Assembly: GCF_932294415.1 (NCBI RefSeq)
Contig: NC_065536.1
Location: 5,962,974 to 6,026,973, forward strand
From: Quercus robur
Lineage: Eukaryota; Streptophyta; Magnoliopsida; Fagales; Fagaceae
DNA: 64,000 bases
Direction: 5' to 3'
This document shows positions 1 through 64,000 of the stretch, one piece after another. Under the pieces are notes generated by a model, which was not told the origin of the DNA, did no database searches, and was given only the letters and a program-made list of their open reading frames with translations. The stretch's first letter is position 1, and each line of letters begins with the position of its first letter. The position numbers and the translations under genes are program-made.

Positions 1-398
1 CACAAAACTATGATATTTTTCTAGTAGCCTACAAGGCTACAAACCATGATTTGATTGAAAATAATGAAAAAATAAGATACCGAGAAAAGCTGTGGGGGCA
101 CGTAAGTGTAACAATTATCCAACAGAACTGATTCTATTTTATGTAGTTGATGCTTATTGCTTAACCAATTTTTTTTTTTAAAATTTTATTATTATTTTTT
201 TTTTTATAATTCAAGATTGAAATTTTATATTAGCTTATTTTAAGTGTATATAGGTGTGTCAAAGGTCTTATAGTTGAATTGGTATCTTCTCATGTACAAA
301 GTGCTTAGGAGTCTAAGAGACCAAATCGTGAAGGAATTTATGTATTTATTTTTTAATTTTACCTTTGGAAATTGTGAGGCAAATAAAAACTTAGTGTG
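1..398. other. Intergenic AT-rich DNA with a possible SINE head
   Basis: No gene is supported here. Around 262-330 there is a stretch (rule-like 'gtcttatagttgaattggtatc', then 'catgtacaaagtgcttagga') that resembles the A-box head of a tRNA-derived SINE. It runs straight into the next repeat and has no clear tail. The only open frame, at 274-600, crosses repeat copies and does not look like a protein. Confidence 0.35.
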
Positions 399-757
399 CG
401 TTTGGATACTGTTTATTTTGCTGAAAACTGAAAATAATAAAAAAGTTACTATAGAGGCGCGGGTTATTGTTCATTGGCCTAAATGCACTATTCACGAATT
501 TATCTATTTATTTTTTAATTTTAGCTTTGAAAATTGTGATTCAAATAAAAACTTAGTATACGTTTGGATACCACTTATTTTGTTGAAAACTAAAAACTGA
601 AAATAATAAAAAAGTTACTATAGAGACGCAGGTTATTGTTCATTGGCCTAAATGCACTATTCATGGGACATGAATAGTGCAAGAGGTTATGGTTTAAAAA
701 AAAAAAAAAACACAAACGCAGGAGAAAAAACACAACAAACACAGGAGAATCCAAACG
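334..757. repeat. Non-autonomous DNA element with internal 162-bp duplication
   Basis: A segment of about 162 bp starting at 334 is repeated from 496, with the same order of blocks (aaaaacttagt, cgtttggat, gttactatagag, cattggcctaaatgcactattca). The outer part is bounded by GCGTTTGGAT at 399 and ATCCAAACG ending at 757, which are inverted, as in a MITE-like element. A poly(A) run and an 'acacaaacgcaggag' tract lie near the right end. There is no coding capacity. The terminal inversion is seen directly; assignment to a superfamily is not possible by eye. Confidence 0.5.
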
Positions 758-854
758 AAGCTTTAATGAAATCCATTAGGAATTATGCAGCCGACACAAT
801 TTTATTGAAGTGACATTATTTTACATAAATTATAATATACTTTGAAAATTTTGG

Positions 855-985
855 CCCATTTGTTAAGAGATTTCTAATAACGTTATTTGTATTTTTTGAA
901 AATATGTGTGGGAGAAAAAATATGTGAAAATACGTGTAATATTATTTAAACACTGAAAACTGTTGTTTCAACAGAAACAAATGAG
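855..985. repeat. MITE, 'TTTGGTAA...GTTGTTTAAAC' family, copy 1
   Basis: This is a degenerate copy of a short element seen again at 18872-18980 and 21246-21357. Shared blocks are 'gagatttctaataacg', 'gaaaatatgtgtg', 'gaaaatacgtg' and 'tttaaacactgaaaactgttgttt'. Its ends (cccatttgtta / aacaaatgag) are roughly inverted. It is non-coding. Confidence 0.5.
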
Positions 986-1039
986 TCCTCTATCATAATT
1001 TTTTTTTTAATAAAACAAATGATTTATTTATTAAGTAAG

Positions 1040-1654
1040 AATCACTGTTACAAGTATTGTCCATTAGTTAATCACGAGGAATGCCTAGTTACAAAATATC
1101 ACAAACATATTTTATATAAACAAAATTTGGACATTTATTATATTCTCTAACACTACATTGGTGCTTCTGTCCCTTTTTACTAGTTCATCTGCCATATCAT
1201 TTGCTTTACAAAAGACATGAGATGAAAGGACAGTCGATTCTTGATCGAGCAGCATCCTACAATCCAAAATCAAAACAGGAGGTTCTAGGGCCAGAACACC
1301 ATATGTTAGCCAATTAAGGAGAATTTGAGAATTAACTTCAAGATTTATATGTTTATACCCTAATTCCTAGGTCATTTTTAAACCATATCTAACCGCCCAT
1401 ATTTTTGCAATATTATTTGAGGCAATGCCAATGTGAATTGAAAAACCTTTTATCCATCTTCCCTTCCTATCTCTTAATACACTACCACCTCCTACTTTAC
1501 TAGGATTATATTTAGAACTATCATCTGTATTTAAAGTAACAAAAGGGGGTTGTGGAGGATGCCAATATATTATTTTAGTGATTTTTGTACCTTTTGTTTT
1601 TGAATGATATGCAAGGTGATAAAATTTTGCAACTAAATATAAAGTTTGATACAT
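1040..1654 (-). pseudogene. LINE RNase H domain remnant
   Basis: The minus-strand translation reads like the C-terminal RNase H domain (RVT_3) of plant L1-type LINEs. It contains 'VTLNTDDSSKYNPSKVGGG', 'VLRDRKGRWIKGFS' and 'IGIASNNIAKIWAVRYGL'. After a stop at 1367 it continues with 'ELGYKHINLEVNSQILLNW' and 'CKANDMADELVKRDR'. The usual acidic residue of the 'AE.WA' block is replaced (AKIWA), and at least one stop interrupts the frame. It is a dead fragment with no reverse transcriptase domain nearby. Confidence 0.7.
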
Positions 1655-1682
1655 AAGCTGATTAAGTGTTTAGACTGAATAT

Positions 1683-1850
1683 CCTTTTTTTTTTTAATTT
1701 TTTTTTTATATATATATAAAATAGAATTCTATTGTAATCTAATCTAAGTGTATATGTGTGTAAAACTCCATTCTGGAAACTTGAACCTCGGTCCTTACCC
1801 CCCACATCCCACAAGAACTTATACTTGTGAAATGAAAATCGTACCAAGAG
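1683..1850 (-). repeat. SINE-like element, copy 1
   Basis: Read on the minus strand, this contains a pol III B-box-like 'aggttcaagtttccag', then 'gttttacacacatatacacttagatt' style sequence, and ends in an A-rich tail. The same order of blocks is present on the plus strand at about 61940-62090, so the two are members of one family. The A box is weak. It could instead be a MITE with a fortuitous B box. Confidence 0.45.
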
Positions 1851-1865
1851 TATACAATTGTGAAT

Positions 1866-2828
1866 ATCCTATTATTTTTAGAAAGCCAAAGTTACCAACT
1901 TCCATAAGCAAATAAAATATTTTAAGGCATCATTTTAAAAGAACTGAAAGATATATTAGTCAAATTTTAATGTAACCATTCTACCCTCAATTACTTTGTC
2001 CAAGGGCAATCTTGAATAACATGTAAGGTCCTTTCAAGATTTAGACATCAAAGACACTCAGAGCACTAACATGTTGAAGAATTGCATATGCATAATTTGA
2101 GATTGGTATGATCACACAATTAAGTAAATCAAGACTGATTCCCTTACTTCTTAACATTGAAAAATAACTCTAAACTAAACCAGACAAAATTCTAGCCTAG
2201 AGCCCTAGACTTAAAAATACGTGAAATTGCACACCCTTCAACTTTGTCGCCAACTACTTATCAATTATCATACACACATAACATGCCCCACCAAATAATA
2301 GTTGGCCCATTATTGTGTGTGACGTTAGTTTTGCATGGGGCACATCCCACAAGTGTGTACATGTCCCTACACGTACGAAATAACATGCCACATAATTCAC
2401 CGAGTGGGCATTATTTATCACTTGTCACGTTTTACATGTCAATATATGCCATTTTTGACAATTCCATCACAACCCCAAATAATAAAAAATGCTTGCTTTT
2501 TCGCCAATTTTGGATACATCAACAAGAAAGAGACTAAAATAAACAAAAAAACAAATCCCATCTCAAGATTCATAATAAAATGGAAGGCAAAGTTTCATTT
2601 ATTTTAAAAAAACACCCACATGTTCCATCCCAACTTCACTTTGATTTTTTTAAAATTAAAATTCCTAAAACAACCAAAGTAAATTGAATTACACTCCTAA
2701 ACTAAACCCCCTAAAATATTCCCCAAACACAAATGAGATCTTAACGCTAAATTAGTACATAATTGAAAGGGGGATGAATTTGGAATTTCGAATTTAGAAT
2801 TAGGATCCTTATGATCCGGTACATTGCA
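1866..2828. other. Intergenic region downstream of the J-protein gene
   Basis: The region is AT-rich with several short ORFs (for example 2244-2537) that lack codon bias or recognisable motifs. It contains the 3' flank of the J-domain gene. I see no gene. Confidence 0.5.
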
Positions 2829-3827
2829 CTAACAGCGAGAATTGCTGCGCTTTGCCGCGTTACCCTTCGATTGACTGACACGTGCCTTCTTCGTAACCGT
2901 CGGATCCTCAAACCCCATCATCGTCGTCATCCCATCTCCACCGACCATCTCCTTAAACATCCTCTGCAGGTCCTCAAAACTATCCCCCTATTATTAAAAC
3001 CAGGAAATTACCATCATACCCTCACAATATTTTATTATTAAAAAAAAAAAACAACCACACACATTTAATTTTTATAAAATGTAAATAAATAAATAAATGC
3101 TACCTCGTCCTTCACGTTGTTCATCATGGACAACATCTCTTGCATAAAATCACAAAAATCCTGCATTAAAAAAAAAAAAAAAAAAATTCATCATGGGCTA
3201 AAAGGTAAAACAAAATAAAGTTTAATTATATTTCCAAGGCAATCATTTTAGTATTTTACCGCGTACAAGACCAAACGACATCGTTTTACCCACACAAAAA
3301 AAAAAAAAAAAAAACCCCAAAAACCAAAAGATACGTACTTCGTCTTCGTCCTCCAGAGGATTGTAGAGTCCCACGTCGTACATTGACCTCTTTGCCTCGT
3401 CGGATAATACTGTTACAATTTAACGTCCGTTATATCTCCACGTCAGCACATTATAACGGGAATTTAAACGACACCGTTTCTTTTTTTTTCTTTTTTTGAG
3501 GGTATGATAAAGTTACCGGAGTAAGCCTCTTGGATTTGCTGAAATCGCCGCTTGGCCTCCGCCGTCGCCGCGCCGGAGTTCCGTGCCCACCTGTCCGGGT
3601 GCCACTTCTAAAAAAAAACACAAAAAACAAAATTAAAAAAACAAAACGGAAACGACGGCGTTTTGGGGAGGGAAAGAAAACGGTGGCGTTTTAAGGGGGT
3701 GACTGACCAGAGCGAGTTTACGATAGGCGGAGCGGACATCGGAGAAGGAAGCGTCTTTGCGAATTCCGAGGACGGAGTAGTACGAGAAGGAAGATCCACC
3801 GTTGGATCCTCCTCCTTCCCGATCCAT
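2829..3827 (-). CDS. Small J-domain (DnaJ/HSP40 type III) co-chaperone, 165 aa, five exons
   Basis: J-domain proteins stimulate the ATPase of HSP70 through an HPD motif. The exons on the minus strand are 3827-3708, 3607-3517, 3409-3339, 3160-3104 and 2987-2829. All junctions are GT-AG and phases close exactly to 165 codons plus TAG. The product starts [11 protein letters not shown] and enters the J-domain at 'YYSVLGI' (about residue 16). The HPD triplet is at residues 43-45, made at the exon 1/2 splice (LAL|KWHPDRW), followed by '[20 protein letters not shown]'. After the J-domain come an acidic linker (EDEDEDF), a Met-rich helix ([12 protein letters not shown]), '[14 protein letters not shown]' and a basic Lys/Arg C-terminus. 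There is no Gly/Phe or zinc-finger region, so it is type III (class C). No transit peptide is evident, which suggests cytosol or nucleus. An upstream in-frame ATG at 3841 lies in another frame of the 5' leader and was not chosen. Confidence 0.9.
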
Positions 3828-4036
3828 TGACCCGGATCCACGAATAACCGAATAACTTTTACAACCGAAAAAGTAACTGAATTAACAGATCCCTAAGAGA
3901 AAAACCAAAAAAAAAAAAAAAAAAATTTTGGTGTGGTGTGTGTATGGTTACCTAAACCATAGAGAGAGAGGAGAACGAGAAAGAAAAGAAAGCAAAGGTG
4001 GTGAGTTTTTAAGAGAGAGATGGCTTTGGAGAGAGA

Positions 4037-4044
4037 ATAAAATA
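4037..4044 (-). promoter_or_regulatory. TATA-like box of the J-domain gene
   Basis: On the minus strand TATTTTAT lies about 210 bp upstream of the ATG and about 65 bp downstream of the heat-shock element. This arrangement suits a plant pol II promoter. The leader between them and the ATG is GA/CT-rich. It is inferred from position only. Confidence 0.4.
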
Positions 4045-4105
4045 TCTAGGAAGAGACGAGGAATCTGTGTTGTAAGGGAGAGAAGAGTAAAAATATGTCA
4101 AGAAA

Positions 4106-4118
4106 GAAACTTCGAGAA
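4106..4118. promoter_or_regulatory. Heat-shock element (three-unit HSE)
   Basis: The sequence GAAacTTCgaGAA is a perfect nGAAnnTTCnnGAAn array, the binding site of trimeric heat-shock factors. It lies just upstream of the TATA-like box of the J-domain gene. J-domain co-chaperones are often heat-induced, so the position makes functional sense. The motif is seen directly; the regulation is inferred. Confidence 0.55.
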
Positions 4119-4119
4119 A

Positions 4120-5040
4120 TTTTAGATATTTTCTTTTGTGAAGGAGCAGAATTAGCACTCGACTTCTGTGAATTTACGACGGCACGCCATTGGCTTAACA
4201 TTTTTTATTTTTTATTTTTTTTTTTTGATGATTATTGATAACTACTGCCACACATTTTACAATATGACTATTTTAAATATAATACAAAATTTAATTAAAT
4301 TTTTTAATAAAATACAATAAACATTTTGAGGTTTGGGTTAATGTTAGTTAGGTTTGAGATTTTTTTTTTTTTTTTTAAATTGATCAACTTGATCATTAAA
4401 GTGAGAAAACCAAACTTGGTCTTTTGATTTGCATGAGAGAGAAGACTTTTAGATTTCTAGGATATTTTCTTTGCTAGGGGAATTAGTATTGGACTTTTGT
4501 GAATTTTACTATGGCTTGTCATTGGTGTATGATTTTTTTACTTATGTTTATGAACAAAAAATTTAATATGTCAAAAAATTAATATAATACAAATTTTAAT
4601 TAATTATTTTTTTGGTAAAATACAATTAACACCTGAGATTTGAGCTAATATAAGTCAAGTTCACAATTTTTCAAAACTAACCAACTGAATTCTTAAATTG
4701 ATACACTCAAACTTGATCTCTAATCATCATGAGAGAGGAGAAAAATGAGTAACAGAAACTATATTTAGACAGAATATTCAAGACATTTTAGACTCTTGGG
4801 ATTTTTTCTTTGCAATGAGTGGAATTAGCATTAGACTTTTGTGGATTATGATGGTGCGCCATTGGTGTATGATTTTTTTTTTCTTTGGAGGAGTTAAGAT
4901 GATAACTACTACACTTTTTATTTTTTTTGCTGAATAACTACTACACATTTTACTTTTGTTTATTAAAAAAATTAATATGTCAATTTTTAAATATAAACAA
5001 ATTTTAATTAACTTTTTTATTTTATTTATTGCATTAGTTT
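4120..5040. repeat. Degenerate tandem repeat of about 300 bp (three copies)
   Basis: Three successive copies begin near 4120, 4430 and 4735. They share 'ttttagatattttctttg', 'gaattagcattggacttttgtg', 'gccattggtgtatgattttt', 'aatataatacaaattttaatta', 'taaaatacaattaacacc' and 'ctcaaacttggtctctaatcatc'. Divergence between copies is clear, with many indels. The first copy overlaps the promoter of the J-domain gene. There is no coding potential. Confidence 0.6.
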
Positions 5041-6054
5041 ATAATTTTTGTTAAAATAATATTGGTGGTATTATTAATTTATGAGCACTACTAGTGGGGA
5101 AGCACATGCAACATGCAAGTCACGTGCTTGCGATTATATTAAATAATAATTTATAGTTATTATATTCATGTTTAATACACAAAATTTCATTTTTTACAAG
5201 ATTTTAGAGGAATTATGTTACAAAGTTTTGAAGAGATTATGTTAAATCGCCTTACCCTTACCCCAATACCTTGTCATTGCATTGAATAACAATATAATTT
5301 CAAATATAGAAACTGTTTATAATACAACCAATAATATGTAAATCATTTTATATGTGAAACACCTAAATTTTTACCATCAATATTTTAAAAATGTGAGGCA
5401 TGGAATATAAAATTTTATTTTCTATAAATTTGCTAGTACAGAACACAACGGGGATACTGACTTAAAAAAAATGAAAATTTCACATTTCAAAACTCATTTA
5501 CAAGTACAAAAAGCCTTTTGCTTTTAAGAATACACAGTTCATACTACAACCCACCCTCAACATTACCTTCAAACACAGCTTTCTCCATATGTATATGTCA
5601 AAATCTACCTCTCCAAACAAGGCAGAGACGCTACAGGGAATTGCTTAAGAGCTAATCATCAATGGCAAAGAACTTTTAAACCAATTATATTCATAATGAT
5701 GGGACGACAAAGACTTAGATGTTCTATTGGTGGAGATTCCAACTGTGACCTTGGTTAATTCACATACTTGTCAACCAACAAAGAAGAGCTAGAGAAACTT
5801 CAATCAACTCTGATGCGCCCATTGTTTTTGCTAATACCAACCACTGTTATCAATTTGAGAAGCAAGGAACGGAGGAGGAGAAGCAGAACTGAGAAAACAT
5901 AACCAAAAAAGAATATTGGAAATGCAACTATAGAACTAAATTGTAGGGATATAACATAAACATTAGTAAATTAATGAGTTTTATTTTTAGAAATAGGACA
6001 ATATTTTGGAACATCTCAAATAGATGACAAACAAATTGAGATGGAAGGAGTACA
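5041..6054. other. Intergenic AT-rich spacer
   Basis: No gene, RNA or recognisable element is visible. The stretch separates the three tandem 300-bp repeats from a fourth copy. It includes a short dyad of 'gcacatgcaacatgc'/'gcaagtcacgtgc' near 5100-5128. Confidence 0.4.
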
Positions 6055-6490
6055 AATTTTATTTAATTTTTTGGATAAAATACAATTAACACCTTGGCGT
6101 TTTAGCTAATGTAAGTCAAGCCCACAATTTTTCAAAACTGACTAACTTGATCCTTAAACTGATAAACTCAAACTTGGTCTCTAATCATCGTGAGAGAGGA
6201 GAAAAATGAGCATCGGAAACTATGTTTAGACAGAATGTTCAAGACATTTTAGACTCCTAGTATATTTTATTTGCTAGAAGTGAAATTAACATTGGACTTT
6301 CGTGGATTGCGATGGTACACCATTGGTGTATGTTTTTTTTTTTTTTCTTTAGGATAGTTAAGATGATAAGTACTACACATTTTACTTTTGTTTATAAAAA
6401 AAAATTAATATGGCAATTTTTAAATATAAACAAATTTTAATTATTTTTTTATATTTATTGCATTAGTTTATAATTTTTGTTAAAATAATA
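6055..6490. repeat. Fourth, displaced copy of the 300-bp repeat
   Basis: The copy runs through 'taaaatacaattaacacc', 'cccacaatttttcaaaactgac', 'gagagaggagaaaaatgag', 'tttagacagaatgttcaagacattttagac' and 'ccattggtgtatg', in the same order as the third copy at 4620-5050. It is the closest relative of that copy. Its displacement by about 1 kb suggests a larger duplication or an insertion between copies. Confidence 0.6.
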
Positions 6491-6787
6491 TTGGTGGTAT
6501 TTGTTAGTATTATTATATAAATTTATTGACTTTGGCTTGGTGTTTATTTTATTTTATTTTTCCTGAAAAGATTCCTCTAGTGTCAGGTTTTTTGTTTTTG
6601 GTTTATTATTTTATAAACTTAACGTTGTTAAGTTTGGGATGAGATTATGTGACAAAAGTAGGGTCTTTTGTACTGAGCACAACCTAAATTTGTACTCTCT
6701 TAAAAAAAAACCTTATTTGCATAGTATTTATTAAAAAAAATATAATTTTTAGTAATTTATATATAAAAGATAAAAACTATTATAAAA

Positions 6788-6942
6788 TATATTGTTACAC
6801 ACACATGAAAAAGCAATTAAATAGTGACTTGAAGTCACGATTTTCAAGTTCTAGTTTCAATTACCTTTTTATGACTTCAAGTCACAGTTTAGTTGTTTTT
6901 TTATACGTGTGTATAAAAATGTGTGTAATAAATATTGCTCTA
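6788..6942. repeat. Foldback MITE
   Basis: The left arm (atattgttacacacacatg, caattaaatagtgacttgaagtcac) is the inverse of the right arm (gtcacagtttagttg, acacacttatacgtgtg-like, gtgtgtaataaatattgctc, read on the other strand). The innermost stem is 'gtgacttgaagtcac' against 'atgacttcaagtcac', so the element folds back over most of its length. It is non-coding. Confidence 0.55.
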
Positions 6943-7599
6943 CAATTAAATGTATGGTGTAAAACTTAAAAGCTAATTTTAAAATAATAAAAAACTAAAT
7001 ATCAAATTATTTGTAAACAAAATTAAGACAAAAAAACTGTTCATAAACACTATGATTTAAGATTCATAATTGAATAGATAGATCAAACATTGGGGGGAAA
7101 AAATCAACGTTGGAAATGTTGGAACCTTTTGATTCTAAAATAAACAAATAAATAAATAACATTGCTAACTTTTGAAAGTTAGGGTTAATCTACTCCGTAT
7201 TACTTTGGCTAATCCAAATGTAAAGATAAAGTAGGCAACTATTGAACAGAAAGAACTTTCTTAATTAAAATCGTTGTTTTCATTAATGTAAGATTATATT
7301 AATGTATTATTTTATAATTTCTTTTTCGTTTTCCTTTTTGAATTTTGATAATAATTTCATACATCGGGCCACTTTAAATTGGTAATAAGCCCAAATCTTT
7401 AGGGGCCCAAGTTAAAAGTGTTGGCCCAAAGAGTCTCAACACAGGACTCAAAACATAAAGGGATCCATAACCATAGAGTATACCACAATAAGGACCACGT
7501 TTAAAGGGGCCTACCCAACAACCCAAGCTTGCGAAGAGGCCTAGCCCAAGTTTCAAGGAAATATCAATGGGAAAGTATATTAGTCTTTCTCAAGTGAGA
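6943..7599. other. Intergenic region with a GGCCCA-rich patch
   Basis: Most of it is plain AT-rich DNA. The patch at 7366-7565 is rich in gggcc/ggcccaa words and could be an LTR fragment, as similar words occur in the LTRs elsewhere in this window. No ends or target duplication were found. The ORF at 7374-7556 (minus) is not convincing. Confidence 0.35.
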
Positions 7600-7790
7600 A
7601 TGTCTTTTATACCATGGAAATGCTATGTATACCACATTTTCACAACGAATTGACAGGTTGTTAATTGTAGATAAAAAAGTAATTTTAATAGTAGTTTCAA
7701 ATGAAAATTAATAATAACTTACCATTTAAAATTTGTTGTAAAAATATTATGGATGTAACACTTTTCTTTATACAAACATTTAAAGAGCAT
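7600..7790. repeat. MITE, 'acaacaaattt...aaatttgttgtaaaaatatt' family, copy 1
   Basis: The copy shares 'aatgctatgtataccacattttcacaac', 'gataaaaaagtaattttaatagtagtttcaaat' and 'tttgttgtaaaaatattatggatgtaacac' with the element at 24764-24945. The ends are imperfectly inverted. It is non-coding. Confidence 0.5.
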
Positions 7791-7799
7791 CATTACAAT

Positions 7800-9560
7800 A
7801 AATTTCAATGTGAAAATAGGCCACGCTATAATAATTTTTTTTCTAAAATAAAATATTTGTAATCATTCTGAATATCTTTTTTTTATTTAATAATTTCCTT
7901 ATTGTATCAAGTATGGACACATATGCATTTGTTTTACACAAAACACTCAATCGTGCGTCTTGATAGATCTTGAATGACAATATTTTTTTTTGAAAGCAGC
8001 CTCCACTTTTTCTTTTTGGAATTTTGCTTTTATCCTTGCCTTTTGCTATAAATTATTTAAAAAGGTTGCTATCTAGGTATTGACCAAAAATTAGTAGACC
8101 GATTTGTTAATATGGTTTATCAAAATTGAGTGGGAGGACAAAAGACTCTCTTTCTTCCAATCAATTCAACTAATCCATCTATTTAAAAAAAAAAAAAAAG
8201 AATTAAGGGTCCTTTCCAACAATGATGGCATTGTTAGCATATTGGATGGCTTACATTTTGGTCTCATATGAAATCAATTTGGATTCAATGACATGGGAGG
8301 AATCAACACAATATGTGAGCGTGCTATAAGTACATCTTTTAACAAATGTAGTGCATTCAACTAATGCTCTATTCACAATTTCATTGGACACAAACCAACC
8401 ATAGATGACACAAATTATTCAAGTAGTCCTAGATTGCAATGATTAAACTCACGTTGGATTAATTTTGTACCATATTATCTTTGAAAACTATGGTCTAATA
8501 GCAGTAAAAAACAGTAATCAGTTGGATTAAAATTTGACGTAGGTTTCATAAAAAAATGATTAGAGAATGCAATCATGCATCAAGATCCATTATTATAAGT
8601 ACTTTCTCTCCAATTAAAGTCCAGCTCCAATTAATCCACTACAGATTTTATTTTAGGTTTATAATGGATTGTACACGTACGTTGATGCTATGTTTTAAAC
8701 TCTATAGGCACTCAATTAACAGTCAAAGTGGGTTAACTTTACGTGGAAGCACAGAATTAAACTTTGATTAATCTAGGTTTATGATCACAATTAATTTATA
8801 TTACGGGTTTGTAATAATCCACAATGGGAGATTTGAGTAAAAACCAAACAATTTCCTGAATAATATAGGATCAAAGCTTTATTCATCAAGTTTTTCTCAC
8901 TACATTTTTCACCGTGTATCTCTCTTTTCATTTCTCTCAAAATCTGGAAAAAATCTCCCTCTTTCTATAAACTTCTTTCCTTTTATACTTCACCTTCCTC
9001 TTCTTCTTCATCTTTAGCCCTTTTTTTTGGGGATAAAAGGATCATCTTTATCGTTTATTGTATTTGCTCATTTTTCTTCTCTAGCATGAAATGTCCTTAT
9101 TCAACTGGACAACCCTTTGTCCTATTGGAGTATTGGGCTCTTATTTCCTCAACATTAGGATGAATAAAGACTTTTGGGACTTATTGTCTTATCCTAATCA
9201 GTTATCCAAAATTAAATGCAAGTGTGTCAGATTGATTATTGTAAATTTATCTGGAAGTTTTAGAAAGCGTCCTTGAATAGTCCCATTTATTCCGAGATTA
9301 TTCCTCAGAGGCTTGGAACTTAAGCTGACATTGTTAGCTTGGTAGAAGTATTTTACCAAGGGTAATTTATCGTCGGACAGATAATGATATACCTTTTAAT
9401 TCACGGCCCGAGATATATGCCCTTTGTAGAGGCTTTCATCTGGAGAGTACGTGTTAGGCCTTTTCTTGCCCATGACCCAATATTATTTGGGCCTTACAAA
9501 TCTGTTATTTGAGTTTTTACAAACCATCTCCCAACTCTTTCAAATTAAAAAAAGAAAAAA
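7800..9560. other. Intergenic; possible degraded LTR at about 8860-9530
   Basis: No gene is seen. The stretch 8890-9060 is CT-rich with 'ctctcttttcatttctctc' and 'cttttatacttcacc', then 'ttttggggataaaagg'. It ends in 'tgacccaatattatttgggcc' around 9470, which resembles the transcribed part of a retrotransposon LTR. I could not find TG...CA ends or a target duplication, so the call stays weak. Confidence 0.3.
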
Positions 9561-11900
9561 GAAAACTGGGTTAACTTTAAATTATCATTATTCTACACTC
9601 TACCGTTGTAATTATGTTTCTAATAATTTGAAATTCGTATCATTTGCTGTCCATGGCATGAACAGCTATTTGAATGAGATTATTTCCGTTAGTTTACGGG
9701 TAAACTACAAGCAAAATCAATGTGTTAATGAATGTCACTTTACTTTTTTTACTTATAGTAATAGACGGTATGATCAATTGGAAAACAAAATCAAACATGG
9801 ATAATCAAAAATGAAAATTTTGAATTGTATAAAGGTAAAATAAATGTATCCTAAATTTTTATTTTTTATTTTAAAAGTATACTTAGATTTTATTTTTCAG
9901 AAAATTTTTAAGTATTTTCGGAATACGAAAAAATTATATTTCCTCCACTTACATTTTCAGTAAACTCTTATAAATTTAATAAGTAGACCTAACCATAAAT
10001 ACGAAGGAAAAGAACACTATCTGTAATACGACAGTATAGTCAATACCACCCTAACAAAATATATATATATATATATATATATATGATCACTATTATAGAC
10101 ATACAGAAAGACCGGTCACATGACTCACCATGACCAACACCTGTTACACCACCACCACAAAATGCAACACCAGCGATGGCATCCCCGAGCGAGTCATGCA
10201 ACAGGTAAAACCAACAATGACATATAAAGTACTTGTGTTCAATACCCACCACGAAAATTCATCTCCAGTTCAGTTCAACTAAGCTCATTCACAGTTTTGA
10301 GAAAGTTTTGGAAAGGAACCTTAGTGCCATCAACCATATGAACCAGAGAGTGTTCATGGGGGTGTGTGTGATACCTTGCTTGCTAGCTAGGGAAGTCTGT
10401 TTAATCCATGGTTGATGGGTCTTCTCAGGTTGGTTCATGTAGATCTCTCTCTCTCTCTCTTTGGTTTTTGTTTTTTTGGGTTTTGTAGTTGTATGACTTG
10501 TGATTAGATGGTTTGTTTTAAGGTGAGGGGTAACTGCAGTGGCCATTGACTTTGTGTGTGTGTGAAACAGTTACATGAGTGCTTATTCAAGGTAGATCAA
10601 TATGAAAATGTAATTTTCAGTAGGTGGAAGATTGTTATTATTATTTTTTTCTATGAACATTGACAGGGGGTTGTTTTATTTTTATTATTTCAAAGTAATT
10701 ACTGAAGAATGACACATTATCTTACTGAGAAAAATTACATTGATAATCCAAGAAACACAAGTCCTTTTTTTTGTATGATTTGCATCAAATTGAGCTCTGG
10801 GGTGGTGGGGTTCTGCACTGTGCAGTGAAAGTTTAGCAGGATTTGGTAGTTAAGGATAACTGAAATAAGCCTGCCACAAGTCAGTGCTCATTAGCTTGAA
10901 TTCTTTTGGTTCTCACCAAAATGCAAAAGGCAAAATAAAATAGAAAAATTCTTGGAACTCTTTGTCAATCTTGGCCTGATTAAGGTCTTTTTCATTGCCA
11001 ATTCAAAAAAAAATGAGGCTGCTAAGAGCACTTGGGCAATAAGTGGCATTTATACAATAATATGCTATATTCATTGGTTTGTGTCTTTGTTGATGCATAG
11101 ATTTTCATATTTGAATGTAGAAAATTTTTGGATTATTGGACTCTATTTTTATCATTTTATTTTTCATCTGTGATTATACTTAATGGGGTAGATAATTTGT
11201 TAATTTGCTGTTTATTTCACTGGTTGTCATCCATTACAGTATTATCTCTGCAATTTTGTGTGCTGTTGCATGTTTTGCTTGGGATTCATCCCTTATCTCG
11301 ACTAAACTATGATATCTTTTCAATTAGGATTCAACTGACTCCATTACTTGTTTAAATCTAATGTATCAAAGCTCTCAATGAATGGATATAGGAGGGAGGA
11401 AAAAAAGGTTGTACCCATTGCACAAGGCTCCTGCGTCTATGGAATTTGAGAGGAAGTGACATTAAAATGAGCTCTAACGATGGTGGCATCAAGTGTAATG
11501 GAAGCCAAAGCAGCATGGCTGAATAAGTAAGTACATAATCTATATCTTAAGCACACTATTTACCCACTTAGCTCTGATTGCTTCTCCAAAGACAAAATGT
11601 AAAGTAATGTCCTAAAAATTGCTTCTTGTAACATTTACTTTTTGGACAGGAAAACCATTTTTACAAGGATCACTTATTACCATGTACATAATGGCACAGA
11701 AAAGGAAAATGCAGCACACTAATACTTGAACCCTACATTACACTTGATATGGAAGGTAACGACGGTAGTGCTAGAAAAGAGGGACTTTACAAACTAAGCT
11801 TAAGAAATATAGGAAAAGCTTGCCTCTTTTTTTTAGAGGAAAGAATTCCTAATGAGAAACCTGCTTAACAATTTGAGCCTAGTAACCACCTAAACTAGTA
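9561..11900. other. Intergenic region 3' of the CBP60 gene
   Basis: There is an (AT)n tract at 10060-10084 and a (CT)n tract at 10443-10460. Between 10255 and 10560 the sequence is less AT-rich than its surroundings and has an inverted pair 'ccatcaaccat' (about 10328) and 'atggttgatgg' (about 10408). The minus-strand frame there (10289-10546, 85 aa) has no motif I know. It may be part of an unannotated transcript. The rest, to the CBP60 stop codon, shows nothing recognisable. Confidence 0.35.
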
Positions 11901-14900
11901 CTAATACAGTAGGTTTGCAATTCTTCTAGCTGCCACTCCCCTCCTAACTGACCCCCACTTGACAGCAGCCCGAATCTTACACCAAGATGCCTTTGGCTTT
12001 CTAGTGCTTAGAATATGTACACCTGAATTGGGAAAAAGAGAATTTCCAACATCTGCTTCATTGCCTGGAGCAAGGAAAATACTATTTTGTGGCCCCCATG
12101 TTATAATAGGAGCTATGCCATTTCCTGCTAGAAGACCATTTGTAAAATCTTGCACCTCCGAAACACTTGTTGACCAACCATATCCTGCATTGCTGAGTCC
12201 AGGTAAATATTCCTCCATCACTGAGCTGTTCCTTAGCAGTGGATGACTATTCTGTACTAAAGAATCTTCTAAATGATAGCTACATTCAGCTGCATGGTTT
12301 TCTGAATAGTTAAAACCCAGCAATGTTTCTGGTTGATCTGCAGAAATATAGACTGTTAGCTACTTAGGAAAAACTAGAAACATAATTACCAAAAAAAAAA
12401 GAGAATTGAACCTGGTAGATTAAAAGGCAGTATATGATACAATTAGCCAATGAAAAGAAATGAGAAGAATGATACTTATAAATAGTTTGGGATATGGATA
12501 CATGACACAAGTTTTTAGTACCTTGATGTGTGACTGGGAAGCCAAATTGTTGTGAACCTTGTTCTGGAACACTAAATGGCTCAGCTTGCAGACCTGCTGA
12601 GACCATTGGAAACCTAGCTATTGGTGCTACATTGAAGGGAACGATATCATTCTCATTTTCATAAGCATGTTGCTTCAGAGTTTCCACCAATTGCTGCCAT
12701 TTAAAAAGGAAGTAACAGGGAAGGTGATCAGTTTCTAATTAATGGATAACTGTACTCAAAAGAATATTAATGCATACCTTCTGATAATAGTTGAGTGAAT
12801 CCAGAGGACAATATTCTTGTCCATCGAATGTTGCTGCTACAACCTGGTAGATGGAATTGAATAACAGACAAACACTTTCCCCAGCTATCTGGTAAATATA
12901 CTTCATTCCATCATCTTTATTACAGGTCATAGCATGTTCTATGATTGCCTCCCATGTCCCATCTGAGATCCTACCAAACATCTAAATTTCCGTGGCAGAA
13001 AGTTAGATTAGCTAAGAAAAAAAAATTTGTTTTAACTACTAAAAGTGCTTTGGAACTATAATCCAAACACAGAGAAGTCTCTTACTCTGCGTAATTCGGT
13101 TGGATTGATTACATATTTCCGCAGTAAGTCCCCAACAGTTGTAATTTTGTGAGATGCCAATCGCTGATGGAATGCACCGTCTTTTCCTACTGTCTTCAAC
13201 CGCCATATCTCATCACTCAAAGATGGAGGGAAGTGTTTCTGATTTGCTGAACAAAGAGATTGCTTATCAGTCTCATACGTCTAGTTATGGTAAAGATGTT
13301 AGCGATATCAAGCATAATAGAAGCATACTAGAATATCCACTAGAAATTAAATAGCATAAGTACGAACTACTTCAAGAAATGTAATAATTATGCCTCTACT
13401 ATTTAAGATCAAAAGGAGCTGAAGTTAAGCTCTTATGACTTACTTTCTCCACGGTGATCTTTCACCATGAAAGGTTCACTTCGACCTTCCCTAATTCCTA
13501 CTTCAGTATGAGGCTTTTGCACAATTGCTCCTAATCTAAACTTTCTACTTCTCATCCAGCTTGAATTGTCAGTAAAATATATGTCACCAATGGAACCAAC
13601 ACCTTCTTTTAAGGTCACGGACGCATCCCCACATAACAATGGCCTTTTACCCTCTCTTTCCTGTAAAACTTTGGCATTGAATTCCTGCTCAGACCAGTCC
13701 TCTTCTTCATCGAAAGGGAAATCACCATTGAGTACAACAATACGAATCTTTATTGAAGAAAGCTGACCAGATTTGACTGTAGTCCTGGAGCTAGTATCAA
13801 ACAGTTTAATTTCAATGGGTGTACCGTCTTCAGCTCTTATAGTATTGTTTGTAAATATTTTTGATGACAATTTATTGACAAAGCGCAACTGCAGACTCCT
13901 CACTCCAGATGTTCCAGCCTGATGAAATGAGGGTCTGCAACAAAACACAAAAACCCAATGTTGGACTGTTTGTGTGGAAAAAAAAAATAGTGAAAATCTA
14001 GTCATCTGGTGGGAAAAAGCAGTTTAAATTTGGGTTATACTGCATGTTAGGGGGCGCAAACTGTGACAACATGAAGCATACTGATACTTCATGTTAAGGG
14101 AACATCAAACCTTTAAGATACTGATGGTACTCAACCATATTCATCTTGTCAGAGTGAGAAAGATCGTTTATATCAATCTTGATTTCACCTGATACTTGCC
14201 CTGCTAAAGGTATCAGAGAGACCACGTGTGTGGCATAAAATATTCAAGAAAACAATCAAGTCAAAGAACTGACCTTAGAGATGGCTGAAGTACTGGTAGA
14301 AAGGCTTGTTGCACCTCCTCTCGCACCTATTTGACACATATAGGGTATCAGGAACTCAAGAGATTTGAAAGTAAAAGCACTATAATATCTCAATGAATAT
14401 CAGCAATTCCAAAATTTCAACACCATATTGACAACCAGAAGAATATTTTTAGTGAATGAAAGCATATCCAAACTATCTAATCCTGCTGATATTAGCACAG
14501 TTATAGCTTATTTTGCATGTACAATTACAATCTGGGGATGCATCTATGCAATACAGTAAAAGTACTTGTCACAATTGAGAATTGAATGAATTTTAGCTTG
14601 TGTTGAGTTTCACACCAGGTGCCTTTGAAGCGATTAAGTTACATAAACAATTTTGGCAAGTTTCAACTGTTACTAATCCTTTTTAAGATATTGTATAGAC
14701 ATGGCTAACCCATCATAAGTCATGACATGTATGGTAAAGAAAGATGACTCTCAAATAGTCAAGATAATTAATCATCGAGACCAATCACCAACTAGCCTAT
14801 GAAATCAAACTTCCAGTCAAAAAGAGAGTCTTGTATCAGTCAATAAAGCTATGCAACCAAAGAAGTTATACCGAGAATCCATACACCATCAAAACATTGA

Positions 14901-15310
14901 GAGGAAAGGAAAACAAAAAATTATACGAGGCATGGTAGCTAAAGCTGATATCTCATATTTGAGTACTAAAGTAGAGGTTAGCTAAGAAAAATATAGACAA
15001 ACAACACTTATGCAAATATACAAGTTTATGACACAGAATCAACTTACCAGATTCCTAAGAAAAGGTTCCAAGAAGTTTCCATTCAGCAGCTCAGTGATGA
15101 TATTTTTGAAAGCACTGCACAAAAGAACACACAAACCCACATTCAGAAACCAATAAAACATTGAGAAAAGCAACAAACACAAACGCAAAAACATCCACAT
15201 CATAAAATAAATAAATAAAACTAAACCAACCAAGCCTGAAGTGCTTGTCTGCGCTTGGACCTTTCAAAGTCATCACCGCCCTTCCCGTTAAGACGCCTCT
15301 TCTCCACCAT
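11901..15310 (-). CDS. CBP60: CBP60-family calmodulin-binding transcription factor, 554 aa, eight exons
   Basis: CBP60 proteins are plant-specific nuclear DNA-binding proteins, several of which control salicylic-acid synthesis and immunity; most bind calmodulin. The exons on the minus strand are 15310-15231, 15114-15048, 14326-14274, 13934-13444, 13246-13086, 12981-12778, 12693-12522 and 12337-11901. All are GT-AG, with phases closing to 555 codons including TAG. The N-terminus MVEKRRLNGKGGDD with 'FERSKRRQAL' is typical. Residues about 66-230 hold the conserved core beginning 'LQLRFVNKL' with 'NGDFP' and 'LCGDASVTLKEG'. Residues 231-350 contain 'EIWRLKTVGKDGAFHQRL' and 'YQIAGESVCLLFNS'. The last 30 residues, 'SWCKIRAAVKWGSVRRGVAA' and following, form a basic amphipathic segment like the C-terminal calmodulin-binding site of CBP60a-f. 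This argues against CBP60g (N-terminal site) and SARD1 (non-binding). No frame damage is seen. Confidence 0.93.
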
Positions 15311-17870
15311 CAAAGACAAACAATTAAGACTCAACTTCTAAAAGCACAAACTCAAAAACCCGAGAGCAACCCAAAAACTGAAAGAACTATGGTGTTTATA
15401 ACATAACTAGATTGACATATTCTCAAACCATAAAACTCAAAAACCCAAGAGTAGCAGAAAAACTGAAAGTGCTATGGTATTTATTCAGAACACTAGTTGA
15501 ACATACTCTTAAAGCCTAACAATTAAGAGCCCAAGAGTAACCCAAAATCCTTCAACAGCTATTCTATTTATACACCAGTCTAACCATAGGAAGGTACAAG
15601 GAAGTTTCATTTAAAAAAATAAAAAAAATTCAAACTTTGTAAATGACGCGGTATAATCCTAAAAGTCAAGGCGATTTTATCCCATGAAAAGATTAAAGCA
15701 ACAAGAAAGGTTTATATTAAATTATTCATGGAGAAAGTCTATAAAAATAAAAAAAATTTGATAAAAATTTGACACCCTTAACTTGCAAGTTGTTTTAATA
15801 GTAAGTAAAGCAATAATGTTAGTGATCGGTAGAGATTCTCTACCGTTAAAAATTTGTTAATTCAATTATTGTGAAAATTGTTTTGTATAGTAGCATTACT
15901 CATTATCGATGTGGCCTCCAATTTTCTTAGGGATGAGTCAAGATGAAAACCGTTAAAAACTTACCAATTCAACTATGGTGAAAATTGTTGTGTTTCAAAT
16001 TTTCTTATTAGGAAACTACAAGTCTACACAGTAGCATCAGCTTTGAACAGATAAGAATTTGATTATTAAAAGGTACAAAGTTGGAGATTCTAACACTTTG
16101 GTATTATTCTGTTTATAAAAAAAAAACACACCGTTATTATTCTAACTTTGGTATTATTCTAACTAAAAAAAACAAAACAACCGCGTCATGATTGAAAAGT
16201 ACATTAACCGTATAAACCATGATGCTAAAAGATGCTACAGATTAATGTATGATTTTTCAGACAAAGAGCAGAGAGCAAGAAAACACGGTGAACTGACGCG
16301 TACTTGTAAATGGTGACATAAATTCTAGATAGAAGAAAACATAGATACGCGTTTATTTGTAGAGTGTGACGGGCCTGACGGCAAGAAAATTGGGCACTCT
16401 AAAGTCTAGACTAAGTTAACACTTCGAAAGCATGTATGATTGAACCTTAAAAAAAAACGCAGCTTCAAGTGAAATTCTTTGCAATGTCATTGGAATTTAA
16501 GTTCACAAAGGTAAGTGTCTTTTCAATGAGAAAGTAACATGTATCTCTAGTTTAGAGGCCCCATGGGTAGGAGTGGAACCCATAGGTTAACATGTGTTTT
16601 ATGAGTAATTTAAATACCATATTAAAAGTCATAACTTATAACACATTCATATTCTATGTGAGTTTCTTCTCTAAAAAACAAAAATATATTCTATGGTGAC
16701 AGATTGTAGTTGGCTACCTGTCACTTTAATATGGATTTATTGGTTTGTTTGTTTGTTTTTTTTTTTTTTTTTTTTTTTTTACTACTCACAGTTTGTCGCG
16801 TGGAAAATTGTAGCAAAAGTTGTATTTTTTTATGTGGTCATTGGTCATAAAATTTTTGGGCTTTTTTATTTAAGTTTGTTTTGCTATGGCAGAATAATAA
16901 TATATTATGGGGCGTTGGTAAGGGTATATTGGGAAATTCAATGTACCAAATTTGTAAACTCATCATTCTCTCATGATGGAATTCTCAGCTGCCCATTCCT
17001 ATGGATATAGGCATACTGTTAAACAGCATAAATCTTTATGTTAATTTTCTTTCTATTTTCACTAAGGTTGCTAAGAAAAGAAATCACCAACACGAGTCTC
17101 AATTAGGTCTTTTATATAAATAAAAGTACATAAAGTCAAAAGTCTTGTAATTCAACTCGCATTTATTTATGTTTCTAACAAAAACATTCAATTTCAATTC
17201 TCCCCTACCCATTCTATCTATCAAATTATATATATATATATATATATAGAGCAAATAAAAAAAAAGTTTATAGTAGATGCATGATACATGTGCACATAAC
17301 CATTAATGAACATGTGCACGTTTATAACCATTGAATGGTAGGTTTACTTCAAGATCTTGCAGGTTGCTATAGTTTGTCACTATCTTTGTCTCTCCAACCT
17401 ATAAAGAAATGAATTTTCTTTGATGGGAAAGCAAAGAAGAATTGGGCTGTGCTTTAAATTTCGGTGAAAGGTCCTGATCAAAAAGATCATACCGGTTGAG
17501 TAGTCATAACTTTCGGGCTTCTTTAATTTTTGGTGTTTTTAGTCAATACTCATCATCTTATGGTCACTAGGCGTGGTGGGGATTACAAGTTCCTTCCCTG
17601 AAGTTTCCAGCACTGAACAGTTTTTCCACAAACCCAGTTTTTCCTGGAAAATGCTTCAACTTCTCTTTTCCATTATTTTTATTTTTGCTTTTACTTTTTC
17701 CCCAGAGATTGGAAAACTTTCAAACCTCCCTAAACAGAAGTATACAGTCTAGTCAGAACCCAAAGTATTACTATTTTTTTTTATAAACTTTTTCTAATTC
17801 CATATTATAATAGTTCTTAAATCTAATAAAAAATATATTCCAAACGATTTAACTAAGGGGCTGCAAAAGA
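15311..17870. other. Upstream region of CBP60 and intergenic DNA
   Basis: This holds the 5' flank of the minus-strand CBP60 gene, including AT-rich blocks and two ACGCGT boxes annotated separately. A (T)n run at 16755-16780 and an (AT)n tract at 17227-17248 are present. The ORF at 16693-17010 owes its length to the poly-T run and is not a gene. Nothing else is recognisable. Confidence 0.4.
16296..16352. promoter_or_regulatory. Pair of ACGCGT (CGCG) boxes upstream of CBP60
   Basis: ACGCGT occurs at 16296-16301 and 16347-16352, about 1 kb upstream of the CBP60 start codon. (A/C/G)CGCG(T/C/G) is the binding site of calmodulin-binding CAMTA factors, which are known regulators of CBP60g and SARD1. 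Two self-complementary copies 51 bp apart in AT-rich DNA are unlikely by chance but not decisive. Function is inferred. Confidence 0.35.
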
Positions 17871-17877
17871 ATAAAGA

Positions 17878-18231
17878 TAGTGTCGTGACTGTCGTCACAT
17901 CAACTGATACGACCAATTCCATGATTTTAAGTTTTATCAAGCCAAGTTTCTAAAAAAAAAAATTTTATTTTGTTTTATTTTTTTGATAATTAAAAAAAGA
18001 AAGTTTTATCTAGCCCTTGTAAAACTTCCCCTAACATTTTCTTTTTAATTTTTAAATAGTTTTCAATGCTTATGTTGGTGTTTAATAACTTCAATTTAAT
18101 CATGGTCAACTAATTAATGACTCACAAATATGCGTGTGTGTGATTCAAAGAAAAGAAAATAAAAGAAAAGTATATATGTGATGCTCGGTGAGATTCACTT
18201 AACGAGACTCCAATAGTTGAAATGGCCAACA

Positions 18232-18277
<46 letters not shown>

Positions 18278-18690
18278 AAAAATTTTTTCATAAGATGAAG
18301 GGGCATAGAGACAGAGTTATATAAAATGAGATAAGATTTAGTAGAGTTTGAGCAATGTCATATAGTATGAGTTTGTATATATTATACTGTAGGACTTACT
18401 TTCGACCAATTCCATGGTTTTTAGTATTATCTAGCCCTTGTAATTTCACCTAACATTTAAAAATAATAATAATAAATTAGTTTTCAATGCTTTTGTTTAT
18501 GATTAAGAACTTCAATTCAATCACGGTCAACTAAATAAATGTGTGTGTGATGCTTGGTGCGTACAAGACTCACTTAACAAGACTCCAATAGTTAAAAATG
18601 GCTAACATTTCTTTTCTTTTAAACACGTTTTTTAAAATAAAAACTACATCATGAGAAGTGGACAGATAGAGTTAGAGCCCTAGCATCAAG
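17878..18690. repeat. Direct duplication of about 400-500 bp
   Basis: The blocks 'gaccaattccatg', 'tctagcccttgtaa', 'tagttttcaatgctt', 'aacttcaatt.aatca.ggtcaacta', 'gtgtgtgtgat', 'acttaacgagactccaatagtt' and 'aatggccaacattt' occur once in 17905-18230 and again, in the same order, in 18408-18612. The copies differ by small indels. A (TC)n tract lies between them. Confidence 0.6.
18235..18272. repeat. (TC)n microsatellite
   Basis: An uninterrupted run of about 19 TC dinucleotides sits between the two copies of the local direct duplication. Confidence 0.9.
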
Positions 18691-18871
18691 CAAGGGGCAG
18701 AACTAAGTGCAACGTAGTGGGGGCAAGGCACCCCCAAAATTACTCAAATATGATTTTTAATAGGTAAAATTTGAGACAAAATTTAGTTTTGTAAGACTTA
18801 GGCCACCAAAACCAATGATACTGGGCCCTCCACCTATGATTTGTCCTTGTCCTCCTCCCAATTAGACTAGT

Positions 18872-18980
18872 GGGCGTTTGGTAAGAGATTTCTAGTAATG
18901 TTGTTTAAATGTTGTAGAAATATGTGTTAGAGTGTTTAAACACTGAAAACTGTTGTTTAAACAACATTACCAAACACCCC
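18872..18980. repeat. MITE, GGGCGTTTGGTAA family, copy 2
   Basis: The 109-bp element begins GGGCGTTTGGTAA and ends TTACCAAACACCCC, a clear terminal inverted repeat. The right end folds on itself (tgttgtttaaacaaca). The shortness and lack of coding sequence mark it as a MITE. It is the best-preserved of three family members in the window. Confidence 0.7.
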
Positions 18981-21245
18981 TTAAATTTTGTAAAACTTTC
19001 TCCATCCCCCTCCTAAGTCCCAACAAGTTAGTCGGTGGTTAGTTTTATTTTTTTTAGTAATAGATTCCTATATAAACTTCATCACCTTCACTGCCACTTT
19101 TTTCAACTTCATTTTCCTTACTAGTCACCCAAAAAATCTCTATTCATTAGCTTAAGCTCTCTTCAATATCTATCTTTGGTTACCGATACCCTTTAAAAGA
19201 GGCCAAAATAAAAATGGTATTGGTAACAGTGTTTTCTAGCCAAATTAACAGGCTAGTCACCATAGATTTTTTTGAGAGGTATAAAACTCTTCCTCTCATT
19301 TTTCATTTCTATTTATTTATCTTATGGTTTATGATTTTATTTTCTTTCCTTTAATTTCTTTTACCCAATTGATAGGTTTTATTCACTATTTTGAATTTCA
19401 TATTGGCTTCTACTCAAATTGTCTTTGTATTTGACATTTGGAAAAACCAATCTTGAATATTTGTAATACGTGTCTATAACAAATTATAAAATTTGTGTAT
19501 ATTATGTAGAGTTTAGAAAGATGTAAAGTTTTCAAATAAGATAATCTTGTAGATATATAAATCTTGTATATAATAAATATATAAATATATATATATTACC
19601 TTGGAATTAAAAATTTATGACTTAAAAATATAAAAACTAAGGTACAAAGATATATATATGCATACATATATATATATATATATATATGTATGTGTATATG
19701 TATGTACGAATGCAATACTCTTAAGTTTTTCTTGAATTAGAAACTAATACAACAGTTTGTTCTTGGCCCCTAAACAAAAATTCATAATTCCACCCTTGAC
19801 ATCAAGTATTGAAAAAAAAAAGCTATTTTGTCACATCAATAAGTTACTTTTTTTTTTTTTTAACACATCACTTTACAGTATATTATATATCACATATTCT
19901 ATTTTTTTATCACTTTATTTAAATATATTTTTTATTTTTTAATTAATATTTTATTCTTGCTTTATTAGAGGCATTCGGTCAATATTCAAGGGGTGAGAGA
20001 ATGAGTCTGACGGTGAGATGATGAGTGGCTGTGAGAGAGAGAGAGAGTATGAGGGTGAGAGGATGAGTGGTTGTGAGAGAGAAAAGCAAAGATATTTTAC
20101 TAGAGGAGAGAGAAAGGTGATTAAAAAATACACAAAAAATAAATAGAGCATATGACCGAACCGTCCCATTGATAGATCTATACTATAGCAAATGCCAAAT
20201 ATTTTTAACATTTGACACATCTTACGAGGGTTGATTTTTGGTGTGTCAAATACTAAAAATTTAGCAATTAACACACCTTTTGCCAATGCCCTTATATAAC
20301 ATGAGATAAGATTCATATATTCCTATTATGTGTAGAAGTTCTACTAATTGCAAATCATGATTTTTTGTCATTGCTTATCAAACCCAAAAAATAAAAATAA
20401 AAATATTTTGTTTGTTACTAACACTTCTCTTGTTTAATGTTTAGTGGTTGTTTTTCCCCCATCTTTTATAATGTTTGATTTAACACAAAGATTCAGAAGA
20501 TTGTACTTTTCTAGTGTGTTAAGTTGGTTTTTTTTTGCTTGAAAATTAAATTGAATAAAAATACATTTTTACTTTTACCTAAACAAACAAATAAAACTTT
20601 AAAAAGCTGGTTCTAATCAAATATATATATATATATATATATATTTTTTTTATTATAAAAATACTAATTAACACAAACATTTTACCGTGATAGTAATAAT
20701 TTGGAGGGGTATGTTGTATGCAAAAGAAGCCGGAGATAATTTTCGCATAATTAGAGGAAATTTAATAAAGGTGAATTGGCATGATATTCTTTTAATTTAT
20801 TTATTTTAAATATTTTGGAGCACTGTTAAAGTTATTTGTGGTAATAATTTTAACAATTTTTAACATTGAATCCTTGACAATAAAAAAAGACAATAATTTT
20901 AAAAAAAAATTAAAGCAATATTACCAATAAACAGTGATGCTGGGCTTTTAGCAGTGGGTGAGAATGAGAGCCCAAATAAGTTGAGAGCCTGAGACTTGTC
21001 ATTTGATGCTTCAAAGTTCAAAGCAATATTTTTACGGCGACAATAAAGATAACAAAACGAAATGTCCCTTGAAATTTACTTACGAGAATTCTTACGGCGA
21101 CAAAACAGAGTATTGTCGCTTCTATATAACAGTTCATAACGCTCTTTGCAAAAATATTTTACAAAGGCCACGCATTTTTGCCTCAACAACTTCTAGCCTC
21201 TATAAACATATCCACTGCATCCGAAAGGTATTTATAGACTTATGT
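18981..21245. other. Intergenic AT-rich region
   Basis: Several (AT)n tracts (19670-19688, 20622-20643) and GA-rich repeats (20034-20082) are present. The minus ORF at 19951-20316 has a low-complexity Ser/Leu-rich C-terminus produced by 'gatgag/gtgagag' repeats and no known domain; I do not call it a gene. Nothing else is recognisable. Confidence 0.4.
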
Positions 21246-21357
21246 CCGTTTGGTAATGTTGTTCTAATAACGTTGTTTAAATGTTATGAAAATATGTATG
21301 TGTAAAAAAATGTTGTGAAAATACGTGTTGTGTTGTTTAAACAACACAACCAAACAT
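21246..21357. repeat. MITE, GTTTGGTAA family, copy 3
   Basis: The element starts 'ccgtttggtaatgttgtt' and ends 'acaacacaaccaaacatg', with the same core blocks as the copies at 855 and 18872 (gttgtttaaatg, gaaaatatgt, gttgtttaaacaac). It is non-coding. Confidence 0.6.
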
Positions 21358-21701
21358 GCTAGTTTCTAACTTTTTATTAAGGTGAACTTTTTGGGAAAAA
21401 AAAAAACTGAAGACTTTATTAGAAAGAACCGGCTATATTAGCTTGAAATACAGAATGAAAAAGTGGTAAAACACCTCCATCCACATAGCACAATTCGAGA
21501 TATTAATAGAATACTTAGCCAGACTTTCTATTATGGTGAACTACTTCGTCTAAAAAGACGTCTTTAAAAAAAAAAAATTACTACGTTTTATTATAAAATA
21601 TATATCATATACTAATATGATAATATAAAAGTTGAATTTTAGAAATCGTAGCTATTTTCTTTTTGTGAAAAGTGGCTACACTCTCATTAATTGTTAAATT
21701 A

Positions 21702-21852
21702 GGGCCTATTTGGATTGAAGGGGGGAGGGAGGGGGGAGGGGGGAGGGAGTGGAGGGGAGTAGAGCAAAGTTGGATAAAAATATACTAATTTTGGACCAAT
21801 TCTTATATACTCTACTCTAGTCCTCCATCCTCCACATCAATCCAAATGGACT
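21702..21852. repeat. G-rich foldback MITE with potential G-quadruplex
   Basis: The terminal repeats GGCCTATTTGGATTGA and TCAATCCAAATGGAC are inverted. Just inside the left end, 21720-21759 is nearly all G with single A interruptions, giving at least five runs of three or more G. The right side carries the partial complement (ctctactctagtcctccatcctcc), so the element folds back. Confidence 0.6.
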
Positions 21853-21883
21853 ATTACTTTTTCTTATAAATTTTTATGATATA

Positions 21884-22683
21884 CTAGTACTATGCCTCGT
21901 ACAATGCACGACTTAGTTAGAGAATATATGTGAATATTAAAACTTATGCTGTGTATTCAAGAGTTAGACCCTTTTGGCTATACATCACTGTAAGTTTCTT
22001 TAAAACCCTTTTCATCTCTCTCCGTGTGTGTTAAAAAAGATACCAAAATATTTTTATATAAATTTATAACGTATTAATACATTGCACGGGATATCGCTAT
22101 ATCTTTCTCTTGCAACAAGAAAAACACCGTCTGTATTTATTCATATGACTACTTTTATTTTTTATGCCTATTAAATGTAATATATTCTTAGCTTCTTATG
22201 ATTATAGTTAAATTATTGAGAAAATAAAAACTACATTGCATTTATTTTAAAGACGTAAAGTTTTTCATAATCTTTTCATTATTATTGAGATGGTATAGTG
22301 TTCAAAAAATTATGTCAGTAATAAAGTAACATAAAAATGATCTTGTTTCAATCAGAACTTAAATGAAAATCACATCACACCCATGTGTAAAATAGAATTT
22401 GAATGCTCTTGGCGTTGGCAACCCTACAAACGAAAGAGAGAAAAAAGCTTGAAAAGGCATACTTAATGTGCTGGTTAAAATGCAATTTTACACTATTACT
22501 CATATGAAAGAGAATGCTCACACTCACAAAACTCTAAGGCATTTTGAAGCTTGAATCTCTTATCCATCAGTAAAAATTTTTAGCCTGTCCCTATGACTTT
22601 CATAGTCTCATTCTCACTACTTTGCTTTTTAAATTTGTTTTCCTTTTAAATGAAAACCCTAAAAGCCTATATAGATAGATATA

Positions 22684-22715
<32 letters not shown>

Positions 22716-23388
22716 ATCACTTCTCTAGGATTTGTTCTTAATTTTTGGATAATAAACCTTGGCAATGGTGCCATTGCCAAAATCAAGACAAAGATAGAGC
22801 GAATCCTTCATGAATTGAAAATTGAAAATTTGTAATTTGCTATTTCGAGGTTGGGCTCATTAAATTTTCTATGATTTATCTTTTGCTACTTTTCAAATAT
22901 TTGATAATAAAATTTTTCTAATTTCTTTTAGGGTGTTTATGCATTATATATATATATATATATATATTTTTACAAGTAATGCTAATGACGTTATATATTT
23001 TACTATACACTAATTTACAAAATAATGAATAAAAGTTAAAAAAAAAAAATGCACTTATCATCTTGTTGATGTGACACTAAAATGTGTCATATCAAAATAA
23101 TGAATAAAAGTTAAAATAAAAAAAATGCACTAAAATGTGCCATATCAATTTGTAAGGTTTTTTTTTTTTTTTTTTTTTTAATTTTTTATTTTATATATAA
23201 TAAAATTAATGATAACTTTAGCATTTTAACATTTCTTATTTTTATCAATTGGCAGGTTTTATATATTGATACAAAAGATTAAAAGTGAATTTTAGTATTA
23301 AAAAATATCAAATGTGGTCTTTGACTAACATTGGAATGGGGAGTCATGGGAATAAAATTGTGTTAAGATAATGTAAATATCTATTAAA
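21884..23388 (-). mobile_element. Helitron-like remnant
   Basis: At 21884 the plus strand reads CTAGTACTATGCCTCG followed by an imperfect dyad 'cctcgtacaatgcacga'. Read on the minus strand this is a hairpin followed by about 10 nt and CTAG, as at the 3' end of Helitrons. A second hairpin-like 'cattgcacggga' lies at 22081. The 5' end is not clear. The interior is AT-rich, has (AT)n tracts at 22688-22714 and 22948-22968, and holds no gene. Confidence 0.35.
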
Positions 23389-24763
23389 CTAGTCGTTAAC
23401 CCGTACTATGTATGAGATAATTTAAAGAAATTTATATGTATTTACTTTGCTCAAATAAATACTTGAACAATATCATTTACTCCAACTTTTTGTTTTAAAG
23501 TATTGTTGCAAACACTATCAATGAAGAAAATCCAAATCAAATTAGTGCATGCATACATGATTTAATCAAGAAGTTCTAACTGCCATTAGTCAGAATAGCA
23601 TGCTAAATTTCTATATGTTTCAAATGAAAGTATAAAAGTATATAATTTGCTTGAAGGTACAATAACTCATTTCACATGAATTATAAATTTTAATGGGATG
23701 GGATGAAACAGAAATTTGACATGCACTCCAAAAATTAATATAAAAAACTCCTACATATACTAATGCGGTTTAATTATTGCATTGCTGCAGGGAGGTTTGT
23801 GTGCGAGAAAGAAATAAAGCTTTATGTTTGCATTGACTGTTGATGCAGTGTGTATCTTCTGCGTCAAAAAAAAAAACAAAAATTACCTCTCAAATTGCTG
23901 CCGTAGTTTTTTAGTCCATGAAACAGAGAAATTATCCTCATCAAATACCTTGCATATTGAATTGCTGGGTTGAAAGCTAATGAAGAAATAAACCAAAGCT
24001 TTATGTTTGTGTATCTACAGGGTCAAAAAAACAAAAACAAAAATTACCTCTCAAATTGCCACCATAGTTTCTCAGCCCATGAAACAGATAAATTATCCTC
24101 ATCAAATACCTTGCATATTGAATTGCTGGGTTGCAAGCTAATGAAACGATCTATGCTTGATTTGCCATATTGAATTGCTAGATTGAAAGCTAATGAAACG
24201 ATGTATGCTTGACCTGCTAAAAAAAGGGAGAGAAAATAGTTGAATTGAAGTCTAAAAGTAGTAGTGGGAAAGTAACTAATGCAGTAATGCCTAACAACTC
24301 GCGAATTACAAAAAAAAAAAATAATAATAAAATAAATAAATAAATAAAACACTAAGTATTAAATCCTTTCCATCTCTAAAAACAAAACAAAAACCTCTCT
24401 CACCATTGTTTCTCTTCTACTGCTAAAAAAAGCTGCGCTAATAAATAATCACCACTGATCACCTCCTACATTAATCCTAGAAGTGCATTCTTTAAACGTT
24501 ATAGAGCCATATAATGTACACGAGAGAAGTAGATGAGAGTTTGAGTTTAAGTTGGATTTGTTAGAATGATAGAGTTTCACTCTTTGTTAAGTTTGGATTT
24601 TGCCTGTTGATGTCAAAGATTAGTCCTCCTCGAGTTGAAGTTGATATTGTTAATTAAAAAAAGTTAAATAATTTTGTTTTAAAAAAATAATAATGATAAT
24701 GATGTGGTAAGCTCAGGAGAGGTTAATAAAAAGTAAAAAATTTTGGTTATATATATATATATA
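23389..24763 (-). mobile_element. Helitron-like element with internal tandem duplication
   Basis: The left end at 23389 (CTAG, then 'tcgttaacccgtactatg') resembles the 3' ends at 31687 and 48714. The right end near 24763 has the block 'gagtttgagtttaagttggatttgttag...atagagtttcactc...gttaagtttgga', also seen at 32160-32427 and 48990-49470. Between 23811 and 24230 a unit of about 180 bp is duplicated ('attacctctcaaattgc', 'aaattatcctcatcaaataccttgcatattgaattgctgggtt'), with a further half-copy. The ends are inferred by family comparison. Confidence 0.4.
24044..24212 (-). other. Exon-like open segment inside the tandem duplication
   Basis: On the minus strand the frame reads 'ICKVFDEDNLSVSWAEKLWW' and 'QFER', then GTAATTTTTG, a plausible splice donor. 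The neighbouring copy (23887-23990) gives 'ICKVFDEDNFSVSWTKKLRQ', with mostly conservative changes and the same donor. This looks like a captured, duplicated exon, but I cannot name the source protein. Confidence 0.3.
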
Positions 24764-24945
24764 TATATGAGAAATGATATGCCTATAATATTTTTACAAC
24801 AAATCTTAAGTGGCAAGTTATTACTAGTTGTTATTGTTGGGACAAAAAAGTAATCTTAGTATTAGTTTGAAATTTGAACCAATAATAAATAACTAACTGT
24901 GATTTGTTGTAAAAATATTGTTGACGTAGCATCTCTCTCTATATA
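24764..24945. repeat. MITE present only in the left duplicate
   Basis: The inverted ends are AATATTTTTACAACAAATC (24789) and GATTTGTTGTAAAAATATT (24901). The element sits in an (AT)n tract. The corresponding site in the right duplicate, at about 49475, is an uninterrupted (AT)n tract, so this MITE inserted after the duplication. It is the same family as 7600-7790. Confidence 0.65.
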
Positions 24946-26362
24946 TATATAAATATATAGATTATGTTTAGTCGCAAAGAAATTCACTTTCCCTCTGTTT
25001 TATGGAATTAACTTATTTTTATTATTATTTTTTTTCAATAATTCAATAGTTAGGAGAAGAAAAATTTGAACATTGTACGTATTCATTAGAAACACTAGAA
25101 AGTAACAGTTAAATGAAGATGGAAAATTTGAACCATGTGCGTTTTTACTTAGAAAACCTGGAAAATGATAGTTGAATGAAAAAGACCACTAAAATTGTGT
25201 CGTTGCAAAAATCATATTCAAATCCCAAAGAAGCTCCTCTTTGCACATAGAGTCAATGACAACTGCCATATACCCAAAGTCCGACATTTTTAACGTTATT
25301 ATCTATTTTCCGTTAACATTAACTCCTCCACCATCATTCGTATTGTAATCGTAAATGGAATCTTTCTACATAGAAAAGACGATAGAATGATGTTTTTGTT
25401 AATTTATGTGTGATATCATGAGAGGAGATTCAAATTTTAGAATAAAATTGCTAAAAAAAATACTAATGTAGCAATAAACATGATTAATGGGTAGAATACA
25501 AATTTTAGAAGAAAATTGTTAAAAGTATTGGCAATAGATGTAATTGGTGGATTTCAATTATTTCATAAATAAATATTTGAATTATTAATTGATAATATAT
25601 CAATTTTTAAATTTAAAGTAGTAAAACTTGTGATAATAGAAAAATCTACATTTTATGATCGAGCCATATAAACTAAGTAATACTTCCTTACTTAAGCCTT
25701 AATTATAGAATATATTTTCCATTTTACATTTTCCGAATAGCAGTGGGTCCGTAGTATATTCTATAATTTTCCTATTAATACGAAAAAAAAACCTGGTTGA
25801 CGCCACAATCGCAGCGTTGCCATGTTAAGAATCAACAACCAAATTTTTGCATCGAATTCAATTTCCACAGCTTGCAAATCTAAGGAAACGCAGAGGTTGA
25901 TGCCCATTGCCATCTTCTCTCACTGCCCAAACCTCCTCAGCGACACTTTATGTATGTATGTACAGTTTGTATAAACTCGTTTCTTACATTGTGTCTTTGC
26001 TGCTTGCATCACATCACTGACTGATACTAGGAATCATGTTTCCTTAAATAGATAGAAATCGTGTTTCCTCAAAAATCTAAAACATTAGTAATAGATTCCA
26101 CTAGTTTCCAACTCTGAAAAAAAAAAAAAGACAAATGTTTTTTTGGGATCAAAATATTTGACTCCTAAGTGATCTTTCTCCAATCATAATTTGCCACACG
26201 ATCTTAGTCTTATTTCAGTTGTAACTTGTAAGAGAAAAGATGAACATTTTCACAACAAAGTTGCAATCTTTCTGAACTCTTTTGCTAGCAAATCTCTTCC
26301 TTTATAAAGTTTATAGAACTTCAACAATCGTCACTTTGATGAGTTTGATTCATAACAAAGAC

Positions 26363-27856
26363 ATGGCCACCACTCTTCCAAATTCACCACCACCCTCTTC
26401 TCTCTTTGCATCCATAGATATGGGCACTAACTCCTTCAAGCTTCTCATAGTTCGTGCCAACCCACCTGGCCAATTCCTCACACTCAACCACCACAAAGAA
26501 CCTGTCCTCCTTGGCCTTAACTCCACCCCAACAAACCCTTTTGCTATCTCCAACCTATGGTATTGCTGTAGGAAGTAAGGCTTTTAAGTTGGAGAAGCTT
26601 AACTGAAAAGAGCTATAGCATTTTGCGCTTTTGGCAGATTACAGTGAATAGTGCTTTAAAGTTATGGATTTATAAAGCATGAACAGGAAATTGTAAGAGC
26701 TTTTAACTAAAAGCTCTAAATCTCGGTTTTTTTTGTTGTTGTACTTATTGAACCTAATGAGATTGTGGTGATTACCATGTGTCTTGTACTTATTTTTGCA
26801 CATTAGGATCTGATTTACAATTCAAGAAGTTGAACCTGATGAGATACATAACATTTATACGGTTTTTCATAGACATTATTATATGGGACTGCTTAAAGAC
26901 ATCCAATGATATTAACTAAATGTTTGTCCAGGTGATTTTTGAAGGCTTGAGAGAATGTGAAGAGGTTGCTACCTCCTTGAATGAAAGGGATCTTGAATAC
27001 CTTGAAGCTGCCTGTTTGCTTCACAGTGTTGGGCCTTTCATGGGAAAAAAGGGTTACCATAAGCAGACTTATCGAATAATCATGGTATACCTTTTCGTTC
27101 TTTAGTTTCGTGTTCCATGATAGTCTTGCATTCATGCAAATGAGAGGCTTTATATGGCTATTGAAGAAATCATATATGCTTTGAGATCTTTAAAAGTTGA
27201 CAATTTGTCATCTCTAAAACATTTCAGTATCTTGTATTGCATAAATAAAATTATTCTTCTGTTTATTAATCTTTGATCATTTTGATCTTTTCCATAGGAT
27301 GGTGGTCATCTTCATGGTTATAGTACTGAGGAGGTCAGGTATGTTGTCCATCTATCACTATTAGTTCTGCTCGTCCTTAATGATGCATATTTTTAGTGTT
27401 CTTTGTGCTACCCCCTGGGCCTTGCCTCCAGTGGTTAAGGCTGGATTGGAATTGTTATAGGTCAATTTTTGTACTCAAACTCAACTCAGCTGAGCCTTAA
27501 TCCATAAGGAATAAATAGACTCTGTAATGATAATGATTAGTACATCTGCAGTTAATGGCTCTACTCGCAAGACATCACAGAAAGAAATTCCCAAAATCTG
27601 ATTGTGCTTCTTTAATAGCATTCTCTAACGAGGTATCTCATTCTATATATTCAGTTAACTATAGTCATTTTTCCTAGTCCTATGCAGGAAAGAACTGTTT
27701 ACATTCCTCCCTATCTTTTTCTTCTATTATTTTCAGGTAAAGCAGAAATTTCGATCTCTTTGTGCAATTGTACGAATTTCTGTAGCATTGCAGCAGTATC
27801 AATGCATAAACATTCAAGAAATGATCTTTTCAATTTCACATGAAGGTTTCAAATTG
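26363..27856 (+). pseudogene. Exopolyphosphatase (Ppx/GppA) pseudogene
   Basis: This is a damaged copy of the gene at 52757-57565. Exon 1 is intact only from the ATG (26363) to 'NPFAISN' (about 26556). It then joins intron 1 sequence (tggtattgctgta) after a loss of about 1,007 bp relative to the intact copy, which removes about 310 residues including the DIGGGSTE phosphate loop. Exon 2 (26932-27084), exon 4 (27552-27632) and exon 5 (27737-27856) remain open with intact splice sites. Exon 3 (27298-27338) has lost one A before its donor (GTCAG instead of GTCAAG), a frameshift. The last two exons are absent. A translated product would stop after 'LWYCCRK'. Confidence 0.92.
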
Positions 27857-28084
27857 GTATGTGCCAGTCTGAATGTCACCTTGCTAATCATTTAGTTTTG
27901 TGGTCTAATGAGAAGTTGCTTGATAATGTATAGCTATTCTATGAAGCTTATGGAATAAGTTGTTTTTCTGCTCTTAGAAAGCACCAATTTAGAACATAAA
28001 AAGTGGAGTAAAATAATTCTGGTTATGAATGGGAAGTGAATCATCACATAAAGCTTATGTTGCAGATTGTTTTACTGTTCTTCT

Positions 28085-29172
28085 TTTTTCTTTTTCTTTT
28101 TTATGTTAAGTAATAATGCATTATTGAAAGTTAAACAAAAGTGATCCCCAAGTACACCGGAAGTGTACCAAGGATGCAAAAAAGTTTCAACTAAAACTAC
28201 ATAAATCTAAAAAATCATCTAAGGTAGAAAAATAGTGGCCAGTTAAGGCAGCTGACCAATCAAACATGGATTGTAAAAGATACAACTTTAGCTACGCGGA
28301 CAAACACTCAATCAAATCAAAAGTACAAAGATTCCTCTCCTTCCAAATGATCAACATAACCCAATGAGGCATGGCTCCCCACCCCATCAACTCCACCACC
28401 CTTTTCGGCATAATTCAATTCACACTAAAAAAACAAAACACCATAGACCATAGATCGTGCGCAATGTCACAATGCAGCAACATACAGTCGGTGGTCTCCC
28501 CACTGTGCTTACACATTCAACACCAATCGACAAGGCATCTATTCTGCTTCTGAAGATTCTTTATGGTAAGAATTTGTCCCCGAACTGCAGGCCATGTGAA
28601 AAAAGCTACCTTAGAAGGAATCTTATCCTTCCAAATGGTTTTACACAAAAAATAAGGGGAGTGACCTGTAATAAAAGCTTCATAGAAGGATTTGACCTCA
28701 AATAAACCACTCCTAGTAGGGGTCCCAAACATCTGGTCTTCCTTAGCCCTTGTAACTTTAAAGAAATACAGAAGACAAAGAAATGATTGCAAAATCCCAA
28801 CCTCCCAATTATTAACAGATCTAGTGAACAAAATACCCCATTGAAGAACCCCAGAATTCCAATTCGTATTTTCTGCCATGAACGCCTCCTTATTTCTGGC
28901 TATATGGTACAACATCGGAAAGCATCCTTCAGGATCTCCACACCATAAGCCGGAAACAAACTCTGAGACCATCACCCAAACCAAACTTGACATACCGAGC
29001 AAGCCTCCCCACCCTTTTTTAATATACTTCCAAAGGGACACACCATATGGTCCCTTAAGCACACAGGAAGTCCAATCACCCAATATACACCCATACTTCA
29101 TAGCCACAACACTTCTCTATAAAGAATTAGTTTCAGTGGCATAACACCAAAGCCAGTTCCCCAACAATGCAT
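28085..29172 (-). pseudogene. LINE 3' fragment (zf-RVT region), left copy
   Basis: The minus-strand frames read like the C-terminal zf-RVT domain of plant LINEs. They contain 'NNALLGNWLWCYATETNSL', 'VAMKYG', 'TRSVNNWEV', 'FEVKSFYEAFITGH', '[20 protein letters not shown]' and 'DCRP'-type sequence. The frame is broken by stops and a shift. A poly(A) tail on the minus strand appears as the T-rich run at 28082-28104. The same fragment, at the same intron position, occurs in the right copy, so insertion came before the duplication. Confidence 0.8.
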
Positions 29173-29423
29173 TATTAAAATGTATAAGGCACAAACAATG
29201 CATTATTGAAACACCTATCCATGAGAAAGGGTTTAATGCAACAAAATGAGTGCACAACAAAATTGCAACAAAAGATCGGACAGTAGAAGGCACAAACAAT
29301 CTAGTGCACAGAATTGGAAAGAAATACCATCTCATAAAAAGTATTAAATTTTACTGGAAGCAAATGACTAGTGATGGGTTAAAATATAAAAGTTGTTCTT
29401 GATCTTGAGAAACTAAATAACCT
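29173..29423. other. Junction between duplication and PPR gene
   Basis: This short spacer contains a repeat of the 'acaatgcattattgaaa' word (29195) just outside the duplication breakpoint, then the 3' flank of the PPR gene. No gene is present. Confidence 0.4.
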
Positions 29424-31262
29424 TCACTCAAACTTTGGAAGCAGCTCTTGAATATTTTCATCTACTTGATTAGACAACAGCAAGTCAATAAACATGGCAG
29501 CAGTTGTTGCGTTTGCCGAAAATCCCTTGTCAACCATCATTTTGAGATATTTCACTGCCTTTGATGTCTCACCATGTTGCAATATCCCTTGGATTAATGT
29601 GTTATATGTGCGATGGTCGGGTGAACAACCGTTGCTATCCATTTCCTCAAGCAGCTCACCCGCTTCATCAACTAGTTCATTCTTGCAAAATCCTTTGATC
29701 ATTATAGTATAAGTCCGAACATTAGGTTGCAATCCTTTTACAAAAAGACCACTAAAGATTTCTCTTGCAGTTGTAAGTTCCCCAACATTGCAGAAACCAT
29801 CAATCAAGATGTTGTAAAACACAATATTGTGGTCCAACTTTTTTTCTTCCATCTCCCGAAACAATGCCATTGCCTCAGTAATTCGTCTATTCTTACAAAA
29901 TCCATCTAACAAGATGGCATAGGTTAGGGGATTTGGGTGTTGGCCACAAGCTTGCATTTTATGGAATAGCTCCAGTGCAGCCTGGGATCTCTCCTCTTTG
30001 AAAAACCCATCGATAAGAGTGTTGTAAGTCACAACATCAGGAATCGCTCCCTTGTTGGACATTTCATGAAAGATACGCATTGCCTCATCAATTTTTTTAT
30101 TTTTGCAATATCAATTTATCAATATGGTATAGCTAAACACATCGGGTGAACAACCCTTCTCAACCATCATATTAAACGTCTTAAATGCCCCATCCATTTG
30201 GTTTTGCAAACAATAACCATCAATCAAAGAAGTGTAAGTGACTTTGTCAGGATCAATGCCTCTTTGAATCATCATTTCAAATGCTTCTTTTGCCTCCATC
30301 AACATCCCTTCTTTGCAAAGTGTGTCCACCAATATGCTAAAGGTTCGCAAATCCAGCATGATCTTCCTTTGTGCCATCTCGTTCAACAAAGTAGCCGCCT
30401 CCCTCCCCCGGCCAAAATTGCATAGTCCTTGAATTATGCAATTGTAAGTGACAACATTTGGTTGAATGCCTTTACTCATCATTTCAGATAAAAGGTTTAA
30501 AGCCTCAGTTACAAATCTATCCTTACATAAACTGTCAATGATCGTGCTATACAGTACCACATCGGGTTCACAACGCCCTTTCTCCATCTTCCTGAGCAAC
30601 CTAATAGCCACACCAGTCTGGCCAATCTTACACAGACCGTTTACTATTGTTCCACAAGTAATCACATTAGGCTCATACCCTTTCTTCACCATTTCCTCTA
30701 CCAACCTCACAGCTCCAAAAATATTACCTTTAAGACAGAGGCCGTTGACAAGAGTGGTTAGAATTATACAGTTTGGCTGATAGCCAAGTTTCAAAATTGT
30801 TGCTAAGACAGAGAATCCAAAATCGACCCGGTTCAAACGACAGTAGCAATTAATCAAAACAGTGCGAGTATAAACATCAAGAGAGATTCCGAATGATTCC
30901 ATTCGTTGAATTAGAGTAACGACTACAGAGTAATGCTTCATTCTTGCAATGGCACCCAACAACTGAGTAAAATCGACAATGGAAGGCAAAGGGTGCATGT
31001 GAAGCATTGTATCAAACAGGCCTAAGGCATGATCAAGATTCTTAAAGGTTCCAAATTTGCAGTGATCTCTCACAGAATTCAACAACTGATTCCGATTCTG
31101 ATATGGGGTTTTCGCATTTTCTCTAATAGTAGAACAATAATGAGAAGTAAAAGCACGAAATGGAAGGCTTACTACTCTAATAATCAAACGATTGCATATA
31201 AAAAGAAGAGAGGATATTGATTTACCCATTTCACAATGACGACACAGAGTCTCAGCTACCAA
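29424..31262 (-). pseudogene. P-class PPR protein gene (RFL-like) with one in-frame stop
   Basis: PPR proteins bind organellar RNA and direct its processing, stability or translation. The frame runs 613 codons from ATG at 31262 to TGA at 29424 with no intron and no frameshift. It is interrupted only at codon 384 (30111-30113), where TGA stands in place of the GGA glycine of the usual 'ILINGYCKNKKIDEA' repeat. About 15 tandem 35-residue P motifs are visible from residue 60 on, for example 'PNVVTYNCIIQGLCNFGRGR', 'PDVVTYNTLIDGFFKEERSQ' and 'PNVRTYTIMIKGFCKNELVD'. The Arg/Ser-rich N-terminus suits a mitochondrial presequence. No E or DYW extension is present. The pattern resembles restorer-of-fertility-like PPRs. 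An alternative ATG lies 11 codons in (MGKSISS). It may be a recent pseudogene, a null allele or a sequencing error. Confidence 0.88.
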
Positions 31263-31686
31263 CTCGGGTCGGGTTTGGTTTCGGCTTAGCTTCGGAACTT
31301 CAAAAATCGTAAGAAGAAATCATGGTGGTGGAGTGGCAGATCGGAGAGCGAAGCAGTGAGTAACGAGTGTAAAGAATTAGAATGATTTTTTTTTTTTTTT
31401 TTTTTGAGAAGCGAATGATTTTTTTTTTGAAAGAAGAATGAGAATGATTTGTTCGAAGGTAAGACTAAAGAATGAGCTAACCTTGTGCAAGAGCATATAA
31501 TATAAAAAAACTACCTAAATTAGATTCCAATGTCTACTTTTGCCTAACGTGTATTATTTTAGTTTTTGAAATTTTATTCTCAAAAAAATAAAGTTTTTGA
31601 AATTTTTTTTACAAGTGAGTTAATGTTGTGCAAAAAGTGAAGAGTCTAATATAAATAAATTATTAAAAGTCTAATAATAATAATAA
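31263..31686. other. 5' flank of the PPR gene
   Basis: The flank has a poly-T run (31387-31404) and AT-rich DNA. No further gene is visible. The region ends at a Helitron-like terminus. Confidence 0.4.
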
Positions 31687-32427
31687 CTAGTTGTTAACCC
31701 GTGTTATACATGAGAACCTATCTATTTATGAGGTAAACTAAAATAATTTTATAAAATCTTAAATTGATTAAGAAACTACACTATTACATGATTTGCTCTT
31801 ATATGACTTCAATTTGTGTTATAATTTGATGAAGAAGTCATTGCTTAAATGTGTAATGACTTATAAAAAATTTGTAAGACCTTTTCAAAAAAAAAAAAAA
31901 AAGATACTGCAAAAAATAATTTAAAAATTCAGATATTAAAACTTCTGAAAAACCAAAAAATATTAAAGAATCAAATTATTCACGGCTTAGAAATTATTGA
32001 AACAAAACAAAATATATATGACTAAAAAATAAAAAAATATTAGGAAAAAAAATAGATTAAGTTACATTCAAAAGAATAATCTATGGTTATAAGTCGGCAC
32101 CCTATCATAAAATATCACGTTAGTGAAGTAGAGAGATAATAATAATAATAATAATAATATTAACGTTTGAGTTTGAGTTTAAGTTAGACTTGTTAGAGAG
32201 ATAGAGTTTCACTCCTTATTAGGTTTGGATTAAACAAAAATAATTTTGTTAAAAAAAATGATGAGTTTGAGTTTAAGCTGGACTTGTTAGAGAAATAGAG
32301 TTTCACTCCTTGTTAAGTTTGGACTAAACAAAAATAATTTTATTTAAATAAAATGATAATTTTATTTAAATATTGTGCTAACGTGGAAAATTGTGAGAGT
32401 TTCAAAGGTTTCAGTTTTATATATATA
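31687..32427 (-). mobile_element. Helitron-like element (about 740 bp)
   Basis: The left end reads CTAGTTGTTAACCCGTG, matching the 48714 end almost base for base through 'gaggtaaactaaaataattttataaaatcttaaattgattaag'. The right end is 'ctaacgtggaaaattgtgagagtttcaaaggtttc' plus an AT run. On the minus strand that is a 5' end followed by 'gaaacctttgaaactctcac'. The next CTAG hairpin begins directly at 32428. It is non-autonomous, with no Rep/helicase. Family assignment rests on the hairpin-CTAG structure. Confidence 0.5.
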
Positions 32428-33390
32428 CTAGTTATAGGCTCGTGCGTTGCACGGTTTTATGAAAAAACTTATAAAATAAATGTATAAATAATTATATATT
32501 TTAATAGATTCAATAAAGATAAAAGAAAAAATTATCAAGTGTAAATAATTATCTCACTAAAATAAGGGGTAAGATTTCTTCGTAAAACTAAATTAAATTG
32601 ATAATTCCCAATTGAATTTTAAATTGATAATTATTTTTAAAAAGTACTAAACAATTGATAAATCTAAAATTAATATAATCTTGATAATATTATAAATTAA
32701 AATTAAAGTTGATAATTCAAGAATACACGTGTAGAACGTCTTGATAATTTGATGTAACATTAAAATCAAATAAGAAAATTGTTAAAATTAATCTATTAAT
32801 TCTAACCATATTTATTCATTAATTCTAAGACCCTAACCCTAAGCATATAAATTAGATCAAAGCTAAGAAAATTAGTTTAAACAAAAGGCAACCAATATAA
32901 AAAACCTAATCAATTTAATAAAAACAAAATACAAAAATGAAGAAAGAGCCTTTTGAAACTTGACAATGCATGTTTTGAATTCATTAATTAAAATCACATG
33001 AAGACAAAAAACCAATAATAACACTAAAGAAAATAAACAAAATGAAAATAATAATAATAAAAGAAGAAAGAATGCATACCTGCATTGTCATAGGATTTAT
33101 GCATTCACATATTGAAAAAAACTTCACTCCAAAAAGGATATATAGGGTTATATATATTGGTGGAGTTCCATTTGAAATATAATTCATTTAAATCTAATTG
33201 AAATTAAAGATATCTAATCAATGTGTTTGTTTTTATCCCATAAAAATTGGAATTAAAAGAAGATCATATGAATAGAAAAAAAAAGTTGATTCAACATAAC
33301 GTTACATATAAAAATTTAAAAATTCAAAAAAAAAAATTATAAAAAGAGAGAGAAAGAGACCGTGGTTGATAGCTAAAAGGAATTTTGATA

Positions 33391-33422
<32 letters not shown>

Positions 33423-34100
33423 TATGTCATTAATGTAGAAATTATCAAATTAATGGAGATATATACTATTTTTTGGAATAGATAGAGATTATCAAATTTA
33501 TTGGAGATATATACTGTTTCTTGTGATAGATTTATATTAATCACCTCTTGAAAAATTTGGATTGTGCTTATCCCTTAATAATTAAGTTTTGTAGCTTGAT
33601 ATTCTGATAAAATAATGTTAATTTAATAATATTAAAATTTATAAAATTTAGATGATAAATATTATCTAAATTAAAATTTTGAATGTTAAATATTATCCCC
33701 TAATTTAATAAATATATCCTAACAAATAAAAAAACAATGTTAATTAGATGATAAATATTATCTAAATTAAATTTTTGTATGTTCAATATTATCCCTTAAT
33801 TTAAGAAATATATCCTAACAAATAAAAAAATAATGTTAATCTAATTTAATTTAATGATAAAAATGAATTAGAATTCTGATAGTATACTATTCCTTTTTAT
33901 TTCTTTAAAAATCTAAAAATTTAATAAAATTTATGCAATTTGGTGAAGCCACATGGTATTTTGATAATATAATTAAATTGAATAACAATTAAAATGAATA
34001 TTATGTAAGTTCAAGTTGGGCATTTTTTTTTCAAAAACAAATATTATAAAATATTTTAAAAACTATGGCAAATTGTAAAAATAGTATAACAATTATTAAT

Positions 34101-34160
<60 letters not shown>

Positions 34161-35830
34161 AGATAAAAAATATATATCCATTTTTTTAAAATCTAAAAAA
34201 TAATTGAATTTTGTATAATTAAAAAATAAGAGAGTTGCATAATCCTTTACCTCTTGAAAAACCTCAGCAAGAAGTCTTGTTTAATATTCATCAAAATCCT
34301 TCCTTCTCTTTAGCACTATGTGTCTGCTGGTCTCCCAATACTGCTGGGTTTAGTATTCCAATTGTGATCAAATTCTTCTTCTTTTTTATTTATTTATTTT
34401 TCTTAGGATTGTCTATTTAGTTTTATTCATTTATTTATGTGTCTTAGATAATTTAGTTTTTGGAAGTGGTATTTGAAATTTCAGTTTAAATAAGAATTGC
34501 AATGTGACTATAACTCATTCATCACAAACCGTGGTCTACATAAATGATATATCTAGAATACTAAATATATATATCATATAATACTATTTACATTTTCTCG
34601 TTGATGATAACATTGATTTTATAATACTATTTGCGTTTTCTCTTTGATGATAACATCAATTTTAAGAAGGTGCATGATCTACTCTTGGAATTTTCTGTGG
34701 CCAAAAAGTTAAGCCAAGATATATAGGGTGATGACGACAGTTTTTGTGTTTAGCTATGACTTTAGGGGTAAGGAATTTAGTGATAAGTTGTTTAGCCATA
34801 TGGAGTTCATTGATAAGTTGAAATTTTTTAAGCAAGGTAGAAATTATTACTTTGTTTGTTTTGTTATTAAGATGAACAACTTTGGTTACTGTTATTTTAG
34901 CATTTCTCTACACATGAATGGAAATATTTTTATGAAAGAAAATTAGCACATTAACACATTTGTCAAAAAAAGAATGCAACTCCGAAACATGTACAATAAA
35001 CTAAGTCAACCTATCCGAAATAAAATTTTAAACTGAATTAGCGTATATACAATAGCTTAAAAGTAAAATTTTCCAAACTCAAATCATTCTAAAATGAAAA
35101 CAATCTAAAACTCTAAATATGAAATTAGTCTTTCATTTAAATATTTTATATGTTCTCTAATCGTCTAACACTTCTATTTGGTCCTCCACTTTCTCTTTTT
35201 TTATTTCTTTGCAAAACAGAAAAAATACAAAAGTTATTTTCTTCTTAAGGAAAATAAAAATAGTGTGAAGTTTTAAAAAAGAACCAAATAATATTTATTT
35301 GTGCAATTGTACTTACTTCTTCACAATCTTTCTTTTATTTACTTCGGCACTGATTTTTTTCTTCAATTACTTCATTTCCATTGTTAGCCCCTCTTTTTGT
35401 TGTTTCCTATAATCAATTTGATGCAATATGTCATTATGTACTAATATATTTTTTCTTCAATATATTTTTTGTTCTTATCTTCTAAAAAGAAATCATGCAA
35501 TTTAAGAAGATAAGAACAAAAAATATATATATATCTATAAAAATTTATGAAAGTGTGAAGCTTAAGAATATATTTTTTTTCTTAATGGATGAGAAGAGGT
35601 TGAGTTGATATTAAATTATCAAATTTTTGTGTCTATCAAACTTTATCTAAAGAAGTGATTTCAAATTAAAATTTTTATCAACTTAGAAATTATAGGAAAA
35701 AAAGATAAGAACAAAAAAAAATTATATTTATTTTTCAAAAATCTATTAAAATTTCTACAATTTGATGAAGACACATGGTGCAGCCACGGCGTCTAAGCCC
35801 AACTTTTATTATATATAATATGATATATAG
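32428..35830 (-). mobile_element. Helitron-like element or nested pair
   Basis: It begins CTAGTTATAGGCTCGTGCG with the dyad 'cgtgcgttgcacg', the hairpin expected just inside a Helitron 3' end (minus strand). It ends near 35783-35830 with 'ccacggcgtctaagcccaac' and 'ttttattatatataatatg'. On the minus strand this gives a TATAATAAAAGTTGGGC-type 5' end, shared with ends at 46381 and 48690. Internal copies of 'gataaatattatctaaatt' are duplicated (33650 and 33750). It has no convincing coding sequence, only AT-rich ORFs. Confidence 0.45.
34106..34151. repeat. (CT)n microsatellite
   Basis: About 23 uninterrupted CT units lie within a Helitron-like element. Confidence 0.9.
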
Positions 35831-36147
35831 ATAATAAACTCATGTGCATATCTAAAAATAAAAATAAAAAATTAGAAAGAGAGAGAGAGTAAACTCATCT
35901 ATGACTATATAAATAATTAAAGTCAATGCTGAGAGAAAGACTAATTAAATTCTAAATTAGATTTTAATTGTTATCTAATTTTATGTCATGTGTCTTTTTT
36001 AAGTTTTTAAAATTTTTGTTCTAGGTGAGTTAATATTGTGCAAAAGACAAAGAATATAATTTAAATAAACCATCAAAAACTTAATAAAGAAAGGGGGGAA
36101 AAAAGAGAGTAAAATCATGTGTATATAAAACATTCTAAAATTAAAAA

Positions 36148-36182
<35 letters not shown>

Positions 36183-36470
36183 AAACTCATCTATGACTTA
36201 AAAAATGTCTAACTCTTAAACTAGGTATAATTTGAATCCATATGTGTGTGTGTATTAAAAGCCAAAGTTTAGAGAAATTCCAATTAGATTCTCAATTCAA
36301 TTATTATAAAATTTAAATCCAATTAAATTCTAAATTTTAAATATATATATACACACACACACACTATTAATAACCAAATTCCCGGTTTGGTTTTTAACAT
36401 TTTGCATACTAAAATACAGGCACACAAATTTTTAAACTCTCTAAAATACCCTTATCTTTTAGTTCAATAA
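35831..36470. other. AT-rich spacer with (GA)n and (AC)n tracts
   Basis: The spacer holds a (GA)n run at 36149-36180 and short (TG)n/(AC)n tracts at 36243-36252 and 36351-36363. No gene is visible. It leads into the target duplication of the MULE. Confidence 0.5.
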
Positions 36471-37016
36471 TTTTAAATTGGGATAATTACACATTACCCA
36501 CCTGTGGTTTACCTCTAATTCTAAGTGCCTACTCGTGGTTTGAATTTTGACACTTTGCCTACCTGTGATTATCTCCGTCTATGTGCCGTGTGCCCACCTC
36601 TGTTAAAATTAAGGGTAAATAGGTATTTTTACACCCGTTTTATGTCTCTCTCCTCCCAAAACAAGAAAAACAAAAAAAAAAAGAGAAAAACAAGATTAAA
36701 ATATAGTATTGGTTTCTCATTATTCACAAACATGAAGAACATACACAAACATGGAGAACATAAACCCAGAAAACTAATACAAATCAAATGGAGCAAAACC
36801 ATGAGAGAAAGAGAGTTCTTCATCTTCTTCCTCATACTTATTTTTTGTGCTTGTACTAAGAAATTTATTAAAATCAAAACATAACACAATTTACAACATG
36901 AAGAACATAGACCCAGAAAAATCAAACTCAAATCAACCTCCACAAATATATATTTGCCTTGTTGTCTCTCTTTCACCACAATGGTTACTAATTTGTTCAA
37001 AGAAAAAAAAAATCAA

Positions 37017-37165
37017 ATGGCCGACCACAACAAACCCAGCCATGGCCGACCATTCCAAAGCCAAACCCAGCCATCCATGGCCGACCACACCACAACAAAC
37101 CCAGCCATGGCCGACCACTCCAAAGCCAAACCCAGCCATGGCCGACCACTCCAAACCCTCCCAGA
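37017..37165. repeat. Tandem repeat 'atggccgaccac...ccaaacccagcc'
   Basis: Five copies of a 25-35 bp unit start at 37017, 37042, 37077, 37107 and 37138, each with 'atggccgacca' followed by 'caaacccagcc'-like sequence. In the plus frame they give ADHSKAKPSH-like peptides leading to the NLR start codon. They may be an expanded leader of the captured gene. Confidence 0.65.
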
Positions 37166-37215
37166 TCTGGCTTTTCTCTTGCTCTTCTAGCGTTCTTTTC
37201 ACCCACTACGAAGCC

Positions 37216-37380
37216 ATGGCCGAAGCAATCCTTTATGGCGCTGCACAGAAAATCATCAAAAATTTGGGATCCCAGATTTTCCAAGAGATTGGATTGCTCT
37301 GGGGTGTCCGAGATGAGCTTGAAAAATTGAAGAACACAGTGTCCGAGAAAGAATTGGAGCATCATTTACAGCAGAGAATA
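37216..37380 (+). pseudogene. Captured N-terminus of a CC-NBS-LRR (NLR) gene
   Basis: From the ATG at 37216 the frame reads 'MAEAILYGAAQKIIKNLGSQ', 'IFQEIGLLWGVRDELEKLKN', 'TVS'. This is the start of the Rx-type coiled-coil domain of plant RGA-like resistance proteins. Similarity stops after about 42 residues, where the sequence turns into 'EKELEHHLQQ' and an (AT)n tract. There is no NB-ARC or LRR. The context 'gccATGGcc' is a good plant start site and the upstream frame is also open. It is a fragment, not a functional receptor. Confidence 0.75.
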
Positions 37381-38020
37381 TATATATATATATATATATA
37401 TGTTTAGAGATGATCGGTCACAAAAAGAATAGTGGACACAAGTCACAAGAAGAAGAGATTGAATTGGATAACTTCATATTCATGATTAAAAGAATAAGAA
37501 AGTGCGCAATCGCATGCTCAACCCCGTGCTTATAAACTCTCGCATTATTTGACGCTAACAGCAAAAAAAGGTTCCTTCCAAAGCGTATCAACTTTTAGCA
37601 ACTGCCATCTGCATAATGCTAAATTCGTATCTCAAAAATGGGTTTTTCAGCTAATGGGTTTTTCAGCTAATGTCGCCACTTCGATCAATTTATTATTTAA
37701 ATAAATAAATATAAAAGTAGGGGCTGTTAAACTTTTGTTAAGCTTTCAAAGTTGCCCCACTAAAGCAGTAGCGATGATTTTGTTTGTGTATGTTCTTCAT
37801 GTGTTTATGTATGTTCTTCATGTGGGGAGTGTTTTGATCTGTTTGGGGTTTTGTTTTTACATTTTCTGTGTTAGAGTAACGGAAAGTAGAGAGGTGGGCA
37901 CACGGCACATAGACGGAGATAATCACAGGTGGGCAAAGTGTCAAAATTCAAACCACGGATAGGCACTTAGAATTAGAGGTAAACCACAGGTGGGTAATGT
38001 GCAATTATCCCTTTTAAATT

Positions 38021-38301
38021 AAAAAACACAATCTGGTTAAAAGAGTAATTTATTATTTTTAAAAGAGTTCCTAAGTTTTAGGCATTCAAACTGTTATCAA
38101 AATCTTAAAAAATTAGGAAACTATCTTTATATCACTTTTAAACATTATTTCACTAAACCTAAAATAAATAAATAAAAAAGAGCCTTATTGCACGCTCAAA
38201 GCACGTGCGATAAAACAACTAATAAATAAACATAAATAATTTATGTTTTCTCAAATTATTGATATTGTTATTAGTTGCATTTACTCGTAATTAAACAATG
38301 T
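38021..38301. other. Spacer between the MULE and the next Helitron-like end
   Basis: AT-rich DNA containing 'gcacgctcaaagcacgtgcg' at about 38189. No gene is visible. Confidence 0.4.
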
Positions 38302-38405
38302 CTAGTATTATGCTCGTACAATGCACATCTTAATCAAGAATCATGTGTAAACTAAAGAAAATAAGAAAATATTTTTTAATTTAATTAAAATTAAATAATA
38401 AATAT

Positions 38406-39160
38406 TGTAGGGACACGATTCTCAAACGGCCCAACAAGGACGTTGGGCTCGCACGTGAAGGATCCCTCACAATAAGATTTGTAGAGAGTGGGCTTGAAAG
38501 GCTAGCGTTTGGTCACAGGGCGTTGGGCCAGACCGGACTTTAGGGAAACTCAGATAAGAAAAGGCTTCAGCCTGGATAGCCAAGCCCTACAACTTTGTAA
38601 CTTGAGGGATTGGACTCCTCGAATCATGTCCGAGGAGCACTAATGCCTTTCTCCGGTTACCCGGCGGTGGGTTTTTCGTGGTGGTGTACATATATTATCC
38701 GGGCATTCTCATCCCTGGAGTTTTTTTTTTTTAGGAAGTGAGATGGGCCTCCCCCTCTAATTAGTTTACCTTTCCTTTTATACTAGCCTACGTTCGATGT
38801 CCCTCGTCCACGTGTAGGGTCAACTTTTCCAGGACTGATATTTGTCCCGTCAGTCTAATCCCAGAATTGTTGGGAATGGTTAATAAAGCCTAAAAATCCG
38901 GTTCTGTTAGGTGCAGAGTCTCATCAGTGAAGGGTATTAAGGATAACTTCCCTGAGATATTTTCTGATCTTTAAAGTTTGCCCGTATACCACTTTCATCA
39001 ATGAGACTTTGGGTCTGCCGAGGACCAAGCTGTCCTCGGCTGTATCCCTGGGCCATTTTGAGCTTCTTATCTTTGAGCTTGGGCCATGGCCTTCTTCGGC
39101 TTAGGCCTGTGGACTCCCCATAAGCAAGCGGGCCGGGCCCATAAATTATTGGACCCCACA
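38406..39160 (-). repeat. 3' LTR (element on minus strand)
   Basis: This 755-bp LTR starts TGTAGGG and ends CCCCACA on the plus strand, that is TGTGGGG...CCCTACA in element orientation. It contains words (ccgaggac, tccgaggag, gggcc) shared with the solo LTRs at 60783 and 63086. Confidence 0.9.
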
Positions 39161-39253
39161 ATAGCCCCTCAAAACCCTGCTGTCCAATATCTTGGTTGGA
39201 AAGGTGGGTTTTGATACTACCGAGCCTTTATTGTAGCTCGTTTAATTCAGCCC

Positions 39254-40310
39254 ATGATCGACGTTGGCGACTCTTCACCTCCCCAGGGAACGCGCTGGTC
39301 TACAGGACGTTTCCCTCAATTTACGCGCGATGCGTTTATGCCGTTTGGCTATCCGAAGCATGCCTTTAATGTTTTTCTTTTACGAGGCCTCTCAGATCTA
39401 ACGGTTATTGATGGCGTGGGAGAACGAAACGGCGTATTCTTATTTGTAGGTTTCCCTGGGGATCTGAACGTGTTATGTACCCTCTTCTTCGTCCCTTATA
39501 TAAAGAGAGAGAACAAAAGGTGATTCTCTCATATCTGAATCCCCCAGGCTCTTCCCAAAGTTCACTTCTTCCCTCTGGTTACACCCTATCCAATAATACG
39601 TTCACCATAGTAGTCAGCCATGAATAAACCGTTCCCTTCCCAGAAACGCCATGTCCTAATAAAGCTTGAGATGGCTCGGTCAGGGCAAGGATGGCGGAGA
39701 CTCAAGATTTGTCTCCCTTTCCTTTTAGCCAAAATCCGAAGCAGGGACTCGTCACATCTCACTTTCGGTGTGACTGAGTCAAAAACATCCATTATCACCA
39801 CCATCCGCTCTCTCATGAGCATATCTAACATGGCACCAGTGTGTTAGGAGTCAGGACTAGGGCAGAGACTAAATGCCCCTGCTTCTTCCTCTCTTCGTTC
39901 ACTGGCGCCACCCTTTGCCTCTCTTTCTTCCTTCTCACCTTTTCCCTCTTCTTCTCCTCCTTCTTACTCATGTCCTCCATCTTCTTCTTCCTTCGCGCTC
40001 CTTGATGACAAGAGCTTGCTGAAGTGCTTCCATGTGTTCCAATTCTTCTTCCTTCTCCTTCATCTTTTTCTAAAGAAGGTTCTTCTCTTGATATGAACAG
40101 TACTGAGGCAGAGATTGGAGAGACTTTAAAGGCGGGTTTAAAAGACATCTGATTGTTTACTTATCTGTATTGCGGATGCTATTGTTGCTTTGGCAATTCA
40201 TTTTTGTATAGGCTTGTTTAAGCCCTTCTTTGTACGTTGTAGTAATTTTTCATATTAATAAAAGTTATTGTTATTCTACTTCGCATGTTCTGTTTATATG
40301 TTTTAATAAA
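39254..40310 (+). other. Antisense ORF module 1 in the retrotransposon
   Basis: A plus-strand transcription-unit-like module comprises a TATA-like 'cttatataaagag' at 39496, an ORF with ATG at 39620 (75 codons to 39847), then a low-complexity CT-rich stretch. A late in-frame segment reads 'DMNSTEAEIGETLKAGLKDI' before TGA (about 40150), and 'taataaaag' lies at 40257. The ORF contains 'KRHVLIKLEMARSG' and 'LPFLLAKIRSRDSSHLTFGV', clearly similar to module 2. Tat-lineage elements are known to carry such extra antisense ORFs. Here the frame is interrupted, so function is doubtful. Confidence 0.55.
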
Positions 40311-40639
40311 TTTGCGAGCACTGCTCGGCACAATAGTATAGCATTTGAATCAATGACAACTAAGGCCAAAATACTTGCTAATAAAAAGATGCCACCATAA
40401 CTTTAATAAAATTATTCGAAATGGCAATGCCGACCAGTGAGGAACGAGACTCACCTTAAAATTAGCCGAGATAAGGATTGAGTGTTTGATACGGTGTAAG
40501 AAGTAACCATCCGAGGACATGTCGCCCGCAAAATGATCAGTTTCCTTAGGCTAATGAACATTGGGTCGTTTCGCCATCTTCTTAACACATTGGCCTTAAC
40601 CTTTTACAGTATTTTGAGCTGAGAACCTTCCCCATCCGA

Positions 40640-40890
40640 GTAGTTGGTTTCCCCAAAAAGGCTTGAGTCCGAGGATTTCGCAACGCCGGGGTTCTGTCTA
40701 AAACTTGTGTTTTTCTTTTCTTTTGCATACTTGGTTTCCCCATAGGCTTGAGTCCGAGGACCATGCAAGTCCTAGGTTCTGTCCAAAACTTGTGTTTTTC
40801 TTTTCTTTTGTGTACTTGGTTTCCCCATAGGCTTGAGTCCGAGGACCATGCAAGTCCTAGGTTCTGTCCAAAACTTTTTGAGTTCAGATT
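40640..40890. repeat. Short early copies of the minisatellite (about 2.5 units, 86-bp period)
   Basis: The words 'ttggtttcccc', 'ggcttgagtccgaggacc' and 'ggttctgtccaaaacttg' recur at about 40648, 40730 and 40815. The spacing is a few bases longer than in the main array because of an extra 'cttttctttt'. They follow antisense module 1 just as the main array follows module 2. Confidence 0.8.
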
Positions 40891-41199
40891 CTCCCTTTCT
40901 TCAGATATTTCACTAGGCGCCGAGCAGGGGTTGTCCTCGGCAACGGCTACTTCTCGGCGTGGGCCACAGTCCCTGGGCCCTCATGCAGAGCGGGCCTGGG
41001 CCGCGAAGTCACTACGCCCACGAATTAGGAGGTATCTCTACAACCTTTGGCCACGCGGTACTCTCTGACGTCCCAATGTTCGAGGTGCGCCTTTACGAGG
41101 CTTCTTTAATTTTGTGGTTGCAGTTGACGTTGGAAGTTGAGCCAGAGTCATTTTGTCTGTAGCGTTCCTTGGGATGCTGCGAGAATTAAATGCCACCAT

Positions 41200-41840
41200 C
41201 TTACCTTTTAAATAAATAGGAGAGAGGTGTTTTACCTTCGCACAAGTCCTTCAGTTTCTTCCCTTAGTATATCATGTCTGAGGCGAGGGTTGAGGAAAAA
41301 GAACTCTTTCCGCCACGGAGGCGCCATGTCCTCCTGAGACTCAAAGTAGTGAGGTACGGGCACAAGAAGCATAAGTTCAAGAGAATACTCCATTTCGATC
41401 GAGGGGAAAGGGTGTCTCTCCCTCTTTTAGTCAAAATCCGAAGCAGGTTCTGTTCATGCCAGAGTTTTGGTGTGTCAGAAGAAAGATTCTCCGCCGTCAG
41501 CGCCCCTGCCTTGTGGCGGGCAAATATTTAGAGAAAGCCCCTCAACTTCCAACTCCCTGCACCTTTCCTTCAGCGATGTCAGACTCAAGTTGGGTTTCTT
41601 TTGCTGCCTGAGTCATGGGTATGTAAAAGCATTGAGGAAGAACAAGGTCTTGGAGCAGTAGCCAACCTTTCCTCTGACCTACCTCATTGGCTTTCTCTTA
41701 TTCTCTTGTATCTTTCTACTCAATTATGTATTGAGCTCTGACATAAGCTGATTCCAGCTTTTTATTGTACGCTGTACTACTTCTTTGTTTTAGTAAAAAT
41801 AGAAATTTATTTACATGTTTTGAGTACTGATCTTTTGGGC
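41200..41840 (+). other. Antisense ORF module 2 in the retrotransposon
   Basis: The module has a TATA-like 'taaataaatagg' at 41209, an ATG at 41274 giving 85 codons (to 41531), and an A-rich 'tagtaaaaatagaaa' near 41792. The ORF contains 'RRHVLLRLKVVRYG', 'LPLLVKIRSRF' and 'SFGVSEERFS', which align with module 1 (KRHVLIKLEMARSG, LPFLLAKIRSR, TFGVTESK) with many conservative changes and one insertion. The two look like ancient duplicates. No known domain is recognised. Confidence 0.5.
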
Positions 41841-41982
41841 ATCATTACTTTGTGAATGGGTGTGCTCCATGTGTGTGTTTCTTCGAGAATATTTAGAGCA
41901 AGATACCTTGAAACATAATCTAACTAACTCTAATCTACCAATACTACCAGGCATTATACCGATAATTCATAGCAAGTCAAAC

Positions 41983-43608
41983 TTAGGAAACTAACCGGGG
42001 TAACAGTTGAATATTCTGTGATAAGCGCGTGAATACCGTCCAAGGCTGAATCTCTAAATAATCCATCTGAGCGGTTGACTGGGAAGTAGGGAGCTCTGAC
42101 TGTGCTTTTGTGTACTTGGTTTCCCCCATAGGCTTGAGTCCGAGGACCATGCAAGGCCTTGGTTCTGTCCAAAACTTAGGATTTTTCTTTTGTGTACTTG
42201 GTTTCCCCATAGGCTTGAGTCCGAGGAACATGCAAGGCCTTGGTTCTGTCCAAAACTTATGGTTTTTCTTTTGTGTACTTGGTTTCCCCATAGGCTTGAG
42301 TCCGAGGACCATGCAAGGCCTTGGTTCTGTCCAAAACTTATGGTTTTTCTTTTGTGTACTTGGTTTCCCCATAGGCTTGAGTCCGAGGACCATGCAAGGC
42401 CTTGGTTCTGTCCAAAACTTATGGTTTTTCTTTTGTGTACTTGGTTTTCCCATAGGCTTGAGTCCGAGGACCATGCAAGGCCTTGGTTCTGTCCAAAACT
42501 TATGGTTTTTCTTTTGTGTACTTGGTTTCCCCATAGGCTTGAGTCCGAGGACCATGCAAGGCCTTGGTTCTGTCCAAAACTTATTGTTTTTCTTTTGTGT
42601 ACTTGGTTTCCCCATAGGCTTGAGTCCGAGGACCATGCAAGGCCTTGGTTCTGTCCAAAACTTATTAGATACCTTTTTTGTACTTAGTTTCCCCATAGGT
42701 TTGGGTCCGAGGACCATGCAAGGCCTTGGTTCTGTCCAAAACTTGTAAGATATCTTTTTTGTACTTGGTTTCCCCATAGGCTTGAGTCCGAGGACCATGC
42801 AAGGCCTTGGTTCTGTCCAAAACTTATTGTTTTTCTTTTGTGTACTTGGTTTCCCCATAGGCTTGAGTCCGAGGACCATGCAAGGCCTTGGTTCTGTCCA
42901 AAACTTATTAGATACCTTTTTTGTACTTAGTTTCCCCATAGGTTTGGGTCCGAGGACCATGCAAGGCCTTGGTTCTGTCCAAAACTTGTAAGATATCTTT
43001 TTTGTACTTGGTTTCCCCATAGGCTTGGGTCCGAGGACCATGCAAGGCCTTGGTTCTGTCCAAAACTTATGGTTTTTCTTTTGTGTACTTGGTTTCCCCA
43101 TAGGCTTGAGTCCGAGGACCATGCAAGGCCTTGGTTCTGTCCAAAACTTGTAAGATTTCTTTTTTGTACTTGGTTTCCCCATAGGCTTGGGTCCGAGGAC
43201 CATACAAGGCCTTGGTTCTGTCCAAAACTTGTAAGATTTCTTTTTTGTACTTGGTTTCCCCATAGGCTTGGGTCCGAGGACCATACAAGGCCTTGGTTCT
43301 GTCCAAAACTTGTAAGATTTCTTTTTTGTACTTGGTTTCCCTATAGGCTTGGGTCCGAGGACCATACAAGGCCTTGGTTCTGTCCAAAACTTGTAAGATC
43401 TCTTTTTTGTACTTGGTTTCCCCATAGGCTTGGGTCCGAGGACCATACAAGGCCTTGGTTCTGTCCAAAACTTGTAAGATTTCTTTTTTGTACTTGGTTT
43501 CCCCATAGGCTTGGGTCCGAGGACCATACAAGGCCTTGGTTCTGTCCAAAACTTGTAAGATTTCTTTTTTGTACTTGGTTTCCCCATAGGCTTAGGTCCG
43601 AGGACCAT
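41983..43608 (-). CDS. 541-aa repeat ORF in sense orientation of the retrotransposon
   Basis: The minus-strand frame is open through the whole minisatellite from 43608 to 41983. It begins about 300 bp downstream of the PBS, where gag would normally start. It encodes 18-19 repeats of 27 residues with the consensus KPMGKPSTKKKSYKFWTEPRP plus CMVLGP, strongly basic, ending in a unique tail 'AQMDYLEIQPWTVFTRLSQN' and so on. Because the unit is 81 bp and contains no stop in several frames, length alone is not evidence of translation; two plus-strand frames are also long. No similarity to gag is visible. Confidence 0.3.
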   Translation of the reverse strand: MVLGPKPMGKPSTKKKSYKFWTEPRPCMVLGPKPMGKPSTKKKSYKFWTEPRPCMVLGPKPMGKPSTKKRSYKFWTEPRPCMVLGPKPIGKPSTKKKSYKFWTEPRPCMVLGPKPMGKPSTKKKSYKFWTEPRPCMVLGPKPMGKPSTKKKSYKFWTEPRPCMVLGLKPMGKPSTQKKNHKFWTEPRPCMVLGPKPMGKPSTKKISYKFWTEPRPCMVLGPKPMGKLSTKKVSNKFWTEPRPCMVLGLKPMGKPSTQKKNNKFWTEPRPCMVLGLKPMGKPSTKKISYKFWTEPRPCMVLGPKPMGKLSTKKVSNKFWTEPRPCMVLGLKPMGKPSTQKKNNKFWTEPRPCMVLGLKPMGKPSTQKKNHKFWTEPRPCMVLGLKPMGKPSTQKKNHKFWTEPRPCMVLGLKPMGKPSTQKKNHKFWTEPRPCMVLGLKPMGKPSTQKKNHKFWTEPRPCMFLGLKPMGKPSTQKKNPKFWTEPRPCMVLGLKPMGETKYTKAQSELPTSQSTAQMDYLEIQPWTVFTRLSQNIQLLPRLVS

Positions 43609-43645
43609 ACAAGGCCTTGGTTCTGTCCAAAACTTGTAAGATTTC
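42105..43645. repeat. 81-bp minisatellite, 19 copies
   Basis: The anchor 'ataggcttg' recurs every 81 bp exactly from 42131 to 43589, giving 19 units. Each reads 'tacttggtttccccatagg', 'cttgagtccgaggaccatg', 'caaggccttggttctgtcc', 'aaaactt' plus a variable spacer. Three spacer types occur (tatggtttttcttttgtg; tattagataccttttttg; tgtaagat(a/t)tcttttttg). The units 42536-42778 and 42779-43021 repeat the same three-type order, a 243-bp higher-order unit. The last six or seven units share 'gggtccgaggaccatac'. Confidence 0.95.
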
Positions 43646-43892
43646 TTTTTAAGTAATTTTTTCTCTATACTTATTTATTTTTCGAAGGTTAACCCCTAGG
43701 CCAGGGAGGGGAGAGTTGGCTTGAGGCCGGAAGCCCCTAGAGCTGCCCGCGCCGTTAGCAGTGCAAGGCATAGCCCCTAGCAGAAGCTTATGTCAGAGCA
43801 ACAATTGCCCATCGCCGGAGATGGGAAAAACTCGCGAATCTCTGCTTGCTAGAGAGTTGACTCATGCGCCACCCGTGCCAACGCGCAAGCCT

Positions 43893-43910
43893 CCCCACAG
43901 ACGGCGCCAA
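43893..43910 (-). promoter_or_regulatory. Primer-binding site of the LTR retrotransposon
   Basis: One base inside the right LTR, the minus strand reads TTGGCGCCGTCTGTGGGG, a tRNA-3'-end-complementary PBS of the TGGCGCC type common in plant Gypsy elements. This fixes the element's orientation. Confidence 0.75.
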
Positions 43911-43911
43911 T

Positions 43912-44665
43912 TGTAGGGACACGATTCTCAAACGGCCCAACAAGGACGTTGGGCTCGCACGTGAAGGATCCCTCACAATAAGATTTGTAGAGAGTGGGCT
44001 TGAAAGGCTAGCGTTTGGTCACAGGGCGTTGGGCCAGACCGGACTTTAAGGAAACTCAGATAAGAAAAGGCTTCAGCCTGGATAGCCAAGCCCTACAGCT
44101 TTGTAACTTGAGGGATTAGACTCCTCGGATCATGTCCGAGGAGCACTAATGCCTTTCTCCGGTTACCCGGCGGTGGGTTTTTCGTGGTGGTGTACATATA
44201 TTATCGGGGCATTCTCATCCCTGGAGTTCTTTTTTTTAGGAAGTGAGATGGGCCTCCCCCTCTAATTAGTTTACCTTTCCTTTTATACTAGCCTACGTTC
44301 GATGTCCCTCGTCCACGTGTAGGGTCAACTTTTCCAGGACTGATATTTGTCCCGTCAGTCTAATCCCAGAATTGTTGGGAATGGTTAATAAAGCCTAAAA
44401 ATCCGGTTCTGTTAGGTGCAGAGTCTCATCAGTGAAGGGTATTAAGGACAACTTCCCTGAGATATTTTCTGATCTTTAAAGTTTGCCCGTATACCACTTT
44501 CATCAATGAGACTTTGGGTCTGCCGAGGACCAAGCTATCCTCGGCTGTATCCCTGGGCCATTTTGAGCTTCTTATCTTTGAGCTTGGGCCATGGCCTTCT
44601 TCGGCTTAGGCCTGTGGACTCCCCATAAGCAAGCGGGCCGGGCCCATAAATTATTGGACCCCACA
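43912..44665 (-). repeat. 5' LTR (element on minus strand)
   Basis: This 754-bp LTR is nearly identical to 38406-39160. It is preceded on the left by the PBS and followed by the AATAT target duplication. Confidence 0.9.
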
Positions 44666-44670
44666 AATAT

Positions 44671-45662
44671 ATTTAATTGGTAAATTTAATAGCTAAGAAT
44701 TATAAACAACCCAAATTACTAAACATTAAAAATTTACATAATTCCTCTCAAAAAAAAATTTACATAAGTATTGAATTTTTGTATTTGAAAGCGAGGGAGG
44801 AGGCACCAAATTTCAACCTATCAAAACAAAATGTGTAAAAACTAAGAGTTAAGACCTAGCAATAAGTTTGCATCAATAATCGAAAATAGGTTCATTAGCA
44901 TTGAGATTTGATAAAATTAAAAAGTAATACTTTTTGCAAGGTCTTGCATATCCCTAGGCTAGTTTTGTGAACAACAATCTATATTATGAGTAAATGATGC
45001 ATTTGGAATATAGATTATAACTTCAAGGAGTTTAAAACTTCAATGGATCATGCCATATCTTGACCAAAATCCTTTTTTAACCCTATACCTTCAATAAATC
45101 TCATTTTAGCAATTGTTTTCTTATTTTATTCCAGTATATATTTCAATTGACTCAAACTTGCTAAACCAACTACATTTTTATCCCTCTTGAATTTAATCTA
45201 TTGATTAAGGCAAAGTTCCATAAAAACTCCAGCCTTCTTCAAAATATCCCGTAGGTGAGAAATCTTTGTTGCGATCATATCCCAATAGATTATGGTTAAT
45301 GAAGATCTAATTAATTATGTTCTAACAATTCAAGCTTATGAGTAATTAATCTTTTCAAAGTTTCCTTCAAACTCTATAGCTTCAAAGAGTCCAATATAGT
45401 TACTTGTAGTATAAAAAATATGATGCATTTTATGAACATAATGAAGCAAAAAAGAAAAAAAGAATAAGCATGGAGTTAAATAACCTTGGAGAGTAAAATA
45501 GAACTTGCAGCTTTCATTGTAGGCATATATATATATATATATATATTAGCTTTTTTTGGGTTACTTTATCCTAATTTTTTTTTGACCTAAATTAGATTTT
45601 TTTAATTATGTTTATGTTAATGTCAATACATATTAGCTATCATTTGATGCTTTATCCACACA

Positions 45663-45700
<38 letters not shown>

Positions 45701-46396
45701 AACAACAACAACAACAATTAATGTTTAAATTAGGCTAAAAGTAAAATTGTTACTTTATAAAAAAATTGATACAATACTTATTGTTACTTTATCTAAATAA
45801 GAGTCTTACTTAAACTTAAACTTGTTATGTTAATACATATTAGCTATCATTTGATACTTTATCCACACACAAAAAACAACAATTAACATTTAAATTAAGC
45901 TAAAAGTAAAATTGTTACTTTATAAAAAAAAATTGATACAATACTTATTGTTACTTTATCCAAATAAGTCGATAAGAAAAAATAGAATAAGAGTCTTAAA
46001 TTTAAACTTGTTTGTTAAATGGATTAGATGAAGAATTTTCATTGTAATTAAATTAAAATTTTTATCAACTTAGAAATTATAGGAGAAGATATATATATTT
46101 TAAATCTAAAAAACTAAAAAAAAAAGATCTGCAATTAAAGATGCATTAGAGCGTGTAGTGTAGTAATTTTAAAAAAAGAAAAAAAGAAAGTTATTGTTTT
46201 TTTAATAATACACTACACTTAAAAAATAATGATTAGATGAAGAATTTGGATTGTAATCAAATTAAAAATAGAGATTATAGGAGAAGAAAAATTATATATA
46301 TTTTTTTTAAATCTAAAAATCTAAATAAAAAAAAAATCTACAATTTGGTGAAGTCACTTAGCACAACCACAGCGTCTAAGCCCAACTTTTAATTAT
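44671..46396. other. AT-rich interior of the interrupted Helitron-like element
   Basis: No gene is present. There is a poly(A) tract at 45662-45699 followed by (CAA)n, and an (AT)n tract at 45526-45546. A duplicated segment of about 205 bp ('acatattagctatcatttgat', 'ctttatccacacac', 'taaaagtaaaattgttac') lies at about 45622-45830 and 45831-46010. Confidence 0.5.
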
Positions 46397-48712
46397 AGTA
46401 TTATGCCCGTGCGATGCACGGCTTAATCAAGAATTATGTGTAAATTAATGAAAATAAAAAATTATTATTTTTAATTAAAATTAAATAGATAATAAAAATA
46501 AAGTAATCTTTTACTCTATTTTTTTTTAAACGAAGTAACCTTTTAATTTAAGTTAAACTAGCTTGTAGCTCCATGCATATGCATGGATACACTTAAAGAT
46601 ATACAATAAGATGCATAATATAATTTATATATATAATTTAAATACTACTGATAGTCATTTTTATATTTTGTTAATTCTTTAAAAAAATTTGTAAGGATAT
46701 TATTAGGTATAAAATGTGAATTGTCCATTTTTTATTATTATTATTATTGTGAAGCACTTTTTTTTTTTTTTTTTTTAACGATTCATTTATTCTAGACTTT
46801 TTGGTTTTGCACTTAATAACTTACATGGATGAATATTTATGATGTGGTCTCACATTTGATTCTAAAATTAAGAAATAAAAATCTTTAAGAATAAATAATT
46901 TAGAACACATGGCACAAAATTGGAACTCTAATTTGGAATTATAATATGAGTTTCTCTCAGTTTCACCTATTATTATTATTATATATATAGATATATATAG
47001 ATGACTTCTAATTTTCAATTTTTTTTAGTTATATGATTCTATTTTAGATTAGATGAGACATGTGGCGCAAAATTAAACTCTAATTGAAATTCAATTTTTA
47101 CACTAAATTAACTCACTTGGTACAAAATTCTAAAATTTAGATTTGATAAGACACATGGCGCAAAATTAGACTTTAATTGAATTCTAATTTGAAATTGAAT
47201 TGGATTTTCTCTCTGCTTTACCTATTATTATATATATATAGATAATGAATGAATATTGTGTAAGATTAAGCTTTTATTAATAAATTTAAAAAATCATATA
47301 TAAGTCCAAAATTAATTGAATGAAATATGGTAGATAACTGTGCCACTAATATAAAAGGAGATGCCTAAAAAAATTATAAAGGGAGTTTGCATATTAAAGC
47401 CCATATTTAAATGAAAAACCTTGAATTCAATAATTTTAAAAATTATTGAAAGCATATTTAAGTGATAACCTCAATGTAATAGTTAAGAATTATGAACAAC
47501 TCAAATTACTAAACGTTAAAAAATAAAAGTAGATAAACTTATATACGAATTGAATTTTTGTCTTTGAAAGTGAGGGAGGAGGCACCGAATTTCACCCTAT
47601 CAAAACCAAATGTGTAAATATAAACTTCAAGAAATTTTTTTGAGAAAAACTCAATACCAAGAGTATTGTTTGATTGAGTGTTTTGAAACCTCAAGGAAAC
47701 TCACTATGAAAAAACAAAAAACAAAAAACAAAAAACAAAAACAAAATTAGGAGTTTACTTTTTGAAGTGATAATAGTTACTTGGACGTTCTTAATGAGAA
47801 AAATCATAAATCTGGCCTTATTATTTATAGTGACCTAAAAATCTAAAGATGAGAGACATGGTATAATAAAACTATTATCCATAATCATTCCAATATTTAT
47901 CCAACAAACAAAACTTCAACCAAGAAAAAAAAAGTCGATAAAAAGTTGTTTCTATTTAAAACAATAAATTCAAGTTGTAAAGAAGTTGATATAAAAATCA
48001 AGTTGTTAACATTAATTACAAATATTTTTTTTGTTATACCGTAAAAATCAAGTTGTTAACATTATTAGCTTCTTCTTTTTTTGTTATCCAAAAATTTGAT
48101 ATTTATCCAAAAAATAAATTAAAACAAAATATATTTGAAAAAAAAAAAGTAGATAATAAATTTACTATCAATTCTTCCCGTGTGTATATCCTCCCATTGA
48201 ATTTTTTTTTTTTTTTTAATTCATGGGATTAGCTATACTTCTACATACACTATTACATATTTTAATATTTTATGCTTTGTATTTTTTTCTTTCTTTCTAT
48301 CCTTTTATTTTAGGCTTTGTTGATAATATTTAGATAGATACAATTGTAGGTTGTAGTTGTATGACACCAACCAACTAAATTTACCTCTCAAAGAAAAAAG
48401 CCAAATAAGTACATGTAGTGCAGTAATTAAACAATAAGAAAGTTGCAGTTTTTTTTTTTTAATAATACACTACACTTAAAAAATAAGGGTTAGATGGATT
48501 AGATGAAGAATTTGGATTATAATACATTACACGTAAAAAAATAAGGATTTGATGGATTTGAAAAAGAATTTGGATTGTAATCAAAATTATCAACTTAGAA
48601 ATTATAGGAGAAGAAAAATATTAAAATCTAAAAATTTAAAAAAATTTCTACAATTTGGTGAAGCCACTTGTTGCAACTACGGCTTCTAAGTCCAACTTTT
48701 ATTATATAGTAT
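46397..48712 (-). mobile_element. Helitron-like element (about 2.3 kb)
   Basis: The left end 'attatgcccgtgcgatgcacgg' (46399) contains the dyad ccgtgc/gcacgg expected of a Helitron 3' hairpin on the minus strand. It directly follows the 5' end of the preceding element (acttttaattatag). The right end is 'ggcttctaagtccaactttt' and 'attatatagt' at 48690-48710. The interior shares ordered blocks with 44671-46396, so it is the same family in tandem. There is no Rep/helicase sequence. Confidence 0.5.
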
Positions 48713-48713
48713 A

Positions 48714-49475
48714 TTAGTTGCTAACCTGTGCTATGCATGGGAACCTACCTTTTTGTGAGGTAAACTAAAATAATTTTATAAAATCTTAAATTGATTAAGA
48801 AACTACACCATTGCATGATTTGCTCTTGTATAACTTCAATTTGTGTTACAAATTGATGAAGAAGCCATTGCTTGAACGTGCAATGGTTTATAAAAAATTT
48901 GTCAGACAATTTTAGATACTGCAAAAAAAACTCAAAAATTCAGATATTAAAACTTCCGAAAGACCAAAAAATATTAACGAAAAATTATCAACGTTTGAGT
49001 TTAAGTTTAAGTTAGACTTGTTAGGGAGATAGAGTTTCACTCCTTGTTAAGTTTGAATTAAAAAAATAATTTTGTTTAAAAAAATGATGAGTTTGAGTTT
49101 AAGTTGGACTTGTTAGAGAGATAGAGTTTCACTTCTTGTTAAGTTTGGATTAAACAAAAATAATTTTATTTAAATAAAATGATAATTTTATTCATATATT
49201 GTGCTATCGTGGAAAATTGTGAGAGTTTCAGAGGTTTCGTATATATATATAGATAGATAGATTAAAAAAAAAAATGATGAGTTTGAGTTTAAGTTAGACT
49301 TATTAGAGAGATAGAGTTTCACTCCTTGTTAAGTTTGGACTAAACAAAAAAAAAATTAAATTTAAATAAAACGATAATTTTATTTAAATAAAATGATAAT
49401 TTTATTTAATTATTGTGTTGATGTGGAAAATTATGAGAGTTTCAAAAGATTCGGTTATATATATATATATATATA
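48714..49475 (-). mobile_element. Helitron-like element, relative of 31687-32427
   Basis: It starts 'ttagttgctaacctgtgctatgcatggg' and stays nearly identical to 31687-32400 through 'gaggtaaactaaaataattttataaaatc' and 'gatttgctcttgtataacttcaatttgtg'. The segment 'gagtttgagtttaagtt(a/g)gacttgttagagagatagagtttcact' occurs three times (48985, 49089, 49279), indicating internal tandem growth. The right end abuts the segmental duplication. Confidence 0.5.
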
Positions 49476-49711
49476 TATGTTTAGTAGTAAAGAAATTCAG
49501 TTTCCCTTTGTTTTATAGAATTAACTTATTTCTATTATTATTATTTTTTAATAATTCAATAGTTGGGAGAAGAGAAATTTGAACATTGTATATCTTTATT
49601 AGAAAAACCAGAAATTAACAATTAAATGAAGATGGAAAATTTGAACTATGTGCGTTTTTACTTAGAAAACCCAGAAAATGACAATTAAATGAAGAAGACC
49701 ACTAAAATTGT

Positions 49712-50177
49712 TGTAGGGAATTAAACCGAAATTCCCAATCAGTGAGGAACAAAAAAATAGAGAAAACACACACTAAAGAAAACAATCACTCGCACAAGAC
49801 AATATTTACGTGGTTCGACAATTTGCCTACGTCCACGGAGTTGCAGGGATTTCACTATTATCAGGGAAAAAAATACAAAGTGCGGCTACAGTTTTTTTTT
49901 CTCTCTCTAAAAAAACCACGATGACAACACAATAAACCCTAATCACAAAATTGCGTTTTCTACACAAAATGGGCCAAAAAATATTTTCCCAGGGGCATTG
50001 CCCCCGCACCCCTAAAAGGCTTGTCCATAAGCACTCCGACTTGGGCCTGTCAACCCATGCCTCCGCTCCATAGATTAAGCCTCAAAAAATTTCTCATTAA
50101 AAACCACACAAAATTATTCAGGTCGGGTCGGGTCGTCAAACTAGATCAAACAAAACTAAGCTCCATAAAGCCCAACA
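49712..50177. mobile_element. Solo LTR, 466 bp, with TSD ATTGT
   Basis: The sequence begins TGTAGGGAATTAAACC and ends AAAGCCCAACA, flanked by ATTGT on both sides (49707-49711 and 50178-50182). The left duplicate has the single, unoccupied site 'actaaaattgtgtcgttgc' at about 25190. It includes a 'tttacgtggttcgacaattt' block. No internal domain is left, so it arose by LTR-LTR recombination or is a single LTR copy. It inserted after the duplication. Confidence 0.9.
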
Positions 50178-50577
50178 ATTGTGTTGTTGCAAAAATCATA
50201 TTCAAATCCTAAAAAAGCTCCTCTTTGCACATAGAGTCTATTCCGACATTTTTAACATTATTACCTATTCTCCGTTAGCATTAACTCCTTGACCATCGTT
50301 CGTATTGTTATTGTAAATGGAATCTTTCTTCATAGAAAAGATGATAGAATGATGTTTCTGTCAATTTATGTGTGATATCACGAGTGGAGATTCAAATTTT
50401 AGAATAAAATTGCTAAAAAAACACTAATGTAGCAATAATCATGATTAATGGGTAGAATACAAATTTTAAAAGAAAATTGTTAAAAGTATTGGCAATAAAT
50501 GTGATTGGTGGATTTCAATTATTTCATAAATAAATATTTGAATTATCTTTTTATGATTGATAATATATCAATTTTTA

Positions 50578-51900
50578 TTTTTATTTTTTAATTTTTTGAA
50601 ACAGAAGCTTATCATTCAATTAATCAGAAAAATTAGAATCTTGGTACAAAGCTTCTCTAGCTATTGGAGGAACGTCTTCCATCCAATACATATCCTCAAT
50701 AATATTCTTATCAAATTGAGCTAATACATGAGCTACCCGATTCCCCCCTCTGCTAATACAATCAATCCTTACCTAATGTAAATTTCTAATCAAGTGTTGA
50801 ATATCCCCAATCACATTCTCAAGCATTGACTGATCAATCTTCAAAGTTGAAATAGCTTTCATGGCAGAACTGTTATCTCCTTCAATGACTAATTTAGAGA
50901 AGCCCACATCCACCGCAAACTCAATAACTTTTCTACATGCAAGTAGTTCAGCTTCCCCAGTGCAAAACACTTTCGGTCCCTTAGCAACCATGGCTGCCAT
51001 AACCTCACCTTTCTCATTTTGTATAATTGCACCATATCCGAATCTGTTAAGGCCTGAGAACACCGCTGCATCAAAATTAAGATTGAAGACCGACTCTGGA
51101 GGAGGTTGCTAAGTATCCCGAGCAGATTGCATCCCTTGTTCAGCTCTCATCTGTTCTTGTATAGTCCGAAACTCCTTTAACAGCTCCTTTGCGCAATTGA
51201 TCAACCATCCCGGATCATGGTACTTCCCTCCATGTACAACCCGGTTTCTTTGATTCCAAATCAGCCAAGCTTGGAGCAACATAACCTCCATGTCTTGTAT
51301 CTCAACCCGATCCAGCAAGTATTTCATTAAGTGAATTAAATCAGCTAAACTCGATACCCCTTTCTGCAGAATTTTCAAACTACAGACCACACATCCTTGG
51401 CTGCCTCACATTCCCAAAGAGCATGGATAGCTGACTCTAGAAATCTCATACATATAGGACACATCGCATCACCAATTATTTTTTGCTTTGACAGATTCAG
51501 TTTTGTTGGCAAGATATCATTGCAAGCTCTCCACCCAAACACTTTAATCTTGTTTGGAATCTGAAGCTTCCATAAGGCAGCCCAAACTCGTCTCCCCACG
51601 CAACCCCTTGAGCTCTCAGCTATATTTTCTCCTTGCAATACTTCCCTCGCCACCTTATATGCAGACTTGACAGTAAACAACCCTTTTTTATGATGCAACC
51701 AGATTATAGTGTCTTCCACATCTCTTCGACTTAGTTGGATTCTACAGATGGCTTCAGCATCCTCTTGCTCAAACATGTTCATAATAAATTTAGACCTCCA
51801 AGAATGCAATTCTTGATCAATTAATTCAGCCACACTCACCTCTTGAACCTCATCCTTGACTGGAAACAAAGATGCATTTGTTGGATAATTCGGTATCCAT
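50578..51900 (-). mobile_element. 5'-truncated LINE (zf-RVT and RNase H) with 12-bp TSD
   Basis: It is flanked by TATCAATTTTTA at 50566-50577 and 51901-51912; the left duplicate has the site once (about 25600). On the minus strand, 51869-51375 encodes a zf-RVT domain ('VKSAYKVAREVLQGEN', 'VWAALWKLQIPNKIKVFGWR', 'CPICMRFLESAIHALWECE'). About 51110-50773 encodes RNase H ('FNLNFDAAVFSG', 'GEAELLACRKVIEFA', 'VIEGDNSSAMKAIS') with the expected D, E and D residues. Stops interrupt the frame. The T-rich run at 50578-50599 is the poly(A) tail. This is a classic target-primed, 5'-truncated insertion. Confidence 0.92.
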
Positions 51901-52756
51901 TATCAATTTTTAAATTTAAAGTGGTAAAACTTGTGATAATAGAAAAAGAGAAATGATATTTTATGATCGAGCCATTTTAGAAAGAAAAAAAATCATATTT
52001 TATATTTTTTAATTAGTATTTCCCAATATAAACTAATTAATACTTCCTTACTTTTTTTTTTTTTGAGAAACTAATACTTCCTTACTTAAGCCTTAATTAT
52101 AGAATATATTTTCCATTTTTCGCCTGAATAATAGTGGGTCCGTAGTATATTCCATAATTTTCCTATTAATACGAAAAAAAAAAAAAAAAAACCTGGTTGA
52201 CGCCACAATCGCAGCGTTGCCATGTTAAGAATCAACAACCAAATTTTTGCATCGAATTCAATTACCACAGCTTGCAAATCTAAGAAACGCAGAGATTGAT
52301 GCCCATTGCCATCTTCTCTCACTGCCCAAACCTCCTCAGCGACAATTTATGTATGTATGTACAGTTTGTATAAACTCGTTTCTTGCATTGTGTCTTTGCT
52401 GCTTGCATCACATCACTGACTGATACTAGGAATCATGTTTCCTTAAATAGATAGAAATCGTGTTTCCTCAAAAATCTAAGACATTAGAATATATTCCACT
52501 AGTTTCCAACTCTGAAAAAAAAAAGATAATGTTTTTTGGGATCAAAATATTTGATTTCTAAGTGATCTTTCTCCGATCATAATTTGCCACGCGATCTTAG
52601 TCTTATTTCAGTTGTATAACTTGTAAGAGAAAAGATAACGTTTTCACAACAAAGTTGCAATCTTTCTGAACTCTTTTGCAAGCAAATCTCTTCCTTTATA
52701 AAGTTTGTAAAACCTCAACAAGCATCACTTTGATGAGTTTGATTCATAACAAAGAC

Positions 52757-55700
52757 ATGGCCACCACTCTTCCAAATTCACCACCACCCTCTTCTCTCTT
52801 TGCATCCATAGACATGGGCACTAACTCCTTCAAGCTTCTCATAGTTCGTGCCAACCCATCTGGCCAATTCCTCACACTCAACCACCGCAAAGAACCTGTC
52901 CTCCTTGGCCTTAACTCAACCCCAACAAACCCTTTTGCTATCTCCAACCAATCCCACCTCCTAGCCCTCCAAACCCTCCAAAACTTCCAAAAACTTTTGC
53001 TTTCCCAGCAAGTAATTCCTGAGCACACTCGTTGTGTTGCCACTGCTGCAATACGTGAGGCAACAAATGGGAATGAACTTGTTGAGTGTGTCAAGGAAAA
53101 GGTTGGTCTTGAAGTTGAGGTTTTGTCTGGTGAAGAGGAAGCCAGGCTTGTGTACAAGGGTGTGCTTCAGTTTTTGCCACTTGTTTATGAGAAATTGGTG
53201 TTGGTTATAGATATTGGAGGTGGGTCCACTGAGTTTGTTGTTGGGAAGGGAGGGAAAGTTTGTTTTGGGGCTTCATTGAAGTTGGGGCATGTGAATTTAA
53301 ATGAAAAGTTTGTGAAACATGGTGATCATAATGTTGGGGACATGAGGGAGTTTATTAGGTTGGTTATAGAAGAATCTGGGGTGGTTGAGAGAATCAAGGA
53401 GTTTGGGGGGGTTGAGATGGTAGTAGGGTGTTCTGGTACAATTCGTGCAGTTGAGAAGGCAGTGTTTTATGGATATGCTAAAAGTGAAATGTTTGAGAAT
53501 GACAATGTGGTTTTGTTTGAGGAGTGGAAGAGGGATTGGAGGTTTAGTAGAAGGGAATTGAGCGGTGTGGTTGAGAGGTTATGTGATGGGAGGGAGGGAG
53601 AGAAGGCAAGGAGAGATAAGTTCTTTAATAGGCGGTCAGAGTTTATTGTGGCTGGGGCTGTGTTGTTGGAGGAGATATTTGAGGTGATTGGGATTGAGGA
53701 TATGGAGGTTTCTGGGTATGCATTAGGGGAGGGTGTTATTGCTGAGAGTTTGGGTAAGGTGTATGGTGGTTATGATTTGAATGCCAATGTGAGGTGGAGG
53801 TCTGTTGTGCAGCTTGCAATGAGGTTTAATAGCAAGAAGAGCATGAGAGTTGCTGCTCAGTGTGCTGGCATTGCAAAGGTGTGCTGAATTTTCTTGTTTT
53901 TGTTTCTTTATGAGGTATTTGCTGAAATTTATGTTATACCAGGTATAACGCCTGTTTGGTATTGCTGTATGAAGTAAAACTTTAGTTGTAAGGCTTTTAA
54001 GTTGGAGAAGCTTAACTGAAAAGAGCTATAGCATTTTGTGCTTTTGGCAAATTACAGTGAATAGTGCTTTAAAGTTATGGATTTATAAAGCATGAACAGG
54101 AAATTGTAGAGCTTTTAACTAAAAGCTCTAAATCTCGTTTTTTTTTTTTTTGGTTGTACTTATTGAACCTAATGAGATTGTGGTGATTACCATGTGTCTT
54201 GTACTTATTTTTTTGCACATTAGGATTTGATTTACAATTCAAGAAGTTGAACCTAATGAGATACATAACATTTTTACGGTTTTTCATAGACATTATGATA
54301 TAGGACTGCTTAAAGACATCCAATGATATTAACTAAATGATTGTCCAGGTGATTTTTGAAGGCTTGAGAGAATGTGAAGAGGTTGCTGCCTCCTTGAATG
54401 AAAGGGATCTTGAATACCTTGAAGCTGCCTGTTTGCTTCACAGTGTTGGGCTTTTCATGGGAAAAAAAGGTTACCATAAGCAGACTTATCGAATAATCAT
54501 GGTATGCCTTTTTGTTCTTTAGTTTCGTGTTCCATGATAGTCTTGCATACATGCAAATGAGAGGCTTTATATGGCTATTGAAGAAATCATATATGCTTTG
54601 AGATCTTTGAAAGTTGACAATTTGTCATCTCTAAAACATTTCAGTATCTTGTATTGCATAAATAAAATTATTCTTCTGTTTATTAATCTTTGATCATTTT
54701 GATCTTTTCCATAGGATGGTGGTCATCTTCATGGTTATAGTACTGAGGAGGTCAAGGTATGTTGTCCATTTATCACTATTAGTTCTGCTCTGTCCTTAAT
54801 GATGCATATTTTTAGCGTTCTTTGTGCTACCCCTGGGCCTTGCCTCTGGTGGTTAAGGGTGGATTGGAATTGATATAGATCCATGTTTGTACTCAAACTC
54901 AACTCAGTTGAGCCTTAATCCATAAGGAATAAATAGACTCTGTAATGATAATGATTAGTACATCTGCAGTTAATGGCTCTACTCGCAAGACATCACAGAA
55001 AGAAATTCCCAAAATCTGATCATGCTTCTTTAATAGCATTCTCTAACGAGGTATCTCACTCTATATATTCAGTTAATTATTGTCATTTTTCCTAGTCCTA
55101 TGCAGGAAAGAACTGTTTACATTCCTCCCTACCTTTTTCTTCTATTATTTTCAGGTAAAGCAGAAATTTCGATCTCTTTGTGCAATTGTACGAATTTCTG
55201 TAGCATTGCAGCAGCATCAATGCATAAACATTCAAGAAATGGTCTTTTCAATTTCACATGAAGGTTTCAAATTGGTATGTGCCAGTCTGAATGTCACCTA
55301 GCTAATCATTTAGTTTTGTAGTCTAATGAGAAGTTGCTGGATAATGTATAGCTATTCTATGAAGCTTATGGAATGAGTTTTTTTTCTGCTCTTAGAAAGC
55401 ATCAATTTGGAACATAAAAAGTGGAGTAAAATAAATCTGGTTATGAATGGGAAGTGAATCGTCACATAAAGCTTATGTTGCAGTTTGTTTTGCTGTTCGT
55501 TTTTCTTTTCTTTTCTTTTTTTCTTTTTATGTTTAGTAATAATGCATTATTGAAAGTTAAACAAAAGTGATCCCCAAGTACACAGGAAGTGTACCAAGGA
55601 TGCAACAAAGTTTCAACTAAAACTACATAAATCTAAAAAATCATCTGAGGTAGAAAAATAATGGCCAGTTAAGGCAGCTGATCAATCAAACATGGATTGT

Positions 55701-57565
55701 AAAAGATACAATTTTAGCTACACAGACAAACACTCAATCCAATCAAAAGTACGAAGACTCCTCCCCTTCCAAATAATCAACATAACCCAATGAGGCATGG
55801 CTCCCCACCCATCAATAGAATGATGGTCACCAAAGTTCCCCTTTCCAGCACCCATCATCACCACCACCCTTTTCTGCATAATTCAATTCACGCTAAAAGA
55901 CAAAACACCATAGACCAGAGATTGTGTGCAATGTCACAATGAAGCAACATACAGTCGGTGGTCTCCCCACTGTGCTTACACATTCAACACCAATCAACAA
56001 GGCATCTATTCTGCTTCTGAAGATTCTGTATGGTAAGAATTTGTCCCCGAACTGCAGGCCATGTGGAAAAAGCTACCTTAGAAGGAATCTTATCCTTCCA
56101 AATGGTTTTACACAAAAAATAAGGGGAGTGACCTGTAATAAGAGCTTCATAGTAGGACTTAACCTCAAATAAACCACTCCTAGTAGGGGTCCCAAACATC
56201 TAGTCTTCCTTAGCCCTTGTAACTTTAAAGGAATACAGAAGACAAAGAAATGATTGCAAAATCCCAACCTCCCAATTATTAACAGACCTAGTGAACAAAA
56301 TATCCCATTGAAGAACCCCAGAATTCCAATTCGTATTTTCTGCCATGAACGCCTCCTTATTTCTGGCTATATGGTACAACATCGGAAAAGCATCCTTCGG
56401 GATTGTATCTCCACACCATAAGCCGGAAACGAACTCTGAGACCATCACCCAAACCAAACTTGACATACCGTGAAAGCCTCCCCCCCCTTTTTTAATATAC
56501 TTCCAAAGGGACACACCATATGGTCCCTTAAGCACACAGGAAGTCCAAGCACCCAATATACACCCATACTTCGTAGCCACAACACTTCTCTATAAAAAAT
56601 TAGTTTCAGTGGCATACCACCAAAGCCAGTTCCCCAAACAATGCATTATTAAAATGTGCAGGCTTCACACAAGGTCTGCTTTTTCTTGGACTACTTGGTG
56701 AAATCCATCTTATTACACAAAGTCTGCTTTTTCTTGGACACTGACATTACACTTTATTAGTTCTATATGTGTTATATAGATATAGGTATATCTCGTAAGA
56801 ATGGGTGAAGGGTAAGGTCATGGGTTCAAAATTCATTGTGTGTGTCTCTAACTTACCAATAAAAAAATTTGGAGTTTTTCATCAGTTATTGAGCCTCCCA
56901 AAATTGTGATTTGTCCCTACAACAATATCAAGTATTGTATTGCTCTAGAGTCTAGATAAATCAGGTACGTATGGAAATCCCACTTTCCAAGGACACTTCC
57001 CATTAAATGTTAGGGATTCATAATCTTTTCATGTTCAAAAACCATTAATTTCAGGCAAGTAGTTTTTTCTTGTTAAATTTCATTTTGTGATCCTTTGATA
57101 GATATACTACCACTCTTGCCTAAATTGACCTTGGTTGATGTAACTGGACTGACTTGGAAATCTTTCAATCTATGATGTGAAGTTGGGCTTTTAAACTTAA
57201 TTTTTCTTTAAGTACCATATAACAAAGGCAAGTTGTTAACCTGTTTGCATTTGGTCTCACTCACTTTGCATTGTCCTGGGGCACATTTACAGGAAATAGG
57301 TGATTCAAAAGATCAAAATTTGCTGCCTACTACTGCACAACCTTTAGCTGTTGACACTGTGGCAGAGTTAGGGAAAGAGTTGGAAAACTTTAAAAAGGTA
57401 GATTTTCTTACCTGCTTGCTTGATTATGATTTAATTTTTGGTAGATATTTTCATGAATGTGGGTTAAATTGCAAAGTTTATGTCTTTAACATCTATTTTA
57501 TATGCATTTAGGTATTTCAGCAAGATTTGTCTGTAGTAGTTCATTCAAGCACTTCGGAATCATAG
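52757..57565 (+). CDS. Exopolyphosphatase (Ppx/GppA family), 558 aa, seven exons
   Basis: Ppx/GppA enzymes hydrolyse inorganic polyphosphate or pppGpp with an ASKHA-type fold. The exons are 52757-53878, 54349-54501, 54715-54756, 54970-55050, 55155-55274, 57293-57397 and 57512-57565. All are GT-AG and total 559 codons including TAG. Exon 1 carries '[15 protein letters not shown]' (first phosphate loop), '[10 protein letters not shown]', '[14 protein letters not shown]', '[15 protein letters not shown]' (second loop), '[11 protein letters not shown]' and '[19 protein letters not shown]'. Exons 2-5 encode an HD-like C-terminal domain ('[20 protein letters not shown]', '[20 protein letters not shown]'). 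LLHSVG has Ser where bacterial relatives have Asp (LLHD), and 'YALGEGV' replaces the usual LREG. The start was set at ATGGCC (52757); an in-frame ATG at 52733 is possible. The 2-kb fifth intron contains a LINE fragment. Confidence 0.92.
55500..56657 (-). pseudogene. LINE 3' fragment (zf-RVT) in intron 5 of the exopolyphosphatase gene
   Basis: Opposite in orientation to the host gene. The minus-strand frames contain '[12 protein letters not shown]', '[14 protein letters not shown]', '[14 protein letters not shown]' and '[16 protein letters not shown]', matching the left copy. The T-rich run at 55499-55528 marks the poly(A) tail. A 50-bp segment (55815-55866) is present here but missing from the left copy. 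No intact reverse transcriptase remains. Confidence 0.8.
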
Positions 57566-59414
57566 CAGTAATAGGAAGACTTGCACCGGAGGCAGTATCA
57601 CTCTATTCTGCTACTACAAATCATACTAACCATTTACTGGGTTCCATTAGGGGTTCCATGCTGTTGCCTTAAAATCAGCAGTATCTGGTATGTAGGACCT
57701 ATTGTTCTTCACATGATGTATTCTCGTGTAGGATTTAATGATAATTGATAGTTTATCCATTGCTTACAATATTCTAATCTAATAGTACACTGCTCATTGT
57801 GATTGATATTGTGATTTGTGCACATTTGAACTATGGAAGGATTGTTGTGTTGCTCAATTAGAATGAACACTCTAAATAGACCCTTGGCAGAAAGATATTG
57901 GAAATGAATATTGGTGTCAAATTTACTGCCTTTTGTCCTCATAACACAGTTCAAGTTAAAGAATGCATGAACTTGATAAATGGAAGGTATAATGCATAAA
58001 TCTTGTGTGAGTAGGTATTTTGCACTTCTCCACGAGGCAGAAAGTTGAACTGCTCTAGTTGTGTTTAATTACCGGAAAAGTAAGATTTTGAGTCTTCTGA
58101 AACTTATCTTTCACATTGTCTTGGATTTCAAGGATGGAAACACTCTCCTCAACAGCTGAATTAAGCCAATCATATTGGCATCATTTGAGTGGAGATTTAA
58201 TAGTGCATGCAGTAAATACATAAGATTTTCTTTTCCTTTATTTGCTCTGCCTCTCTCTCTGCTTATTGCCTTGTACCATCTTACCTAAATAATAGACATA
58301 GCATTAGATGGGGAATCAGGATGTTAACCGCACTTAATTGCCAATTGGACAATAATAATCTTTTGATCTTTTGCATACAGTTTCATATTATGATTATCTT
58401 ATATCTACAGTTTTTTCACTCTTGCATCCTAGTACCACTCAATATGGTCCAGGTCAGGCAAGGAATTTAGTTGGTTTTGTAGTGGAGACTGCTAATAAAC
58501 TGAAGCTAGTGTTGACCTGAACTATTTGTAATGCCAAGAGCCTTGTAGCTCCACAAGCACTTCCTCGTATTCCTCATGGAGATGTTTAGCATTCCAATCC
58601 TCACTCTCCCAACTATTGAATTGTCAGAATGTGCATAACATCTATTGTATCTAAATTCTGCCTCAATTAAAAGCTGCTTGTCTAAGAAGAAGCCTCACTG
58701 TGATGTTTGAAATACCATGACTAGGGAAATTGTATTTCAGAGTTGCATCCTTGGCACAACCTTTGAAGGAATCATTGCTTTTTATGTTATTGATAGGGAA
58801 AAGCATAAAGGTTATTTGCCAATTTAGTATATTGGTTTTCATTATAATTACTTATAGTGCTTTTGTTTCACTTGTAGATTTCAGAGTTATCCACCTCAAA
58901 TTATGTTGAAAAATGCACAATATGACAGTTTGGTGCTTCTTAGAAGAAAACTGAAAGGTTCCGATACAGGATATTTGTCAACATCTCATGCATGAGCTGA
59001 AATTATTAGGCAGCAGTTGCAATGAGATGAAAAAGGATCATTTTTGTTTAAAATGGATTCATTTCATAGTTCATATTAAATTTTATGAATTTAAAGGTGT
59101 ACAAACTCTCAAGTCATTGTAAATTTTAAATAACGTGACAGTCTGTACACTATTCGATTTAGAAAATAAAATATGAAATGTGAAATGGATGGAATTGAAA
59201 GGATTTTATTCCCCAAGGGATGAAATTGGTACCCATGGAAGGAGAATTGATGTGTATTCTATTGTATTGAGCATAATAATATATATAGTGAGAGGTCTAT
59301 GTATATGGACATAGAATCTTGGGATTGCTAGAACTCAACTAGTATTTACTAACACTAGAGTACAATGGGTTTAAGCCCACATGTGGACTTGGGCCAATAT
59401 AACTATGAGATGTA
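57566..59414. other. 3' flank of the exopolyphosphatase gene and intergenic DNA
   Basis: This presumably includes the 3' UTR. No ORF with convincing composition is present, and no RNA gene or transposon end was recognised. Base composition is less AT-rich than the transposon-rich parts, so some of it may be transcribed. Confidence 0.4.
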
Positions 59415-59940
59415 CAATCAAACAGTAACCAAAAGCCCCATTCTCTCTCTTTTTGTTTCTTAGAAATTTCTTTCTTGCCATATGTTGATGTGGGCAGATT
59501 TTAAAGGTCACTAAGCATTATTTACAATTGAATTTAATGAAAAAGTAGCACATAGTTGTTTTAGATTCTATTCCCATCTTGAGCAATGTTTGACTGTTCA
59601 CGAACATGGTGCACCTAGATAGATATGTGGAAGGAGCTGGTATCTCATGCGTCAAGCGCATGAGACCAGTCTCTTACAATCAAACAGTAACCAAAAGCCC
59701 CATTCTCTCTCTTTTTGTTTCTTAGAAATTTCTTTCTTGCCATATGTTGATGTGGGCATATTTTAAAGGTCACTAAGCATCATTTACAATTGAATTTAAT
59801 GAAAAAGTAGCACATAGTTGTTTTAGATTCTATTCCCATCCTGAGCAATATTTGACTGTTCACGAACATGGTGCACCTTGATAGATATGTGGAAGGAGTT
59901 GGTATCTCATGTGTAAGGCGCATGAGACCAGCCTCTTACA
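59415..59940. repeat. Tandem duplication, 262-bp period, two copies
   Basis: 'caatcaaacagtaacc' starts at 59415 and 59677, and the whole intervening sequence ('attctctctctttttgtttc', 'gccatatgttgatgtgggca', 'gactgttcacgaacatggtg', 'ggaaggag(c/t)tggtatctcatg') is repeated with only a handful of differences. The copies are very similar, so the duplication is recent. Confidence 0.9.
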
Positions 59941-60047
59941 AGTAGGTGGACCCCACATGGAAGGAGCTGGTATCTTATGCGCCTGGTGCATGAGAGATTT
60001 TTCTATGTAAAAGGAGCTGGTATCTCATGCGCCAGCACATAAGACCA
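59639..60047. repeat. Cluster of CTCATGCGC hairpins (four copies)
   Basis: Short imperfect palindromes of the form ggtatctcatgcg...cgcatgagacc occur at 59639-59667, 59901-59929, 59969-59996 and 60019-60047, each after 'ggaaggagctgg' or a close variant. Two come from the 262-bp tandem duplication; the others are additional. A fifth, in inverse order (gtctcatgcacctagcgcat), lies at 62226-62253. The stem is about 10-12 bp. Confidence 0.7.
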
Positions 60048-60782
60048 GCCAATTTTGATGGACATAGATGGACATAATTGGTGGTGTTTGACATTTAGAC
60101 AAAGTGGATAAGTGTTATCTAATTTTGGCAATTTATAGGAACATAGCTTAAAAGAAGTGATACTGTGACAGGCCATTGATGACAGATATTTTGAATTATT
60201 TAGGCCAAATTTTAAATCATATTTCAAACCTAAGCTTACCCATTATTTTGTACATTATCAACAATCCAATAATTTATAAATGGTTGACAATGTCAATGTC
60301 ATTTCTTCCCCATCAACCTCATCTACAGTAGTACTTTGGATATTCTTCTAAAATGAAGGTACTGATGCTATTTTGTTTCTAGTATGCAAAACTTTCTTTC
60401 TTTCTTTTAAATATGAAAATTTCTTCTGGGTCTAAAGCCAAACTGTCTTTGTGTGCCATATCAACAAATGTTATCTTTTATGCCCTTAAATTAACCAAAA
60501 AAAAATGAGACCAAGCACAATGTAAATTATCATTGCTTTTTCTAGTACATGCAATTATCAATTTCAGATGTTTTTGTTTCTTCTAGTCTCTTGTCAAGGG
60601 CATGGAAGATCATTGTTAATCAAACTCATGCGCATGGAGATAAATGTGTGTAATGACCATCTTGGGCCTCCAACTGTGAATGGCCTCTATACCCATAATC
60701 CATAATGACCTGCTACACAAATTGAGTTTGTAATCCCTGAGTTTCTACTTTCTAAAATGAACAAATAACTCAACAATAAATC
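60048..60782. other. Intergenic region with a degenerate repeat
   Basis: 60090-60310 shares ordered blocks with 62120-62370 ('gataagtgtta(c/t)ct', 'ttttggcaa', 'aaaagaag', 'tcaatgattgatg'-like). The stretch at 60270-60320 resembles 62795-62840. No gene is visible. Confidence 0.45.
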
Positions 60783-61517
60783 TGTGGGGGTAAAATTCGC
60801 CAGTCAACGTTGGGCCATAGTACTTGTACTAAGCCCAACCACAATAAGAAGCAAAGACACGGGCAGAGGACCCCCCAGCCCAATCATGTTGGGCCGGGCT
60901 TGCTTAGGGGCGTCCGAGGAGGAGTACCTCCTCGGACGCACCAAATGGGAGTCTGATTCACACCCTTTACCTGGTGAAAGGTCATCCAAAATCAAGGAAG
61001 AATGCAGGACGTTCGGGGGGGGGGGGGGGGGCAACCACAACTGCCGCATTAAATGCAAGGAAGCTACTTTTCCAGCCGCATTAATGTGGAAAGGACAGGA
61101 GAACAGAATTATCTTGGCCAGTGCAACTCACAGAAAAGAAGGAGGATGTCCTATGGGACAGGCACTCAAGTAGAGGCCCAGATGATTAACAAGTGTAGGG
61201 TCATTATCGTAGGAAGGATGCTATATAAGAGAAGAAAATCCCCATGGCCAAGAGATCGAGAGAGAGAGAGGAAGAAAAGGAGAGAGAAAGAAAAAAGGAG
61301 TTGGAGGAACAGAGCATAAGATGCAGCCCCACGGACTGTTATCCTAGGAAGCTTAAAGGAATATCCCCACGTCCATATGGTTGCATGGCTTGCTTATAAC
61401 TACGTTCACGCTGTCAAGACCTAGTTCTGTAACCTACTCTCTATAAATTCATTGTTAAGGGACTTTTGGGCCAGAATCGCTTGCCTATTGGGCCTGAGCC
61501 CCAAAAACCCCCCTACA
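60783..61517 (+). mobile_element. Solo LTR, 735 bp, with TSD AAATC
   Basis: The sequence begins TGTGGGGGTAAAATTC and ends CCCCCCTACA, flanked by AAATC at 60778-60782 and 61518-61522. A TATA box 'gctatataagag' at 61217 and a following GA-rich leader support plus orientation. It shares ordered words with 63086-63878 ('gaatgcaggac', 'ccgcatt.aatg', 'gcattaatgt', 'atgggaca..cactc', 'aacaagt'), so the two are the same family. A 17-G run sits at 61015-61031. The ORFs here (60784-61173, 61053-61319) are fortuitous. Confidence 0.9.
61015..61031. repeat. Poly-G run (17 G)
   Basis: An uninterrupted run of G inside the solo LTR, preceded by 'gacgttc'. It is prone to length error in sequencing and may form a quadruplex. 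Confidence 0.85.
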
Positions 61518-61522
61518 AAATC

Positions 61523-61939
61523 CATCACAAAAATTTTCACTTTTTTTTGTGTGTAAAGTCTGAAGTTTTAATGTGGGATTGACATAATAAAAATATTATC
61601 AGTAATGGTTTCTATAAAATGATATCGTTTCAATTACAATTTAAAGCATCAACTATTTTTTAAAAATCATTTGGACATTTTTTTTCTCTCTAGCATTATT
61701 CATTACCCTATGACTCAAAAATAAATAAATAAATAAATAAAGAGGGAAGAAAGAGAAATCTAAGTGAACATATAAATAAAATTTACTTAAATATGTACTT
61801 AAATAATAAATAGCAACTATGTCATTGATGTGATAAAGTTGCCTTCTTTATTTATGAACGTGATAAAGTTGCCTATACAAAATGCATTATTACTCATGCA
61901 TATACTTCACCGTTTAGCTAGCTCAAGTATACCACTGCA
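61523..61939. other. Intergenic AT-rich DNA
   Basis: It contains (AAAT)n at about 61718-61740 and nothing else recognisable. Confidence 0.45.
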
Positions 61940-62090
61940 CACTCTTGAAGCGATGGTCACTCCACAAGTATAAGTGTTTATGGGGTGTGGGGGTAAGAGC
62001 CGATGTTCAAGTCTCTAGGAGGGAGTTTTACACACATATATACTTAGATTAGATTAGAGTAGAATTTCTATCTTATATCAAAAAAGCTAA
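61940..62090 (+). repeat. SINE-like element, copy 2
   Basis: The order of blocks is 'cacaagtataagtgtttatgg', 'ggggtaagagccga', B-box-like 'tgttcaagtctctagg', 'gttttacacacatatatac', 'ttagattagattagag' and an A-rich end (tcaaaaaagc). It matches the minus-strand copy at 1683-1850. Confidence 0.45.
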
Positions 62091-62530
62091 GCTCAAGTAT
62101 AGAGTATAAATTATTGGTGCCTGATGTTGTAGAAAGTAGATAAGTGTTACCTATTTTTGGCAACACATAGCATAAAAGAAGGGAAAATCTCTTATGTGTG
62201 GGGTCCACCTGCTTGTGAGAGGTTCGTCTCATGCACCTAGCGCATGAGATACCAACTCATAAAAGAATTTTCAACTTGACAAGCTATCAATGATTGATGC
62301 TTTGTGTATAGTGGGTCAAATCTTTAGTAACGGTTTCAAATCTAATCTTACTCATCCTCATCGTTTTGGTCCCTTAGCATTTGGCACCTATCCCAAAATT
62401 ATAAGAATAATGTTTGATACAAATAGTTTTACAAGTTATAATTGGAATAACATTATATTTATTTTTTAAAAATAATATATAAACATATTATCGATGTTAC
62501 GGCAAAATTTAAATACAGTATTTAAGTGTT
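62091..62530. other. Intergenic DNA with diverged copy of 60090-60310
   Basis: It includes the fifth CTCATGCGC hairpin at 62226-62253 and 'gtggggtccacctgcttgtgagagg', related to 'acaagtaggtggaccccac' at 59938 in inverse orientation. No gene is present. Confidence 0.4.
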
Positions 62531-63903
62531 GTTTCTTAATTTCCTCTCTTAAAATACAGCCATGTGGCCTTTTTTCATGAGATGAAAGTGTATTTTTAAT
62601 TAAGTACAACTACATGACTGAATTTTTAAAAAAGAATCTAAGGAACAGCACATAAGTATTATACTTAAGTTATGTTCTACAACATATTATCTTAAGTTCT
62701 CGATTTTATGAAGAAAAAATTATATCATTGATTTATTATTATTATTTTGATGAAATATTATTATTATTATAGATCATAGAGATAGACTTATTGAATTTAT
62801 AAATGGTTTACAATGTCATTGTCTCCCCACATCACCTCATGTACATAAAAAAAAAAATTAATATATAATATGTTTCCATCTTAAAATACATCTATGTGGT
62901 TTTTTTTTCATGAAATGAAAGTGTATTTTTAATTAAGTACAACTACATAACTAAATTTTAAGAAGAGAATCTAAGGAATAACACATAAGTATTGTACTTA
63001 AGTTATGGTCTGCAACATATTATCTTAAATTCTCAATTTTATGGAAAAAAAAAGTGAAAAAATTATATCATTGATTTATTATTATTGTAGGGATATTGGG
63101 CCCAAAAGCTCACTATCTATGTATACAATGGGCTTGGGGCCCAATCTGAGGACGTAACATTGTCTGAGGAGGAGTAGACATAGTTAGGGGAGTCCGTGTT
63201 AGTAATTGAGGAAGTCAGTTTTGGTCATAGGGGCCCGAGAGGGTAGGCCGATGATGAATACCTCCTCGGCTAATCAAAGCCGAAGTCAAAAGAGCCGGTC
63301 TGGCATCAGGGGAGCACTCCTGGAAAGTTCTGTTATCACAGGAATGCAGGACAGGGAGGAATCCAGAAATATCTAAGGAGAAAGCTGCTACCACCGCATT
63401 GAATGCTCTGCAGCTAACTTTCTGGTTGCATTAATGTAGAGAAGACCCCTGAACAGTACTGCATTAGCTACCCCAACGCACAGAGGCTTGAGAGAGTGTT
63501 CAATGGGACAAACACTCGGGTAGAAACTTGGATGGTCAACAAGTGGAAGGCCAAGATCAACTAAAGAGAGCTATATAATGGAAGAGACCCTTCACGAAGG
63601 AGGGATCAAGAAACTAGGAGAAAAACACTGTAGCATCAAGAACTGATTTTGTAATCAAACCTGAAAAAAATATATAAGAACTGATCTCTTCGGACAGTGT
63701 CGAGAATGATTTTCTTTAGTATAAACTTGTCTATTTTCATTCCCTTGTGATCTAAACTTATTTAAGTGATTGTCTGATTCATTAAGGCTTAGTTTTTCCA
63801 ACCCACTATCTACAAATTCATTTTTTTGACCTAAGTCCACCCATTTTTTGGATTAGAAACTCAAATCTAGTCCTTACAATTATTTTGATGAAAGATTATT
63901 ATC

Positions 63904-63939
<36 letters not shown>

Positions 63940-64000
63940 TTAGATCATAGAGATAGACTTATAGAATTTATAAATGGTTTACAATGTCCCATCCCCAAAA
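62531..64000. repeat. Tandem direct duplication, second copy split by a solo LTR
   Basis: Copy 1 (about 62540-62835) and copy 2 (62875-63085 joined to 63879-63990) share 'gaaatgaaagtgtatttttaattaagtacaac', 'aagaatctaaggaa.a.cacataagtatt', 'caacatattatctta' and 'agatcatagagatagactta', 'aatttataaatggtttacaatgtc'. Each block is shorter than the whole copy because of small indels. Copy 2 is interrupted by the LTR at 63086-63878. The copy reaches the window edge. Confidence 0.75.
63086..63878 (+). mobile_element. Solo LTR, 793 bp, with TSD ATTAT
   Basis: The sequence begins TGTAGGGATATTGGG and ends TCCTTACA, flanked by ATTAT (63081-63085 and 63879-63883). It has a TATA box 'gctatataatgg' at 63569. 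It is related to the LTR at 60783-61517 but clearly diverged. The host site lies in a (TTA)n stretch, so the target duplication alone is weaker evidence than at the other LTRs. Confidence 0.82.

Follow-up and report, generated by a model that had tools for sequence, protein, structure and literature searches.

Pack-MULEs, reportedly described by Jiang et al. in 2004, are the closest known counterparts of the oak element considered here, and the capture of the 5′ ends of genes is reported as favoured in them. The Pack-MULEs of rice, maize, Arabidopsis and tomato are non-autonomous elements with long TIRs and a 9-bp target-site duplication (TSD), which carry a host fragment and occur in multiple copies with distinct TSDs (PMC8277862, PMC3310237, PMC4858842). 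An example of such amplification is PM-ZIBP from tomato, where 14 copies carry a fragment of one gene and the members that multiplied have remodelled TIRs (PMC3310237). The maize Mu/MuDR system, treated together with Mu13 in PMC3276141, includes non-autonomous elements that share the TIRs of their transposase-bearing partner and have unrelated interiors. Gap filling, FoSTeST and multicopy Pack-MULEs are discussed in PMC8277862, according to which template switching, often at microhomology, places filler sequence between TIRs. New TIR regions are brought in by the repair models of PMC4858842. The field is reviewed in PMC13317346, packFinder is the subject of PMC8903248, and Pack-MULEs are mentioned beside NLRs in PMC12405883 and PMC5819176. 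In the portions of the literature covered, no paper was found that describes the oak family or any Pack-MULE that has exchanged its TIRs and carries an NLR start, which is weak evidence of absence.

The oak element lies in a stretch of 64,000 nucleotides from Quercus robur, referred to as a whole as the window. It is well supported as a Pack-MULE, ordinary in kind and not a new gene, but more informative than the average about the exchange of ends and cargo. Unlike in the Pack-MULEs of the four plants named above, this cargo is the start of an NLR coiled coil, and it is found in three MULE backbones, one of which has swapped TIRs. The multiplication of one gene fragment resembles PM-ZIBP; the TIRs of PM-ZIBP became tandem duplicates, whereas those of the window element appear to be replaced by the TIRs of another family. 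In contrast to maize Mu (PMC3276141), two TIR types are found around a single interior in the oak family, and this indicates the direction of exchange. Its AAACCC join and composite structure fit the template-switching cases of PMC8277862, although the filler would here come from another Pack-MULE and not from a gene, as it does in the cases covered there. The window copy is quite probably a second-generation composite Pack-MULE, the NLR piece of which is now neutrally drifting passenger DNA. Its parts, together with the two TSDs, are the following (L numbers denote loci, C numbers contigs):

36471–36479, no strand: left target-site duplication TTTTAAATT, direct repeat with 0/9 mismatches
36480–36601, plus strand: 5′ TIR, 122 bp, of the type of the transposase-bearing family, with 2/122 differences from the 5′ TIR of one 7.1-kb element
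36602–37016, plus strand: 5′ interior, common to ten NLR-carrying sisters, L003–L012 (1.4–3.1% substitutions), and partly to NLR-less elements
36898–37407, plus strand: 169-codon ATG-started frame, crossing the minisatellite into the NLR piece
37017–37158, plus strand: minisatellite of 25–35 bp units with five ATGGCCGACCA, also in NLR-less L013, L014, L019 and L027
37153–37158, plus strand: AAACCC, belonging to both the repeat array and the NLR piece
37153–37344, plus strand: captured NLR piece, with the leader (37153–37215) and the first 43 codons (37216–37344)
37345–37601, plus strand: 3′ interior, only in the window element, L002 and (from 37352, 86%) C2:35090675-35090970; contains (AT)12
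37602–37889, plus strand: 3′ sequence of the NLR-less MULE lineage L023–L026 and L028–L030, also in the C2 relative
37890–38011, minus strand: 3′ TIR, 122 bp, with 2/122 differences from the 5′ TIR of the 7.1-kb element
38012–38020, no strand: right target-site duplication TTTTAAATT, direct repeat with 0/9 mismatches

The element thus spans 1,532 bp (36480–38011), and the perfect 9-bp target duplication noticed in an earlier, sequence-only reading of this DNA is present on both flanks. The same reading gave TIRs of about 130 bp. Long TIRs are real, the two ends agreeing at 117/121 bases, but their length is set at 122 bp, as the 129-bp arms detected include 7 bp of the near-palindromic TSD. 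The claimed lack of a transposase agrees with a domain scan of 36300–38200, which covered 11 of the 20 stop-to-stop frames with 40 aa or more, the longest included, and detected no transposase domain in them; the nine frames outside the scan have 41 to 90 aa, and some of them lie outside the element. The five-copy ATGGCCGACCA repeat is likewise confirmed upstream of the captured piece, and it belongs to the transposon, because it is also present in MULE relatives without any NLR piece. The frames tried in the 3′ interior (37345–37601) gave no Pfam domain above the cut-off. A second captured gene in the 3′ half was considered and rejected, the frames tried having one weak Pfam match, with E 0.039 and 13.4 bits against a cut-off of 30. 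The adjoining segment 37602–37889 holds a 16-bp tandem duplication, and the NLR-less lineage that shares it is 85–90% identical to the window element at 37602–37661 and 96–99% at 37670–37741.

Several other features were recorded in the window. The region 42105–43650 consists of an 81-bp tandem unit (19.1 copies, 95% matches) and is probably a minisatellite, not a gene; its minus-strand frame stays open over 563 codons because 81 is a multiple of 3. On the minus strand of 29424–31319, PPR-repeat frames of 402 and 228 codons lie in the same frame with one in-frame stop between them (30111–30113). The zf-RVT frames at 28517–29116 and 51375–51899, both on the minus strand, are probably LINE-type remnants. 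Host-gene frames encode a calmodulin-binding protein-like N-terminal domain (13433–14023, minus strand) and a Ppx/GppA phosphatase family protein (52670–53887, plus strand).

The captured piece has its ATG at 37216, followed by 43 NLR-similar codons, in line with the start codon and approximately 42 residues of Rx-type coiled coil recognised by the sequence-only reading. The NLR similarity begins 5′ of the ATG, at 37175 in BLAST with most NLRs and at 37153 in the span shared by the carriers, and a leader of ~40–60 bp precedes the 43 codons of a CC-NLR of the RGA/Rx_N type. The Pfam Rx_N model matches with E 9.8e-5 and 22.8 bits, below its curated cut-off of 27.7, over 33/93 model positions, so the domain is incomplete. 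What secures the NLR identity of the piece is not this score but the presence of NLR paralogues in the same genome that have long open frames (best E 1.2e-16), with up to 1,215 aa in a cluster on C4. The paralogue elsewhere in the genome that the sequence-only reading proposed to look for is therefore present.

The searches were run over the same 786-Mb assembly of 42 contigs. The whole element gave at least 152 matches (best 40 of 1,571 candidates), and 26 elements were excised from the fetched loci, with a perfect 9-bp TSD in 22 of them; the right end of L027 was guessed, which makes its TSD row uninformative, and L019b, an alternative left end of L019, is uncounted. The TIR pair bounds many other copies, and the two checks that the sequence-only reading set for its own refutation have both turned out in its favour. 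At least 13 copies, on seven contigs (C1, C3, C4, C5, C6, C35 and C39), carry the NLR piece, with perfect TSDs in 11/13 (the exceptions are L004 and L009, and the TSD of L008 is within an AT repeat). The element has transposed. With its TIRs, TSD, host-gene fragment and multiple bounded copies, the identification as a Pack-MULE carrying an NLR start is upheld.

The NLR piece of the window, leader included, is 96.4–98.4% identical to those of the other 12 carriers. In a tree, they are separated from 24 NLR loci, together with the window's own piece, by a branch with support of 100/100 (bootstrap unsettled) and a stem of 0.17, and this single clade of 13 points to a single capture. The length of the NLR similarity kept differs between the copies. 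It is longest in L036 (270 nt) and extends over 210 nt in L003, L004 and L012, over the same span minus a 25-nt deletion in L005–L007, over 170 nt in the window element and L002, and over 94 nt in L008–L011. The minisatellite 5′ half is found in L003–L012, the window element and L002. The 5′ interior of L036 differs from that of the other carriers, its first 235 bp resembling L023, and its 3′ half is common to L003 and L012. The NLR-less L019 tracks the window element to position 679 of the element and then diverges, while L036 and others share the sequence from 674; the overlap is the AAACCC.

The NLR cluster at C4:80-82 Mb matches the piece with its leader at 76–82% for the window copy and up to 83% for L036 (BLAST). 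Many members of this cluster have open frames of ~1,160–1,215 aa, and others are shorter or broken. Over the whole shared piece including the leader, the window copy is 64.6–77.1% identical to the 24 NLR loci. No donor closer than 82–83% was found among the best 40 of 48 DNA and the best 150 of 446 protein candidates, and the 5′ interior of L036, considered as a donor promoter, had no match to NLR flanks among the matches listed. Ka/Ks between the pack consensus and 21 of the 24 NLR loci (L057, L060 and L089 were left out owing to a stop or to homology ending early) is 0.17–0.53, and the median between NLR pairs is 0.34 (142 pairs with Ks 0.15–1.0). Such NLR-like values suggest that the stem divergence mostly accrued before the capture, in a donor that was still an NLR. 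Compared with the stem, the capture would then be recent, and the donor is presumably lost, absent from this haplotype or beyond the candidates scored.

The NLR-less L019 sits inside the C4 cluster, ~10.7 kb from one NLR start. At this locus (973–1500 and 3453–3461; C4:81125306-81127794), three copies of the 9-bp TAATTCTTT are present, one in front of a 519-bp piece and one on either side of the full element. The 519-bp piece opens with a 48-bp TIR end, and 427 bp of it have 83% similarity to sequence in the vicinity of another NLR (L059).

The TIRs of the window element lead to a second family. Among the best 40 of 820 candidates in the TIR search, 26 make 13 facing pairs 6.7–7.3 kb apart, with 93–98% identity, and three more pairs are ~1.7 kb apart (C37:20169981-20171680, C37:20188576-20190275 and C38:31341481-31343200). 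The middle of one TIR-paired element of 7.1 kb (L091) contains a MULE transposase domain (E 1.4e-10) and a SWIM domain (E 6.5e-7) in two reading frames, within the 2.2 kb read of this single element. An 800-bp piece of L091 matches at 97–100% inside all 13 TIR-paired intervals of 6.7–7.3 kb (best 40 of 198). A genome search with the Pfam MULE model had no match in the 13 intervals among the best 150 of 1,249 candidates, because the domain of L091 reaches only 41.9 bits and the weakest match listed has 79.5. The high identity among the 7-kb copies suggests recent activity, and the family is the likely mobiliser of the window element, judging from the shared ends. One transposase-bearing copy of 6.9 kb (C3:9880737-9887650) begins 1,017 bp upstream of the start of an NLR frame that encodes 1,184 aa on the minus strand.

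The comparison of the window element with L003–L012 reveals an abrupt change of divergence at the inner edge of the 5′ TIR. The substitutions amount to 10.9–14.3% in the 5′ TIR, 1.4–3.1% in the 5′ interior and 1.2–4.1% in the NLR piece, where the figures for L008–L011 (3.3–4.1%) take in a few columns beyond the homologous piece; for the piece alone these four copies have 2–4/116 differences. Relative to L003 and L004, substitutions are closely spaced up to position 113–118 and the next one is at 186–192, and some other copies have a few extra differences at 135–204. Both ends of the window element and of L002 differ at 1–3 of 122 bases from the 5′ end of the 7.1-kb element. In the TIR tree, these ends group with the 7-kb family (100/99, bootstrap unsettled), whereas the remaining 11 carriers, with 22 ends, lie elsewhere. 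The direction of the exchange is indicated by L013, L014 and L019, which are related through the same 5′ half, lack the NLR piece and bear the older TIR type.

The 3′ side is exchanged as well. From 37602 on, the sequence of the window element and L002 is shared with the seven NLR-less elements L023–L026 and L028–L030, and the two copies have the same junction at 865 and 3′ halves that are 98–99% identical. Their 5′ interiors differ by 2.2%, as much as that of the window element differs from the older copies, and their tree node is weak (82/77, bootstrap unsettled); the argument for their common origin therefore comes mainly from the shared junction and 3′ half. An NLR-less element with both 37345–37601 and young TIRs was absent from the 13 of 13 candidates scored, among which only the window element, L002 and the C2 sequence have the segment, and the acceptor of the composite is accordingly a putative one. 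The sole outside relative of 37352–37601, at C2:35090460-35090970, extends into 37602–37780; it has no TIR or NLR match among those listed and may be what is left of the acceptor lineage.

The formation of the window element can be described as a series of steps. An ancestral MULE would have taken the 5′ end of a CC-NLR once, with the leader, the start codon and ~76 codons that are still present in L036, as the tree and the copies support. At the AAACCC microhomology the piece would then have been joined behind a different, minisatellite-bearing MULE 5′ half; the junctions are visible in the copies, and the order of events is a suggested one. This minisatellite form would have spread to many sites, with the NLR piece shortened by internal deletions. 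Subsequently, as the breakpoints suggest, the interior (~123–865) of an older Pack-MULE may have been copied as filler during the repair of a broken or excised young-TIR MULE, which would leave the product with another 3′ half and with TIRs of the young type on both sides. The composite is present at two unrelated sites, in the window and at L002, each with its own perfect TSD, and would have been mobilised by the transposase of the 7-kb MuDR-like family sharing its TIRs. The sequence-only reading, in which a MULE captured the NLR start, is correct in that an NLR fragment lies within a MULE; the fragment probably arrived via an older Pack-MULE, with flanking transposon sequence, and not directly from an NLR gene.

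The swapped ends could alternatively result from gene conversion, in which the TIRs of an older-family Pack-MULE were overwritten by those of the transposase-bearing family and the 3′ half was replaced separately. The position of the 5′ switch at the inner edge of the repeat is what conversion confined to the TIR would produce, and in the carriers the 5′ TIR closely matches the 3′ TIR (113–121/121). However, the 3′ exchange extends far past the TIR, to position 865, and conversion needs at least two events, whereas one template-switching repair event accounts for both TIRs and the 3′ half, which makes conversion an unlikely source of the composite. A chance arrangement, with a degenerate NLR pseudogene between two unrelated repeats, might be suggested by the Rx_N score below the Pfam cut-off, but it has practically no probability and is refuted by the matched ends with their perfect TSD and by the similar-ended copies at unrelated sites.

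A further alternative concerns the role of the cargo, as the captured start could be functional, either by encoding a short coiled-coil peptide or by giving rise to transcripts or small RNAs with a regulatory effect on full-length NLRs. MULE TIR promoters, and Pack-MULEs that are transcribed or produce small RNAs, are reported in PMC3310237, PMC8277862 and PMC13317346. The ATG is retained in 12 of the 13 carriers (L010 has ATT), as would be expected from the low divergence by itself. Five carriers (window, L002, L003, L012 and L036) have an intact 43-codon frame, which is disrupted in the other eight, by a stop in L004, the frameshifting 25-nt deletion in L005–L007 and truncation in L008–L011. 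The open frame upstream of the ATG noticed by the sequence-only reading exists in the window copy, where it has 137 codons, but is not a property of the family: it has 109 codons in L003, 85 in L004, 23 in L036 and only 15 in the other nine carriers, and the long versions cross the minisatellite in shifted readings. Among the changes unique to single copies, 7 are synonymous, 14 non-synonymous and one a stop, so that the synonymous share is 7/22 against the 21–27% expected under neutrality, and the NLR piece is conserved no better than the flanking MULE interior. A conserved peptide was rejected on account of the broken frames and the neutral-looking substitutions. The longest exact match of the piece to the 24 fetched NLR loci, on both strands, is 17 nt, and a perfect-match siRNA against these NLRs was rejected at 18 nt or more. 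The best aligned 21-nt stretches have 1–2 mismatches, with one mismatch for many of the 24 loci, and imperfect targeting could still take place. Taken together, a function of the captured start is very improbable, and the peptide or antisense/small-RNA role proposed earlier is not supported. The NLR piece is read, from its pattern of substitutions, as passenger DNA that would be drifting neutrally.

The manner in which MULE ends and interiors become combined is an old question, and in maize, Mu elements share ends and not interiors. In the oak family, one interior occurs with two types of ends, the exchange has a polarity and its junctions are sharp, and the transposase-bearing partner is present in the same genome, which makes the exchange testable. 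It is about an even chance that the NLR start passed among three MULE backbones by half-element exchange, the last one swapping both TIRs for those of a recently active family, and that the cargo is perhaps also the fossil remains of an NLR lineage missing from the assembly. If this is true, cargo of old age could, through the trading of ends, be moved by any transposase that is still active. The family also shows that a MULE is able to spread the start of an NLR gene to many sites of the genome, which can confuse the annotation of NLRs and may also preserve traces of lost receptor lineages.
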